Source: Erysipelotrichaceae bacterium
Lineage (GTDB): Bacteria; Bacillota_I; Bacilli_A; Erysipelotrichales; Erysipelotrichaceae
Reading direction: 5' to 3'
NCBI GenBank assembly: GCA_017539105.1
Contig: JAFYHQ010000045.1
Coordinates: 1 to 54,319, forward strand
DNA: 54,319 nucleotides
Shown here: piece by piece, positions 1 to 54,319 of the stretch
Numbering within the stretch: the stretch's first letter is position 1
Layout: each line of letters starts with the position of its first letter
Notes under the pieces: model-generated
What the model was told of the DNA's origin: nothing
What the model saw: only the letters and a program-made list of their open reading frames with translations
Database searches by the model: none
Position numbers and translations under genes: made by a program

Positions 1-957
1 ACCGGCAGCAGCAACAACAACGATGCCTTCTACAATATCCCTGACATCATCATATACACAGGCTGTACCACTGAGCCTACCGGCTGGGGCACAGACTGGT
101 ATAAATACTATTACAGCTACAGCTCCTATGTGCAGACGGTCCGCAAGGGTTACACAAGAACACAGTTCTTCTATGATTTTTATGGCGACTATTTTACAAT
201 AAAAACCATTTCTCCTTTTACAGTGGAAAAGAAACCACAAATTCAATTAAATGGCAATCCTATATATACGATTGTTTATAGCAGTTCTGATACCAATATT
301 GTCACAGTTAATTCAAATGGCGTTCTAACTGGAAAGAAGGCGGGCAAAGCTACTATTACTGCAGCATTTAAAGATGGATTTTATTCTGATTCTATTATTG
401 TTAGAGTTCTTTTTACTGACGTCGCAGATTCTTCCAAATACTTCTACAGTTCTGTATATTGGGCGTTGGACAACGGTATTACTACTGGTACCAAAGATTA
501 TGAATTCTCACCAAACAAAGCATGTACCAGAGGTCAGGTAGTCACATTCTTATGGAGATTGATGGGATCACCAAGACCTCAATCAGCCAACCCATTCAAA
601 GATGTTGAAAGAGGAGAGTATTATTATGATGCAGTAAGATGGGCAAACGAGAATGGCATTACAACTGGCACCTCTTCAACAACATTCAGCCCTCATGCAA
701 ACTGTTCAAGGGAACAGATCGTTACTTTCCTATATAGAACCGCAGTTCTTGCCAATGGTGGCAACGCTCCATCTTATACACCTAAGACGATGAAATTCCA
801 GGATGTGAATTCTTCCGCATATTACTACGAAGCAATCAGATGGGCATACTCCACAAACATCACTACAGGTGAATCTGAAACACAATTTGGCATAGGCAAG
901 ACTTGTGTCAGAGGAATGGTCGTTACGTTCCTGAAGAGATACAATGATGCTTACTAG
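1..957 (+). CDS. C-terminal part of a surface protein with Big2-like and three SLH domains (5' end outside window)
   Basis: The reading frame is open from base 1 and ends at TAG 955-957, so only the last 318 residues are seen; the GTG at 130 is internal to this frame. After a Tyr/Ser/Asn-rich stretch comes a bacterial Ig-like (Big2-type) domain at about residues 60-138 (SSDTNIVTV, GVLTGKKAGKATITA). Three S-layer-homology-type repeats follow, each with the pattern F-x-D-V...YY..A..WA...ITTGT...F......R...VTFL. SLH domains of this type usually tether exported proteins to the cell wall; Big2 modules act as spacers in adhesins and wall enzymes. The N-terminal effector domain is missing, so the molecular role cannot be given. 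The repeats look more AT-rich than the downstream housekeeping genes. A strong hairpin terminator follows. Confidence 0.85.
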   Translation, partial: TGSSNNNDAFYNIPDIIIYTGCTTEPTGWGTDWYKYYYSYSSYVQTVRKGYTRTQFFYDFYGDYFTIKTISPFTVEKKPQIQLNGNPIYTIVYSSSDTNIVTVNSNGVLTGKKAGKATITAAFKDGFYSDSIIVRVLFTDVADSSKYFYSSVYWALDNGITTGTKDYEFSPNKACTRGQVVTFLWRLMGSPRPQSANPFKDVERGEYYYDAVRWANENGITTGTSSTTFSPHANCSREQIVTFLYRTAVLANGGNAPSYTPKTMKFQDVNSSAYYYEAIRWAYSTNITTGESETQFGIGKTCVRGMVVTFLKRYNDAY

Positions 958-1004
958 AAATTGAAAATTTAAGGCTTATCTTAACGCAGATACTGAATCA
1001 ACAA

Positions 1005-1038
1005 AGGTTGTCATCGATTGATGACAACCTATTCTTTT
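1005..1038 (+). terminator. Rho-independent terminator of the SLH protein gene
   Basis: A perfect 11-bp stem, AGGTTGTCATC (1005-1015) and GATGACAACCT (1020-1030), with a GATT loop, followed by the T-rich tail ATTCTTTT. Confidence 0.85.
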
Positions 1039-1067
1039 AACGAGATAAAAACATCTATAATACGATG

Positions 1068-1076
1068 TGTTATGAT
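1068..1076 (+). promoter_or_regulatory. Extended -10 promoter, predicted leaderless start at 1083
   Basis: TGTTATGAT (TG at 1068-1069, hexamer 1071-1076). The ATG at 1083 lies 6 bases after the hexamer, where transcription would be expected to begin. A plain TATAAT at 1056-1061 is an alternative. Neither has a convincing -35. Confidence 0.5.
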
Positions 1077-1082
1077 ATAGTC

Positions 1083-1610
1083 ATGAACGATAAACACGCA
1101 TATCTTTCGATCGAAGAAGTAAAAACCGAAGGACAATTCCTGAAAGCGATCTGTTTCAAACCGAAAGCAGCTCCTATCATCATGATCATCGTAGGCATCC
1201 TGATGTTTATTCCAAGGATCCTGCTTCTGGCTGTACTGGGCCTGTTCTTTATCGTGATGAGTGTCCTGGTTCTATTCCTTGTGAAGGATTTTAAAGTGAT
1301 GGATATCTTTGATAAAGGCGTTCTTTTCTATGGAGACAAGGAAGCGAAACTGGCTTGTTTCATTCCGTTCGATGATATCAGGATGTGGACGGTCAAAAGA
1401 GACAGCGGTCATGATACCGCGGAATTCACTCTACAAGATGGCAGCATGATCATCAAGGATTCTTTTGAAGTCGATAAGGCTTATCGGACGCTTTACGGCC
1501 TGATCAAAGAAAAAGAAGAAAAATACATGAAAGCGCAGAAAGCGCGGGAGAATCAGTTATCGATTCCCGATGCCTTGGAAAATATCCGCAACCGTTTCTT
1601 TAAAAAATAA
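1083..1610 (+). CDS. Small membrane protein with two-TM hairpin and cytoplasmic PH-like domain, unknown function
   Basis: A protein of 175 residues. Two adjacent hydrophobic segments at about residues 30-70 (starting APIIMIIVGILMF and LLLAVLGLFFIVM) form a membrane hairpin. A soluble C-terminal part of about 105 residues alternates beta-strand-like segments (DKGVLFYGDKEAKLACFIPFDDI) and ends in a charged helix rich in Lys and Glu. This shape resembles YcxB-like or bacterial PH-domain membrane proteins, but no motif fixes a family or function. I chose ATG 1083 over the in-frame ATG 1065 because the best promoter would start transcription at 1083; no Shine-Dalgarno precedes either. It is monocistronic, closed by a terminator shared with the convergent methyltransferase. 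Confidence 0.65.
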   Translation: MNDKHAYLSIEEVKTEGQFLKAICFKPKAAPIIMIIVGILMFIPRILLLAVLGLFFIVMSVLVLFLVKDFKVMDIFDKGVLFYGDKEAKLACFIPFDDIRMWTVKRDSGHDTAEFTLQDGSMIIKDSFEVDKAYRTLYGLIKEKEEKYMKAQKARENQLSIPDALENIRNRFFKK

Positions 1611-1643
1611 TCATTCAGGTGTTCCTGAATGATTCTTTTTATT
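1609..1643. terminator. Bidirectional terminator between convergent genes
   Basis: AATCATTCAGG (1609-1619), loop TGTT, CCTGAATGATT (1624-1634). It is followed by CTTTTTATTT on + and by ATTTTTTAA on -, so it can end both the membrane-protein gene and the convergent methyltransferase gene. The hairpin overlaps the TAA of the + gene. Confidence 0.85.
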
Positions 1644-2970
1644 TATAACGATATTGAGCAGGAAGCTTGTTTTTCAGGATCCCTTTGCTGACGATCCCGA
1701 ATCCCAAAGGATAATCGTCAACGCAGACAAGGACAGTCCCGTTCGCATGACGGTCCCGTACATCCAGCGTTTCTCCTTTGAGATATTTCAGGACTCTCTG
1801 GTCTTCCAATGCAAGATTAAGGACATTGTCGTATTGTGAACTGCTGATGGCCTTTGCCAAGGCATAGGACGCTTCAAAACGCTCATGATTCCATTCTCCG
1901 AGATACAAGCCGGATCGCAGTATCCTCAAACCGGAGAGATCGACAGAGGCATCCGGTTCCAGATAGTATTTCTCTTTCCGGTTGACGATATGACCTTCTG
2001 ACAGGTCCAGATCGAAGTGTTCCAGATATGGGAAGTCAGGATCGTTTTTCTTTTTCTGCAGATCAACGGTTTTGCTTGTGTTTCCACCTTTCTGCAATAA
2101 AGCGACAAAGTGTCCTTCGCCTTTGATCTTATGCGGATAAAGCCTCACGCAGTTTCCGGTATTTTCTGTCAGACCGGGAACGAAAGAGCCATGGATTCCG
2201 ATCAGCAGAACATGAAGTTCGGGATATTCCTTTAAAACGGATTCAATGACTTCCTCGTTCTCTTTCCTGCTGAAGGTACAGGTGCTGTATACCAGTTTCC
2301 CTCCGGGCTTCAGCAGTTTTATGGCTTGATGCAGCAGTTCTTTTTGAATGGGAGCGTAATCGTCGTTTCCTTTTTCCAGCCAGCTTCGGATGAGTTTTCT
2401 ATCCTTACGGAACATGCCTTCGCCCGAACAAGGAGCATCGACCAGTATCTTATCGAAGTATTCCGTAAAACGTTCCAGATGGCTGATATCTTCTGCCATG
2501 ACGATACAGTTTCTCACGCCATGGTTTTCGATGTTTTTCAGCAGGACCTGTGCACGCGATACGGAAATATCGTTCGCAAACAGGATGCCTGTACCCTGCA
2601 GCTTGTCGGCGATCTTTAATGTCTTGCCTCCGGGAGCGGCGCAGAGGTCCAGTACCTTGTCCCCCTTATCGATCGGCAGCACCTGTGCCGGAAGCATCGC
2701 ACTGGCTTCCTGAATGTAATAGAGCCCTGCATAATAGTAAGGATGCCTGGTAGGATCATCGTTTTCTTCGTAGTAGAATCCGTCATCGGTCCAGGGAATG
2801 GAAGTCAAGGTGAAAGGATTGAATTTAAGGAAATCACGGACCGGTATCTTTCGGGTATTGAGACGCAGGCTGCGGATGCTTTCGTGACCGAAACAGTCAA
2901 GGTAGTCCTTGATCTCATCTCCTAAAAGTTCTTTCATATTATCAAGATAGGCATCAGGCAGTTCGATCAT
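1639..2970 (-). CDS. RsmF-like RNA cytosine-C5 methyltransferase (NOL1/NOP2/Sun family)
   Basis: 443 residues. Residues 1-100 form the NOP2/Sun-type N-terminal lobe. The SAM-binding loop is DLCAAPGGKT (108-117). The two family cysteines sit in DAPCSGEGMF (Cys181) and YSTCTFS (Cys231), one being the covalent nucleophile and the other needed for release. The C-terminal third (from about 290) matches the extra RsmF-type/PUA-like extension rather than RsmB. The family methylates C5 of a cytosine in 16S rRNA using S-adenosylmethionine; the exact target base cannot be read from sequence. The ATG at 2970 has no Shine-Dalgarno. A TGTTAAGAT extended -10 (2985-2977 on -) ends 6 bases before it, suggesting a leaderless mRNA. 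The gene is divergent from comFA. Confidence 0.9.
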   Translation of the reverse strand: MIELPDAYLDNMKELLGDEIKDYLDCFGHESIRSLRLNTRKIPVRDFLKFNPFTLTSIPWTDDGFYYEENDDPTRHPYYYAGLYYIQEASAMLPAQVLPIDKGDKVLDLCAAPGGKTLKIADKLQGTGILFANDISVSRAQVLLKNIENHGVRNCIVMAEDISHLERFTEYFDKILVDAPCSGEGMFRKDRKLIRSWLEKGNDDYAPIQKELLHQAIKLLKPGGKLVYSTCTFSRKENEEVIESVLKEYPELHVLLIGIHGSFVPGLTENTGNCVRLYPHKIKGEGHFVALLQKGGNTSKTVDLQKKKNDPDFPYLEHFDLDLSEGHIVNRKEKYYLEPDASVDLSGLRILRSGLYLGEWNHERFEASYALAKAISSSQYDNVLNLALEDQRVLKYLKGETLDVRDRHANGTVLVCVDDYPLGFGIVSKGILKNKLPAQYRYK

Positions 2971-2976
2971 ATTATC

Positions 2977-2985
2977 ATCTTAACA
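2977..2985 (-). promoter_or_regulatory. Extended -10 (TGTTAAGAT) for the methyltransferase gene
   Basis: On the minus strand TGT TAAGAT is followed by the 6 bases GATAAT and then the ATG at 2970. This spacing puts the transcription start on the A of the start codon. The hexamer matches TATAAT at only 4 of 6 positions. Confidence 0.4.
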
Positions 2986-3045
2986 AATTCTTTTAGGAAA
3001 AATGTGTTTTTCAGTGAATAATGAATAGGACGGTTGAAAGAAAAG

Positions 3046-4179
3046 ATGAAATGCCAGAGATGTGGAAATGAAGATCCGGCTTATTTCTATGAAGGACACA
3101 AAGGGATCTATTGCCGCAAATGCGTGCGTTTTTCCCGTATCCTTCTGGAAGAAGAGATGGAAGAAAAAGACTATGAGATCGCGATCGGCGCGGATGAATA
3201 CCGTTTCGATTATCATCTGACTCCCCGGCAGCGCGAAGCATCCAGAGCCTGTCTTGCCTCGCTGGCGTATGCGGATGTCCTGCTTCATTGCGTATGCGGG
3301 GCAGGGAAGACGGAAATCGCGGTAGAAAGCATCAGCCATTATCTAGCGAAAGGATGCAAAGTCGCTTATGCGATCGCCCGTAAGGAGGTGGTTATTGAAT
3401 TGTCGCAGCGTTTTGCGAAGATCTTTCCCAAAGCGGAAGTGACAGCGGTCTATGGGGGACATCACGAGAAGCTGACAGGGGATCTGATCGTCTGCACCTG
3501 TCATCAGCTGTACCGTTATCCGAAGACTTTTGATCTTCTGATCGTCGATGAAGTCGATGCCTTTCCTTTAAAAGGAGATGAAACGCTCATGAACATTTCC
3601 TTGAATGCCTGCAAAGGAAGAGTAATCTTCTCGACCGCAACGATCGATGACAGCCTTCAGAGCATCCTGAAGAAACGGGTATATAAGACGGTCGAACTGT
3701 TTGTCCGTCCGGATCAGAAACCTTTGCCTGTGCCATCGGTGGTTTATCTGAAAAAGATCGGAGCCTTGTTTTATCTGAACCATCTGCTGTCTGAAATGGA
3801 CAGGCAATGCATCATCTTTGTTTCTGGAATCCGGGAGTGTATCCTTCTTTATAAGATTTTTTCCCGTTTCTATTCCTGCACCTATGTCTATTCCCAACTG
3901 GAAGAACGGAACGAACACATCCAGGATTTCCGTTCCAACCGGTACAAGTACATTTTTTCCACCAGCGTCCTGGAACGCGGAGTGACCATCCGCAACATCA
4001 ATGTGATCATCCTTGATACCCATAATATTTTCGATGAAAGCAATCTGATCCAGATGACGGGCAGGATCAACCGCGGTCTGCATAACGAAGGAGGAAAGGC
4101 CTATATCATCGCAAATCGTTTCGATGAAGAGATCGACAAAACCATCGATTATCTGCATATGGCCAACAGTTACTTATGA
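3046..4179 (+). CDS. comFA: ComFA-like DEAD/DEAH-box helicase
   Basis: 377 residues from ATG 3046 (a TTG at 3034 is an in-frame alternative with a poorly spaced AGGA). The N-terminus has a four-cysteine zinc knuckle (Cys3, Cys6, Cys23, Cys26). Helicase signatures follow in order: VCGAGKTE (83-90, Walker A), VDEVDAF (167-173, motif II), FSTATID (motif III) and QMTGRINRG (motif VI). ComFA is the ATP-driven protein on the inner face of the membrane that powers entry of single-stranded DNA in natural transformation. The gene overlaps comFC by 4 bases (ATGA), the usual com arrangement; comFB is absent. Competence itself is not shown by these two genes alone. Confidence 0.9.
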   Translation: MKCQRCGNEDPAYFYEGHKGIYCRKCVRFSRILLEEEMEEKDYEIAIGADEYRFDYHLTPRQREASRACLASLAYADVLLHCVCGAGKTEIAVESISHYLAKGCKVAYAIARKEVVIELSQRFAKIFPKAEVTAVYGGHHEKLTGDLIVCTCHQLYRYPKTFDLLIVDEVDAFPLKGDETLMNISLNACKGRVIFSTATIDDSLQSILKKRVYKTVELFVRPDQKPLPVPSVVYLKKIGALFYLNHLLSEMDRQCIIFVSGIRECILLYKIFSRFYSCTYVYSQLEERNEHIQDFRSNRYKYIFSTSVLERGVTIRNINVIILDTHNIFDESNLIQMTGRINRGLHNEGGKAYIIANRFDEEIDKTIDYLHMANSYL

Positions 4180-4793
4180 AATGCCTGTATTGCGATTCCA
4201 GGATCGATAAGATCACTCTGAAAAGCCTTTTTTTCAAAGAAGATCCGTTATGCCGGGAATGTCGGAAGGCTTTGAAAACGGAACATAAAACGATCCGAAT
4301 CAACGAGATCGAAGTATCGACTTTCTTTGATTACGATTCATTGTTTCGCAGCGTTCTTCTACAGTACAAGGAATGTTGCGACGAAGCACTGAAGGATGTC
4401 TTTCTTTACGATCTGGCCTTCATGATCTATCTGCGTTATCTAGGTTATGAGATCGTTCTGATCCCCAGCAGCGAACTGAAAAAAGAAAAACGGGGTTTCG
4501 ATCATCTGAAACTGATCTTTGAAAGCACGGGACTGAAAATGAATGACGGACTGAAGATGAAGAAACAGCTGATACAGGAAGGAGCTTCCGCAGAAGAAAG
4601 AAAACGGATGACAGACAATTATGTCTACGAAGGGAAACCATTACGCAAGGCCCTGATCGTAGATGACGTCATGACGACCGGATCTTCCCTGTATGGCGCC
4701 TATCAGGCGTTAAAACCTTATGCCGGAAAGATAAAAGTCCTCTCTCTGGCTAGAGTGCATGATTTTACTAATCAGGAAGCGAGTGTGTTATAA
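4176..4793 (+). CDS. comFC: ComFC-like phosphoribosyltransferase-fold competence protein
   Basis: 205 residues. An N-terminal zinc finger (CLYC at 3-6 and CREC near 28-31) precedes a type I phosphoribosyltransferase fold with the PRPP loop LIVDDVMTTGSS near residues 164-175. ComFC/ComF proteins (relatives of E. coli GntX) work with ComFA during import or handling of transforming DNA. Translation is coupled to comFA through the ATGA overlap. The TAA stop (4791-4793) lies inside the -10 box of the following cold-shock gene. Confidence 0.88.
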   Translation: MKCLYCDSRIDKITLKSLFFKEDPLCRECRKALKTEHKTIRINEIEVSTFFDYDSLFRSVLLQYKECCDEALKDVFLYDLAFMIYLRYLGYEIVLIPSSELKKEKRGFDHLKLIFESTGLKMNDGLKMKKQLIQEGASAEERKRMTDNYVYEGKPLRKALIVDDVMTTGSSLYGAYQALKPYAGKIKVLSLARVHDFTNQEASVL

Positions 4794-4794
4794 T
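4786..4794 (+). promoter_or_regulatory. Extended -10 promoter of the cold-shock gene
   Basis: TGTTATAAT, with TG at 4786-4787 and a perfect TATAAT at 4789-4794. No good -35 is seen at 16-18 bp. The -10 contains the comFC stop codon. Confidence 0.7.
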
Positions 4795-4815
4795 ATACAT
4801 CAAAGGAGAATAACG

Positions 4816-5022
4816 ATGTTGGGAAAAGTGAAGAGATTCAATAAGGTTAAGGGATTTGGCTTCATTACAGCAGATGATGGTCGTGACGTCTTTTTCCATT
4901 ATTCTCAATTGCTTATGGATGGGTATAAAACCATCGCTGAGGGTGCACCAGTTGAATTCGAATTAGTAGAAGGCGATCGAGGCCTTCAGGCTCATGAAAT
5001 AAAAGAAATTAAAGATGAGTAG
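4816..5022 (+). CDS. Cold-shock domain protein (CspA family)
   Basis: 68 residues, the whole length being one cold-shock domain. RNP1 is KGFGFI (residues 12-17) and RNP2 is VFFHY (25-29). Proteins of this family bind single-stranded RNA and DNA and melt mRNA structure, often at low temperature or in stationary phase. The start is fixed by AAGGAG (4803-4808) and the aligned N-terminus; the frame upstream is open only by chance. Unlike cold-induced cspA of E. coli, the leader is very short (about 15-20 bases), so a long cold-responsive leader structure is not present. Own promoter upstream and own terminator downstream. Confidence 0.92.
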   Translation: MLGKVKRFNKVKGFGFITADDGRDVFFHYSQLLMDGYKTIAEGAPVEFELVEGDRGLQAHEIKEIKDE

Positions 5023-5031
5023 TAAGTAAAA

Positions 5032-5056
5032 AGTCTGCCGGAATGGCAGGCTTTTT
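5032..5056 (+). terminator. Terminator of the cold-shock gene
   Basis: AGTCTGCC (5032-5039), loop GGAAT, GGCAGGCT (5045-5052), then a run of T to 5056. One G-T pair. Confidence 0.85.
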
Positions 5057-5069
5057 ATAATATCGTATA

Positions 5070-5078
5070 TGATATAAT
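5070..5078 (+). promoter_or_regulatory. Extended -10 promoter of secA-prfB
   Basis: TGATATAAT with TG at 5070-5071 and TATAAT at 5073-5078. It is placed 14 bases after the cold-shock terminator and 22 bases before the secA ATG. Confidence 0.65.
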
Positions 5079-5100
5079 TGTTTTAGAATTGGAGAAGAAG

Positions 5101-7437
5101 ATGGGATTTTTAGACAGACTTTTTAACAGCGACCAGAAGATGCTGGAAAAGATAGAGAAAGCAGTACAGCCGATCGAGGATCTGAAGGATGCCATGGCTG
5201 CGCTTTCCGATGAAGAACTGAAACATAAGACCGTAGAGTTTAAAGAAAGACTCGCCAATGGGGAAACCTTGGATGATATCCTGGTGGAGGCTTTTGCGGT
5301 GGCCAGAGAAGCGGCAAGAAGGGTGATCGGAGAATATCCGTTCTTCTGTCAGCTGGAAGGCGCTTATGTTTTGCATCAAGGCGATATCGCGGAGATGAAG
5401 ACAGGAGAAGGTAAAACATTAACGTCTGTCATGGCGGTCTATCTGAATGCCTTGGAAGGCAAAGGCGTACATGTCATTACGGTCAACGAATACCTGGCGG
5501 AACGTGACAGCGAATGGATGGGCGCGATCCACCGTTTCCTGGGACTGACGGTAGGTCTGAACCTGCGGGCACTGACGCCTGCCGAAAAGCGCAAGGCCTA
5601 TGAGTGCGATATCACATATACGACCAACTCCGAAGTCGGTTTCGATTATCTCCGTGACAACATGGTCACGCGTATCGAGGACCGTGTATTGAGAGAACTA
5701 CATTTCGCTCTGGTGGATGAGGTCGACTCGATCCTGATCGATGAATCAAGAACGCCTCTGATCATCTCCGGCGGAGAAAAGAAGACCGCGAATCTCTATA
5801 TCAATGCGGACAAGTTCGTCAAACGCATCCGCAAAGACGAAGACTATGTCATTGATGTCAAAGAAAAGAACGTGCAGCTGACTGAAGAAGGCGTACACAA
5901 AGCGGAGAAAGCGTTCGGTGTCGAAAACCTTTACGATATCGAAAATACATCCCTGGTCCATTACATCGCTCAGGCACTGAAAGCCAACTATATCATGACC
6001 CGTGATGTGGAATACGTCGTCGAAGAAAAAGAAGTCATCATTGTCGACCAGAATACCGGACGTAAGATGCCGGGCAGAGAATATTCCGACGGTCTGCATC
6101 AGGCGATCCAGGCCAAGGAAGGCGTTCCGATCAAACAGGAAACGACCACCCTGGCAACCATCACATACCAGAATTTCTTCCGTCTCTACCAGAAGCTTGC
6201 CGGCATGACCGGTACCGCCAAGACCGAGGAAGAAGAATTCCTGGACATCTACAATATGCGTGTCGTCGAGATCCCGACAAACAGACCGGTCATCCGTGTC
6301 GATAATTCCGATCTGGTCTTCGGTACCAAGAAAGCGAAATACAATGCCTTGCTGGAAGAAGTCAAAGAACTCTATGCGAAAGGACAGCCGGTACTGGTAG
6401 GTACGATCTCCGTCGAGACTTCCGAACTGATCAGCAGAATGTTCAAGCAGGCAAGAATACGTCATGAAGTACTGAACGCCAAGAACCATGCAAGAGAAGC
6501 GGAAATCATCGCCAAAGCCGGCAAGGAAGGCTCCGTCACCATCGCCACCAACATGGCCGGCCGTGGTACCGATATCAAACTGACCGACCGTTCCAGAGAA
6601 CTGGGAGGCCTGGCAGTATTGGGTTCCGAACGTCATGAATCACGCCGTATCGATAATCAGCTGAGAGGCCGTTCCGGTAGACAGGGAGATCCGGGCTATT
6701 CCCGTTTCTTTGTATCCCTGCAGGATGAACTGATGGTCCGTTTCGGCTCGGATCGTATTTCCGGTCTTTTCGAACAGATGGGCGATATGCCGATCGAAAA
6801 CAAGACCGTCACCAAGGCTATTTCCAGTGCACAGAAGCGTGTGGAAGGCCTCAACTTCGATATCCGTAAAGCCCTGCTGGATTATGACGATGTCATGCGT
6901 CAGCAGAGAGAAACGATGTATGCGCAACGCAACTACATCCTGGAACACGAGGATATCCATTCTGTCGTCCAGAACATGTTCGCAAGGGAAATGGAAAATA
7001 TCGTCGAAGCCAATACGGCAATGGAAGGCAAGAACGAGGTCGTTGACTACGAAGCTATCGCTGCCCGTCTGACCAACATGGGCGTGAATCGTTTCGATCA
7101 ATCTGCCATCGAAGGACTGAACAAGCAGGAGACGATCGACAAATGTCTGGAAAAAGCCTTCGGCGCCTACGAAGAGAAAATCAAGCCTGTCCGTCAGCAG
7201 ATCCTGCCGGTCGAACGGACCATGGTTCTTCGTCTGATGGACCGTGCATGGCAGAACCAGATCGATATCATGTCAAAACTGCGTGAAGGCATCCATCTTC
7301 GTTCCTATGCCTCCAACAATCCTTTGGAAGCCTATGTCGAAGAAGGCTATGAACTGTTTGAAAATATGATGAACACGATCTCCAGCGATGTCGTCACTTT
7401 CTGCAACAATCTGAAGATCGTGATAAAGGAGAAATAG
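5101..7437 (+). CDS. secA: SecA, preprotein translocase ATPase
   Basis: 778 residues. SecA drives secretory proteins through SecYEG with ATP. Motifs: MKTGEGKT (99-106, Walker A), DEVDSILIDE (206-215, motif II), MTGTAKTEEEEF, NMAGRGTDIKL and QLRGRSGRQGDPG (nucleotide-binding domain 2). The preprotein cross-linking domain lies between motif II and NBD2, with helical wing and scaffold domains after it. The start is ATG 5101 behind GGAGAAG; an in-frame TTG at 5089 overlaps that ribosome site. The protein ends at VIKEK after the scaffold and lacks the C-terminal linker and CxC...CH zinc tail of B. subtilis and E. coli SecA. prfB follows after 2 bases, the usual Firmicutes order. Confidence 0.97.
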   Translation: MGFLDRLFNSDQKMLEKIEKAVQPIEDLKDAMAALSDEELKHKTVEFKERLANGETLDDILVEAFAVAREAARRVIGEYPFFCQLEGAYVLHQGDIAEMKTGEGKTLTSVMAVYLNALEGKGVHVITVNEYLAERDSEWMGAIHRFLGLTVGLNLRALTPAEKRKAYECDITYTTNSEVGFDYLRDNMVTRIEDRVLRELHFALVDEVDSILIDESRTPLIISGGEKKTANLYINADKFVKRIRKDEDYVIDVKEKNVQLTEEGVHKAEKAFGVENLYDIENTSLVHYIAQALKANYIMTRDVEYVVEEKEVIIVDQNTGRKMPGREYSDGLHQAIQAKEGVPIKQETTTLATITYQNFFRLYQKLAGMTGTAKTEEEEFLDIYNMRVVEIPTNRPVIRVDNSDLVFGTKKAKYNALLEEVKELYAKGQPVLVGTISVETSELISRMFKQARIRHEVLNAKNHAREAEIIAKAGKEGSVTIATNMAGRGTDIKLTDRSRELGGLAVLGSERHESRRIDNQLRGRSGRQGDPGYSRFFVSLQDELMVRFGSDRISGLFEQMGDMPIENKTVTKAISSAQKRVEGLNFDIRKALLDYDDVMRQQRETMYAQRNYILEHEDIHSVVQNMFAREMENIVEANTAMEGKNEVVDYEAIAARLTNMGVNRFDQSAIEGLNKQETIDKCLEKAFGAYEEKIKPVRQQILPVERTMVLRLMDRAWQNQIDIMSKLREGIHLRSYASNNPLEAYVEEGYELFENMMNTISSDVVTFCNNLKIVIKEK

Positions 7438-7439
7438 AC

Positions 7440-8538
7440 ATGGAAATGTATGAAATGAAACAAAGCCTAAACACTTCCTTAAAGAAGTTAAAAGATTTAG
7501 GCGACTCTCTTTGACCTCGCTCAGTTAGAAAACAAGATCAAAGAACTGGAAGAACAGCAGAATGCGGAAACTTTCTGGAACGATCAGAAGAAAGCGCAAA
7601 GCGTCATCAAAGAATACAACTCTCTCAAAGAACTGAGAGACAAGTACTACATCAATGAAAAAGCCATCACAGGACTGCTGAATGATCTGGATGACTTAAG
7701 CAAGAACTATGACAGCGATCTTTTCGAACTGCTGAATGAAGAATATGTCGAAGTAAACAAGCAGTTTGAAGAATATGAGATCAAGACGTTACTATCCAAC
7801 GACTACGATCATTCCAACGCCATCCTGGAGATCCATCCGGGAGCGGGAGGCACAGAATCGCAGGACTGGGCCAGCATGCTTTTCAGGATGTATCAGCGCT
7901 ATGCCCAGAACAACGGTTACGGTTTCGAAGTGATCGACTACCAGGAAGCCGATGAGGCAGGCATCAAGTCCTGTACGGTGCTGATCAAGGGAGAGATGGC
8001 ATATGGCTATCTCAAGGGAGAGAGCGGTGTCCATCGTCTGGTAAGGATCTCCCCGTTCGATGCATCAAGCAGAAGACACACTTCATTCGCATCTGTAGAA
8101 GTACTTCCTGAATTCAATAATGAGATCGACATCGAGATCAAAGAAGAAGACCTTGAAGTCGATACGATGCGATCTTCCGGAGCAGGAGGACAGCACATCA
8201 ACAAGACCGACAGTGCCGTACGTATGAAGCACATTCCTACAGGATTGACCGCATTCTCGCAATCGGAACGTTCCCAGATCCTGAACCGGGAAAAGTGCCT
8301 GGCTGTCTTAAAGGCAAAACTCTATCAGAAAGCCATCGAAGACCGGGAGAACGAGAAACGCGCCTTGAAAGGGGAACAGAAGAAAATCGAATGGGGTTCC
8401 CAGATCCGTTCCTATGTCTTTTGTCCGTATACGCTGGTCAAGGACCATCGTACCAATTATGAAGAAGGAAATGTCGATAAGGTTATGAACGGAGAAATCA
8501 ACGACTTCCTGTTCGCTTATCTGAAGTCGCAGTTATAA
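7440..8538 (+). CDS. prfB: Peptide chain release factor 2, with programmed +1 frameshift
   Basis: The gene is read as 7440-7511 joined to 7513-8538, giving 365 residues. Translation starts at ATG 7440 (AAGGAG at 7426-7431), reaches an in-frame TGA at 7512-7514 after codon 24, and must shift +1 at CTT-TGA-C to continue as L-D-L-A-Q. This is the classic RF2 autoregulation: low RF2 lets the ribosome pause at UGA and slip. RF2 hallmarks are SPF (204-206), which reads UGA/UAA stop codons, and GGQ (249-251), which triggers peptide release. The upstream stimulator is weaker than usual: TTAGGCGAC lies where most bacteria carry AGGGGG. The downstream flavodoxin gene begins 17 bases later. Confidence 0.96.
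7497..7516 (+). promoter_or_regulatory. prfB recoding site (CTT TGA C slip)
   Basis: CTT (7509-7511), TGA (7512-7514), C (7515). The slippery CTTTGAC and the in-frame UGA match the conserved site. Only a partial Shine-Dalgarno-like AGGCGA (about 7499-7504) lies upstream. Confidence 0.9.
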
Positions 8539-8555
8539 GAAATGGGGGAAAGAAG

Positions 8556-9062
8556 ATGAAAACACTGGTAGCTTATTTTTCTCACATCGGAGAAAATCTG
8601 CAGGACAATGAGATCGTCGTACTGACGAAAGGCAATACGGAAGTTGTCGCGGAGAAGATTGCGGAACTGACCAAGGCCGATCTCTACAAGATCGAGGAAG
8701 AAGAACCTTATCCCGAGAAGTATGACGACTGTCTGAGAAGGGCACGCAGAGAAGATGAAGACAACATCCATCCTGCGATGAAAGCGGGAATGAAACTGAA
8801 CATGGATGATTACGATACGATCTATATCGGTTTCCCGATCTGGTACCGTGCCTATCCGAGAATCGTCGCGACCTTCCTGGATGCTTATGATTTTAACGGA
8901 AAGACCATCAAACCGTTCTGTACCAATGATGAAGGGACATTCGGTATTTCGTTACTGGAAATGAAAGGCGCACTGAAAGGCGCAGATATTAGAGATGGCC
9001 TGGCCATCCGTGGCGTTAACGTCTATGACGCCGATGACAGGATAAGGAGCTTCGTAGAATGA
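8556..9062 (+). CDS. Flavodoxin-like FMN protein
   Basis: 168 residues. The N-terminal strand and phosphate loop begin TLVAYFSHIGEN, in a longer-loop arrangement than classical T-x-T-G-N-T flavodoxins; KGNTEVVAEKI supplies the G-N-T-turn. GFPIWYRAYP (about 90-99) is the aromatic FMN-stacking loop, and PFCTNDEGTFG the third loop. This is typical of the flavodoxin_4 group of small NAD(P)H/quinone or electron-carrier proteins. The stop overlaps the start of the acyltransferase-like gene by 4 bases (ATGA), so both are probably made together. The redox partner is not evident. Confidence 0.85.
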   Translation: MKTLVAYFSHIGENLQDNEIVVLTKGNTEVVAEKIAELTKADLYKIEEEEPYPEKYDDCLRRARREDEDNIHPAMKAGMKLNMDDYDTIYIGFPIWYRAYPRIVATFLDAYDFNGKTIKPFCTNDEGTFGISLLEMKGALKGADIRDGLAIRGVNVYDADDRIRSFVE

Positions 9063-9895
9063 AAAAGAGAAAAGATGCGACACTGCTGAAAGTGGAAGAT
9101 CCGTTCCATTCCATCGTTCCCTATGTGATGCCGAAAAGGACCGAATCCGAAGTATCGATGACGGTCACATTCGATATCACGGAACTGCTGGCTTTCATCA
9201 AGAAACACAATGAAGAAGAAGGCACGAACTACAAGCTCTTCCATTGCATCTGCACGGCAGCAGGCAAGATGATCTATCACCGTCCGAAACTGAATATCTT
9301 CATTGCCGGAAGACGCTACTGGATGCGTAACGATATCACGTTATCCTTCGTTGCCAAGCAGCAGTTCTCCGATGGCGCGGACGAAACGCTGATGACCCTG
9401 AAGATCGAAGACGACATGAATCTGGATTCCATCTCCAAGCTGATCATCGGAGATGTGAATAAAGCCCGCAGCAAAGGAAACAACGACCTGGACAAGACGA
9501 TGAAATTTGTCGGAAGCCTGCCTCGTTTTGTGCTGGAGATTCTCTTCAAGATCCTGGCCAGGATGGAATATCAGGGAATCTTCCCTGCGAGCCTGCAGGA
9601 AGGCGACCCCAACTATACGACCTGTCTCTTATCGAATCTGGGTTCGATCGGAGCCGATTCCTGTTATCATCACTTAAGCAACTATGGCACGAACTCGATG
9701 ATGGTTACGATTGGAACCATGTACAAGGAGAATAAGAGAGACAAGGTACAGATGACGATCACTTTGGACGAAAGGATCGCGGATGGCTTCTATTTCGCCA
9801 AATCCCTGAAGATCGTCAACTATGTCTTCGCCCATCCGGAACTTCTGATGGACAAGATCGCCGATCCGCTGCCTGACGAAGCGATTCCGAAATGA
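9059..9895 (+). CDS. Stand-alone acyltransferase-fold protein (2-oxoacid dehydrogenase E2 catalytic domain / CAT-like) with altered active site
   Basis: 278 residues, one domain with the fold of chloramphenicol acetyltransferase and the E2 catalytic core. FHCICTAAGKMIYHRPKLN and the final TLDERIADGFYFAKSL align with the E2 core. No lipoyl domain or E1/E3-binding domain is present, and no E1 or E3 gene lies nearby, so this is not a working pyruvate dehydrogenase E2. The catalytic D-H-R-x-x-D-G motif reads D-E-R-I-A-D-G here: the general-base histidine is glutamate. Acyl transfer may therefore be lost or changed, and the substrate is unknown. It is translationally coupled to the flavodoxin gene. 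A strong terminator ends the operon. Confidence 0.75.
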   Translation: MKKRKDATLLKVEDPFHSIVPYVMPKRTESEVSMTVTFDITELLAFIKKHNEEEGTNYKLFHCICTAAGKMIYHRPKLNIFIAGRRYWMRNDITLSFVAKQQFSDGADETLMTLKIEDDMNLDSISKLIIGDVNKARSKGNNDLDKTMKFVGSLPRFVLEILFKILARMEYQGIFPASLQEGDPNYTTCLLSNLGSIGADSCYHHLSNYGTNSMMVTIGTMYKENKRDKVQMTITLDERIADGFYFAKSLKIVNYVFAHPELLMDKIADPLPDEAIPK

Positions 9896-9902
9896 TAGAA
9901 TG

Positions 9903-9928
9903 AAGCAATCTGAAACAGATTGCTTTTT
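9903..9928 (+). terminator. Terminator after the acyltransferase-like gene
   Basis: AAGCAATCTG (9903-9912), loop AAA, CAGATTGCTT (9916-9925), T tail. Confidence 0.88.
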
Positions 9929-9959
9929 GTTCGGCATGGCAAATCATTGCCGTTTAACT

Positions 9960-9965
9960 TATAAT
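9960..9965 (+). promoter_or_regulatory. -10 box of the MFS operon
   Basis: A perfect TATAAT at 9960-9965, 26 bases before the ATG. It is not extended and no clear -35 is seen. AAGGGG (9979-9984) is the ribosome site. Confidence 0.5.
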
Positions 9966-9991
9966 GAAATTACAGTATAAGGGGTTAATCT

Positions 9992-11398
9992 ATGACAAAA
10001 AAAGATAAAGAACTGAAAGAAATCGCCAAACTGGAAAAAGCGAGAGCTTTTCATCAGCACAAGTATTATTTTCCATTGCTGATCATCATTCTGAGTATCG
10101 TCTATATCGTCGATGAACTGACTTCCAGTGTCAGAGGTGTCGTTGAAACGTATACGATCTGCGACCTGTTCAACACGACCTTCGGTTCCGACGAATACAA
10201 TATGGCTTCCGGTACTCTGGGACTCGTGACCACGGCAGCTTACCTGATCTATCTGGTATCGCCATTCTACAAGTCTCTGGCAGACAAATATGGACGCCGT
10301 CCGTTCCTGATCATCAACACTCTGGGCATGGGCGTAGGCATGCTGGTATGCATCATCTCCCGCAGCATTCCTGTCTTCATTCTGGGTACCGTCATCATGA
10401 CGTTCTTTACGCCAAATGATATGCAGGTCATCTATATCATGGAATGTGCGCCGAAACAGCACAGGGCGAAGCTCTGTTCCATCACAAAGGGTCTGGCTCT
10501 GATTTCCGTATCATTGCTCGGATTCTTCGTCAAGTTCTTTGTGAACGAAGCGGTGCCATCCACCTGGCGGAATGTCTTCATCATTCCGATCATCCTGGCT
10601 TTCATCATCGGCATTTTTGCGATCTTCTATGTCCATGAAACACCGGTCTATACCGAAAAGAGACTGGAATATCTGAAGGCTTCCGAAGAAGAAAGAATGG
10701 CTGCTGCCGAAGCGGAAAAGCAGGAACAGGAAAACGAGAAAAAGAACAGCATCTCCGTCTGGGGCGCGTTCAAATACATCTTTACGCATAAGCAGACCAG
10801 AGCGATCGCGATCGTAGCGCTGATCATGGCCTTCTCTACCGGCTATACCGGCAAGTATCAGCCGATGATTCAGGCAGGCGTCGCCAACGGCATCATGACG
10901 AATGATTCCGCGAATATCATCCTGATGTTCTATCCGGTCATCAACGGCATCTTCACGATGCTGGGAGGTTTCCTGACAGACTCTCTGGGTCGTAAGAAGT
11001 CGGCTTTGATCCTTGGTTTATGGGCAGCGGTCGGTCTGGCGATTTTTGCCTATGGCTGCATCTATCCGCTCAATCCTTATTTCATCGGTTTCGCCTATGG
11101 CGTATCCATTGCCGGACTGTGGTCCATTTCGGATATGATCTATTTCGTCATCACTTCCGAATCGACTCCTACCGAGATCCGTGCTTCTGTCGTCGGATCC
11201 ATGCAGCTGGTCGGCATGGTCGGTACCGGCCTCAATATGGTCTACAACAATGTTGTGACGATGATTGCAGGTTCTTTGAATCTGCCATTCGTACTGACTG
11301 TCGCCTATCTTCCATTGATGGCAGTATCTTTGGCGATAATGATGCTGATGGTCAAAGAGACCAAAGATGTCGACCTCGACAACGTACAGGTAGATTAA
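9992..11398 (+). CDS. Major facilitator superfamily transporter
   Basis: 468 residues with about 12 hydrophobic segments. The conserved cytoplasmic loop 2-3 motif is ADKYGRRPF, and its second-half counterpart is DSLGRKKSA, typical of the sugar/metabolite MFS group. A charged Glu-rich central loop (EEERMAAAEAEKQEQENEK) links the two six-helix halves. The substrate cannot be read from the sequence. Its operon partners, an alpha/beta hydrolase and a GH42 beta-galactosidase, make a galactoside or related glycoside plausible (inference). It is followed immediately by the hydrolase ATG (TAA then ATG). Confidence 0.88.
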   Translation: MTKKDKELKEIAKLEKARAFHQHKYYFPLLIIILSIVYIVDELTSSVRGVVETYTICDLFNTTFGSDEYNMASGTLGLVTTAAYLIYLVSPFYKSLADKYGRRPFLIINTLGMGVGMLVCIISRSIPVFILGTVIMTFFTPNDMQVIYIMECAPKQHRAKLCSITKGLALISVSLLGFFVKFFVNEAVPSTWRNVFIIPIILAFIIGIFAIFYVHETPVYTEKRLEYLKASEEERMAAAEAEKQEQENEKKNSISVWGAFKYIFTHKQTRAIAIVALIMAFSTGYTGKYQPMIQAGVANGIMTNDSANIILMFYPVINGIFTMLGGFLTDSLGRKKSALILGLWAAVGLAIFAYGCIYPLNPYFIGFAYGVSIAGLWSISDMIYFVITSESTPTEIRASVVGSMQLVGMVGTGLNMVYNNVVTMIAGSLNLPFVLTVAYLPLMAVSLAIMMLMVKETKDVDLDNVQVD

Positions 11399-12349
11399 AT
11401 GATTTACGTTGCAATCATCTTATTGCTTCTCTTTGTCCTTTCTCTGGTGATCGGATATTATGTTTTCAACTCGGTCTTTTTTTACCGGGATAAGGGAAAC
11501 AAGGCCGATCCGGATCCGGATTTTATCGATTCCGAAAAGGATCTGATGCGTCCTACCGCAAAGAAACTGTATGCGTATCAGGCGCCTCTGATCAAGGCGT
11601 TCAATGAACTTCCTTTTGAAGAAGTAACGATCCGATCCTTTGATAATCTGACTCTTTACGGCTATCTCTTAAGAGGAAACAAAGAGGAAGTCGTGATTTG
11701 TGTCCATGGCTATAAGTCTGCCATGGAATTCGATTACTGTGATAAGATCAAGATCTATCAGGACAGAGGTTCTACGGTACTCTTGCTGAATGACAGGGCG
11801 CATGGCAAGTCCGAGGGAGATTATCTCGGTTTCTCGGAGCATGACAAGCGTGATGTCGCCAGATGGGTGGATTTCATCAATGATATCTATCCGGATGCCA
11901 GGATATATCTCCATGGCGTATCCATGGGCGGTGCGACAGTCATCCATTGCGCCAATATGCATCTGAAGAATGTCTGCGGCATCATCGATGACTGCGGTTT
12001 CGATTCCATCGTCAATATATCGAAATACCTGATGAAGGATGTCTATCATCTGCCTTATTTCCCATTTGGGGATCTGGCTTGGATGTGGTCTGTCATTATC
12101 ACAGGCATCAGTTTCAATACGTCCATGGGAGCGGATTGCGTCAGAGAGAGTTCCGTACCGATCCTGTTCATTCATGGAAGAGAAGACCATTATGTGCCTT
12201 GTACGATGTCGGAAATGATGTATGAAGCATGCACGCAGCCGAAGGAACTGCATATCATTGAAAACTGCGGTCATGCGGCTTCTTATATGATGGCTCCGAA
12301 AGAGTATACGGAAGCGGTCAACCGGTTGCTGGATGGAGAATTCAAGTGA
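11399..12349 (+). CDS. Membrane-anchored alpha/beta hydrolase
   Basis: 316 residues. An N-terminal membrane anchor (IILLLLFVLSLVIGYYVF) is followed by an alpha/beta-hydrolase domain. The oxyanion turn VICVHGYKS, the nucleophile elbow GVSMGG (Ser), the acid in HGREDHYVP and the His in NCGHAASY complete the triad. Proteins of this shape (BAAT/YqkD-like) hydrolyse esters or amides; the substrate is unknown. The gene sits directly after the MFS stop and overlaps the GH42 start by 4 bases. It may deacylate a substrate handled by its neighbours (inference). Confidence 0.85.
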   Translation: MIYVAIILLLLFVLSLVIGYYVFNSVFFYRDKGNKADPDPDFIDSEKDLMRPTAKKLYAYQAPLIKAFNELPFEEVTIRSFDNLTLYGYLLRGNKEEVVICVHGYKSAMEFDYCDKIKIYQDRGSTVLLLNDRAHGKSEGDYLGFSEHDKRDVARWVDFINDIYPDARIYLHGVSMGGATVIHCANMHLKNVCGIIDDCGFDSIVNISKYLMKDVYHLPYFPFGDLAWMWSVIITGISFNTSMGADCVRESSVPILFIHGREDHYVPCTMSEMMYEACTQPKELHIIENCGHAASYMMAPKEYTEAVNRLLDGEFK

Positions 12350-14118
12350 AATATTTAGGTGTCGATTATTATCCCGAACAGTGGGGCATGGAACATGTCG
12401 ATGAGGATCTGGATGATATTGTCGCGTTAGGCGCAAACCTGATTCGTATCGGCGATTTCGCCTGGGATATTTTCGAACCGGAAGAGGGACATTATGATTT
12501 TGCTTTCTTTGATGAAGTCATCGAAAAAGCGAAACAGCGAGACCTGAAGATCCTGATGTGCGTTCCCGGTGCGACCGTTCCTTCGTGGCTGTATCAAAAA
12601 CATCCCGAGATCATGAACGAGGATGAATGGGGATATAAGCAGCCGTTCGGGGCAAGAAGAGGACACTGCTACGCCAACGATATTTATTTAGATAAAGTCT
12701 ATGCTTTGGCAAGGAAGATGGCGGAACATTACAGGGATGAAGAGAACATCGTCGCCTGGCAGGTGGAGAACGAGATCGGCCATGAAGGTTCCGATATATG
12801 CTATTGCGAATCCTGTCACAGGAAGTTTATTGCTTATCTGAAAGAGAAATATCAGGATATCCATGAATTGAATGAACGCTGGGGCACTTCTTTCTGGACA
12901 CAGACGTATTATTCTTTTGAGGATATTCCGTTGCCAAGACCATCGTTTACCGCACAGAATCCTTCGTTAAGGCTGGAGTGGGAACGTTTCCGAAACAAGG
13001 CTGCAGTCGATTTCATCAAAGGAATGGCCGACAGCGTCAAAGAATACGATACCAGACACCCGGTCACCCATGACTTCGAGGGCGGCACCATCAGCAAGCA
13101 TTTTTCTCCATTCGATGTGGCAAAGTCTCTTGATTTCGTCTCCTACAATAACTATCCGGTATGGGGCGGCCAGCCTGCGCCGATGTCGGACAGTGACCTG
13201 GCATTTTCCGTCGATTTTGCGAGAGGATTCAGACAGGATAAGATCTGGATCACGGAAGCCATCATGGGAGCGCAGGGACATAACGATATCGGCTACGCGC
13301 CGAAACCTGATGAAGCAAAGAAGTGGGCTTTGGATTCTCTGGATCACGGAGTGGAGACAATCATCTTCTTCCGTTACCGGGGATTCACCAAGGGTGCGGA
13401 ACAGTTCTGTTTCGGCATCATCGATGCGGATAATGAGAAGAGAAGGAAATACTATGAGACACAGTCCTTCTTCAACGAAGTCCGTGACAGAGAAATCGAG
13501 TATCCTCATTCCGATGTCTGTATCGTATACGACTATGATTCCAAATCATCGATGGCGATTCAGCGGCAGTCGGATGCGTTCTCTTATGAAAAGGAATGCG
13601 AGAAGTTCTATCATCAGCTGTACATGCGAAAGATGAACTGCGACATCATTCCTTCAGATGCGGATTTCAGCAGATACAAGACTGTCATCCTTCCCTATAT
13701 GATCATCATGAGCGATGAATTCAAGAAGAGACTGAAAGAATATGTGTCCGATGGCGGAACCGTAGTCATGAGTTCGAGAACCGCCTGGAAAGACACAGAT
13801 AATAATCTTGTTTTCGGAAAGAGACTTCCGGTGGATCTGGATGATCTTTGCGGTGTGGTGATCGAGGAACACGAAAGCTTGCTGAAGGGACAAAGCAGTC
13901 CTTGTACCTATGGAGATATCGAAGGGGAAGGCTTTGTCTTTGAGGAATTGTTGAAGCTCAAAGGAGCCAGGGAACTGGTCAGCTGGACAGACAATCCATT
14001 CGGTAAATATGCTGCCGCAGCCGTCAATGATTACGGCAAAGGAAAGTGTTATTATCTGGGTTCTTCGTTCGATGAAGAAATCCTGACAAAACTCTTTGAT
14101 TTGATTCTGATGAATTGA
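12346..14118 (+). CDS. GH42 beta-galactosidase
   Basis: 590 residues, starting at GTG 12346 behind GGAG with a 4-base overlap (GTGA) of the hydrolase. The TIM-barrel begins YLGVDYYPEQW. The acid/base is in VENEIG (Asn142-Glu143) and the nucleophile is probably Glu304 in WITEAIMG. The four-cysteine zinc site of GH42 is intact: Cys108 in GHCYAN, and Cys152, Cys154 and Cys157 in CYCESC. The glutamine-amidotransferase-like trimerisation domain follows (FSRYKTVILPYMIIM). At 590 residues it is shorter than the usual 650-690, and the C-terminal beta domain is reduced. It has no signal peptide, so it cleaves imported beta-galactosides in the cytoplasm, likely those carried by the linked MFS transporter. 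Confidence 0.93.
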   Translation: MKYLGVDYYPEQWGMEHVDEDLDDIVALGANLIRIGDFAWDIFEPEEGHYDFAFFDEVIEKAKQRDLKILMCVPGATVPSWLYQKHPEIMNEDEWGYKQPFGARRGHCYANDIYLDKVYALARKMAEHYRDEENIVAWQVENEIGHEGSDICYCESCHRKFIAYLKEKYQDIHELNERWGTSFWTQTYYSFEDIPLPRPSFTAQNPSLRLEWERFRNKAAVDFIKGMADSVKEYDTRHPVTHDFEGGTISKHFSPFDVAKSLDFVSYNNYPVWGGQPAPMSDSDLAFSVDFARGFRQDKIWITEAIMGAQGHNDIGYAPKPDEAKKWALDSLDHGVETIIFFRYRGFTKGAEQFCFGIIDADNEKRRKYYETQSFFNEVRDREIEYPHSDVCIVYDYDSKSSMAIQRQSDAFSYEKECEKFYHQLYMRKMNCDIIPSDADFSRYKTVILPYMIIMSDEFKKRLKEYVSDGGTVVMSSRTAWKDTDNNLVFGKRLPVDLDDLCGVVIEEHESLLKGQSSPCTYGDIEGEGFVFEELLKLKGARELVSWTDNPFGKYAAAAVNDYGKGKCYYLGSSFDEEILTKLFDLILMN

Positions 14119-14143
14119 AATTAGGATAGAAAAATGTTAATAT
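14115..14143 (+). promoter_or_regulatory. Promoter of tRNA-Arg
   Basis: -35 TTGAAA (14115-14120), 17-bp spacer, extended -10 TGTTAATAT (14135-14143). It overlaps the GH42 stop codon. Confidence 0.65.
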
Positions 14144-14152
14144 ACTAGTGCT

Positions 14153-14229
14153 GTCCATGTAGCTCAGTTGGATAGAGCATCCGCCTTCTAAGCGGACGGT
14201 CAGGGGTTCGAGTCCCTTCATGGACGCCA
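14153..14229 (+). tRNA. tRNA-Arg (anticodon TCT)
   Basis: A full cloverleaf can be drawn. Acceptor GTCCATG (14153-14159) pairs with CATGGAC (14219-14225). The D arm is GCTC/GAGC. The anticodon stem TCCGC/GCGGA carries loop CTTCTAA with anticodon TCT. The T arm has the usual TTCGAGT loop. The discriminator is G and CCA is encoded. It reads AGA/AGG arginine codons. Confidence 0.96.
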
Positions 14230-14239
14230 CTAGATAATC

Positions 14240-14264
14240 AAGCCTGAAAAGGCTTTTTCTTTTT
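14240..14264 (+). terminator. Terminator of the tRNA gene
   Basis: AAGCCT (14240-14245), GAAA tetraloop, AGGCTT (14250-14255), then TTTCTTTTT. Confidence 0.85.
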
Positions 14265-14341
14265 ATCGGCAATAATGATATGTATCGGCAAAATATAAAG
14301 ACTTTATTTGGGTAAGAAAACAAAGATAATTTACCGATAGA
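14264..14341. repeat. Three copies of TATCGGYAA upstream of psuK
   Basis: TATCGGCAA occurs at 14264-14272 and 14283-14291 (direct, 19-base period). TTTACCGATA at 14332-14341 is the inverted copy (TATCGGTAAA). All lie just upstream of the psuK -35. They look like transcription-factor half-sites, but the binding protein is unknown. Confidence 0.4.
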
Positions 14342-14353
14342 TCATCAGAAACA

Positions 14354-14382
14354 TTGTATGTATATCTGGGTCATTGTATAAT
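14354..14382 (+). promoter_or_regulatory. psuK operon promoter
   Basis: -35 TTGTAT (14354-14359), 17-bp spacer, perfect -10 TATAAT (14377-14382). The predicted leader is about 20 bases and carries no Shine-Dalgarno before ATG 14410. Confidence 0.7.
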
Positions 14383-14396
14383 AAGCATGTGCTTAT
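14381..14396. promoter_or_regulatory. Palindromic operator over the psuK transcription start
   Basis: ATAAGCA TG TGCTTAT: perfect 7-base arms around a 2-base centre. It begins inside the -10 and covers the expected transcription start. This is a typical repressor position. The HTH domain of the kinase encoded directly downstream is a candidate ligand (inference). Confidence 0.5.
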
Positions 14397-14409
14397 ATAA
14401 CTAAACATC

Positions 14410-15507
14410 ATGACAAACAAAGAAAAAGAAATTCTGGAAATCATAGAGAATAATCCAACCATCGAACAAAGCGAGATTGCCCGGCTTCTGCATATCTCTC
14501 GCAGCACGGTAGCCGTGCATATTTCTTCCTTGCAGAAACAGGGTTTTCTTTTAGGGAAAGGATATATCGTCAATCATGACATCTATATCACAGGAATCGG
14601 CGCATGCAACGTGGATGTCTACGGCAAATCTCTGATCCCATTAAAGACCCACTACGATCATCCTGCACGCATCAGTTCCAATGTGGGCGGTGTCATGCAT
14701 AATATCATATGCAACTACACGAAACTCGGAGGCAAAGCTCGTCTGATCACAGCCTATGGCGATGACAGCTACGGACGTAGCATCGTCGATCACTGCCTGG
14801 CAAACAATATCGATATCACCGAATCTCTGGCAGTCAAGAATGCCAGCTCGGGAATCTTCATGCAGGTCATGGACGAGAGAAACGACATGTATCTTGCGAT
14901 ATGCGATATGTCGATCCTGGATCATATCACGCCTGCCTATCTTCGCAGCAAAGAGCGTATCATCGTCAATTCGGAAGTCGTGGTCATGGATCCATCCTTG
15001 CCGATTCCGGTCATCGAGGAACTGATCACGATCTGCGAGAACAAGGTTCCGATCTATGTCGATCCGATTTCCGACAACTACGCCGAAAAGATCCGGCCTT
15101 ATACCCGTTTCTTCTCTTTGATCAAGCCAAACAAGACCGAACTGGGCAGCCTGGCGGATATGCCGATACAGAACGAGGAAGATGTAGAAAAAGCCTGCGA
15201 TAAACTCCTGGAAGAAGGAACAGAATGTATCGTCGTATCTTTAGGAGAAAAAGGGATACTGTATAAAGACCAGAACACGACAATCAGGAGATCTCTGCCT
15301 CCCGAGAAGAAGATCGTCAACGCTTCCGGAGCGGGAGATGCCTTGATGGCTGCCATCATATATGCCAAGGTAAACCGGCTAGACCTGGAAGATGGAATCG
15401 ACCTGGGACTGGCTGCCGGAATCGCTGCCATCCGAAGCGAGAAAACGATCAACGAACAGATGTCCATCGAACTGCTGGATCGTATCATAAAAGAGAAAAC
15501 GAAATAG
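14410..15507 (+). CDS. psuK: HTH-fused PfkB sugar kinase, probable pseudouridine kinase
   Basis: 365 residues. Residues 1-55 are a winged-helix/HTH domain (SEIARLLHISRSTVAVHISSLQ). The rest is a PfkB/ribokinase-family kinase: GGVMHNIICNYTKLGG near the substrate site, IKPNKTELG, and NASGAGDALMAA with the catalytic Asp. PsuG lies two genes downstream, so the likely reaction is phosphorylation of pseudouridine to pseudouridine 5'-phosphate. HTH-PfkB fusions are known among such kinases and suggest the protein may also control its own promoter, which carries a palindrome at the start site. Specificity is inferred from context; a ribose or nucleoside kinase remains possible. The start lacks a ribosome-binding site. 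Confidence 0.8.
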   Translation: MTNKEKEILEIIENNPTIEQSEIARLLHISRSTVAVHISSLQKQGFLLGKGYIVNHDIYITGIGACNVDVYGKSLIPLKTHYDHPARISSNVGGVMHNIICNYTKLGGKARLITAYGDDSYGRSIVDHCLANNIDITESLAVKNASSGIFMQVMDERNDMYLAICDMSILDHITPAYLRSKERIIVNSEVVVMDPSLPIPVIEELITICENKVPIYVDPISDNYAEKIRPYTRFFSLIKPNKTELGSLADMPIQNEEDVEKACDKLLEEGTECIVVSLGEKGILYKDQNTTIRRSLPPEKKIVNASGAGDALMAAIIYAKVNRLDLEDGIDLGLAAGIAAIRSEKTINEQMSIELLDRIIKEKTK

Positions 15508-15523
15508 ACAAGGAGAGCAAGCC

Positions 15524-16723
15524 ATGAACAATATCAAGGATTTTACAGATCAGTATGGAAGAACGCTGGCGCATGCGGCAATTCCGGATGATTATCAGAT
15601 CGGAGGAGCGCTGGTGGATGGATTCCAGCACGAGAGCGTTCCATTCTATATCACCGCTCATGCGATCAATCCCAAGACCAATACGATGATCTTTGGCTTA
15701 AGCGATGAGAAATATACGACCTACAAAAACAAGATGCTGAAGATGACATTGAACTCCATGTCGGATGTCAGATGGGATTCGATCCGGGATTTTGTGGAAC
15801 CGGAAGTCTATCTTGATACGTTTGCGAAAGCATTGTCGCAGATGAAAGAACTGACACCGATCGGCGAAGCCGCTCTGCCTAGCGTATGCGGACAGAACCA
15901 GAATCAGACTTACAATGATTTCATGACTTTGTACAATGATTCTTTCCAGAGAGATGCTTCGTTTGGAACGCCTAGCAAAGCGAACAATATCCTGGTGAAA
16001 TCTTTCATGAGAAGATACAACGGCATCGCTCCAAGTGGAGCGCAGTGCTCGGTCATTGCCGGCATGGATTATAATGGAATCGAATACTATTCCACCACGT
16101 CGATGCTGAGCGTGATTAATCCTCTGGCAGGTCTTCTGGGTTCTGCGATCAAGAATCAGCAGGCATCGAACAGTTCGACAAAATTGGGCGAGGGTACTCC
16201 TTGCGATGCGATCGACTGGGGTGCCAGAAACAAGTTCCTGATGGTCTGTCCGAAGGAATATGAGAACGAAGCATTCAATGATTTCATGGACTTCGTGGAA
16301 ACCTTCCATATGGATCAGACGCTCCGTCAGCGCTATTACGAGCTGATCTCGCAAAGGATACAGATGCGTATGCAGGAGACCATGCGTTTCCAGAGCATGG
16401 CGCAGCAGTCCATGATGAATCTGCAGAGATCGCAGCAGCAGCTGACCCAGACGCTGGCAGCCAACAGCAGGGCGATGTCCGATGGCATCATGGATTCCTG
16501 GAACAGGAAGATGGCATCCGATTCCAGGATCTCTCAGGCACGCAGCGAAGCGACCATGGGAGTCAACACCTATACCACTACCTATGGACAGGATGTACAG
16601 GTCGGCGTGACCGCGGACCATGTCTATCAGAACCAGTATGGCGATGTCTATGGCGTATCAGGAAATGCGCCGGATCAGGAAACATTGAATGACCTGAATT
16701 GGACAGAAATATATAAGAAATAA
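15524..16723 (+). CDS. Protein of unknown function inside the pseudouridine operon
   Basis: 399 residues; AAGGAG precedes ATG 15524. I do not recognise a named family. It has no signal peptide or clear membrane helix, though a Gly/Ala/Leu stretch (INPLAGLLGSAIKN) is mildly hydrophobic. Residues about 1-270 look globular. About 270-335 is a Gln/Met/Ser-rich helix, probably coiled coil (MQETMRFQSMAQQSMMNL, RSQQQLTQTLAANSRAM). A short conserved-looking beta tail contains DHVYQNQYGDVYGVSGN. It sits between psuK and psuG with tight spacing (16 and 13 bases) and intact ribosome sites, so it is co-transcribed. A structural or scaffold role would fit the coiled coil, but this is only a guess. Confidence 0.75.
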   Translation: MNNIKDFTDQYGRTLAHAAIPDDYQIGGALVDGFQHESVPFYITAHAINPKTNTMIFGLSDEKYTTYKNKMLKMTLNSMSDVRWDSIRDFVEPEVYLDTFAKALSQMKELTPIGEAALPSVCGQNQNQTYNDFMTLYNDSFQRDASFGTPSKANNILVKSFMRRYNGIAPSGAQCSVIAGMDYNGIEYYSTTSMLSVINPLAGLLGSAIKNQQASNSSTKLGEGTPCDAIDWGARNKFLMVCPKEYENEAFNDFMDFVETFHMDQTLRQRYYELISQRIQMRMQETMRFQSMAQQSMMNLQRSQQQLTQTLAANSRAMSDGIMDSWNRKMASDSRISQARSEATMGVNTYTTTYGQDVQVGVTADHVYQNQYGDVYGVSGNAPDQETLNDLNWTEIYKK

Positions 16724-16736
16724 GAGAGGATAGAAA

Positions 16737-17654
16737 ATGAACTACAAAGATTACTTATCAATCACACCGGAAATCGAAGAAGCATTGAAAGAAGGCAAGC
16801 CGATCGTTGCCTTGGAATCTACCATTTTATCTCATGGCATGCCTTATCCGGAGAACCGGGAGTTTGCAGGCAAAGTGGAAGAGATCATCCGGGCTAAGGG
16901 TGCGATCCCTGCGACGACAGCGATCATCGATGGCAAGCTCAAGGTCGGTCTGAATGAGGATGAACTGGAACTCATGTGCAGAGCCGAAAATATCGCAAAA
17001 GCCTCCAGAAGAGACGTTCCTGTCTATCTGGTAACCAGACAGACCGCAGCGACGACCGTAGCAACGACGATGCTGATTGCGGACATGGCAGGCATCCGTG
17101 TCTTTGCGACAGGAGGGATCGGTGGCGTACACAGAGGCGCGCAAGAAACGATGGATATTTCTGCCGACCTGCAGGAATTCGCCAACACCAAGGTCTGCGT
17201 GGTCTCGGCAGGATGCAAATCGATCCTGGATATCGGACTGACTCTGGAATATCTGGAAACCTTCGGTGTGCCGGTATTAGGCTATCAGACTCCGGAATTC
17301 CCGGCTTTCTATACCAGATCCTCCGGATTCGGTGTCGATCATGAAGCAAAGGATGCGGCAGAAGTCGCGCAGATCCTCAAGACCAAATGGGATCTCGGAC
17401 TCAAGGGCGGTGTCGTGGTCGCGAATCCGATTCCGGAAGAGTATTCCATGGATCATAAGGTCATCGATAAAGCGATCGATCAGGCTGTCGCAATGGCCAA
17501 AGAAAAAGGCATCCGCGGCAAAGCAACGACCCCATTCCTGCTGGCAACGATCAAAGACATTACCGGGGGCGATTCTCTGGCAAGCAATCTGCAGCTGGCC
17601 TACAACAACGCCAGGGTCGCGGCAGATATCGCGATCGAATACGCAAAACTGTAA
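16737..17654 (+). CDS. psuG: Pseudouridine-5'-phosphate glycosidase
   Basis: 305 residues. The enzyme cleaves the C-C glycosidic bond of pseudouridine 5'-phosphate to uracil and ribose 5-phosphate. Family signatures are strong: VALESTILSHGMPYPEN near the N-terminus, TAIIDGKLKVGL, VFATGGIGGVHRGA, and VSAGCKSILDIGLTLEYLET with the catalytic Lys. The length is normal for the family (about 305-310). GAGAGGA precedes ATG 16737. With the upstream kinase it completes pseudouridine breakdown, feeding uracil to salvage. A terminator follows at once. Confidence 0.95.
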   Translation: MNYKDYLSITPEIEEALKEGKPIVALESTILSHGMPYPENREFAGKVEEIIRAKGAIPATTAIIDGKLKVGLNEDELELMCRAENIAKASRRDVPVYLVTRQTAATTVATTMLIADMAGIRVFATGGIGGVHRGAQETMDISADLQEFANTKVCVVSAGCKSILDIGLTLEYLETFGVPVLGYQTPEFPAFYTRSSGFGVDHEAKDAAEVAQILKTKWDLGLKGGVVVANPIPEEYSMDHKVIDKAIDQAVAMAKEKGIRGKATTPFLLATIKDITGGDSLASNLQLAYNNARVAADIAIEYAKL

Positions 17655-17660
17655 TCAGCA

Positions 17661-17687
17661 AACGATGATCAAAAGATCATCGTTTTT
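17661..17687 (+). terminator. Terminator of the psuK operon
   Basis: AACGATGATC (17661-17670), loop AAAA, GATCATCGTT (17675-17684), T tail. Confidence 0.88.
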
Positions 17688-17712
17688 CTTGAAATACTTG
17701 CATATCATATCG

Positions 17713-17721
17713 TGATAAAAT
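17713..17721 (+). promoter_or_regulatory. Extended -10 promoter of the 17740 operon
   Basis: TGATAAAAT (TG 17713-17714, hexamer 17716-17721), without a good -35. AAGGAA serves as ribosome site for ATG 17740. Confidence 0.55.
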
Positions 17722-17739
17722 CATAGTAAGGAAATCAGT

Positions 17740-18444
17740 ATGAATAAACCAATCATCGGAATCCCAAGCAAGCAGCCGTATCCTGTCGAAGGAGATCTTT
17801 GGCATCGGATGGAACTTGTGGATGAATTGCGTTATCTGGTGACGGAATACGGCGGCATTACGATCATGCTGCTGCCTGTGGAAAAGACGATGGAATTCAA
17901 TCAGAGCGACTGCGGAGACGATACCGTTCTGACAGAAGAAGAGATCGCCGATCTGCATCGTCAGGTGGATCTTTGCGATGGCATCCTTCTGCAGGGAGGC
18001 TTGTACAGCTGTTCCTATGAAGTCGAGATCGCCCGCTACGCATTGGAAAAAGACCTGCCGATGCTCGGTATCTGTGCCGGCTTCAACAACATCCTTCGCG
18101 CCTTGGGATCCAATGTCTACGAAGATACGACAGGCAGCCACAATCATTACGCAAAAGAGTATCGTCATCCGATCACTGTGATTCCCGGTACCAGGCTCTA
18201 TGATTTCATTTCTCAGGAAGAATATCAGGTCAACAGCCTGCACACGATGATGGCAACAAAGGAAATGGTAGAACCCTATGCGCGGATCTGCGCTTATGAT
18301 GAAGATGGACACGTGGAATCGTTCGATGTTCCAAACAGGAAGTTTGTCCTGGCTGTGAAGTGGCATCCGGAACTGATGATGGAAGAAGAATATACACAGA
18401 AACTGTTTCAGGCATATATGGATGCCTGCAAGAAAGAAGGTTAA
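17740..18444 (+). CDS. Class I glutamine amidotransferase-like hydrolase (gamma-Glu-GABA hydrolase / peptidase C26 family)
   Basis: 234 residues, one triad-type amidotransferase domain. The start IIGIPSKQP is typical of the PuuD/C26 group. The nucleophile elbow is GICAGFNN (Cys112), and KWHPEL near residue 208 supplies His and Glu. The strand before the oxyanion site reads DGILLQGGLYSCSY, where PuuD-type enzymes usually have G-G-x-D-x-x-P; this loop is therefore divergent. The family hydrolyses gamma-glutamyl amides. With no polyamine genes nearby, the true substrate is uncertain. It is the first gene of a run ending near 24490. Confidence 0.85.
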   Translation: MNKPIIGIPSKQPYPVEGDLWHRMELVDELRYLVTEYGGITIMLLPVEKTMEFNQSDCGDDTVLTEEEIADLHRQVDLCDGILLQGGLYSCSYEVEIARYALEKDLPMLGICAGFNNILRALGSNVYEDTTGSHNHYAKEYRHPITVIPGTRLYDFISQEEYQVNSLHTMMATKEMVEPYARICAYDEDGHVESFDVPNRKFVLAVKWHPELMMEEEYTQKLFQAYMDACKKEG

Positions 18445-18447
18445 CCT

Positions 18448-19482
18448 ATGGCACAACATGAAATCACTCAGAAACATCCCTTGCTAGATGAAAAAGGTCA
18501 TCTGATCGAAACAGGCTATGCGAAAAGCCTGATCCTGGATTATGAACGCAGCAGGATCAAGGCCCATCCGACCAGGATCAAGGAATGGGACTATTATCTG
18601 ATCTACAATAAGGACTATGCGATCTGTCTGACGATCGATGACAACTCTTATATGGCGCTGGATTCCATTTCGTTCATCGATTTCGTAAACAAGTGGGAAC
18701 ACACCAATTCTCCGATGAAAGTATGGACTATGGGCAACAGGAACTTTCCTGCGACTTCGGAAAAGGGAAACGTCAAAGGAGAAGGAAAAGGCTACTGCAT
18801 CGAATTCTTGAATGATGGAAAAGACAGAACGCTGAATTTCCGTATGGACAACTTCATGGATGGAAAACCGATCGAAGGTTCCATCACTTTAAAAGATCCG
18901 CATGACGAATCCATGGTCATCGTAACCCCATACAAAGAAAGCAAAGTCCATTTCTATTACAACCAGAAGATCAACTGCATGCCTGCGGAAGGCTATTTCA
19001 CTTTCGATGGCAAGGATTACCATTTCGATCCGAAAGACAGTTTCGGTACTTTGGACTGGGGCAGAGGCGTATGGACATATAAGAACACCTGGTACTGGGG
19101 CTCGGCTTCCGGCATGGTGAAAGGCCATCGCTTCGGTTTCAATATCGGCTACGGGTTCGGCGATACTTCGAATGCTTCCGAGAATATGCTGTTCTATGAC
19201 GGAAAGGCGCACAAACTGTCCCAAGTCGTCTTCCATATTCCTGTGAAAGACGACAAAGACGACTATCTCTCGCCATGGACCTTCTCTTCCGATGACGGAC
19301 GTTTCGAGATGGATTTCGTTCCTGTGCTCGACCGTGCCGCCAATACGGACTTCGTCATCCTCGGTTCCAACCAGCACCAGGTGTTCGGATACTACACGGG
19401 AACAGCGATCCTGGATGATGGAACAGAAGTAAAGATCAAAGATTTCCTGGGCTTTGCCGAGAAAGTCAGCAACAAGTGGTAA
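18448..19482 (+). CDS. DUF2804 family protein
   Basis: 344 residues. The signature TLDWGRGVWTYKNTWYWGSA is characteristic of DUF2804, followed by HRFGFNIGYGFGD. The domain is beta-rich with many Trp, Tyr and Asp, resembling lipocalin-like or glycosidase-like beta sandwiches. No catalytic residues are established that I know of. It has no signal peptide. The gene follows the amidotransferase after 3 bases, with GAAGG as ribosome site. Function unknown. Confidence 0.85.
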   Translation: MAQHEITQKHPLLDEKGHLIETGYAKSLILDYERSRIKAHPTRIKEWDYYLIYNKDYAICLTIDDNSYMALDSISFIDFVNKWEHTNSPMKVWTMGNRNFPATSEKGNVKGEGKGYCIEFLNDGKDRTLNFRMDNFMDGKPIEGSITLKDPHDESMVIVTPYKESKVHFYYNQKINCMPAEGYFTFDGKDYHFDPKDSFGTLDWGRGVWTYKNTWYWGSASGMVKGHRFGFNIGYGFGDTSNASENMLFYDGKAHKLSQVVFHIPVKDDKDDYLSPWTFSSDDGRFEMDFVPVLDRAANTDFVILGSNQHQVFGYYTGTAILDDGTEVKIKDFLGFAEKVSNKW

Positions 19483-19522
19483 TTCCGTTTCAAGATAAAA
19501 TAGAAAAATACCGGAGGTCCTT

Positions 19523-20170
19523 ATGGATAAGAAAACAATGCTTATCATCTGTCTTGCGATACTGATACTATCGGAAGTATCAAGAAGAGCCTTTAAGAAT
19601 GCCGTTTCCAACAAGCTCACCCGTTTATTGCTGAACGGGGAATATGAGGCTTTTGATAAACTGGCGGATCGATTCTATACGAAGTATCTTGTGGCGCCTT
19701 TCAATCTCGATTACATCAAGATGAATTCTTATCTGTCGCGCGGCGATGACAGGAAGGTCAAAGAGATCTTTGATCATTTCGAGAACTGCCGTCTGAATAA
19801 AGCCCAGAGATTTGCCGTCTATTCCAATGCGTTCTATTACTATCTGACGCTAGAAGATACACAGAAATGCAAGAAATACTACAAGCTGCTGAAAGAAAAC
19901 GCCGATGCCAGCCAGGATACGACGATGATCGATTGGCTGAACGACGCATATGTCGAGAATGGAACGAAGTATCTGGACGAGATCTTAAGCAGATACGAGA
20001 ATGCGCGGGACAGCGTAAAACCGCAGCTGGATGCATTGCTGGCAAGGAACTATGAAAACAAAGGCGACAAGAAGAACGCGAATATCTATAACAAGAAACT
20101 GAATGAATATGCGAAAGAACTGGATCAAAAGCTGAACGAACAGCAGGAAGGAAAGAAAGATGTGGAATAG
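19523..20170 (+). CDS. Membrane-anchored helical-repeat (TPR-like) protein
   Basis: 215 residues. A short N-terminal hydrophobic segment (LIICLAILILSEV) can act as an uncleaved anchor. The remainder is all helical with a TPR-like rhythm of aromatic and small residues (YLSRGDDRKVKEIFDHF, AFYYYLTLEDTQKCKKYY, NYENKGDKKNANIYNKKL) and a Gln/Glu/Lys-rich tail. This suggests a protein-interaction role at the membrane. The exact family is not recognised. GGAGG precedes ATG 19523. The 3' end overlaps the next gene by 11 bases. Confidence 0.65.
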   Translation: MDKKTMLIICLAILILSEVSRRAFKNAVSNKLTRLLLNGEYEAFDKLADRFYTKYLVAPFNLDYIKMNSYLSRGDDRKVKEIFDHFENCRLNKAQRFAVYSNAFYYYLTLEDTQKCKKYYKLLKENADASQDTTMIDWLNDAYVENGTKYLDEILSRYENARDSVKPQLDALLARNYENKGDKKNANIYNKKLNEYAKELDQKLNEQQEGKKDVE

Positions 20171-20924
20171 TTTCAATACCGCCGATTACAACGGCATGCT
20201 GGCGGAAACGATCGAAATCAAAGGCTATCATGACGATCCGATCCATGCCTACTATGCGAAAACGCTGGTACCAGGGAAACATCCCGATATCGTGCTGATC
20301 CCGCATATGCCCGGATGGGATGAATGGTGCAGGGAAACGTCGAGGCGGTTCTGCGAGCACGGATACAATGTCGTATGTCCGGACATCTACAGCCGGTATG
20401 GAACAGGGACACCGGTCGAGGTATCTTCCAGGATGAGAGAAGAAGGACTGGTGAGCGATGAATCTGTCATGGGGGATGTGAAGGCTTCTTTGGATTTTCT
20501 GAAGGAACAGGACAATTCCAATGACAAAGCTGGAGTCATCGGCATGTGCTCGGGCGGAAGACACACCTTCCTGGCAGCCTGCACTCTGGATGGCATCGAT
20601 GCCGCAGTGGATTGTTGGGGCGGAGGAGTTATCATGAAAGAAGAAGATCTCAATGAAGCAAGACCGCAGTCTCCGATCGATTTGGCAGAGAATCTGAACT
20701 GTCCGCTGCTGGGCATCTTCGGGAATGATGACCGCATGCCTACGCCGGAAGAAGTAGATAAGACGGAAGAGGTGCTGAAATCACTCAACAAAGACTACGA
20801 ATTCCACCGCTATGACGGCGCAGGCCATGGCATCTGGTACTACGACAAACCGATGTATCGGCAGGAACAGGCCATGGATTCCTTCAATAAAGTCATAGAG
20901 TTTTTTGATAGACATCTGAAATGA
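20160..20924 (+). CDS. Dienelactone hydrolase family protein
   Basis: 254 residues, alpha/beta-hydrolase fold. The nucleophile is cysteine in GMCSGG (Cys130), as in true dienelactone hydrolases; GNDDRMP supplies Asp and GAGHGIW His. HPDIVLIPHMPGWDEW forms the first strand and oxyanion region. These enzymes open lactones or hydrolyse related esters, but the natural substrate of gut Firmicute members is unknown. It begins inside the preceding gene behind GGAAGGAAAG and overlaps the radical SAM gene by 4 bases, so all three are translationally coupled. Confidence 0.9.
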   Translation: MWNSFNTADYNGMLAETIEIKGYHDDPIHAYYAKTLVPGKHPDIVLIPHMPGWDEWCRETSRRFCEHGYNVVCPDIYSRYGTGTPVEVSSRMREEGLVSDESVMGDVKASLDFLKEQDNSNDKAGVIGMCSGGRHTFLAACTLDGIDAAVDCWGGGVIMKEEDLNEARPQSPIDLAENLNCPLLGIFGNDDRMPTPEEVDKTEEVLKSLNKDYEFHRYDGAGHGIWYYDKPMYRQEQAMDSFNKVIEFFDRHLK

Positions 20925-22042
20925 GCAAGCCTTATGTACTGATGGTCAAAACGGCAGGATCCGTCTGCAACATGCATTGCGATTACTGCTACTATATCGA
21001 CAAGAGACAGGATCATTTCATGCGTACCGATGTCCTGGAACAGATGATCCGGGACTATTTCTCTTCCTATCCGGGACCGGTCTACTCTTTTGTATGGCAC
21101 GGGGGAGAGCCGACCCTGCTGGGTCTGGATTTCTATCGGGAAGCGGTACGGCTGGAGAAACAGTATCTTCCTCAAGGGACCGTCTGCTGGAACAATCTGC
21201 AGACCAATGGAACGCTTCTGAATGAGGAATGGTGCCGTTTCCTGGCGGAAGAAAACTTCGATGTAGGCATCAGTATCGACGGCACGAAAGCGATCCATGA
21301 ACGTTACCGTCACAACGGAAGCTACGAGGATATCGTGAAGCATATCAGGATGCTTCAAAGCTGCAATAAACAGCCGGATCTCTTGTGCGCTCTCACCGAA
21401 GATGCGGCACAGGATGCCTTGGAAACTTACCATGCCTTGAGAGATCTGAACACGGGATGGATACAGTTCATTCCTGTCATCAGCGATAAGAACGAGATCG
21501 CATCAAAGGCTTCTCTGAAGGCAGAAACTTATGGCTGTTTCCTGGTCACGGTATTCGAAGAATGGATCCGTAACGATATCGATCATCTGGGGATACAGTT
21601 CTTCATGGAACTGCTCAACATCCTATCCGGAGGACAGGCATCCCTGTGCTACATGTCAGAGACCTGCGGGAGAGCACTGATCATCGAACATGACGGTTCC
21701 GTCTATTCCTGCGATCATTTCGTCGATGAGAAGCACAGGCTGGGAACACTTCAGGAGAAACGTCTTGCGGATATGATCGAATCGGAAGAACAGTTCGCTT
21801 TCGGAACACGCAAGCACAGTGACTTATCCGTTCGATGCAAGGCTTGTCCGTATCTCAGATTATGCTACGGAGGATGCCCGAAAGACAGGCAGGAAGGCCG
21901 ATACGAACTGTGCGAAGGGCTGTTGCATTTCTTTGAACAGGAAACCGATAAGCTGCAGCTTATCATAACGATGCTTAAGAATAAGAAAACATTAACAGAA
22001 GTGAAAGGATATTTCAGAGATGGAAAAAACGATTCAGAATGA
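20921..22042 (+). CDS. Radical SAM/SPASM enzyme of the anaerobic sulfatase-maturase type
   Basis: 373 residues. The radical SAM cluster is bound by Cys16, Cys20 and Cys23 (CNMHCDYCYY). WHGGEPTL is the glycine-rich SAM motif, and QTNGTLL and GISIDG follow as in anSMEs. The C-terminal SPASM region has the cysteines for two auxiliary 4Fe-4S clusters (TCG...YSC, CKACPY, LCYGGCPKD, LCEG). anSMEs oxidise a Cys or Ser of a sulfatase to formylglycine without oxygen, which fits an anaerobe. No sulfatase lies in this window, so the client is elsewhere or the enzyme modifies another protein or peptide. It overlaps both neighbours. Confidence 0.88.
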   Translation: MSKPYVLMVKTAGSVCNMHCDYCYYIDKRQDHFMRTDVLEQMIRDYFSSYPGPVYSFVWHGGEPTLLGLDFYREAVRLEKQYLPQGTVCWNNLQTNGTLLNEEWCRFLAEENFDVGISIDGTKAIHERYRHNGSYEDIVKHIRMLQSCNKQPDLLCALTEDAAQDALETYHALRDLNTGWIQFIPVISDKNEIASKASLKAETYGCFLVTVFEEWIRNDIDHLGIQFFMELLNILSGGQASLCYMSETCGRALIIEHDGSVYSCDHFVDEKHRLGTLQEKRLADMIESEEQFAFGTRKHSDLSVRCKACPYLRLCYGGCPKDRQEGRYELCEGLLHFFEQETDKLQLIITMLKNKKTLTEVKGYFRDGKNDSE

Positions 22043-22859
22043 AAAAGTGACAGTGACGATTTCGACAAGAGCTGCCGAAGTGATCAGCTTTGTGGACAAA
22101 GACACATCGATCGAACGGGTCTGGTGCCGTGATCCCAAATACTGGATCAACTGCAATCCTGTCCTGTTCCCATATACCGGACTGCTTCCGGAGGGCAAAT
22201 ATACGTATCAGGGAAAAGAATACAGTCTGGGATCGCATGGACTGGCAAGATATGCCGATTTCATTTTTGAAGATGTGAAAGAAGACGAGGCGACCTTGTC
22301 CCTCAGCAGCAACGAGGAACTGCTCAAAGTCTATCCGTTCCATTTCAAGCTGACCGTGAACTACAAGCTGGATGGCAAGAAGCTCCTGATCCATTACCGT
22401 CTGGATAATCTCGAGGAAGAAGAGCTTCCTTTCACCATCGGTTTCCATCCTGCCTTCAACTGTCCGATGACAGAAGATTCAATCTTCGATGACTACTATC
22501 TGGAATTCGCCCACGAAGAAGATCTGCACAATCCCGATTTCCCTGATCTTAATCATGGGAAAACGATCATGCTGAAGGATGTGCTCTATGATAAGCAGCT
22601 GTTCTATCATAACGGCCAGATCACTTCGCCTTATGTCGATCTCACAAACGGCAGACACGCCATCCGTGTCGGCATCGAAGGTTATGATACCCTGGGCTTC
22701 TGGCGCAAGAACAATGATACGCCATTCGTCTGCATCGAACCGTGGTATCCGAGAAACGGACTGAAGAAAGCGCCATTCTTCCGTGGAGAAGAACTCTACA
22801 ACCGTCTTCCCGGGAAAGAAAGCTTCAAATGCGAATACTACTGGGAGATTGTAAAATAG
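22020..22859 (+). CDS. Aldose 1-epimerase family protein
   Basis: 279 residues, galactose-mutarotase-like beta-sandwich. Active-site candidates are His in GSHGLAR, His in GFHPAF and Glu in VCIEPW. FPYTGLLPEGKYTYQGK is typical of the LacX-like branch. Such enzymes interconvert the alpha and beta anomers of free sugars or sugar phosphates. The gene starts 23 bases before the end of the radical SAM gene, a longer overlap than others here. The substrate is not known; the GH42 operon in this window could supply galactose (inference). Confidence 0.88.
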   Translation: MEKTIQNEKVTVTISTRAAEVISFVDKDTSIERVWCRDPKYWINCNPVLFPYTGLLPEGKYTYQGKEYSLGSHGLARYADFIFEDVKEDEATLSLSSNEELLKVYPFHFKLTVNYKLDGKKLLIHYRLDNLEEEELPFTIGFHPAFNCPMTEDSIFDDYYLEFAHEEDLHNPDFPDLNHGKTIMLKDVLYDKQLFYHNGQITSPYVDLTNGRHAIRVGIEGYDTLGFWRKNNDTPFVCIEPWYPRNGLKKAPFFRGEELYNRLPGKESFKCEYYWEIVK

Positions 22860-22867
22860 GAGATCTT

Positions 22868-23500
22868 ATGCCATTTGATTTCAAGAAAGAATACAAAGAA
22901 TTCTATCTGCCTCCGAATAAACCGGGGATCATTGAAGTGCCTGCGATGAACTATATCGCTGTCAGAGGCAAGGGAGATCCCAACGAGGAAGATGGAGACT
23001 ATAAAGCATCTATAGGCTTGCTGTATGGGATCGCGTTTACGATCAAGATGTCTTATAAAGGCGATCACCAGATCCCGGGTTATTTCAGCTATGTGGTGCC
23101 TCCTTTGGAAGGTTTCTGGTGGCAGGAAGGCGTGGACGGGATCGATTATGCCCACAAAGAGAACTATGAATGGATCTCGGTGATCCGTCTGCCTGATTTT
23201 GTCACGAAAGAAGAATTCAACTGGGCCAAAGAAGAAGCGACCCTGAAGAAGAAAACGGATTTCTCACCTGTGGAATTCTTTCATTACGAAGAAGGACTCT
23301 GCGTCCAATGTATGCATATCGGCTCGTACGACGTCGAACCGGCTACGGTAAAGAGGATGGATGAATACATCGCGGAACAGGGCTATGTGACGGATATCAC
23401 CGCTCAGCGTTTCCATCACGAGATCTATCTGAGCGATGTCAGAAAGACTGCTCCCGAGAAACTGAAGACCGTGATCCGTCATCCGATCAGGAAGATATAA
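22868..23500 (+). CDS. GyrI-like small-molecule-binding domain protein
   Basis: 210 residues from ATG 22868 (TAGGAG upstream); the open frame extends further 5' but that part is inside the epimerase gene. The fold is the GyrI/SHS2-type module: PAMNYIAVRGKGDP, LLYGIAFTIKM, PPLEGFWW and a C-terminal HEIYLSDVRK. It is the stand-alone form without an AraC or MerR DNA-binding domain. These proteins bind or hydrolyse small hydrophobic compounds. No ligand is evident. Confidence 0.85.
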   Translation: MPFDFKKEYKEFYLPPNKPGIIEVPAMNYIAVRGKGDPNEEDGDYKASIGLLYGIAFTIKMSYKGDHQIPGYFSYVVPPLEGFWWQEGVDGIDYAHKENYEWISVIRLPDFVTKEEFNWAKEEATLKKKTDFSPVEFFHYEEGLCVQCMHIGSYDVEPATVKRMDEYIAEQGYVTDITAQRFHHEIYLSDVRKTAPEKLKTVIRHPIRKI

Positions 23501-23503
23501 AAT

Positions 23504-24490
23504 ATGAAAAAGAAAAAAGATATCTGGACAATACTTTTACTGACTGCGGCAATCGCGTTTTTTCTGTTTGTTTCATGCAGAACACTTACGGGAATACAGA
23601 GGCTGTCTGAAGATTATCATTTCCTGATGGATTACGATCTCTCGCAGGATATGAATGGTCAGATCTATTACGCCGACGGATTGTATGGCGAAATCGGCTA
23701 TGGGATCGAGATCATTGCGGATGATCCGCAGATGGCGGAAACGCTGAGAGACTATCTGCATTCTTCTTTGCGTTTCATCGACAGACGTATCCTGTCCTGC
23801 GGACTTCTGTATTCGATGCTGACGAGCGTCATGATCGCATACGGCTTGTATCGGCGTTATGGAAGCGATCCTTTGAAACATACGTTTAGCATCGTTCTTT
23901 CCTTTCTAGGCATCTATGCCGCTTATCTTCTGTTTGTCTGGATCCTGCATCTGCTTTTCAAGGTGCCGTTCTATCCGACATTGTCATTGACCTTTGTTGC
24001 CGGCATCCTGTCGGTCATTGCCGGACATTGCGCACTTGGCATCCTGTTTCGTTTCTTCCGTTTCCGGAAGATCCTCTCCCTCGCGGCGATCCCTCTGGTG
24101 CTGGCATCGTTTATCCTTGGTTTCCTCTTTGAACACGGACTGTATTGCGAACCGTATCAGGAATCGTTCTCCTATCTCGCGGATATCGATCCGAGAGTGC
24201 TGGAAGAAGATTTCGATGGAATCTATTACGATGAAGAAAAGAACGTCATGGTGCTGGAAGGCATAGAATATGCTTCGGAACAGGTGGAAGATCCCGACCA
24301 TCTGAAAGGTCTTCCAAGAGTTGGAGCATACCTCTATGAAATGCTGAACCCTTATGCTGGGAACAGCTTGTTCTTCTATGAAGAAGCGGAAGGAACGAAA
24401 CTTCCTGAGTATGTTCCTCTGCTCTATGTCGCCAAAGCGATCCTCTGGATCATCGCATCGCTGAAAATCAGGCCCCGCAGACAAGCATAA
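23504..24490 (+). CDS. Multi-pass membrane protein of unknown function
   Basis: 328 residues. An N-terminal hydrophobic helix (TILLLTAAIAFFLFVSC) could be a lipoprotein-like signal, but the residues before the Cys do not form a clean lipobox. An extracytoplasmic acidic segment follows, then four or five membrane helices (about residues 95-215), a second acidic loop of about 90 residues, and a final helix (YVPLLYVAKAILWIIASLKI). No family recognised. It starts 3 bases after the GyrI-like gene and probably ends this operon. Confidence 0.65.
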   Translation: MKKKKDIWTILLLTAAIAFFLFVSCRTLTGIQRLSEDYHFLMDYDLSQDMNGQIYYADGLYGEIGYGIEIIADDPQMAETLRDYLHSSLRFIDRRILSCGLLYSMLTSVMIAYGLYRRYGSDPLKHTFSIVLSFLGIYAAYLLFVWILHLLFKVPFYPTLSLTFVAGILSVIAGHCALGILFRFFRFRKILSLAAIPLVLASFILGFLFEHGLYCEPYQESFSYLADIDPRVLEEDFDGIYYDEEKNVMVLEGIEYASEQVEDPDHLKGLPRVGAYLYEMLNPYAGNSLFFYEEAEGTKLPEYVPLLYVAKAILWIIASLKIRPRRQA

Positions 24491-24533
24491 AATGGCATTT
24501 CTTCTCAAATAAACGGGTATACTTGCTGTTTAC

Positions 24534-24561
24534 TTGAGTATTATCATGAACATGTTATAAT
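24534..24561 (+). promoter_or_regulatory. Promoter of the first ABC exporter pair
   Basis: -35 TTGAGT (24534-24539), 16-bp spacer, extended -10 TGTTATAAT (24553-24561). One of the better complete promoters in the window. Confidence 0.7.
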
Positions 24562-24568
24562 TACCTGT

Positions 24569-24584
24569 GACGGCGCAAGCCGTC
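24569..24584 (+). promoter_or_regulatory. 5'-end hairpin with GNRA loop in the ABC exporter leader
   Basis: GACGGC (24569-24574), GCAA tetraloop, GCCGTC (24579-24584). It begins at or within a base or two of the predicted 5' end. The next 10 bases, GATCTTATCT, contain no Shine-Dalgarno before ATG 24595. Confidence 0.55.
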
Positions 24585-24594
24585 GATCTTATCT

Positions 24595-26376
24595 ATGAAA
24601 AAAACGACGATCAAAGATTATTACCTGAAATACGCATGGCTGTTCGTGATCGGTTCGATCGCCAACATCATCGTGGATATCACTCAGACCACAGTGCCTG
24701 AGTTTTTGGGTGATATCGTTTCGGTCGTTTCCTCGAAATCGGCTACGGTTTATGCCGATATCATGCCGATCATCCAGAAGATCCTGATTGCTTCGGCAAT
24801 CCTGTTTGTGGGCAGAATGGTCCTGCGTTTTGCGATCTTTTCCGCATCCCATCGGATCGAAGCATCGATACGGCATGACATGTTCCTGAAAGCGGAACGC
24901 CTTTCCCAGCGCTACTACCATGAAAACAAGATCGGCACCATCATGTCCTGGTTCTCCACGGACATGGAAGCGATCGAAGAATTCACGGGCTGGGGTACGG
25001 TCATGATCGTCGATGCGCTGTTCCTGTCGGTCGTATCCATCTACAAAATGTTGAAGATGGATCTGGTCCTGACGGTCATTGCGGTCATTCCTTTGATCGC
25101 GCTGATCCTTTGGGGAAACAAAGTCGAAAAAGTCATGTCCGATAAATGGGATGAAAGGCAGCAGCAGTTTGACAAGCTCTATGACTTTACACAGGAGACC
25201 TTTGCGGGTATCCGCGTCATCAAGGCATTCGTCAAGGAAGTGCAGGAACTGAAAGCTTTCTCCAAAGTCGCAAAAGAAAACAGCGACAAGAACCTGGAGT
25301 TCGCGCATCTGTCGATCACGTTCGATGTCTATATCGAACTGATCATCGGTGTCGCCATATCCTTGCTGATGGGCGTCGGTTCCTACTTCGTATACCGCAC
25401 GGCAATCGGCGATCCGTTCATGCTCCTGAGCCATCAGGTCAATCTGACCCCGGGCATGCTGATCACGTTCATCGGTTACGCTGATACGCTGATCTGGCCG
25501 ATGATCGCCATGGGACAGATCCTGCAGATGTATTCGCGATTCCGCACCTCGGCAGAGCGTATCTATTCCTTCCTGGATGAAGAAGAAGAGATCCACAATA
25601 TCGAAAATCCTGTCATCCTTGAAGACTGCAAAGGCAAGATCACATTCAACGACTTCAGTTTCGCTTATCCGGATGGAAACGAACATTCCTTAAGCAACGT
25701 TTCTTTTGAGATACAGCCGGGAGAAATGGTTGGCGTGGTCGGCAAGATCGGTTCCGGAAAAACGACTTTAGTCAATTCATTACTGAGGTTGTACAACATC
25801 GAACGGGGCAAGATCTTTATCGATGATGTCGATCTGATGGATCTGGAAATCCGCAACCTGCGCGAGCAGATCGCATATGTGCCGCAGGACAATTTCCTGT
25901 TCTCCGACAATATCAAGAACAACATCTCTTTTGCCAAAAACAAAGCCGGGATGGATGAAGTCAAGGAAGCTGCCAAATTCGCGGATGTCGATGAGAATAT
26001 CACATCATTTGCGAAAGGCTATGAGACCGTCACAGGCGAACGGGGCGTGACTCTATCAGGCGGTCAGAAACAGCGTATTGCGATTGCCAGAGCTTATCTC
26101 AAGAATGCCCCGATCATGATCATGGACGACTCGGTTTCCGCTGTCGATATGAAAACCGAAGAAACCATCCTGAGCAACATCAATGAAAAACGCAAAGGCA
26201 AGACGACGATCATCATCGCTTCCCGTGTCTCTACGGTCGCGCATATGGACAAGATCCTGGTACTGAACGAGGGCAGAGTCGAAGCGTTCGATACGCCGAA
26301 ATGCCTTCAGAAGATATCGCCGACTTATAAGAAGATGGTCTACCTGCAGAAACTAGAGAGTGAAATCAATGAATGA
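24595..26376 (+). CDS. ABC exporter half-transporter, degenerate-site subunit (pair 1)
   Basis: 593 residues: six-helix exporter transmembrane domain (about 1-330), then a nucleotide-binding domain. Walker A is GKIGSGKTT and the signature is LSGGQKQR. Walker B reads IMIMDDS, so the catalytic Glu is Asp, and the H-loop is ASRVST instead of AHRLST. This is the non-hydrolysing half of a heterodimer, as in BmrC/TM287-type exporters, and its partner is the next gene. The substrate (drug, lipid or peptide) is unknown. A strong promoter and a GNRA hairpin precede it. Confidence 0.9.
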   Translation: MKKTTIKDYYLKYAWLFVIGSIANIIVDITQTTVPEFLGDIVSVVSSKSATVYADIMPIIQKILIASAILFVGRMVLRFAIFSASHRIEASIRHDMFLKAERLSQRYYHENKIGTIMSWFSTDMEAIEEFTGWGTVMIVDALFLSVVSIYKMLKMDLVLTVIAVIPLIALILWGNKVEKVMSDKWDERQQQFDKLYDFTQETFAGIRVIKAFVKEVQELKAFSKVAKENSDKNLEFAHLSITFDVYIELIIGVAISLLMGVGSYFVYRTAIGDPFMLLSHQVNLTPGMLITFIGYADTLIWPMIAMGQILQMYSRFRTSAERIYSFLDEEEEIHNIENPVILEDCKGKITFNDFSFAYPDGNEHSLSNVSFEIQPGEMVGVVGKIGSGKTTLVNSLLRLYNIERGKIFIDDVDLMDLEIRNLREQIAYVPQDNFLFSDNIKNNISFAKNKAGMDEVKEAAKFADVDENITSFAKGYETVTGERGVTLSGGQKQRIAIARAYLKNAPIMIMDDSVSAVDMKTEETILSNINEKRKGKTTIIIASRVSTVAHMDKILVLNEGRVEAFDTPKCLQKISPTYKKMVYLQKLESEINE

Positions 26377-28129
26377 TGAACTGGAACAATTAAAAGGTGA
26401 TAAGAAATTACCCTTAAGAGTCATTATAGGAAGGACGCTTAAGTATATCAGGACAGAATGGAAGAGTTTCATCTTTTCTCTGTTTTTGATTGCCTTGAAC
26501 GTACTGCTGGATACGGTCTCGCCTCTGTTTACCAGTAAGATCACGGATGAATTGGTCGTTGAAAACATCAACATCAAACTGATCCTTTCCCTGGTCATCC
26601 TGTCATTCCTGATCACCCTGATCAACCAGGTCTTCCTTTATCTGGAATCTACCATTCTGCAAAGATGCGGACAGAGAATCATCTACCGTCTGCGTAACGA
26701 GATCTTCGAGCACATCGAAAACATGTCCCTGAATCAGTTCAACGAGATGCCGGTCGGTTCCCTGGTCACCCGGGTCACTTCCTATACCGCATCCATGTCC
26801 GACCTGTTCACGGGCGTATTCGTGCGTATCCTGCGCGATATGACGACCATCGTCGGCGTCTATATCATCATGATCTATATTTCGCCATCCCTGTCATTTG
26901 CGCTGTTTGGCGTAGTTCTCGTCGTGTTTGGCGTATCCTTTGTCTTCTCGAAATATGTCAAGGCCGTTTTCCGTAAGGAACGTGCCTGCATCTCCGATAT
27001 GAACAGTTTCCTGTCTGAAAATCTGGCAGGCATGAAACTGACCCAGGTCTTCAATCAGGAAGAGACAAAAGATGAACAGTTCATGGAAAAGAATGAAGCG
27101 ATGCGCAAGGAACGCTTCAATGTGATCAAGGCCTTCGGCATCTACCGTCCGTTGATTTCCATGATCTATAACGCGTCGATCGCTTTATGTTTCGTCCTGG
27201 GCGTCCGTTACCATCTGACCGCAGGCGAGATCGTCGCGTTCTATCTGTATCTTTCGAAATTCTTTATGCCGGTACAGAATCTGGCAGACCAGCTGAACTC
27301 CCTGCAGAGAGCGTTTACCGCATCCGAAAGAGTCTACAACCTGCTGGATGTCAAACCGGACGTACTGGATAAGGAAGACGCGATCGAAATCGATCACTTC
27401 GAAGGCAAGATCGAATTCAGACACGTCTGGTTCGCCTATACCGAAGAAAACTGGATCCTCAAAGATGTCTCCTTCACGATCAACCCGAAAGAGACCTGTG
27501 CGTTCGTCGGCGCAACCGGCGCAGGCAAGACCACGATCCTTTCACTGATCGTACGCAACTACGAAGTACAGAAAGGCGAGATCCTGATCGATGGCATCAA
27601 TATCAATGACATCAAGATTTCTTCTTTGCGAAGAGCCATCGGACAGATGCTGCAGGACGTGTTCCTGTTCTCCGGAACCATACGGGATAATGTGACGTTG
27701 CATGATGAATCCTTTACGGATGAAGAAGTCAGGGAAGCCTGCGTTTATGTCAATGCGGACAGTTTCATCGACCGTCTGCCGAAAGGTGTCGATGAAGAAC
27801 TGATCGAGAAAGGCGAAAACCTCTCTCAGGGTCAGAGACAGCTGTTATCCTTTGCCAGAACGATCATCCATAAGCCGCAGATCCTGATCCTCGATGAAGC
27901 GACCGCCAATATCGATACCGAAACGGAAGTCCTGATCCAGCAGTCCCTGGAGAAGATGAAGAGTATCGGAACGATGCTGGTAGTGGCCCACCGTCTTTCC
28001 ACCATCCAGCATGCCGATCAGATCGTTGTGCTGCAGAACGGAGAAGTCATCGAAACAGGAACCCATCAGCAATTGTTGAAGCACAAAGGCTATTACTATA
28101 AACTGTATCAGCTGCAGTTCGATAACTGA
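26369..28129 (+). CDS. ABC exporter half-transporter, catalytic-site subunit (pair 1)
   Basis: 586 residues from ATG 26369, overlapping the first subunit by 8 bases; a GTG at 26360 is in frame but less well spaced from GAGAG. Six-helix transmembrane domain plus ATPase. Walker A GATGAGKTT, Walker B ILILDEA with the catalytic Glu, and H-loop AHRLST are canonical. The signature is LSQGQRQL, the altered form expected in the partner of a degenerate subunit. So one composite ATP site of the dimer is consensus and the other is not. Exporter; substrate unknown. Confidence 0.9.
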   Translation: MNDELEQLKGDKKLPLRVIIGRTLKYIRTEWKSFIFSLFLIALNVLLDTVSPLFTSKITDELVVENINIKLILSLVILSFLITLINQVFLYLESTILQRCGQRIIYRLRNEIFEHIENMSLNQFNEMPVGSLVTRVTSYTASMSDLFTGVFVRILRDMTTIVGVYIIMIYISPSLSFALFGVVLVVFGVSFVFSKYVKAVFRKERACISDMNSFLSENLAGMKLTQVFNQEETKDEQFMEKNEAMRKERFNVIKAFGIYRPLISMIYNASIALCFVLGVRYHLTAGEIVAFYLYLSKFFMPVQNLADQLNSLQRAFTASERVYNLLDVKPDVLDKEDAIEIDHFEGKIEFRHVWFAYTEENWILKDVSFTINPKETCAFVGATGAGKTTILSLIVRNYEVQKGEILIDGININDIKISSLRRAIGQMLQDVFLFSGTIRDNVTLHDESFTDEEVREACVYVNADSFIDRLPKGVDEELIEKGENLSQGQRQLLSFARTIIHKPQILILDEATANIDTETEVLIQQSLEKMKSIGTMLVVAHRLSTIQHADQIVVLQNGEVIETGTHQQLLKHKGYYYKLYQLQFDN

Positions 28130-28130
28130 G

Positions 28131-28826
28131 ATGGATATCTATATCAGAAACAAAGAAGACCTGATCAGAGCAGTCAAAGAAAACGGGATCATCCCGTTTT
28201 TTGCGAATGATATCAAGGGTTTTTCTTTGGAAGAAAACTGCGATCCGAAAGTGTAGTGCGGTTCCGAGGAAGGATTATGGGAATGGAAGGGTCCGGTCAT
28301 ACAGGAGACACGTTGCGCCTATGGCAAGTTCTTCCGCAACAAAGCAGCCTATGTATCCAAAGAATGGTTCTATGACCTGGCAAACTACCGAAGGGATGGC
28401 TATGATTTTGAGGCAGCCTTCAACGACGGATTAATCACTTACAATGAACAGTATCTTTATGAACTGATCTCTTCCAGGCCATCGATGCTGTCGAAAACGG
28501 CGAAAGCCTTGGGCGGTTATGTGAAGACCCATGAGAAAGGCAAAGACGCCTGGATCCCCCGCAAAGGCTTCGATACCACGATCAATAAGCTGATGATGAA
28601 AGGCTATATCATTATCATCGATTTCGATTATGAAACGGATAAGAATGGAGAATTCTATGGCTGGGGCATTTCCCGTTATGCCACACCGGAGTCTTTTTAT
28701 GGAGAGAGTTTCGCCGAGCACTGCTACAAGCGCAGCCCCGAGGAATCTTATGAAAGACTGCTGAAACAGTTAAGAAAACTCAATCCCAAAGCAGACGAAG
28801 AAAAACTGATCCGCTTTCTGGGATAG
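28131..28826 (+). pseudogene. AlkZ-related protein gene interrupted by an in-frame TAG
   Basis: One frame runs from ATG 28131 to TAG 28824-28826 with a single internal TAG at 28254-28256 (codon 42). Both sides read as one protein: IIPFFANDIKGFSLEEN...DPKV, stop, CGSEEGLWEWKGPVI, then KTAKALGGY and GWGISRYATPESFYG. I recall this as the family named AlkZ-related in gut anaerobes, possibly nucleic-acid binding (winged-helix DNA glycosylase-like). TAG is one change from TGG, and Trp would suit the aromatic context. The rest shows no frameshift or decay, so the stop is recent, a base-call error, or read through. The ATG follows the ABC stop by 1 base. Confidence 0.7.
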
Positions 28827-28838
28827 ATAGGAGATTTT

Positions 28839-29549
28839 ATGAAAAACATCGTTGTCGATATCCACACCCATACCATCGCTTCCGGCCATGCCTATGGGAC
28901 GATCCGGGAAAACGCTCTGGCCGCGCAAGAAAAAGGACTGCTTGGTCTGGGCATCAGCGACCATGCTCCAGGCATTCCCAATGTCGCCAAGCCGAATCAT
29001 TTCAGCAATCTGCGGGCGGTTCCCCGCCAGCTTTATGGCGTAAACATTTATTACGGCGTTGAAAACAATGTCCTCAACGACGGAACGATGACACTTCCGG
29101 AAAACATCCTGGAACGTCTGGACTACAATATCGTCGGCATCCATGGCTTGTGCTATGAAGACCAGGGGATGGACAGGAATACGGACAACCTGATTACATG
29201 CATGAAACATCCCAAGACCTTCTTCATCTCACATCCGGATGACGGAGGATTCCCGCTTGACTATGAAAGACTCGTTCTGGCGGCAAAAGAATATGGCGTC
29301 GCCCTGGAACTGAATGACGCCCATATCCGCAATCCCCGGATGAAAAACACCCTGGAAAATGTCCGTACGTATCTGGAACTGTGCATGAAGCATCATGCGA
29401 ATATCTTTGTCGGATCGGATGCGCACGATCCAAGCAGAGTGGGATGTTTCGATTCCGCGATAGCCTTGCTGGAAGAGATGGGATTCGATGAAGATCTCAT
29501 CATCAACAATTCTTTAGACAAATTCGAAGAATTCATCCATTTCAAGTGA
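28839..29549 (+). CDS. PHP-domain phosphatase (YcdX-like)
   Basis: 236 residues. Metal ligands of the PHP domain are visible in order: DIHTHTIASGHAY (H-x-H), SDHAPG, YGVENNV, IVGIHG, ISHPDDG, and VGSDAHD near the C-terminus. The closest group is YcdX-type phosphatase with a trinuclear metal centre and a role in phosphoester hydrolysis; the physiological substrate is not established. AGGAG precedes ATG 28839. It is co-oriented with the aldo/keto reductase 4 bases downstream. Confidence 0.9.
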   Translation: MKNIVVDIHTHTIASGHAYGTIRENALAAQEKGLLGLGISDHAPGIPNVAKPNHFSNLRAVPRQLYGVNIYYGVENNVLNDGTMTLPENILERLDYNIVGIHGLCYEDQGMDRNTDNLITCMKHPKTFFISHPDDGGFPLDYERLVLAAKEYGVALELNDAHIRNPRMKNTLENVRTYLELCMKHHANIFVGSDAHDPSRVGCFDSAIALLEEMGFDEDLIINNSLDKFEEFIHFK

Positions 29550-29553
29550 ACCT

Positions 29554-30534
29554 ATGAAAACGATCGAAGAACTGACCGGTACCAAAAAGAAACTCAGCAA
29601 GATCTTCCTGGGAACAGGATCTTTTGGCGGTTCGACACCGGTAGAGAAAGCCCGAATCGTACTGGATGCCTACTATGAAAAAGGCGGAAGAATGATCGAT
29701 ACGGCTGTGGTATACTGCGACTGGTATGCGGGAGAACGGTCCAAGTCGGAGAAACTTCTGGGCGAATGGATGGATGCAAACGGCATCCGGGAAGAACTGT
29801 TCATCCACGCAAAAGGCTGTCATATCGGTTATGATGCCGATGGCAGGCCATTCACAAGACCGCGGCTGAAAGCACAGGATATCAAAGAAGATATCCTGAA
29901 ATCTCTGAAAAACCTGAAAACCGATTATCTGGATGTCTTTACGTTGCACATGGATGATCCGGATACCCCCGTGAACGAAATCATCGATACGCTACAGGAA
30001 GAAAAACAGGCAGGCAGGATCCTGGCTTATGGCTGTTCCAACTGGACGACGGAACGGATCATGGAAGCGGAAAACTATGCGAAAGAAAGCGGAAAAGACG
30101 GTTTCATTCTGAATCAGGTCGGCTGGTCATTGAACAGCCATGATCCTGGCGCGGATCATGAACATCTTTACATGGATGAAGCCATGTATCAATACCACAA
30201 ACAAAGCAGGCTCCCGGTCATGGCATATACGGCCAGCGGCAAGGGCTACTTCCAGAAACGCGCGGAAGGAAGAGAAATTCCCGAGAAGTACAGGGATCTC
30301 TACAACGTCAAAGAAAACGACATCATCCTGAAAGCGCTCATGGAAATGGCAAAGGAAGAGAACGTTTCCGTCAATGAGCTTGTGCTGTATTATCTTTTGC
30401 TGGATCACGGTTTCCAGGTCAAGCCGATCATCAGCTGCCGGAATACGGATCAGCTGGAGGATGCGATGAAAGCGGAGCAGATAGAGATCTCTGACAGAAA
30501 CAAAGAGATCCTGATGAATCTGAAGAAATTCTGA
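29554..30534 (+). CDS. Aldo/keto reductase
   Basis: 326 residues, TIM-barrel. GRMIDTAVVYCDWYAGERSK carries the catalytic Asp and Tyr; the Lys position is HAKGC, and LHMDDPD replaces the more common L-H-x-x-D. The NAD(P)H-binding end is VKPIISCRNTDQLEDAM, close to the usual IPG.S..QL. The family reduces sugar or steroid aldehydes and ketones with NADPH. CDW-A-E-S insertions after the Tyr suggest a sugar-dehydrogenase-like branch (inference). It ends at a terminator shared with the cyclophilin gene. Confidence 0.88.
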   Translation: MKTIEELTGTKKKLSKIFLGTGSFGGSTPVEKARIVLDAYYEKGGRMIDTAVVYCDWYAGERSKSEKLLGEWMDANGIREELFIHAKGCHIGYDADGRPFTRPRLKAQDIKEDILKSLKNLKTDYLDVFTLHMDDPDTPVNEIIDTLQEEKQAGRILAYGCSNWTTERIMEAENYAKESGKDGFILNQVGWSLNSHDPGADHEHLYMDEAMYQYHKQSRLPVMAYTASGKGYFQKRAEGREIPEKYRDLYNVKENDIILKALMEMAKEENVSVNELVLYYLLLDHGFQVKPIISCRNTDQLEDAMKAEQIEISDRNKEILMNLKKF

Positions 30535-30538
30535 AAAC

Positions 30539-30565
30539 AAAAAGAAGTCCAATGGACTTCTTTTT
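30539..30565. terminator. Bidirectional terminator between aldo/keto reductase and cyclophilin genes
   Basis: AAAAAGAAGTCC (30539-30550), loop AAT, GGACTTCTTTTT (30554-30565). A-rich and T-rich flanks serve both strands. Confidence 0.88.
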
Positions 30566-30587
30566 TGCAGATTATCAGAAGACTGTT

Positions 30588-31070
30588 CTACAGGATCTCG
30601 ATCGTCCGGATTCTCTGATCCTGCAAAGGCTTATCCATGAAATCTGTAGGAACAGCAGCGATCTCATCGACCGTATCCATGCCCTTGATGACCTTGCCGA
30701 ACGCAGCATACTGGCCATCCAGATGCGGCGCATCCTGATGCATGATAAAGAACTGCGAAGAAGCGGAATCCGGATCCATCGTTCTTGCCATCGACAGAAC
30801 GCCGCGCTCATGTTTCAGATCGTTGATGAAACCATTCGCTTCGAATTCTCCGACGATTTTCTCCTTGGAACCGGATCTTCCTGTCCCTGTCGGATCTCCT
30901 CCCTGGATCATGAAACCTTTGATGACCCGATGAAAGATGATCCCGTCATAAAAATGTTCCTTTACCAGTTTCAAGAAATTCTCGACTGTCTTCGGTGCCG
31001 TTTCCGGATACAGTTCGACAACGATTTCTTTCCCGTTCTCCATGATGATTTTTATTTTCGTATTTTCCAT
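30588..31070 (-). CDS. Cyclophilin-type peptidyl-prolyl cis-trans isomerase
   Basis: 160 residues from ATG 31070 (AGAGGG upstream on the minus strand; an in-frame ATG at 31088 lies in the promoter and is unlikely). Cyclophilin signatures: FHRVIKGFMIQGGDPTG with the catalytic Arg and Gln, GVLSMART, SQFFIMH and LDGQYAAFGKV. It accelerates proline isomerisation in protein folding. There is no signal peptide, so it is cytoplasmic. The gene is transcribed away from gdhA from a back-to-back promoter. Confidence 0.93.
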   Translation of the reverse strand: MENTKIKIIMENGKEIVVELYPETAPKTVENFLKLVKEHFYDGIIFHRVIKGFMIQGGDPTGTGRSGSKEKIVGEFEANGFINDLKHERGVLSMARTMDPDSASSQFFIMHQDAPHLDGQYAAFGKVIKGMDTVDEIAAVPTDFMDKPLQDQRIRTIEIL

Positions 31071-31090
31071 AAGTTTTTCCCTCTTCATTC

Positions 31091-31110
31091 ATTCTAACAT
31101 TTGTTATAAT
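31091..31110. promoter_or_regulatory. Back-to-back extended -10 boxes for cyclophilin (-) and gdhA (+)
   Basis: Plus strand TGTTATAAT at 31102-31110. Minus strand TGTTAGAAT at 31099-31091. Two bases separate them and the 20-base block is a near-perfect palindrome. Neither has a clear -35. The two promoters overlap completely, so RNA polymerase can probably occupy only one at a time. Confidence 0.65.
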
Positions 31111-31139
31111 GAAACTATAAGAATAAGAAGGACAGCATA

Positions 31140-32486
31140 ATGAATGAATATGTAGAAGAAGTAATAAACAACGCCCGAACCAAGTACAGCAATCAGCCTG
31201 AATTTGTGCAGTCGGTGCAGGAAGTTTTAAGTTCGATCTCTCCTGTGATCGATGCCCATCCGGAATATCGCAAGGTCGATCTTCTGAACCGGATCATCGA
31301 ACCGGAGAGATTATTTAAATTCAGGGTCGTCTGGACCGATGACAACGGTCAGGCACATACCAATGTGGGTTACCGCTGCCAGTTCAATGGCGCGATCGGA
31401 CCATACAAAGGCGGTCTCAGATTCCAGAAGAATGTCAATGAAAGCATCATCAAATTCCTGGGTTTCGAACAGACGTTCAAGAACAGTCTGACCGGATTGC
31501 CGATCGGCGGAGGCAAGGGCGGAGCGGACTTTGATCCGACGGGAAAGTCGGATGCGGAAATGATGCGTTTCTGCCAGAGTTATATGACAGCTCTCTATCG
31601 CTATATCGGACCGGACATCGATGTTCCGGCAGGCGATATGGGTGTCGGCGGAAGAGAGATCGGCTATCTGTTCGGTCAGTACAGGCGTCTGAAGGGCGTC
31701 TGGGAGAATGGCGTCCTGACCGGCAAGGGTCTTACTTATGGCGGTTCCCTGATCCGTCCGGAAGCGACAGGCTATGGCGCGATCTACTATCTCAATGAAG
31801 TCTTGAGACAGCAGGGCGATACGATCCGCGGCAAGAGAATTGCGGTCACCGGTTTCGGCAATGTCGCCTGGGGTGTCATGAAGAAAGCCAGCCAGCTTGG
31901 CGCGAAGGTTACCTATATGTCTTCACCGACCTGTTACATCCATGATGAAGAGGGAATCAATACCGATGAGAAACTGGATTATGTCCTGGATCTGCGTAGA
32001 AGAAACCAGGTCGATCTGACGGAATATGCCGAGAAATTCGGATGTGAAGTCCATCAGGGCAAATTCTGGGGTGTCAAGGATGTGGATATCTATATGCCTT
32101 GTGCGACACAGAATGAAGTCGGCATAGAAGAAGCCAAGAAGATCGTGGATGCGGGAGTAAGATATTATATCGAAGTCTCGAATATGCCGACGACCAATGA
32201 AGCGATCAGCTATCTCAGACAGAATGGCGTTATCATCGCTCCTTCCAAGGCAGTCAATGCGGGCGGCGTCGGTGTCTCGGCACTGGAGATGTCGCAGAAC
32301 TCCGAGCGGTTGGTCTGGACCGAGGATGAAGTCGATCAGCGTCTTCAGCATATGATGGTCAATATCTATCGTTCTTCTCTGGAAGCGGCGCAGGAATATG
32401 GCTTGGGTTATGACCTGATTGCCGGAGCGAATATCGCAGGTTTCAAGAAAGTCGCGACCGCGATGTATGAACAGGGAATCTTCTGA
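31140..32486 (+). CDS. gdhA: NADP-type glutamate dehydrogenase
   Basis: 448 residues, the normal length of hexameric bacterial GDH. It interconverts 2-oxoglutarate plus ammonia and glutamate. Substrate-binding PIGGGKGGADFDP carries the active Lys, the catalytic Asp region is DVPAGDMGVGGREIGYLFG, and the Rossmann turn is VTGFGNVAWG. The sequence is of the NADP-dependent biosynthetic type, but cofactor choice is not certain from sequence. AAGGA precedes ATG 31140. The stop overlaps the peroxiredoxin start by 1 base (TGATG). Confidence 0.95.
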   Translation: MNEYVEEVINNARTKYSNQPEFVQSVQEVLSSISPVIDAHPEYRKVDLLNRIIEPERLFKFRVVWTDDNGQAHTNVGYRCQFNGAIGPYKGGLRFQKNVNESIIKFLGFEQTFKNSLTGLPIGGGKGGADFDPTGKSDAEMMRFCQSYMTALYRYIGPDIDVPAGDMGVGGREIGYLFGQYRRLKGVWENGVLTGKGLTYGGSLIRPEATGYGAIYYLNEVLRQQGDTIRGKRIAVTGFGNVAWGVMKKASQLGAKVTYMSSPTCYIHDEEGINTDEKLDYVLDLRRRNQVDLTEYAEKFGCEVHQGKFWGVKDVDIYMPCATQNEVGIEEAKKIVDAGVRYYIEVSNMPTTNEAISYLRQNGVIIAPSKAVNAGGVGVSALEMSQNSERLVWTEDEVDQRLQHMMVNIYRSSLEAAQEYGLGYDLIAGANIAGFKKVATAMYEQGIF

Positions 32487-32941
32487 TGCTGGAAATCGGA
32501 AAGAAAGCGCCTGATTTCACTTTGCCTGATCAGGATGGGAATCCTGTCTCTTTGAAGGATTATAAGGGACAGAAAGTCATTCTGTATTTCTATCCCAAGG
32601 ATATGACCAGCGGATGTACGAAACAGGCATGCAGCTTTGCGGAACTGTATCCGCAGTTTCGGGAAAAAGGCGCGGTCGTTCTTGGCGTCAGCAAGGATTC
32701 CGTGGCTTCCCATAAGAAGTTTGAAGAGAAATATGGCTTGCCATTCCGGCTGCTGTCAGATGAGAACGTGGAGGTCATCAAAGCCTATGGCGTCTGGCAG
32801 GAAAAAAGCAATTACGGCAAGAAATATATGGGGATCGTAAGAACGACTTACCTCATCGATGAAGAAGGGAAAGTACAGAAAGTCTTCACCAAAGTGAAAG
32901 CTGCCGACAATCCCGGAAAGATGCTGGAAGAGATCTCATAA
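32486..32941 (+). CDS. bcp: Peroxiredoxin, BCP/PrxQ type
   Basis: 151 residues. Thioredoxin fold with the peroxidatic Cys44 in YPKDMTSGCTKQAC and a resolving Cys49 five residues later, the atypical two-Cys pattern of BCP/PrxQ. It reduces peroxides with electrons from thioredoxin. Coupled to gdhA by a 1-base overlap, an uncommon partnership. A thioredoxin reductase is encoded 1.1 kb downstream, but no thioredoxin lies in the window. Confidence 0.93.
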   Translation: MLEIGKKAPDFTLPDQDGNPVSLKDYKGQKVILYFYPKDMTSGCTKQACSFAELYPQFREKGAVVLGVSKDSVASHKKFEEKYGLPFRLLSDENVEVIKAYGVWQEKSNYGKKYMGIVRTTYLIDEEGKVQKVFTKVKAADNPGKMLEEIS

Positions 32942-32947
32942 ACAACG

Positions 32948-32976
32948 AACTATCCGAAAGAATCGGATAGTTTTTT
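32948..32976 (+). terminator. Terminator of gdhA-bcp
   Basis: AACTATCCGA (32948-32957), loop AAGAA, TCGGATAGTT (32963-32972), T tail. Confidence 0.88.
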
Positions 32977-32998
32977 GATCTTCAACGATGCATATGGA

Positions 32999-33027
32999 TT
33001 GTTCCGGTCAGATGCTTTTGATACAAT
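32999..33027 (+). promoter_or_regulatory. Promoter of the gpx-ohrR-trxB operon
   Basis: -35 TTGTTC (32999-33004), 17-bp spacer, extended -10 TGATACAAT (33019-33027). Confidence 0.7.
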
Positions 33028-33042
33028 TAATTTGTATACAAA
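33022..33042. promoter_or_regulatory. OhrR operator overlapping the gpx -10 box
   Basis: TACAATTAATTTGTA (33022-33036) is an imperfect palindrome very close to the known Bacillus OhrR site TACAATTAAATTGTA. A second overlapping perfect palindrome, TTTGTATACAAA, occupies 33031-33042. Binding here would cover the -10 and start site. An OhrR-type repressor is encoded in the same operon. Confidence 0.75.
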
Positions 33043-33059
33043 ATAAATGGAGGTAGCAC

Positions 33060-33599
33060 ATGCATTTATATGAATTATCTGTCAAGAAACGGAACGGGGA
33101 AGATTACGATCTGTCCGCTTTAAAAGGAAAAGTACTGCTGATCGTAAATACGGCAACAGGCTGTGGTTTTACCCCGCAGTATGAAGGCCTGGAGAAACTC
33201 TATGAGAAATATCATGATCAGGGTTTCGAGATCCTGGACTTCCCATGCGATCAGTTCGGTCATCAGGCTCCGGGAACCGATGACGAGATCCACGCGTTCT
33301 GCACATCGAAATACAATACGACATTCGATCAGTTTGCCAAGATCGAAGTCAACGGAGAAAACGAAAGTCCGGTCTATACTTATCTGAAACAGCAGCAGCC
33401 GACAGAAGAAGTCATCGGCATCAAAAACAAGATGGCTATGGCAGCGATCGTCAAGATCAGCGCAACCTGTCAGAAAGAAGGAGATATCGTCTGGAATTTC
33501 ACAAAATTCCTTGTTGATAAAGAAGGAAACGTCACTGGCAGATACGATCCTACCCGTGATCCTCTGGATATCGAAGAAGAAATCGCTGCATTATTATAG
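33060..33599 (+). CDS. Glutathione peroxidase-family thiol peroxidase
   Basis: 179 residues. The peroxidatic residue is Cys35 in NTATGCGFTPQY, not selenocysteine. FPCDQFGHQAPG carries the conserved Gln, and VWNFTKFLVDKEG the Trp-Asn of the catalytic tetrad. Bacterial Cys-GPx enzymes mostly use thioredoxin, which fits the trxB in the same operon. It removes organic and lipid hydroperoxides. GGAGG precedes ATG 33060. Expression should rise when OhrR is oxidised and leaves the operator. Confidence 0.93.
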   Translation: MHLYELSVKKRNGEDYDLSALKGKVLLIVNTATGCGFTPQYEGLEKLYEKYHDQGFEILDFPCDQFGHQAPGTDDEIHAFCTSKYNTTFDQFAKIEVNGENESPVYTYLKQQQPTEEVIGIKNKMAMAAIVKISATCQKEGDIVWNFTKFLVDKEGNVTGRYDPTRDPLDIEEEIAALL

Positions 33600-33610
33600 G
33601 AGGCTATCAG

Positions 33611-34063
33611 ATGGAAGCATATGATCCATTAGACTTAAAAAATCAGTTGTGTTATCCGATCTATCTGTGTTCCAAAGAAATCATCCGACGCTATACGCCA
33701 TGGCTGAACGAACTGGATCTGACTTATACGCAATATATTGTCATGATGTATTTCTGGAAACAGAAACGAAGCAATGTCAAGGATCTGGGAAAAGCATTGC
33801 TGCTGGATCCAAGCACATTGACTCCTTTGCTGAAAAAGCTTGAAAACAAAGGTTTTCTGAAACGTGAGAGATCTGTTAAAGATGAACGGAATCTGGAAGT
33901 ATCGATCACCGAAAAAGGAATGGCGCTTCGCGAAAAAGCGTTAAACGTACCTGAACGGATGGGCAAGTGTATCGACCTGTCTGAAGAAGAAGCAGAAACG
34001 TTATATGGCTTGCTCGCCAAAGTATTGACGAACATCGAAGAAGAAATGGAATCAAACGACTAG
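33611..34063 (+). CDS. ohrR: OhrR-type MarR-family organic peroxide sensor/repressor
   Basis: 150 residues, winged helix. It keeps the OhrR sensing site: Cys14 in NQLCYPIY, with Tyr28 and Tyr39 at the positions of B. subtilis Tyr29 and Tyr40, which hold the reactive Cys15. The DNA-binding region is KDLGKALLLDPSTLTPLLKK, with the wing in RERSVKDERN. OhrR represses until organic hydroperoxide oxidises the Cys. Only one other Cys is seen (Cys20), so it may follow the one-Cys mechanism with a small thiol. Cotranscribed with gpx and trxB behind an OhrR box, so it regulates itself. Confidence 0.92.
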   Translation: MEAYDPLDLKNQLCYPIYLCSKEIIRRYTPWLNELDLTYTQYIVMMYFWKQKRSNVKDLGKALLLDPSTLTPLLKKLENKGFLKRERSVKDERNLEVSITEKGMALREKALNVPERMGKCIDLSEEEAETLYGLLAKVLTNIEEEMESND

Positions 34064-34074
34064 GAGGATTATTT

Positions 34075-34980
34075 ATGTACGATATCATCATCATCGGTGC
34101 TGGAACCGCAGGACTGACCGCCGCGATCTATGCCAGAAGAGCGTCCAAGAAAATCCTGGTCTTGGAAGCAAAGAATTACGGAGGGCAGATCATCAATACC
34201 CCGGATATCGAAAACTATCCGGCTGCCGCCCATATTTCCGGATTCGAGTTTGCGACCAGACTTTTTGAACAGGCAAAAGAACTGGGAGCGGAGATCCTTT
34301 TTGAGAAAGCAGTCAAGATCATGGATCACAACGATCATAAGGAAGTCGCGACAGAAGACAACGCCTATCAGGCAAAAGCCGTCATCCTTGCGACCGGTTC
34401 CGAAAACCGTCAGCTGGGTCTGCCGAATGAGAAGGAACTATTAGGAAGAGGTATCTCTTACTGTGCGACTTGCGATGGTGCGTTCTATCGCAAAAAGAAA
34501 GTCGCGGTCGTTGGCGGAGGAAATACCGCACTGGAAGATGCTTTATATCTGAGCGATATCGCGGAAAAGGTCTATCTGATCCACCGAAGAGATGCCTTCC
34601 GCGGCGAAGCTTCGACCGTACAGAAACTGAAGGAAAAGGACAATGTCGAATTCGTATACAACAGCCAGGTCACGAAACTGAATGCCGAAGAAAAACTCGC
34701 AAGCATCGAGGTGACAGACAAAGAAGGCAATACCGGAACGATCGAAGTCAGCGGACTTTTCGTTGCGGTAGGACGTATTCCCCAGAACGAGGATTTCGCC
34801 GAACTGGTGGAACTGGATGAAGCAGGATACATCGATGCTTCCGAAAACTGTCATACGAATACACCGGGCATCTTTGTGGCAGGGGACAATCGAAAGAAAG
34901 AACTCAGACAGCTTGTGACCGCAACCGCCGATGGCGCTGTCGCAGCCACGGAAGCGATCCGGTATATCGATACATTGTAA
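34075..34980 (+). CDS. trxB: Thioredoxin reductase
   Basis: 301 residues. FAD-binding IIGAGTAGLTAA at the N-terminus, redox-active pair Cys130-Cys133 in SYCATCDGAFYR, NADPH-binding VVGGGNTALEDA, and C-terminal FAD motif GIFVAGDNRKKELRQLVTA. It passes electrons from NADPH to thioredoxin. In this operon it would recharge the thioredoxin used by the GPx-type peroxidase and the upstream BCP. AGGAGG precedes ATG 34075. A ferredoxin-type reductase variant is possible but the motifs favour TrxB. Confidence 0.92.
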   Translation: MYDIIIIGAGTAGLTAAIYARRASKKILVLEAKNYGGQIINTPDIENYPAAAHISGFEFATRLFEQAKELGAEILFEKAVKIMDHNDHKEVATEDNAYQAKAVILATGSENRQLGLPNEKELLGRGISYCATCDGAFYRKKKVAVVGGGNTALEDALYLSDIAEKVYLIHRRDAFRGEASTVQKLKEKDNVEFVYNSQVTKLNAEEKLASIEVTDKEGNTGTIEVSGLFVAVGRIPQNEDFAELVELDEAGYIDASENCHTNTPGIFVAGDNRKKELRQLVTATADGAVAATEAIRYIDTL

Positions 34981-34991
34981 AGGTAAATATT

Positions 34992-36092
34992 ATGGATAGA
35001 AATCAACAGATCATCAGAGTCAGCATACAGGGCATTCTTGTGAATCTTGTGCTTGTCGCTTTCAAGGGAGCGGTAGGTTTTCTGGCAGATTCCCTGTCGA
35101 TCATCCTGGATGCGGTAAACAATCTCAGCGATGCCTTGTCTTCGATCATTACGATCATCGGCACGAAGCTCTCGGCAAAACGTCCGGACAAAAAACATCC
35201 TTTCGGCTACGGAAGGATCGAATACTTTTCCTCCGTCATCATCGCTGTCATCGTATTATTGGCAGGTCTGACTTCTTTCAAGGAATCTTTCGAAAAACTG
35301 ATCCACCCGTCTCTGGCGGATTATTCCCTGGTATCCCTGCTGATCATCGTCGTGGCAGTCCTGGTCAAGTATTTCTTTGGCAGATATGTCCGCAGCCAGG
35401 GAGAGAAATATAATTCCGGCAGTCTGATCGCCAGCGGAACAGATGCGATCAGCGATGCATTTCTTTCCTTATCCACCTTTGTCGGGGCTCTCATCAGCTA
35501 TTTCGCTCATATATCACTGGAAGGTCCGCTTGGTCTGATCATCTCTGTCATGATCATCAAGACGGCAATCGAAATCCTGAAGGACACGATCGACGACATG
35601 ATCGGCGTCAGGACCGACAGCGAACTGACCAGAGAGATCAAGAAAACGATCAACAGCTATACGGAAGTCCAGGGCGTCTATGATATGACGCTGCACAATT
35701 ACGGCCCGAACAAAATCATAGGTACGGCGCATATCCAGCTGGATGACAGACTCAACGCAAGAGACATCCATCTTCTGACCCGCAGGATCGAAGTCGATAT
35801 CTATGAACGCTACGGCATCGTCATGACGCTGGGGATCTATGCTTCCAATGATACGAAGGAATACAAAGCGATCCGCAAGGGTATCAATGAGGTCCTGAGC
35901 CAGTACGAAAACATCCTGCAGATGCATGGCTTCTATGTCGATGAAGAACTGAAACTGGTCACTTTCGATCTGATTTTCAGCTTCGATGAAGAAGAACCTG
36001 AAAAGCGCGTCGAAGAGATCAGACAGAAGCTTCAAGAGAAGTTCCCGCAGTACCGGTTTGAAATCATTCTGGATGCGGATATCTCCGATTAA
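34992..36092 (+). CDS. Cation diffusion facilitator family transporter
   Basis: 366 residues, six membrane helices and a long C-terminal cytoplasmic domain. The metal site of helix 2 is in DAVNNLSDALSS and that of helix 5 in SGTDAISDAFLS. The intervening loop SAKRPDKKHPFGYGRIEY is the family hallmark. The Asn in place of the more usual His in helix 2 fits a Mn/Fe-type rather than a Zn-type exporter (inference). Proton-driven efflux of divalent metal. It follows trxB by 11 bases, so it may join the peroxide response, where iron or manganese control matters. Confidence 0.9.
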   Translation: MDRNQQIIRVSIQGILVNLVLVAFKGAVGFLADSLSIILDAVNNLSDALSSIITIIGTKLSAKRPDKKHPFGYGRIEYFSSVIIAVIVLLAGLTSFKESFEKLIHPSLADYSLVSLLIIVVAVLVKYFFGRYVRSQGEKYNSGSLIASGTDAISDAFLSLSTFVGALISYFAHISLEGPLGLIISVMIIKTAIEILKDTIDDMIGVRTDSELTREIKKTINSYTEVQGVYDMTLHNYGPNKIIGTAHIQLDDRLNARDIHLLTRRIEVDIYERYGIVMTLGIYASNDTKEYKAIRKGINEVLSQYENILQMHGFYVDEELKLVTFDLIFSFDEEEPEKRVEEIRQKLQEKFPQYRFEIILDADISD

Positions 36093-36097
36093 GATAA

Positions 36098-36128
36098 AAA
36101 GCCCTTCGGTAAACCGAGGGGCTTTCTT
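36098..36128. terminator. Bidirectional terminator between CDF transporter and GtrA genes
   Basis: AAAGCCCTTCGG (36098-36109), loop TAAA, CCGAGGGGCTTT (36114-36125), one G-T pair. T-rich tails on both strands. Confidence 0.88.
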
Positions 36129-36151
36129 CATACAATAAACTGTTTTTACTG

Positions 36152-36547
36152 TTATTTCTTCAATGCATCTGTAAATACGACATACTTGTCATAGAAGAAC
36201 TCTGTAATCAGATTCAGAGCCATATTCAGGCCCGTTACGAGATAATCGTTCCAATGCAGGGAAGATGTAAGGTAGTTGCCTAAAACGGTCGTAAGAGGCG
36301 TAAAAACGAGGTAGAAGAGGAATACCTTAAACATGGCCACCGGCACATTGGAAGCGGACTGGAACGTGAACTTGCGGTTCAGCGTGAAGTTCCATAAGAC
36401 CGAAAGGATCAGCGACAGCAGATAGGCAGGCCACCATTCCCATTTCAGGACATCATTGAAGATCGCAAAAGAAACGAACTGAATGATTCCTGCGGATAAC
36501 GAGAATAAAGTAAACTTAAATGCCTGAATGAATTCTTTCTTTTTCAT
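36152..36547 (-). CDS. GtrA family membrane protein
   Basis: 131 residues, four membrane helices. FKFTLFSLSAGIIQFVSF, LSVLWNFTLNRKFTF and the C-terminal FFYDKYVVF are the GtrA pattern. GtrA-like proteins are proposed to flip polyprenyl-linked sugars for wall or surface polysaccharide decoration. No glycosyltransferase partner is adjacent. AGAGGT precedes the ATG at 36547. Its 5' end lies 32 bases inside the Nudix gene, so the two are translationally coupled. Confidence 0.9.
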   Translation of the reverse strand: MKKKEFIQAFKFTLFSLSAGIIQFVSFAIFNDVLKWEWWPAYLLSLILSVLWNFTLNRKFTFQSASNVPVAMFKVFLFYLVFTPLTTVLGNYLTSSLHWNDYLVTGLNMALNLITEFFYDKYVVFTDALKK

Positions 36548-36941
36548 CGATATACCTCTTTGCCTTGATCAGGGCTTCTTTCATATTGTCAAAGGTAAGA
36601 AGATCCAATGCTTCTTCATAAGGAAGTAGCAGGATCTCTTCCACTTCTTCTTCCTGTTTTATAGGAGTCTGATCCTGATAGGAAGCCAGATAATAGACGC
36701 TTCGTTTGGCGATCCCATTCGGCATGATGTAGTTCAGTTCTTCTTCAAAAGAAGCATCCAGTTCCACATCCAGTCCGACTTCTTCTCTGATCTCTCTTAA
36801 AGCGGCCTCTTCCTGTGTTTCATTCTCTTCCAGATGTCCCTTGGGGAAACCGTAATTGCCATGAAAATCCTTGATTACCAGGAATTTAAGCTTATCATGA
36901 TCCATCGTATAAAGGATCGCTCCAGCACTCAGTTCAAACAT
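36516..36941 (-). CDS. Nudix hydrolase
   Basis: 141 residues. A complete Nudix box spans residues 35-57 (GHLEEN...REIREEVGL), fitting G-x5-E-x7-R-E-x2-E-E-x-G. PKGH before the box suggests the diadenosine polyphosphate/MutT-like branch (inference). The C-terminal helix extension is charged. A minus-strand TACAAT (36953-36948) ends 6 bases before ATG 36941, with no ribosome site, so the mRNA may be leaderless. Confidence 0.9.
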   Translation of the reverse strand: MFELSAGAILYTMDHDKLKFLVIKDFHGNYGFPKGHLEENETQEEAALREIREEVGLDVELDASFEEELNYIMPNGIAKRSVYYLASYQDQTPIKQEEEVEEILLLPYEEALDLLTFDNMKEALIKAKRYIDEKERIHSGI

Positions 36942-36947
36942 ACGTTA

Positions 36948-36977
36948 ATTGTATAATAAACTTAAAACATTTAGAAT
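36948..36977. promoter_or_regulatory. Interlocked divergent promoters of the Nudix and lipid-kinase genes
   Basis: Plus strand: -35 TTGTAT (36949-36954), 17 bp, -10 TAGAAT (36972-36977), then 6 bases to ATG 36984. Minus strand: -10 TACAAT (36953-36948), then 6 bases to ATG 36941. The minus -10 shares five bases with the plus -35. Both spacings predict leaderless transcripts. Confidence 0.55.
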
Positions 36978-36983
36978 AGAGAT

Positions 36984-37853
36984 ATGAAACTGCTGATGCT
37001 CATAAACGCCCGATCGGGGATGAAGAATTCGAAAGCCAAACTGCTGGATGCGATCGATGTTTTCTGTGCACACGGATATGCAGTCACGGTCTATGTGACC
37101 CAGGCACCGAATGATGCATATGAGTATCTGAAACATAATAAAGTCAGGTATGATATCATCTGTGTCTTTGGCGGAGACGGCACGATGAATGAGGTCACCA
37201 ATGCCTTGATGCTGAAGAAAGAAAAGCCGCTGCTGGGATACTTCCCCAGCGGGACGATGAATGATTTCGGTTCCAATTTCGATCTGGGCAGCGATATCAA
37301 GGCGATTGCGGAAAGGATCTGCAAAGGAGATGAGATCGCTTTCGATGTGGGATGTTTCAACGGACGTTATTTCAATTATGTAGCAGCTTTCGGAGCGATG
37401 TGCGATGTCCCGTTTACGACGGACAGGGATGCCAAGGAACGGCTGGGAAATATCGCTTATATCCTGGAAGGCATCGGCAAGCTTCCTGAGGTCAAACCGA
37501 TCGATATCCGTTACAGCGCAAAGGGAAAAACATATAAGCGCAATGTCCTTTTCGGACTGGTCTATTCGGGAAGCCGGGTCGCAGGCATGCAGCTGGAGAC
37601 CAAGAGCCGTTCCAATATCGACGACGGCATGTTCAATGTGCTGATTGTGGAATATGTGCCGACGCTGTTCGATGCTCCGGATATCCTGACCACGCTGATC
37701 CAGAACAAGAAATACATCCACCGTTTCCAGACGGATCATATCGTCTTCGAGTTCGATGAACATGTCATCTGGACTCTGGACGGGGAAGAAGCCCGCCCCG
37801 GAAACAAAGCCGAGATCACGATCATAAATAAAGCACTTAAGCTGTTGGCCTAA
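36984..37853 (+). CDS. Diacylglycerol kinase-family lipid kinase
   Basis: 289 residues. The catalytic domain has LLMLINARSGMKNSKAKL, the nucleotide loop FGGDGTMNEVTNAL and GYFPSGTMNDFG (in place of the usual P-x-G-T-x-N-D-F). The C-terminal beta-sandwich contains DDGMFNVLIVEY, as in YegS/DgkB proteins. It phosphorylates a lipid such as diacylglycerol with ATP at the inner membrane face. No Shine-Dalgarno is seen, and a -10 box 6 bases before the ATG suggests a leaderless mRNA. Confidence 0.9.
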   Translation: MKLLMLINARSGMKNSKAKLLDAIDVFCAHGYAVTVYVTQAPNDAYEYLKHNKVRYDIICVFGGDGTMNEVTNALMLKKEKPLLGYFPSGTMNDFGSNFDLGSDIKAIAERICKGDEIAFDVGCFNGRYFNYVAAFGAMCDVPFTTDRDAKERLGNIAYILEGIGKLPEVKPIDIRYSAKGKTYKRNVLFGLVYSGSRVAGMQLETKSRSNIDDGMFNVLIVEYVPTLFDAPDILTTLIQNKKYIHRFQTDHIVFEFDEHVIWTLDGEEARPGNKAEITIINKALKLLA

Positions 37854-37862
37854 GTGCTTTTT
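37830..37862. terminator. Bidirectional terminator overlapping the lipid-kinase stop
   Basis: AAAGCACTTA (37830-37839) pairs with TAAGTGCTTT (37851-37860) across an 11-base loop. The TAA stop of the kinase (37851-37853) is part of the stem. T runs follow on both strands. Confidence 0.75.
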
Positions 37863-37885
37863 GAATTATGATACTTGATAATGAA

Positions 37886-38611
37886 TTAACCCATCAGGGA
37901 AGTCAGAAGGCTTAAGAGTTCCGTGCCATCCGATGCCTGAGTGGAAGTCTGCGTGTTCGTCGTGCCTGTCAGCAATGTACCTAACATGCTGGTGAGATCC
38001 AGCGAGTTGTCGGTCTTCTTTTTCTTGTTGCTGGTGGTTGTGGTTGTCGGAACACCTAACAGAGAACCTAACAGATTGGTTGCCGTATTTGCCGTGCTCT
38101 GTGTGCCGCCTAAGAGGCCCATGATATCGGAAAGATCGATGCCATCTGCCAGATTGATGCCGCTGGAAGCAGTTGTCGTAGCAGCCGGTTTTTTCTTCTT
38201 GGCAGCCGTATTGGTTGCTGTGCCTAAGCTGTTCAGCAAAGCCGGAGCGATATTGCTCAGAACGGAATTGACCTGGTTGGAAGTCAGACCGGTCTGATTT
38301 GCCAGATTGGACAGAACGGTACCCTGGTCCTGACCGAGGATGTGGGCGATGATCTTTGCGCCATCATCTTCATCGGCTTTCGCAACCTGTTCCTGAACGG
38401 TAGCCGTGCTGGTGTGCTGGCCTAATGCGCTTAACAGGGACTGAGCGCCAGTCTTCTTGGAAGCGTTCTTGGTCATGTAGCTGATCAGAAGAGGGATCGC
38501 CATCATCAGAAGCTTCGAAGTCGTCTTGGAATTGACACCTGTCTTTTTAGAAACTGAGTTTACGGAATCATTGGTCGTAAGAGTTCCTAATAATAACTGT
38601 AATAAATTCAT
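37886..38611 (-). CDS. DUF937 family protein with Thr/Lys-rich linkers
   Basis: 241 residues. The N-terminal 130 residues match DUF937: VNSKTTSKLLMMAIPLLISY, SALGQHTS, DDGAKIIAHILGQ and VLSNIAPALLNSL. The rest holds low-complexity linkers (AAKKKKPAATTTASS, TTTTTSNKKKKTD) between short repeated helices of the type DLSDIMGLLGG and DLTSMLGTLLTG. DUF937 proteins resemble YidB; function is unclear. AAGGAGG precedes the ATG at 38611. Monocistronic. Confidence 0.85.
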   Translation of the reverse strand: MNLLQLLLGTLTTNDSVNSVSKKTGVNSKTTSKLLMMAIPLLISYMTKNASKKTGAQSLLSALGQHTSTATVQEQVAKADEDDGAKIIAHILGQDQGTVLSNLANQTGLTSNQVNSVLSNIAPALLNSLGTATNTAAKKKKPAATTTASSGINLADGIDLSDIMGLLGGTQSTANTATNLLGSLLGVPTTTTTSNKKKKTDNSLDLTSMLGTLLTGTTNTQTSTQASDGTELLSLLTSLMG

Positions 38612-38692
38612 TGAATCCTCCTTTATTAAGAAAATGAAACATTCTTAATCTAATTGTAAATAGTTATTTTCAAAATGTAAATAATCGTAAAC

Positions 38693-38733
38693 GGTAAAAA
38701 AACGTCTGTGAAATAGAATCGTTCACAGACGTT
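38693..38733 (-). terminator. Terminator of the UBA/DUF4342 gene
   Basis: AACGTCTGTGAA (38701-38712) pairs with TTCACAGACGTT (38722-38733). On the minus strand the hairpin is followed by TTTTTTT. Confidence 0.85.
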
Positions 38734-38742
38734 AAAACAGTC

Positions 38743-39183
38743 TTACAGGATCACTTCCGTGCCGTCGCTCTTGACGATTACGAAACGGTAATTCAGGCCA
38801 TATTTTGCGATCAGGGAAGAAATGACGACCATCGGTGCTGCGCCAACCATCAAAGCAAGCGTTCCGACTGCGGCTCCCGTCGTTAACGGAACAGCGATGA
38901 CCTGACGGTCATAATTGTCACGGACGATGAACTTGCTGGCACTGCCTTCTTCGATCAGTTCCTTGATCTTTTCCGCGATCGTATCCGGCGTTCTTTCCTC
39001 GTTGCTGCTGAAGAAATCGCTGAATCCTTTGAATGTCGCAGAAGCGGACTTCTTGCGGTTCTCCAGAATGATGATCGCATCAAGGACATCGCCATCGGAT
39101 TCCAGCAATGCGGATTTCGCTTCCTCGTAAGTGCACTGTGTTCTTTCGATCACCTGATCGACTTCTTGGATACTAAAATTCAT
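38743..39183 (-). CDS. UBA-like/DUF4342 protein under CIRCE (HrcA) control
   Basis: 146 residues from ATG 39183, set by AGGAGG 7 bases upstream; an in-frame ATG at 39204 falls inside the CIRCE element. Residues 1-40 form a UBA/TS-N-like three-helix domain (VDQVIERTQCTYEEAKSALL, DGDVLDAIIILE). The C-terminal half matches DUF4342: a beta segment (ASKFIVRDNYDRQVIAVPLT), then a Gly/Ala hydrophobic helix (GAAVGTLALMVGAAPMVVIS) that may touch the membrane. The function is unknown. Its promoter is the most consensus-like in the window and is overlaid by CIRCE, the site of the heat-shock repressor HrcA, so it is expected to be made together with chaperones. Confidence 0.8.
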   Translation of the reverse strand: MNFSIQEVDQVIERTQCTYEEAKSALLESDGDVLDAIIILENRKKSASATFKGFSDFFSSNEERTPDTIAEKIKELIEEGSASKFIVRDNYDRQVIAVPLTTGAAVGTLALMVGAAPMVVISSLIAKYGLNYRFVIVKSDGTEVIL

Positions 39184-39197
39184 ATAAGATACCTCCT

Positions 39198-39224
39198 TTA
39201 GCACTCATAAATTGTGACTGCTAA
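39198..39224. promoter_or_regulatory. CIRCE element (HrcA operator)
   Basis: TTAGCACTC (39198-39206), 9-base spacer, GACTGCTAA (39216-39224). The consensus is TTAGCACTC-N9-GAGTGCTAA, so 17 of 18 arm positions match. The half nearer the gene is perfect when read on the minus strand, and the ribosome site follows directly. Confidence 0.88.
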
Positions 39225-39225
39225 A

Positions 39226-39254
39226 AATATAAGATAAAACAAGTGAAATGTCAA
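39226..39254 (-). promoter_or_regulatory. Consensus promoter of the UBA/DUF4342 gene
   Basis: Minus strand: -35 TTGACA (39254-39249), 17-bp spacer, -10 TATATT (39231-39226). The start site would fall within the CIRCE element. Confidence 0.8.
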
Positions 39255-39323
39255 TAGTTAAAAAATGTGAATTTTTGTGAATTCTGTTCGAAGAGTTTTA
39301 CGCAAGAGGATTATCGTCGATTG

Positions 39324-39332
39324 TGATAAAAT
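39324..39332 (+). promoter_or_regulatory. Extended -10 of the second ABC exporter pair, leaderless start
   Basis: TGATAAAAT (hexamer 39327-39332) with ATG 39340 seven bases beyond it. The in-frame ATG at 39331 lies in the -10 itself and would not be transcribed. Confidence 0.55.
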
Positions 39333-39339
39333 GTATTAT

Positions 39340-41076
39340 ATGTTCGATCTGTTGAAAAAATATACGAAAGATGGCTGGTGGGCTGCCGCATTGGGACCGG
39401 TTTTTACGATCCTGGAAGTCATTTGCGACGCGTACATCCCTTTGGTCATGAAAGATATCATCGATAACGGGATCTATGCCTTGAATGGCGATATGGACTA
39501 TATCGTGGATAAGGGAATCACAATGGTGGTTCTTGCTGCTCTGGCGGCATTGTGCGGAGCATTGAGCGGCCTGTTTTCTTCGCTGTCTTCGACCAAGTTT
39601 GTCCGGAATATCCGTTTTGCGATGTTTGAAAAGATACAGGATTACAGTTTCGAGAATATCGAAAAGTATCCTGTCGCAACCGTAGTCATGCGTCTGACGA
39701 CGGATATGCGCATGCTGAGAATGGCCTATGTCAGCATCGTAAGAATGCTGATACGGGCACCGTTCAACCTGATTATCAGCGCTTATTTTGTCTTTACGTT
39801 GAACAGCAAGCTGGCTCTGGTGTTTGTCGTCGCTTTGCCGATCCTTCTGACGGGTCTCATATATATCCACAAGAAGGCACATCCGCGTTTCAGGCAGATG
39901 ATGCTGAAATTCGATGCGCTGGATGCAGATCTGGAAGAAAACATCGATGGTATCAGAGTGGTCAAGACGTTTGTCAGAGAAGACTATGAGAATGAGAAAT
40001 TCGATGCTTCTTCGGAAGGCGTCATGAAAGCGCAGCGTTTTGCCGAAGGCATCGTCATATTGAACCGTCCGTTCTTTGAACTGGTCATGTATGCGTGCAT
40101 GATTTGTGTCGCCTGGATCGGCGGAAGGGATGTCATCGCCCAGAATATGACGACCGGCGATTTCATGGCGTATCTTTCTTATATCCGGGCGATCCTGTTC
40201 GCATTGCTGATGATCTCCAATGTCTATATGCAGATCGTCATGGCGCAGGCTTCGGTCGAACGGGCGAACGAGATCCTCAATGAAGAGTCCAGGATCACAG
40301 ACGATGATAACGATGAGAATCTTCTGGTCGAAGACGGCAGCATCGAATTCGATCATGTTTCGTTCAAATACTCCGATGATGCCCAGAACGATGTCTTGAG
40401 TGATATCGATCTCAAGATCAAGGCTGGAGAGGTCATCGGCATTCTCGGTCCGACCGGTTCTTCCAAGACGACGCTGGTGCAGCTGATTCCGCGTCTTTAT
40501 GATGTGACGGAAGGCCAGGTCATCGTGGGCGGACATAATGTGAAAGAATACAAGCTGAACAATCTGCGTAATGCGGTTGCCATGGTTTTACAGAAAAATA
40601 CACTGTTCTCGGGAACGATCGAAGAGAATATGAAATGGGGCGACCCCGAGGCGACCCATGAGCAGATCGTGGAAGCCTGCAGATATGCCCAGGCGGATGA
40701 TTTCATCGAGAATATGCCTATGAAATATGAGACGGAACTGGGTCAGGGCGGCGTAAATGTCTCAGGCGGCCAGAAGCAGAGACTCTGCATTGCCAGAGCG
40801 CTTCTGAAGCATCCTAAGATCATCATTCTTGACGACTCTACCAGTGCGGTCGATACCGACACCGATCATCGCATCCAGCTGGCTCTGAAAGAAAAGCTCG
40901 GAGGCATGACGACCATCATCATTGCCCAGCGTGTCGCTTCGGTCAAAGAAGCGGACCGTATCATCATCATGAATGAGGGGAAGATCGAGGATATCGGAAA
41001 TCATGAGGAACTGATGGAACGCAACGAGGTCTATCGCGACCTTTACAATACCCAGATGGAAGGAGTGCTGGAATAA
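39340..41076 (+). CDS. ABC exporter half-transporter, degenerate-site subunit (pair 2)
   Basis: 578 residues from ATG 39340; the frame is open upstream but those codons lie in and before the promoter. Exporter transmembrane domain, then ATPase with Walker A GPTGSSKTT (Ser where Gly is usual), signature VSGGQKQR, Walker B IIILDDS (Asp for the catalytic Glu) and H-loop AQRVAS (Gln for His). These are the marks of the inactive half of a heterodimer. The next gene gives the active half, with a 1-base TAATG overlap. Substrate unknown. Confidence 0.9.
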   Translation: MFDLLKKYTKDGWWAAALGPVFTILEVICDAYIPLVMKDIIDNGIYALNGDMDYIVDKGITMVVLAALAALCGALSGLFSSLSSTKFVRNIRFAMFEKIQDYSFENIEKYPVATVVMRLTTDMRMLRMAYVSIVRMLIRAPFNLIISAYFVFTLNSKLALVFVVALPILLTGLIYIHKKAHPRFRQMMLKFDALDADLEENIDGIRVVKTFVREDYENEKFDASSEGVMKAQRFAEGIVILNRPFFELVMYACMICVAWIGGRDVIAQNMTTGDFMAYLSYIRAILFALLMISNVYMQIVMAQASVERANEILNEESRITDDDNDENLLVEDGSIEFDHVSFKYSDDAQNDVLSDIDLKIKAGEVIGILGPTGSSKTTLVQLIPRLYDVTEGQVIVGGHNVKEYKLNNLRNAVAMVLQKNTLFSGTIEENMKWGDPEATHEQIVEACRYAQADDFIENMPMKYETELGQGGVNVSGGQKQRLCIARALLKHPKIIILDDSTSAVDTDTDHRIQLALKEKLGGMTTIIIAQRVASVKEADRIIIMNEGKIEDIGNHEELMERNEVYRDLYNTQMEGVLE

Positions 41077-42965
41077 TGGCTGACACAGGATACAAGCAGC
41101 TTCGCACTTCAAGAGCGAACGATGTGATCGGTACGATCCGTAACACTTTTTCTTATCTTGGCAGAAGATACAAGGGACGTTTCATTCTGGCGATTTTCTT
41201 TATTCTGGCATCATCGATGGCGGGAGTGATCAGTTCCTATCTGTTTACGCCGATCATCAACAACTATATCGTTCCTTATATCGGACAGCAGGATCCTGAT
41301 CTGTCGGGATTCAAGGTGATGCTTCTTCTGATGATGATCGTATACACTTGCGGTCTTTTGTCTTCGTTTGCGTTCTCTAAGCTCATTTCCATCGTTTCTA
41401 CGGGCATTCTGAATGACATGCGCCAGGATCTCTTCCGGGTCATGGAGAAACTGCCTGTCAAGTTTTTTGACACAAGAACGCATGGCGAAGTGATGAACTA
41501 TTACACCAACGATATCGATACGATACGTCCGATGATTGCGGAAGGCCTGCCTACGCTGATTTCTACGATGGTCACACTGGTAGGCTGTTTCACCTTCATG
41601 ACGATCGTGAATGGGAGGCTGACGTTGGTGGTGCTGGGCATGCTGATAATCATGATCATCATCACTTTCGTTCTGGCAAGCAGTTCACGCAAGACCTTTG
41701 CCGGTCTGCAGAAGCAGATCTCCAACATCAACGGCTATGCCCAGGAGATGTTTTCGGGACAGAAGGTCATCAAAGTATTCAATCATGAAAAAGAAACGAT
41801 CAGCGGTTTCAAGGCATACAACGACAAACTCTATGAGTATTCTCTGAAAACGAATGCCTATGCCTCGATGCTGATGCCGATCAATGCGAACCTGTCTTAT
41901 GTCACCTATGCGGTGGTTGCGGTCATCGGCGGAAAGATGTGCATCGAAGGTTCCATGCAGATCGGCGACCTGGCTTCGTTCCTACTGTTTGTCAGACAGT
42001 TTGCCGGACCGATCTCTAACCTGTCTCAGCAGTTCAATGGCATTATGATGTCCCTGGCGGGCGCAGAGAGAGTCTTCGATCTGATGGACAAGGAAGCGGA
42101 ACTCGACTATGGCATCATCGAACTGGTCAACGTGGAAGAAGGCAAGGAAGAATTTGTGGAAACGGATCAGAAGACGGAACGCTGGGCTTGGAAGATTCCG
42201 GTGGAACCGCCGAAGTATATCGAACTGAAAGGGGATATCCGGTTGAATGATGTCACCTTCCGTTACAAGGAAAACAAGGACATCCTGAAACATATCTCTT
42301 TATATGCCAAACCGGGTCAGAAGATCGCATTTGTCGGCAGTACCGGCGCAGGCAAGACGACCATCACCAGCCTAATCAACCGTTTCTATGACGTGGATGA
42401 CCAGGAGGGTATGATCACTTTCGATGGCATTCCGATCAAGGAGATCAGGAAAGACGATCTGAGAAGATCCGTCGGTGTGGTACTACAGGATACGAACCTG
42501 TTCTCGGGTACGATCATGGATAATATCCGTTACGGAAGACTCGATGCGACGGATGAGGAGTGTATCGCGGCAGCCAAGCGCTGTAACGCCGATTCGTTTA
42601 TCGAGAGACTTCCTCACGGGTATGAAACGATGCTGACAGCAAACGGTGCCAATCTTTCCCAGGGGCAGAGGCAGCTGCTGAATATCGCAAGATGCGCGGT
42701 TGCCGATCCTCCGGTCATGGTGCTGGATGAAGCGACTTCTTCGATCGATACGCATACCGAAAAACTGATCGAGAAGGGCATGGATGAACTGATGAAGGGA
42801 AGAACGACTTTTGTCATTGCCCATCGCTTATCTACCGTTCGTAATGCCGATGCGATCATCGTGCTGGAACATGGCGAGATCATCGAACGCGGAACCCATG
42901 AAGACTTATTGAAATTGAAAGGCCGTTACTATCAGCTGTATACAGGAAAGGCGGAACTGGAATAA
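41076..42965 (+). CDS. ABC exporter half-transporter, catalytic-site subunit (pair 2)
   Basis: 629 residues. Six-helix transmembrane domain, then an unusually long linker of about 50 residues rich in Glu and Lys ([18 protein letters not shown]) before the ATPase, where heterodimeric exporters often have an insert. Walker [10 protein letters not shown], Walker B VMVLDEA with catalytic Glu, signature LSQGQRQL and H-loop AHRLST. Together with the preceding protein it forms one consensus and one degenerate ATP site. The stop overlaps ridA by 1 base. Confidence 0.9.
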
Positions 42966-43336
42966 TGAAAATAGCAATCGTAAGTGAGAAAGCGCCTGCG
43001 GCGATCGGCCCTTATTCTCAGGCGATCGAAACGGATGGGCTGATCTTCGTATCGGGGCAGCTGCCTGTTGCCGATGGCGTGATGCCGGAGGATATCGCGG
43101 AACAGACAAGGGCTTCTTTGAACAATATCAAAGCAATCCTGGAAGCGGCAGGAAGCGACCTGTCCATGGTTGTTAAGACGACGGTCTTCCTGCAGGATAT
43201 GGGAGATTTCGCGGCCATGAACGAGGTCTATGCTTCTTTCTTTACGGAACCCTATCCGGCAAGAGCGTGCTTCGAGGTGGCAAAACTTCCGAAAGATGCG
43301 AAAGTGGAAATCGAAGCCATTGCAGCGAAGAACTAG
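42965..43336 (+). CDS. ridA: RidA family reactive-imine deaminase
   Basis: 123 residues, the normal length. [11 protein letters not shown] near the N-terminus, VSGQLP, the conserved Arg in [13 protein letters not shown], and Glu in VEIEAIA are the trimer active-site marks. RidA hydrolyses 2-aminoacrylate and similar imines released by PLP enzymes, protecting the cell. It is coupled to the ABC exporter by a 1-base overlap without a strong ribosome site. Confidence 0.94.
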
Positions 43337-43365
43337 ACAATAAGAAGATCATTGCTTCAAATCAT

Positions 43366-43397
43366 AAAGATACTGCAATCAAAGCAGCATCTTTATT
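43366..43397 (+). terminator. Terminator of the ABC-ridA operon
   Basis: AAAGATACTGC (43366-43376) pairs with GCAGCATCTTT (43384-43394), one A-C mismatch, then a short T-rich tail. Confidence 0.65.
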
Positions 43398-43414
43398 TGT
43401 GCATTATTATTCTG

Positions 43415-43443
43415 TTGACGTATATATAAAGTAATTATAGAAT
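43415..43443 (+). promoter_or_regulatory. Promoter of the brnT-brnA module
   Basis: -35 TTGACG (43415-43420), 17-bp spacer, -10 TAGAAT (43438-43443). The predicted leader is only 6-7 bases. Confidence 0.7.
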
Positions 43444-43456
43444 ATAGCTGTAGAAC

Positions 43457-43777
43457 ATGATTATATATCGCTTTGAATGGGACGAACAGAAAAATAGAAG
43501 CAATATAAAGAAGCATGGAGTTTCTTTCGAAGAAGCGTCTACCGTATTTTATGATGAATATGCCATAATGTATGATGATCCTCTTCATTCGAAAGAAGAA
43601 GAAAGATTCTTACTGTTGGGAATGAGCTAGAGCGCAAATCTATGTCTCGTATGTCATTGTTTCCGTCAATCCGATAGAGTGATCAGAATCATTTCTGCCA
43701 GAAAAGCGACTAAAAATGAAACGAAAGAATATGTGGAATACACAAAATATGGAGGAAACAGGTATGTTGGAGGATGA
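43457..43777 (+). pseudogene. brnT: BrnT-type toxin gene interrupted by an in-frame TAG
   Basis: The frame from ATG 43457 to TGA 43775-43777 has one internal TAG at 43628-43630 (codon 58). The first part, EWDEQKNRSNIKKHGVSFEEA and ERFLLLGMS, and the part after the stop, VIRIISARKATKNETKEY, are the two diagnostic segments of BrnT ribonuclease toxins. So the protein is split, and the RIISARKAT catalytic segment is lost unless the stop is read through. BrnT is an RNase held in check by BrnA. The region is AT-rich, as is common for such modules. Confidence 0.8.
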
Positions 43778-43994
43778 TATGCTTGAAGAATACGATCTTA
43801 AAAGTCTGAATCCCAGACCGAATCCGTATGCAAAGAAACTGAAAAAACAGATTTCAATCAAGATCGATCTTAACACCATTGACTATTTCAAGAATCAGGC
43901 GATGATCGTTGGCGTTCCTTATCAGACACTGATCAATCTGTATCTCGCGGATTGCGCCAAGAACGAAAGAAAACTGGAACTGAATTGGAAATAG
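43764..43994 (+). CDS. brnA: BrnA/CopG-like antitoxin
   Basis: 76 residues from ATG 43764, chosen because GGAGG (43751-43755) lies 8 bases upstream; earlier in-frame ATGs at 43716 and 43749 lie in the toxin frame. A ribbon-helix-helix pattern is clear: KKQISIKIDLNTIDYFKNQA is the DNA-binding strand and first helix, and GVPYQTLINLYLADC the second. BrnA neutralises BrnT and represses the shared promoter. The antitoxin is intact although the toxin is interrupted, and starts 14 bases before the toxin stop. Confidence 0.8.
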   Translation: MLEDDMLEEYDLKSLNPRPNPYAKKLKKQISIKIDLNTIDYFKNQAMIVGVPYQTLINLYLADCAKNERKLELNWK

Positions 43995-44016
43995 GGGATC
44001 ATTCGATTCATAATGT

Positions 44017-44038
44017 CTGCTGAATAAGCAGTCTTTTT
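44017..44038 (+). terminator. Weak terminator after brnA
   Basis: CTGCT (44017-44021), loop GAATA, AGCAG (44027-44031), followed by TCTTTTTAT. Only five base pairs. Confidence 0.45.
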
Positions 44039-44065
44039 ATATAAATCGTTATCATTACGGAATAG

Positions 44066-44093
44066 TTGACTTCCTTTTTTCACCACCTATAAT
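44066..44093 (+). promoter_or_regulatory. Promoter of the patatin-like gene
   Basis: -35 TTGACT (44066-44071), 16-bp spacer, -10 TATAAT (44088-44093). The leader is about 12 bases and lacks a clear Shine-Dalgarno. Confidence 0.7.
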
Positions 44094-44111
44094 TGATAAT
44101 GGTAAAAAGAT

Positions 44112-44954
44112 ATGTATAAAACAGCACTGGTACTGGAAGGCGGAGGACTGAGAGGGATCTTCACCGCAGGAGTCGTAGATTGCTTGCTTGACAACAAGAT
44201 CTTTTTTGATTACGTCATCGGAGTCAGTGCCGGCGCCTGCAACATGTTCGCATATATCGGGGAACAGAAACGCTACATCAAGAAATGCATGATTCAGAAG
44301 AATCCGTTCGAATCGTTCTATGGCGTTCCGCAGGCGATCGAATCGCATCGTCTGGTCGATCTGGATAAGGTGTTTGACGAGTATACGGAAAGCTATGGTT
44401 TCGATTTCGACCGTTTTATCAGCAGCAGAACCAAATGGGAAATGGTCGTCTCCAATATGCGTACGGGACAGGCCGAGTATCTGCATTCCGACGATATCGA
44501 ACGGGCCAAGCTGATCGGTAAAGCATCCTGCAGTCTGCCGATCATTACACCTCCTGTGAAGATCGATGATGATATGTATCTGGATGGCGGGATCCTTGAT
44601 TCCATTCCTGTACAAAGGGCTCTGGATCTGGGCTATGACCGTATCCTGGTCGTACTGACGCGTAAGAAAGGCAACTTTTCTTCGCTCAAAGAAGCGACGA
44701 AGCTGATCTTCTCGCGGCTTTACGCGGACTATCCCACATTCCTGGAAAAGGCCTTCCAGCGGGGAGTGAAATACCGGGAAGAAGTCGCGCTGTGCGAAAA
44801 ACTGGAAGCGGAAGACAAAGCCATCATCATAAGACCGACCATGCAGGAAGTGGGCCGTCTTGAATCCGATGAAGATGCGCTGTCCATGTCTTATTACCAT
44901 GGCTATACGAAAACCAAAGAGTATATCGCTCAACTGAAACAATGGTTTGTATAA
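44112..44954 (+). CDS. Patatin-like phospholipase
   Basis: 280 residues. Oxyanion loop GGGLRGIFTAGV at the N-terminus, nucleophile GVSAGACN (G-x-S-x-G) and Asp in DGGILDSIP form the Ser-Asp dyad. The group is the YjjU/YchK-like bacterial patatins, acyl hydrolases of lipids. No signal peptide. The stop TAA lies inside the TATAAT of the next gene's promoter. Natural substrate unknown. Confidence 0.9.
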   Translation: MYKTALVLEGGGLRGIFTAGVVDCLLDNKIFFDYVIGVSAGACNMFAYIGEQKRYIKKCMIQKNPFESFYGVPQAIESHRLVDLDKVFDEYTESYGFDFDRFISSRTKWEMVVSNMRTGQAEYLHSDDIERAKLIGKASCSLPIITPPVKIDDDMYLDGGILDSIPVQRALDLGYDRILVVLTRKKGNFSSLKEATKLIFSRLYADYPTFLEKAFQRGVKYREEVALCEKLEAEDKAIIIRPTMQEVGRLESDEDALSMSYYHGYTKTKEYIAQLKQWFV

Positions 44955-44955
44955 T
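44950..44955 (+). promoter_or_regulatory. -10 box of pyk
   Basis: TATAAT at 44950-44955, containing the patatin stop. No good -35. GGGAGGG follows as a strong ribosome site. Confidence 0.5.
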
Positions 44956-44976
44956 AGTAAAGGGAGGGTTTGTTTT

Positions 44977-46389
44977 ATGAAACAGACAAAGATCATCTGT
45001 ACCCTTGGTCCATCTTCTCAGGATTATGATACGATCCTGAAAATGGCTCAGGCAGGCATGAATATCGTTCGTTTGAATTTTTCTCATGGAACGCATGACG
45101 AACATAAAGAAAGGATCGATCTGGTCCGGAAAGTAGAAAAAGAAAACGGTGTCAATCTGGGGATCATGCTGGATACGAAAGGTCCGGAGATCCGTTTAGG
45201 GAATTTCGTCAATGACACGGAAACCTATCAGAAAGGCGAGATCGTTACAATACAGAAAGAAGATATCGAAGGAACGCATGACCGTTTCACGATACAGTGC
45301 AAGGAACTGTTTGATGATATCAAGGCCGATGATTTCATTCTGGTCAATGACGGAAAACAGAAACTGACGGTATTGGAGAATGACGGAAACGAGATGAAGT
45401 GCAGGGTCGAGGTCAATGGCACTCTGGCTTCCCGTAAGGGCTGCAACGTGCCTGGCGTCAAATTGTCGATGCCTTTCATTTCATTGAAAGATGATGAGGA
45501 TATCCGTTTCGGCTGCAACAATGATGTCGACTTTATCGCCGCTTCTTTCGTCAGAAGAGCGGAAGATGTCATGGCAATCAGAAGGATCATCACCGAAATG
45601 GGAAAGCCGAAGATCCAGATCGTTGCCAAGATCGAGAACCAGGAAGGTTTCGATAATCTGGATGAGATCCTGGAAGTAGCGGATGGCATCATGGTTGCCA
45701 GAGGCGATCTCGGAGTCGAGATTGAAACAGCTTATGTGCCGATCTATCAGAAAAAGATCATCGAGAAGTCCAATCAGAAGGGCAAGGCTGTCATTACCGC
45801 GACGCATATGCTGGATTCGATGACGAATAATCCGCGCTGTACCAGAGCGGAAGCGGCCGATGTTTCCAATGCGGTACTGGACGGTTCCGACGCGGTCATG
45901 CTTTCGGCAGAAACGGCAGCAGGAGAGTATCCGGTGGAAGCGGTTCAGACGATGGCCAAGATCGCGGAAGCAACGGAAAAGATCATTCCTTACAGAGAGA
46001 ATCTGGACCATGCCCGTCACACCAACAACAATACCATCCAGGATGCGATCGGTATCGCGATTGCCGATGCGACCCTGACTCTGGATATTGCAGCGATCGT
46101 GGTCTTCACCCAGGGCGGCACCACAGCGAGAAGGATCTCCAAGTACCGTCCGCCTGTACCGATTTTCGCGGTCACATTCACGAAATCGACGCAGGGCAAG
46201 CTGGAACTTTACTGGGGCGTCAAGCCGATCTTCTCTTATGTGCAGAACGATCTGACCAACGACGACGAACTTGCTTCCAGCGTGGTGAAATCCTATGGCA
46301 TCAAACCGGGTTCGCAGATCATTCTGTCTGCCGGCTATCCGACCGGAGAAGGCAGCGCGAACTTCATGAAGATCATTACGGTAAAATAA
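44977..46389 (+). CDS. pyk: Pyruvate kinase
   Basis: 470 residues from ATG 44977, behind GGGAGGG. It makes pyruvate and ATP from phosphoenolpyruvate, the last step of glycolysis. Marks: KIICTLGPSSQ, NIVRLNFSHG, GIMLDTKGPEIR, the active Lys in IVAKIENQEGFDN, and MVARGDLGVE. The usual ATQMLESM reads ATHMLDSM. Regulatory C domain is present (VVFTQGGTTARRISKYRPP), but the extra PEP-utiliser-like domain of Bacillus and Clostridium enzymes is absent. Monocistronic with a UUCG terminator. Confidence 0.96.
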   Translation: MKQTKIICTLGPSSQDYDTILKMAQAGMNIVRLNFSHGTHDEHKERIDLVRKVEKENGVNLGIMLDTKGPEIRLGNFVNDTETYQKGEIVTIQKEDIEGTHDRFTIQCKELFDDIKADDFILVNDGKQKLTVLENDGNEMKCRVEVNGTLASRKGCNVPGVKLSMPFISLKDDEDIRFGCNNDVDFIAASFVRRAEDVMAIRRIITEMGKPKIQIVAKIENQEGFDNLDEILEVADGIMVARGDLGVEIETAYVPIYQKKIIEKSNQKGKAVITATHMLDSMTNNPRCTRAEAADVSNAVLDGSDAVMLSAETAAGEYPVEAVQTMAKIAEATEKIIPYRENLDHARHTNNNTIQDAIGIAIADATLTLDIAAIVVFTQGGTTARRISKYRPPVPIFAVTFTKSTQGKLELYWGVKPIFSYVQNDLTNDDELASSVVKSYGIKPGSQIILSAGYPTGEGSANFMKIITVK

Positions 46390-46394
46390 CAAAG

Positions 46395-46422
46395 AAAAAG
46401 TTATGCTTCGGCATAACTTTTT
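46395..46422. terminator. Bidirectional UUCG terminator of pyk and the nucleoside hydrolase gene
   Basis: AAAAAGTTATGC (46395-46406), TTCG tetraloop, GCATAACTTTTT (46411-46422). The stop codon of the minus-strand hydrolase (46403-46401) is within the stem. Confidence 0.88.
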
Positions 46423-47393
46423 AACAGGTCAAGTAAGAGCTGATGCGTTCTATCTGTATCCATCCGGTAGATGATATCGACCTTGGAATGAATCTCATCG
46501 AACCCTCTGCGGTCGCAGATCAGCGCGCCATCGGCCATGCCTCCGCTGCAGTCGACATGTGCCAGTTCATTGCGCATCTCGACGATCATGCTTTCATCCA
46601 GCATTGCCGCGACAGCTGCGTAGTCATACATGCAGTCGGAATCGACCCAGTCTCCGAAAAGGATCTTTTCTCGTGCGATGAATTCGCTGATCTCGTTGCG
46701 GATGAAATGAGATACCTTGTTATCGATGGCAGCGATCTTGATGATTTCATTTGCGTCATACATCGCTCCGGACTCGCATCCTTCCAACGGATTCAGTACG
46801 ACATGCGCTCCGCAGTTCAATACGATTTCCGCGGCTTCGGGATCATCGTAGAAATTCGCTTCCGCAATCGGGGTGCGGTTTCCCTTGAACAAACCTCCGC
46901 CCATAATATAGATCGTATCGATATGTTCAGCGATATCCGGAGCCATGGTCAACGCAACTCCGAGGTTCGTCAACGGACCGACCGCGCAGATGTTTATCGT
47001 TTCTTTGGCATTCCTTAAGGTATCCACCAGATAGCTGCAGGCATGCATATCTTCAAAAGTTCTCGTTGTTTCCGGAAGAGGCAGGATCGGCTCATGGATC
47101 ATGATGACTTCGCCATCGACTTCCTTGCGTATCGTTTCCTGTATCGTATTGGCGTTTCTTCCTTTGAACAGATGCCTCACCATCGGCTGTCCGCATCCCT
47201 TGTAGACAGGAATGTCTTTATTCAGAAAAGACACAAGACGCAGAGCGTTTTCCGTCGTATTGCAAACCGGCTGGTTGCCATGCGTGGCAGTGATGCCGAT
47301 CACTTCGAAACGATCCGACAGCAGCAGTGCGGTCAGGGCTACGGCATCATCGGAACCGATATCCGTGTCAAAGATTACTTTTTTTCTTTCCAT
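46401..47393 (-). CDS. Inosine-uridine preferring nucleoside hydrolase family protein
   Basis: 330 residues from ATG 47393; GTG 47402 is in frame but forms part of the AAGGTG ribosome site. The calcium-binding N-terminus is DTDIGSDDAVAL, typical of the family (D-x-D-x-x-x-D-D). AVGPLTNLG, IMGGG, EANFYDDPEAA and a C-terminal DSDCMYDYAAV complete the active site; the usual catalytic His region is weakly conserved. It splits ribonucleosides into base and ribose. It is divergent from the nucleoside salvage operon, sharing its regulatory region. Confidence 0.9.
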   Translation of the reverse strand: MERKKVIFDTDIGSDDAVALTALLLSDRFEVIGITATHGNQPVCNTTENALRLVSFLNKDIPVYKGCGQPMVRHLFKGRNANTIQETIRKEVDGEVIMIHEPILPLPETTRTFEDMHACSYLVDTLRNAKETINICAVGPLTNLGVALTMAPDIAEHIDTIYIMGGGLFKGNRTPIAEANFYDDPEAAEIVLNCGAHVVLNPLEGCESGAMYDANEIIKIAAIDNKVSHFIRNEISEFIAREKILFGDWVDSDCMYDYAAVAAMLDESMIVEMRNELAHVDCSGGMADGALICDRRGFDEIHSKVDIIYRMDTDRTHQLLLDLLKSYAEA

Positions 47394-47411
47394 ATTTTTC
47401 ACCTTAAGTAC

Positions 47412-47439
47412 AGTATAACATTAATTATTGTGCTAAAAT
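47412..47439. promoter_or_regulatory. Divergent extended -10 boxes of the nucleoside genes
   Basis: Minus strand TGTTATACT (47420-47412) for the hydrolase; plus strand TGCTAAAAT (47431-47439) for the amidohydrolase operon. The boxes point away from each other 10 bases apart, without clear -35 elements. Confidence 0.6.
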
Positions 47440-47449
47440 GAAATCAGAA

Positions 47450-47532
47450 ATGACCGCCTGCGAACCAGGTGTAAAATTATTCAAAGCAAACAGAAAGTTG
47501 CCCGGTCTCATTTTATGGATACGGGCAATTTT
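47450..47532 (+). promoter_or_regulatory. Structured leader of the amidohydrolase operon, candidate riboswitch/attenuator
   Basis: Helix P1: ATGACCG (47450-47456) with CGG-TC-TCAT (47503-47511), 7 pairs and a 2-base bulge. Inside it, P2: CCTG (47457-47460), loop CGAAC, CAGG (47466-47469). A competing hairpin pairs AAAGTTGCCCG (47494-47504) with CGGGCAATTTT (47522-47532) and resembles an intrinsic terminator, though with only four T. P1 and this hairpin share bases 47503-47504, so they exclude each other. I cannot match it to a known riboswitch class. Confidence 0.5.
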
Positions 47533-47547
47533 GCTAAAGGAGAATGT

Positions 47548-48864
47548 ATGAAATATCTCATTAAGAATGCCGATCTGGTCGATATGGATGATCTGACAAC
47601 CGGGACAACGGATATCCTGATCGAAGGAAACCGTATTTCAAAGATCGGGAAAGATCTTCCAGCATCAGATTGTGAAGTGATCGACGCCCAGGGAATGCTG
47701 GCGCTGCCCGGTTTCATCGACTGCCATACGCATATGGCACAGTCGTTCATCAAGGGGCCGCTGGATGATATGCCGATCACAGACTGGCTGGTCAAGCTCT
47801 TTACGATCGATGCGAAGATGGATGAAGAGATCTACTACTATGCGACCCTGCTAGGCTGTCTGGAATCCTTGCGTTTCGGTACGACCTGCATCAACGAGAT
47901 GGGCGATGATCTGCATATCCCTGAACAGGTAAAAGCGATCGCCGATGCGGGGATCCGGGCGACTTATGGCGTGAGTACGACGGACGTTCCGGAGAATGAC
48001 GCGACACCGATATTGAGTATCGAAGAAGCTCTGGCTTATCATCAGCAGGTATTGGATACTGTCAGTAAAGAAGGAAACGGACTGATCAAAGCATCGGTTG
48101 CTCCGGCAGGATTGCCTGCGGTCAGCGCCGAACTGGCCAGGGCCTGCAAGAAGTTTGCGGATGATCATGGCCTGATCTATCATACCCATTTAGGGGAAGG
48201 AAAACATGAAACGGAGAATGTTGCCAGGACCTACGGTCTCAATGGCGAAGCGGAAGCTTTGGCTGAGATCGGAGTTCTGGATAAGAATGTCCTGCTGGCG
48301 CATTCGATCTGGCTGACGGATCATGAGATCGATCTGATCAAGGAATACGGAGCTTATCCGGTCCATTGTCCGAATACGAATCTGAAGATTTCGGATGGCG
48401 TTCCGAAAATCGCGCAGATGCTGGAAAAAGGCATTCCTGTGACAATCGGCTGCGATGGGGAAGCAAGTTCTTCCAACCGGGACATGATCCGGGAAGCGCG
48501 TTGCGGAGCTTATCTGCAGAAAGGCGTGACTCTGGATCCGACCGTCATGGATGCATCGACGGTACTGAAGATGATGACAATCAATGGTGCAAAGGCTTTG
48601 GGTTACGATGATCTCGGCCTGATCAAGGAAGGATATCAGGCGGATCTCATTCTTGTGGATATGTCCAATGATCTGGGTCTGACCGATCTGCAGCATCGTG
48701 TCAGCAATCTGATCTACTGTGCCGATGGCCATGCGGTTGATACCGTATTCGTGAATGGCGTTTTGAAACTGAGAAATAAGAAACTGGTTGATTTTGATGA
48801 AAAAGAGATCATCGATAAATGCAATAAACTGATCAGCAAGCTGAATAAGGCGGTGGGAGAATGA
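47548..48864 (+). CDS. Amidohydrolase, MTA/SAH/adenosine deaminase-like
   Basis: 438 residues from ATG 47548 (AAGGAG upstream). Metal-dependent amidohydrolase fold: H-x-H at 60-62 in GFIDCHTHMAQSF, His in IYHTHLGEGKHET, His in LLAHSIWL, and Asp in IGCDGEASSSN. These align with methylthioadenosine/S-adenosylhomocysteine deaminases and related cytosine or guanine deaminases. The usual T-D-G-x-A-S-N-N segment is C-D-G-E-A-S-S-S-N. Its place in a nucleoside operon supports deamination of a nucleoside or base, but the exact substrate is open. Overlaps uridine phosphorylase by 4 bases. Confidence 0.85.
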   Translation: MKYLIKNADLVDMDDLTTGTTDILIEGNRISKIGKDLPASDCEVIDAQGMLALPGFIDCHTHMAQSFIKGPLDDMPITDWLVKLFTIDAKMDEEIYYYATLLGCLESLRFGTTCINEMGDDLHIPEQVKAIADAGIRATYGVSTTDVPENDATPILSIEEALAYHQQVLDTVSKEGNGLIKASVAPAGLPAVSAELARACKKFADDHGLIYHTHLGEGKHETENVARTYGLNGEAEALAEIGVLDKNVLLAHSIWLTDHEIDLIKEYGAYPVHCPNTNLKISDGVPKIAQMLEKGIPVTIGCDGEASSSNRDMIREARCGAYLQKGVTLDPTVMDASTVLKMMTINGAKALGYDDLGLIKEGYQADLILVDMSNDLGLTDLQHRVSNLIYCADGHAVDTVFVNGVLKLRNKKLVDFDEKEIIDKCNKLISKLNKAVGE

Positions 48865-49664
48865 AATATCAGAGCGCAAAACTGTTGAATGCCGAAGGAA
48901 AGATGTGGCACATCGGTCTGGATGAGAACGACTGCGGGAAGCACTTCATCCTGCCTGGCGATCCCGCCAGATGCAAGATGATCGCTTCTTATTTCGATGA
49001 ATCGCGTTTTATCGGAGAATCCAGAGGGAATCCGACTTATACAGGCACATATCATGGCGTGCCCGTTTCGACGATGTGTACGGGCATGGGTTCGATGGCG
49101 GTCGCTGTCTGTGTCGAGGAACTGAAGCATCTCGGAGTGAAGACGATGATTCGTATGGGCACCAGCGGAAGCCTGCAGCCGAATATCCCGGATGGTTCTT
49201 TTGTGATCGCCACAGGAGCGGTAAGGGGCGAAGGCGCTACCAAGGAATACACTCCTGAAGAATATCCTGCAATCGCGGATCTTGATGTGGTGTACTGTCT
49301 GAGGCAGGCTGCTAGGGAATATGGCGTCGAACCATATGTGGGAATCGTAAGAAGCCATGACGCTTTCTATATGGAATCACCTGGCGCGCATGAAGGTTAT
49401 CTTGATCGGATCAGACCTTGGACGGATGCAGGCGTACTGGCTGTGGAAAACGAGTCGGCCGCATTGTTTACGGTATCTTCTTTATTAGGCGGAATACGCT
49501 CAGGGACTATTCTTCTGGCAGGGGGCTATCTGGGAGACCATTACGGCACCATGACCACCGCAAACGATGTCGATTATCCGGCACGGGTGGAACTGATGAC
49601 GAAGATCACCTTACGAGCGATCGAACTGATCGATCAGCTGGAAGATCTGAAGGATGTCCGATAA
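48861..49664 (+). CDS. udp: Uridine phosphorylase family nucleoside phosphorylase
   Basis: 267 residues, PNP/UDP superfamily. FILPGDPARCKMIA carries the phosphate-binding Gly-Asp-Pro, GMGSMAVAVCVEEL and IRMGTSGSL the core, and ENESAALFTVSSLLG the ribose-binding Glu (the usual Met-Glu reads Asn-Glu-Ser). It cleaves uridine, or a related nucleoside, with phosphate to base and ribose 1-phosphate. The altered nucleoside loop leaves base preference uncertain. Coupled to both neighbours (ATGA and TAATG overlaps). Confidence 0.88.
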   Translation: MKYQSAKLLNAEGKMWHIGLDENDCGKHFILPGDPARCKMIASYFDESRFIGESRGNPTYTGTYHGVPVSTMCTGMGSMAVAVCVEELKHLGVKTMIRMGTSGSLQPNIPDGSFVIATGAVRGEGATKEYTPEEYPAIADLDVVYCLRQAAREYGVEPYVGIVRSHDAFYMESPGAHEGYLDRIRPWTDAGVLAVENESAALFTVSSLLGGIRSGTILLAGGYLGDHYGTMTTANDVDYPARVELMTKITLRAIELIDQLEDLKDVR

Positions 49665-50308
49665 TGGAATTTCTTAAGAAAACAGATTTGAAAACGCTGA
49701 CCAGGAAAAGCGTCATATACATTCTGGCAACCGCTTTATGTGAGTTCGGAATCGCCTGTTACTATACCGCAAGACTGGGAACGGATCCGATCAGCGTATT
49801 CGTGGAAGGCGCTTCGTTTCATTGCGATCTTACCGTAGGAGAGATTTCTACCATCTGCAATATCATTCTGGGAATCCTGCTGTTTTTCTTCGACCGCGAG
49901 CAGTTCGGTTTCGGGACCTTTCTGATGATTCTGATCGCCGGACCGCTGATCGACCTGTTCTATGGATTCCTGCTGAGATACTTTCCGCCGGAAACAACGG
50001 CATTGGCAATAAGAGTAGCGATACTGATCGCTGGCATCCTGACTTATGCGCTGGGCCTGGGATGGACGATTCTTTGTGACATCGGCGTAGGACCGTTTTC
50101 CTTCCCTCCGTTATTCTTGACGAAAGCGTTCCATATCGATCTGAAATATACGCAGATCCTGACTGACGCCATGTTTTTTGCGATCGGTTTCTTCCTGGGA
50201 GGCGTCTATGGGCTGGGTACGATCGTATCCGTCCTGCTGACGGGACCTCTGATGACATTCTTTATGAAATACAGCGAACCAATGATAAAGAAGATCGAAC
50301 AGTCATGA
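49664..50308 (+). CDS. YczE/YitT-like integral membrane protein
   Basis: 214 residues from ATG 49664, at the TAATG overlap with the phosphorylase; the frame is open further upstream only by chance. About five to six membrane helices: VIYILATALCEFGIACYY, ICNIILGILLFFF, FGTFLMILIAGPLIDLFY, VAILIAGILTYALGLGW and the C-terminal FFAIGFFLGGVYGLGT. LGTDPISVFVEGAS and IGVGPFSFPPLFLTKAF form an internal repeat, as in the YczE group. A transport role for nucleosides or bases is plausible from context only. Confidence 0.8.
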   Translation: MEFLKKTDLKTLTRKSVIYILATALCEFGIACYYTARLGTDPISVFVEGASFHCDLTVGEISTICNIILGILLFFFDREQFGFGTFLMILIAGPLIDLFYGFLLRYFPPETTALAIRVAILIAGILTYALGLGWTILCDIGVGPFSFPPLFLTKAFHIDLKYTQILTDAMFFAIGFFLGGVYGLGTIVSVLLTGPLMTFFMKYSEPMIKKIEQS

Positions 50309-50328
50309 CATAGAAAAAGGAGCAACAC

Positions 50329-50850
50329 ATGAAAGAGAAAGTAAACGTATTCGATTATGCCGAAACGATAGCGAAAGCTTTACGGCCGGGCATTCTGCTC
50401 AACAGCAACGGCGACAAGTTCAACAGCATGGTCATCGGATGGGGACATCTCGGGATCATCTGGGGCAGGGAGACCTTCTGCGTCTATGTGCGTCAATCCC
50501 GCTACACCAAAGCCCAGCTGGATAAGACCGAAGAATTCACCTTGTCCGTTCCACTTGACGGAATGATTGACAAAGAGATCGTCAGAGTATGCGGAACATT
50601 ATCCGGAAGAGACATCGACAAAGCAGACTATGTGACGCTGGTCGAACCGCAAACCAATTCTACTCCGGGCATCAAAGAATATCCCCTGACCATCGAATGC
50701 AGGATCATCTATACGCAGGATCAGATCTTGGATCAGATTCCGGAAGAGATCCTAAATAGATACTATGGGGTGTCGGAAGATATCGGCAATTTCCATACTT
50801 TGTATATCGGAGAGATCGTGGATGCTTATATCATCAAAGAAGATGAATAA
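50329..50850 (+). CDS. Flavin reductase-like domain protein
   Basis: 173 residues, split-barrel FMN-binding fold. FNSMVIGWGHLGIIWG is the FMN phosphate-binding strand, FCVYVRQSRYTKAQL and FTLSVPL follow, and a C-terminal FHTLYIGEIVDAYI completes the barrel. Such proteins bind FMN and often serve as flavin reductases or electron carriers. Its presence in a nucleoside operon is unusual and its substrate unknown. AAGGAG precedes ATG 50329; 12 bases separate it from pdp. Confidence 0.88.
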   Translation: MKEKVNVFDYAETIAKALRPGILLNSNGDKFNSMVIGWGHLGIIWGRETFCVYVRQSRYTKAQLDKTEEFTLSVPLDGMIDKEIVRVCGTLSGRDIDKADYVTLVEPQTNSTPGIKEYPLTIECRIIYTQDQILDQIPEEILNRYYGVSEDIGNFHTLYIGEIVDAYIIKEDE

Positions 50851-50862
50851 TGAGGAACGAAA

Positions 50863-52158
50863 ATGAATATTATTGAAATCATTGAAAAGAAGAAAGATGG
50901 AAAAGAACTGACGGAAGAAGAAATCAGCTTCTGGATCGACGGATTGTGCGATGGCACGATTCCCGATTACCAAAGCAGCGCTTTGCTGATGGCGATCTGC
51001 ATCAATGGAATGAGCGACGAGGAGACTTTCTATCTTACCAGAAAGATGACTTATTCCGGGGATACGCTGGATTTCAGCATGATCGATGGGATCAAGGTCG
51101 ATAAGCATTCCAGCGGGGGTGTCGGAGACAAGACGTCCATCGCTTTGATGCCGATCCTGGCGTCGTGCGGAGTAAAAGTAGCCAAGATGTCAGGCGGAGC
51201 TTTGGGCTTCATGGGAGGCACTGTCGATAAGCTTTCTTCCATCCCGGGAATGAATGTTTTCCTGGATACGGAAGATCTGATCAGACAGGTTCAGGAGATC
51301 GGTATCGCCATGGTCGGGCAGACGGGAGATCTCTGTCCTGCGGACAAAAAGATCTATGCCTTAAGGGATGTTACAGGGACTGTGAACAGTCTGCCGCTGA
51401 TCGTTTCCTCGATCATGTCGAAGAAACTGGCGTGCGGGGACGATGTGATCCTGCTGGATGTGAAATTCGGAGACGGATCGGCAATGAAGACGGTCGAAGA
51501 CGCGGAACAGTTGGCGAAACTGATGATTTCAGTAGGGAAGCAGTTCGGCAAGAATATCGGAGCCTGTCTCACCAGCATGGAACAGCCTTTGGGCAATGCG
51601 GTAGGCAATGCCTTGGAAGTCAAGGAAGCGATCGATACGCTTCATGGCAAGGGTCCGAAAGACTTTACGCAGCTGGTCATCGATTCCGGAACGGAACTGC
51701 TGGTCAGAGCGGGACTGTATGACGAAGAAGAAGCGCACAGACGTGTCATGGATGCGATCGAAAGCGGCAAGGCTGCTGAACTGCTGAAAACAATGATAGA
51801 TAAACAGGGCGGAGACAGCCGGGTCGTGGATGATACTTCCATCCTTCCGCAGGCTCCATACGTTACCGAAATGAAAGCCACCGAAGAAGGCTATATCGTT
51901 CAATTGCCCGGCCAGCCGATCGGGGAACTGTCCATGGCTTTAGGCGCAGGAAGGACGAGCGCGGAAGATACGATCGACTACAGTGTCGGTATCGTATTGA
52001 ATAAGAAAGTCGGAGACTATGTCAGCAAAGGCGATACTCTGGCCTATGTCCATCACAACCGGCCATTGGATGATGTGTGGATCGACAAGTTCCATCGCAG
52101 TTTCGTATATGGCGATGAAAAACCTCAGATCAAGTCTCTGATCGCGGAGATCCTGTGA
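50863..52158 (+). CDS. pdp: Pyrimidine-nucleoside/thymidine phosphorylase family protein with divergent active site
   Basis: 431 residues, normal length. [13 protein letters not shown] is the phosphate-binding loop; [16 protein letters not shown] and SSIMSKK carry the base-binding Arg, Ser and Lys seen in E. coli DeoA. However, the usual SGRGLGHTGGT is [11 protein letters not shown], losing the Arg and the active-site His, and the usual DVKxGxGAFM is [10 protein letters not shown]. The fold and dimer domains are intact ([28 protein letters not shown]). It probably cleaves a pyrimidine nucleoside with phosphate, but specificity may differ. Overlaps deoC by 1 base. Confidence 0.88.
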
Positions 52159-52832
52159 TGATTTCGATAAAAGAACTTGCTTCGATGATCGATCATACCA
52201 ATCTCAAGGCGTATGCTACGGATGCGGATATGAAGAAACTCTGCGATGAGGCTGTACGCTATGGATTTGCGATGGTTGCGGTCAATTCGGGTCAGAGCAA
52301 AAGATGCAGCGATTATCTTAAAGGCACAGGGATTCATACGGGCGCTGCCATCGGTTTTCCTTTGGGTCAGCAGTCGATCGCTTCTAAGGTCTTTGAGACA
52401 CAGGACGCGATCCAAAATGGCGCAAATGAGATCGATTATGTGATCAATATCACCGAACTGAAAGAACGGAATCTGCAATACATCGAAGAAGAAATGCGCA
52501 GCATCGTTTCCGTTTGCAAAGACAGCAGCATCATATCCAAAGTCATCTTCGAGAACTGTTACCTGACGGAAGAAGAAAAGAAACTGTTGTGCGAGATCGC
52601 TTTGAAAGTCGGCCCCGATTACATCAAGACTTCGACCGGTTTCGGTACTTCGGGAGCGACGCTGGAGGATGTGAAACTTATGAAAAACATCGTAGGAGAC
52701 CGGATCAAAGTGAAAGCTGCCGGAGGGATACGAACCCTGGATGACTGCCTTGCCTATATCGATGCCGGAGCCAGCCGGATCGGCACTTCCGCAAGCGTTT
52801 CGATCATCGAAGAACTGCGAAACAGGATCTGA
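52158..52832 (+). CDS. deoC: Deoxyribose-phosphate aldolase
   Basis: 224 residues from ATG 52158 (GGAG upstream). Class I aldolase: the Schiff-base Lys is in DYIKTSTGF, the second Lys in VKAAGGIR, and the Asp in NEIDYVINI. It splits deoxyribose 5-phosphate to glyceraldehyde 3-phosphate and acetaldehyde. The usual S-V-C-V-N-P segment is MVAVNSGQS, so this copy is divergent. It lies downstream of pdp, which makes deoxyribose 1-phosphate; the linking phosphopentomutase (deoB) is not in the window. Confidence 0.93.
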
Positions 52833-52895
52833 TCTCGCAGTAAAAGATTTATCTTTTCTAAATTGTTTTTAATAGTATTTTTAAGATAGAGTTTG

Positions 52896-52904
52896 TGTTA
52901 GAAT
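52896..52904 (+). promoter_or_regulatory. Extended -10 promoter of cdd
   Basis: TGTTAGAAT (hexamer 52899-52904). The leader would be about 11 AT-rich bases without Shine-Dalgarno before ATG 52922. A small AAAAGAT/TCTTTT hairpin near 52840-52858 could end the deoC message. Confidence 0.5.
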
Positions 52905-52921
52905 ATATATATTAAGTAAGT

Positions 52922-53371
52922 ATGAATTATTCCGAATTGGTGAAATTGGCAATCGAAGCCAGGGAATTCGCTTACGCACCATATTCCAACTGGAAGGTGG
53001 GTGCTGCTTTATTATGCAAAAACGGCAAGGTCTATAAGGGATGCAACGTAGAGAACTCCGGGTTTACCGCGACCAGTTGCGCTGAAAGGACCGCCTTTTT
53101 TAAAGCGATTTCCGAGGGAGACAACGAGTTTGCGGCGATCGCGATCGTCGGCGGTACAGCCGGGGAAGAACTCAAAGCGGTGTGCTATCCCTGCGGGGTC
53201 TGCCGGCAGGTCATGGCGGAATTCTGCGATCCGGATGAGTTCATGATCGTGAATGGCCGTTCTCCTGACGACTATGTGGTGTATTCCTTAAGAGAGATGC
53301 TTCCGCATGGAGGCTATATCAAAGGAGGGAATGACGAGGATAGTTATTTCTTCGGCTCAGATAAGGTTTAA
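52922..53371 (+). CDS. cdd: Cytidine deaminase
   Basis: 149 residues. YSNWKVGAALL, NVENSGFTATSCAERTAFFKA (zinc Cys and catalytic Glu) and YPCGVCRQVMAEF (two zinc Cys) are the homotetrameric CDA motifs. It converts cytidine and deoxycytidine to uridine and deoxyuridine, feeding the phosphorylases upstream. The protein carries about 20 extra C-terminal residues (GGNDEDSYFFGSDKV) relative to short Bacillus CDA. The ATG lacks a ribosome-binding site. The TAA stop lies in an inverted repeat before the lipoprotein gene. Confidence 0.94.
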   Translation: MNYSELVKLAIEAREFAYAPYSNWKVGAALLCKNGKVYKGCNVENSGFTATSCAERTAFFKAISEGDNEFAAIAIVGGTAGEELKAVCYPCGVCRQVMAEFCDPDEFMIVNGRSPDDYVVYSLREMLPHGGYIKGGNDEDSYFFGSDKV

Positions 53372-53407
53372 TCACCGGAAGGTGTTAAACATAAATTAGT
53401 GATTAAA
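53367..53407 (+). repeat. Inverted repeat upstream of the BMP lipoprotein gene
   Basis: TTTAATCAC (53367-53375) and GTGATTAAA (53399-53407), perfect 9-base arms around 23 bases. A smaller hairpin, CACC-GGAA-GGTG (53373-53384), shares bases with the left arm, so the two cannot coexist. The ribosome site GGAAGGGAG follows at once. It may be an operator or an RNA switch. Confidence 0.5.
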
Positions 53408-53422
53408 AGGAAGGGAGAAAAA

Positions 53423-54319
53423 ATGAAAAAACTTTTATCATTACTGTTGGCTTTGTTAATGGTATTCGCTCTGGCTGCTTGCGGCGGCAATGGCGGCGGC
53501 AACGAAGGCGGCGGTGGCGACGATGATGTCATCAAAGCTGATCTTGTTCTGGTTACCGATGCTAAGTCAGTCGACGACAAAGGCTTCAACCAGTATTCCT
53601 GGGAAGGTGTCGTTCAGTATTCTGAAGAAACAGGCGTTTCCAGAAACTACTATATGCCTACAGAACAGACGACCGAACAGTATATGGCTCAGATCGCTAC
53701 TGCTGTTAAGGGTGGCGCTAAGATCATCGTTTGCCCGGGCTTCCTGTTCCAGGCTGCTGTCTACGATGCACAGGAATTATATCCTGATGTAAAATTCATC
53801 TGCATCGACTTCGCTCCGACGACAGAAGACTACTCTGATTCAAAAGTCGGTCCTAACACGGTTGCCGTATTATTCGAAGAAGAAGAATCCGGCTTCCTGG
53901 CTGGTTATGCAGCTGTCAAGGAAGGCTTCAGAAGCTTAGGTTTCGATGGCGCTATGGCTGTTCCGGCTGTCAAGAACTTCGGTTACGGCTATCTGGCTGG
54001 TGCTGAATATGCAGCAAAAGAATTAGGCCTTGCTCCGGGTGAAGTCACTGTCAAGTATTCTTACACCGGTGAATTTGCTGAAAAACCTGAATATGTCACA
54101 GCTGACCAGGGTTGGTACACGGATGGCGTCGAAGTTATCTTCGGTTGCGGTTCTCCGAGAAACTCTTTTGAAGCAGCTGACAAGTTCAATGCTACTTCTG
54201 ATCACACTGTATGGGCAATCGGTGTCGATACTGACTGCTCCGACCAGTCTGAATATGTCATCACTTCTGCTATGAAGAACCTGGCTCCTGTCGTTCATAC
54301 ACTGGTTAAATCCGGTTAT
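53423..54319 (+). CDS. BMP-family nucleoside-binding lipoprotein of an ABC transporter (3' end outside window)
   Basis: The frame runs open from ATG 53423 to the window end: 299 residues seen, incomplete. The signal peptide KKLLSLLLALLMVFALAAC ends in a clean lipobox with Cys, followed by a flexible Gly/Asn/Asp linker (GGNGGGNEGGGGDDD). The mature part is a PnrA/BMP periplasmic-binding-like protein: VTDAKSVDDKGFNQYSWEG, VCPGFLFQAAVYDA, EEEESGFLAGYAA and WAIGVDTDCSDQS are diagnostic. These proteins capture nucleosides for an ABC importer, so permease and ATPase genes are expected just downstream. It supplies the salvage enzymes encoded upstream. Confidence 0.93.
   Translation, partial: MKKLLSLLLALLMVFALAACGGNGGGNEGGGGDDDVIKADLVLVTDAKSVDDKGFNQYSWEGVVQYSEETGVSRNYYMPTEQTTEQYMAQIATAVKGGAKIIVCPGFLFQAAVYDAQELYPDVKFICIDFAPTTEDYSDSKVGPNTVAVLFEEEESGFLAGYAAVKEGFRSLGFDGAMAVPAVKNFGYGYLAGAEYAAKELGLAPGEVTVKYSYTGEFAEKPEYVTADQGWYTDGVEVIFGCGSPRNSFEAADKFNATSDHTVWAIGVDTDCSDQSEYVITSAMKNLAPVVHTLVKSGY

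Follow-up and report, generated by a model that had tools for sequence, protein, structure and literature searches.

A small gene encoding a UBA-like/DUF4342 protein, carried on the minus strand of a 54,319-nucleotide stretch of Erysipelotrichaceae DNA (the window, meaning the whole stretch analysed), is predicted with good confidence to belong to the HrcA (class I heat-shock) regulon and to be derepressed under folding stress. Its predicted control by HrcA is well supported because the genome encodes hrcA, 15 of the 20 short-form orthologues keep the CIRCE operator, and every CIRCE site whose flanks were read precedes chaperone genes or DUF4342. The operator, promoter-like sequence, hrcA gene, conservation and target set are observed, and from these we infer binding, repression and heat induction.

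What the locus shares with the known HrcA/CIRCE regulon of Firmicutes (groESL, hrcA-grpE-dnaK-dnaJ) is the operator sequence and its spacing, the position of the promoter, the presence of hrcA and the co-occurring chaperone targets. It differs in its target, a UBA-like/DUF4342 protein that is none of the known chaperones, proteases or regulators. This kind of regulation is known, and the DUF4342 gene would be a new member of the regulon. As given in excerpts of the source papers, reported HrcA targets are chaperones and the Lon protease (PMC4245973, PMC3842655, PMC5138195, PMC3616900). In Mycoplasma gallisepticum they include clpB, dnaK, lon and dnaJ (PMC4245973), and for Lactobacillus plantarum the same excerpts add a few further genes, an integrase and one of unknown function among them. 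DUF4342 is not named in the 5.39 million papers searched, most subscription journals lying outside that search, and among the papers listed for Erysipelotrichaceae or ftsH combined with HrcA/CIRCE there was no report of such a target.

Predicted operator, promoter and start codon

A preliminary description of this DNA had pointed to a near-perfect CIRCE element placed over the start region of a consensus promoter. A scan allowing up to three mismatches recovers the same element as the single CIRCE-like match in the window (39198-39224, TTAGCACTC-N9-GACTGCTAA), with 17 of 18 arm positions in agreement, and 100 dinucleotide-preserving shuffles of the window contain none. The features of the locus are:

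38743..39183, minus strand: UBA-like/DUF4342 gene (146 aa; PF14242 match; single copy in the genome; orthologues aligned)
39046..39183, minus strand: UBA-like three-helix domain, residues 1-46
38770..39000, minus strand: DUF4342 domain (PF14242 match and hydropathy; low model confidence at residues 102-115)
39181..39183, minus strand: likely ATG start, read from the sequence (same ATG place in 18 of 18 Erysipelotrichaceae-type loci)
39192..39197, minus strand: Shine-Dalgarno AGGAGG, read from the sequence and abutting the CIRCE element
39198..39224, no strand assigned: CIRCE element, predicted HrcA operator (gene-strand arms TTAGCAGTC / GAGTGCTAA; one mismatch)
39226..39231, minus strand: -10 hexamer TATATT from the promoter scan, 1 base upstream of the CIRCE element
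39249..39254, minus strand: -35 hexamer TTGACA from the promoter scan, with a 17-nt spacer to the -10

The minus strand therefore reads TTGACA, 17 nt, TATATT, 1 base, CIRCE, AGGAGG, the ATG at 39183 and a stop at 38743. The promoter-like sequence that had been proposed is present as described, its hexamers matching at 11 of 12 positions, the best among the promoter-like sites of a scan in which such sites are no rarer than chance (3 found versus 2.5 expected). The predicted operator, beginning 1 bp past the -10-like hexamer, overlaps the putative promoter or transcription-start region. At one mismatch in the inverted repeat, the element lies within the limit applied here of at most two, the limit that an excerpt of PMC5138195 gives for functional CIRCE sites. 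The GTG at 39204, the start in the list of open reading frames, falls within the operator, and the ATG at 39183, which has its own Shine-Dalgarno sequence, is the likely start.

In unstressed cells HrcA would occupy the CIRCE element, from one base past the -10 to the Shine-Dalgarno sequence, and block the start of transcription; repression through this start-site operator is the best-supported step of the proposed mechanism. Because HrcA activity depends on GroE, which is established and is also stated in an excerpt of PMC3842655, heat or protein-folding stress would cost HrcA its activity and the DUF4342 protein would be produced alongside GroESL, DnaK-DnaJ-GrpE, a ClpB-type protein, HtpG and two Hsp20 proteins. 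The downstream neighbour on the same strand (37886-38611, 131 bp away) encodes a DUF937 protein (PF06078, E 1.9e-22); it has no CIRCE site of its own, and the 131-bp gap holds weak promoter-like matches.

CIRCE sites in the genome and its relatives

The source genome (2.09 Mb in 48 contigs, an estimated 89% complete) holds one copy of hrcA (profile search, E 9.8e-41) and one DUF4342 gene. Scanned with up to three mismatches it contains eight CIRCE-like sites, against none for a reversed control pattern, and all eight lie before chaperone genes or operons or before DUF4342. Two of them (two mismatches each) precede hrcA-grpE-dnaK-dnaJ, one (three mismatches) lies after dnaJ and before a Clp-type AAA gene, and the remainder precede groES-groEL (one), htpG (one), hsp20 genes (two) and the DUF4342 gene (one). 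Pfam confirms the targets as HSP90, AAA with a Clp-type lid, Cpn10, Cpn60, HSP20 (two), HrcA, HSP70 and DnaJ; grpE was identified by its place and N-terminus only, and from place and N-terminus we take the Clp-type AAA gene downstream of dnaJ to be ClpB. The earlier statement that HrcA normally controls groESL and dnaK is too narrow for this clade, as CIRCE is also carried by clpB, htpG and two hsp20 genes. The htpG site (L007 1786-1812, contig C1) lies in a divergent intergenic region, and the genes facing it presumably read ybeY-dgkA-cdd-era-recO. Because recO adjoins DUF4342 in Clostridia, the DUF4342 gene may have acquired its CIRCE control near an htpG/recO-type junction of this sort.

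CIRCE sites were found in all 18 related genomes, 5 to 10 in each, while the control pattern occurs at three places in total, in two genomes; hrcA was detected in 17 of the 18, and the exception (G597) still has six CIRCE sites. Flanks were read for 75 sites among those listed, in 63 regions of ten genomes (7 of 8 sites in the last of these), and at DUF4342 only in the other eight; targets were named from their resemblance to genes of the window's genome. All 75 sites lie upstream of groES (10), hrcA (20), clpB (10), htpG (9), two hsp20 types (10 and 10) or DUF4342 (6), an unusually clean target set of chaperone genes or operons and DUF4342. The DUF4342 site is present in six of the ten genomes, the other four being among those with a site-less orthologue.

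The operator sequence is class-specific. Of the 14 DUF4342 sites 11 have the left arm TTAGCAGTC, as have 7 of the 9 htpG sites, and TTAGCACTC is the left arm in all ten groES sites. Since TTAGCAGTC recurs in its class, the single mismatch at DUF4342 is mostly a conserved feature and not decay. The groES sites, from eight genomes, also share the right arm GAGTGCTAT (10 of 10), and within each lies a TTGACT or TTGACA hexamer. Two CIRCE sites, with starts 41-47 bp apart, belong to hrcA in each of the ten genomes examined (L108, L116, L123, L128, L133, L140, L147, L151, L157 and L164, beside the source genome's own pair at C19 15439-15506), and the distal site of the pair carries TTGACA.

Distribution of the site across DUF4342 lineages

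When genome contigs were searched with five short-form proteins, 27 loci came up: nine in Clostridia and 18 in Erysipelotrichaceae-type MAGs, one of which bears only the title 'Firmicutes'. A CIRCE element with at most three mismatches lies about 45 bp or less from the ATG in 13 of the 18, with one mismatch in 12 of them; L031, L032, L035 and L041 have none near the ATG, and L044 has a six-mismatch remnant. No CIRCE site lies within 200 bp of the DUF4342 gene in the nine Clostridia loci. Searching 272 genomes of the window's family (E 1e-10) gave 39 with a match, comprising 20 short forms (18 from the window's genus, the window included, and two from genus g4), 13 divergent forms from g31 and six long forms. 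The 20 short forms, which are the 18 Erysipelotrichaceae-type loci, the window and one more, keep CIRCE in 15 cases (14 with one mismatch, one with three) and lack it in five, and where the site is present the Shine-Dalgarno AGGAGG adjoins it. Two results that, by the preliminary description, would have counted against its proposal, a genome without hrcA and orthologues without CIRCE, were thus not obtained.

On the protein tree the presence and absence of CIRCE needs four state changes, which is compatible with one gain near the short-form base and losses in L032, in L041 and in the L031/L035 pair; the degenerate site of the basal L044 may be either eroded or primitive. Beyond the short form CIRCE was not seen at the scanned DUF4342 loci, except through ftsH in two. 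Given the five site-less orthologues and these other loci, HrcA control is predicted to be a trait of lineages, not of the DUF4342 family as a whole. The divergent DUF4342 genes of g31 (L188, L189, L190) have a different promoter palindrome, TTGACC-N3-GGTCAA, with two exact copies each in G1009, G1012 and G1043 and none in G1030 or the window's genome. Both copies lie at the DUF4342 gene in G1009 and G1012, and one of the two in G1043, where the other precedes a small gene whose product seems to resemble stress membrane proteins of the GlsB/YeaQ type. The g31 genes may answer to a different repressor.

The two exceptional loci, L049 and L050, come from related Clostridia MAGs of differently named projects. 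In each, positions 2092-2118 form a perfect CIRCE that overlaps a TATATT and stands 22 bp ahead of the ATG of an ftsH-type gene (in L049 the Pfam domains are FtsH_ext, AAA, AAA lid and peptidase M41); the gene that follows ftsH, after 30 bp, is DUF4342. Here DUF4342 would be HrcA-controlled through the ftsH operon, a second link to HrcA. The arrangement is rare: among 30 Clostridia loci and 60 further Clostridia stretches (the next matches by score, part of a longer list) we found neither a CIRCE with up to four mismatches nor an ftsH match. Rumen and gut Erysipelotrichaceae would place a small uncharacterised protein under the switch of their main heat-shock chaperones, with a similar link reached by another route in a Clostridia lineage.

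The protein and its possible roles

The preliminary description had assigned the protein UBA-like and DUF4342 domains. The second assignment is secure (PF14242, residues 62-138, 47.7 bits against a gathering cut-off of 25). The first is supported by structural comparison, which finds a compact three-helix UBA-like fold, but not at curated profile cut-offs, every one of which exceeds the score of this part; the best match is TIGR00264 (Nascent polypeptide-associated complex; E 2.7e-5, 24.5 versus 80 bits), to the UBA part alone with the NAC domain absent, and TIGR00116 (Elongation factor Ts) reaches 12.8 versus 104.05 bits over residues 2-43 only. Like Clostridia members of PF14242, the protein has a UBA-like N-terminus followed by DUF4342; unlike theirs, its gene stands alone behind its own CIRCE, with neither recO nor a response regulator next to it, and the hydrophobic stretch of its short form is Gly/Ala-rich rather than aromatic. 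This stretch spans 33 residues (94-126) without D, E, K or R, with a Pro in the second half. Its KD-19 hydropathy maximum is 2.09, and the structure model is uncertain there.

Given its EF-Ts/NAC-like UBA and its hydrophobic stretch, the role first suggested for the protein, in binding nascent chains, ribosomes or membranes, is plausible. The protein probably belongs to the protein-repair response of bacteria as a component not yet described, and sharing the chaperones' switch makes it a strong candidate for a missing proteostasis component. Its most likely role, which we put forward tentatively, is that of a membrane-proximal proteostasis factor whose UBA docks a partner. The C-terminal stretch may insert in membranes, and would associate with a membrane or with exposed hydrophobic segments, while the UBA would dock EF-Tu, the ribosome, or FtsH/chaperone machinery. 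The EF-Ts/NAC resemblance favours the translation side of this range, the ftsH operon the quality-control side.

Slightly less likely, though a serious possibility, is a translation-side factor, whose UBA would bind EF-Tu or the ribosome and nascent chain in heat shock and whose hydrophobic part would be an internal chain-binding or dimerising core, not a membrane anchor. The closest folds are the EF-Ts N-domain and the NAC UBA, a profile of the orthologues (A3) finds archaeal NAC 1tr8 (E 0.0062), and 12 of 37 residues are identical to the N-terminus of the same genome's EF-Ts, which is encoded elsewhere. The gene setting in Clostridia points the same way: recO adjoins DUF4342 in all 30 of the Clostridia loci and in 32 of the 60 further stretches; in L052/L053 recO is preceded by an Era-type GTPase (KH domain), and the DUF4342 gene is followed by a class II tRNA synthetase, which we take to be glycyl-. 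The likeness to archaeal and eukaryotic NAC alpha, in UBA fold and sequence, is confined to a domain that is N-terminal here and C-terminal in NAC. Against a translation-side role, the EF-Ts core domains and the NAC domain are absent, and the scores for tsf and TIGR00264 fall below the cut-offs. UBA folds, moreover, have many binding partners, Foldseek gave no match at E <=0.001, and the one long-form relative measured appears transmembrane (KD-19 2.97).

We consider it rather unlikely that the protein is an adaptor at the membrane, handing damaged membrane or exported proteins to FtsH or to ClpB/DnaK. The CIRCE-ftsH-DUF4342 order in L049/L050 argues for it, as do regulon partners of the disaggregase type, Hsp70, Hsp90 and small Hsps, but ftsH is a neighbour in just two of the nine Clostridia loci from the short-form search and in none of the other 90, and gene neighbourhood does not prove contact. 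Finally, an incidental link, in which one lineage captured a real CIRCE for a housekeeping protein without need of heat induction, would account for the five site-less orthologues and the recO setting of many Clostridia relatives, and is improbable given that one gain near the base and three losses suffice on the tree, that the site is retained across proteins about 50-60% identical, that the geometry of operator, promoter-like sequence and Shine-Dalgarno is conserved, and that HrcA is linked to DUF4342 in a second lineage.

A bolder reading, which we regard as speculative and unlikely, is a new kind of heat-shock protein, an EF-Ts/NAC-type UBA fused to a membrane-seeking hairpin. Once induced through HrcA, it would hold translation machinery under stress, or membrane proteins still being made, close to membrane quality control by FtsH, acting as a bacterial functional counterpart of NAC at the membrane. 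Some Firmicutes would then make a NAC-like membrane heat-shock factor of an undescribed kind.

The CIRCE link offers a testable handle on DUF4342, and the EF-Ts/NAC-like UBA points to concrete partners. Of 391 genomes sampled in the class to which the L049 genome belongs, 99 carry DUF4342 above the family cut-off. In the 60 further Clostridia stretches an OmpR-type response regulator gene follows DUF4342 in 13, and 15 have neither recO nor a regulator. By eye, an OmpR-type response regulator gene directly follows the long-form gene in 8 of 10 loci from the window's family (L015, L019-L025), as it does in the 13 Clostridia stretches just counted (L232, L234, L237 and ten others); this neighbourhood suggests an envelope-stress setting for the long forms.
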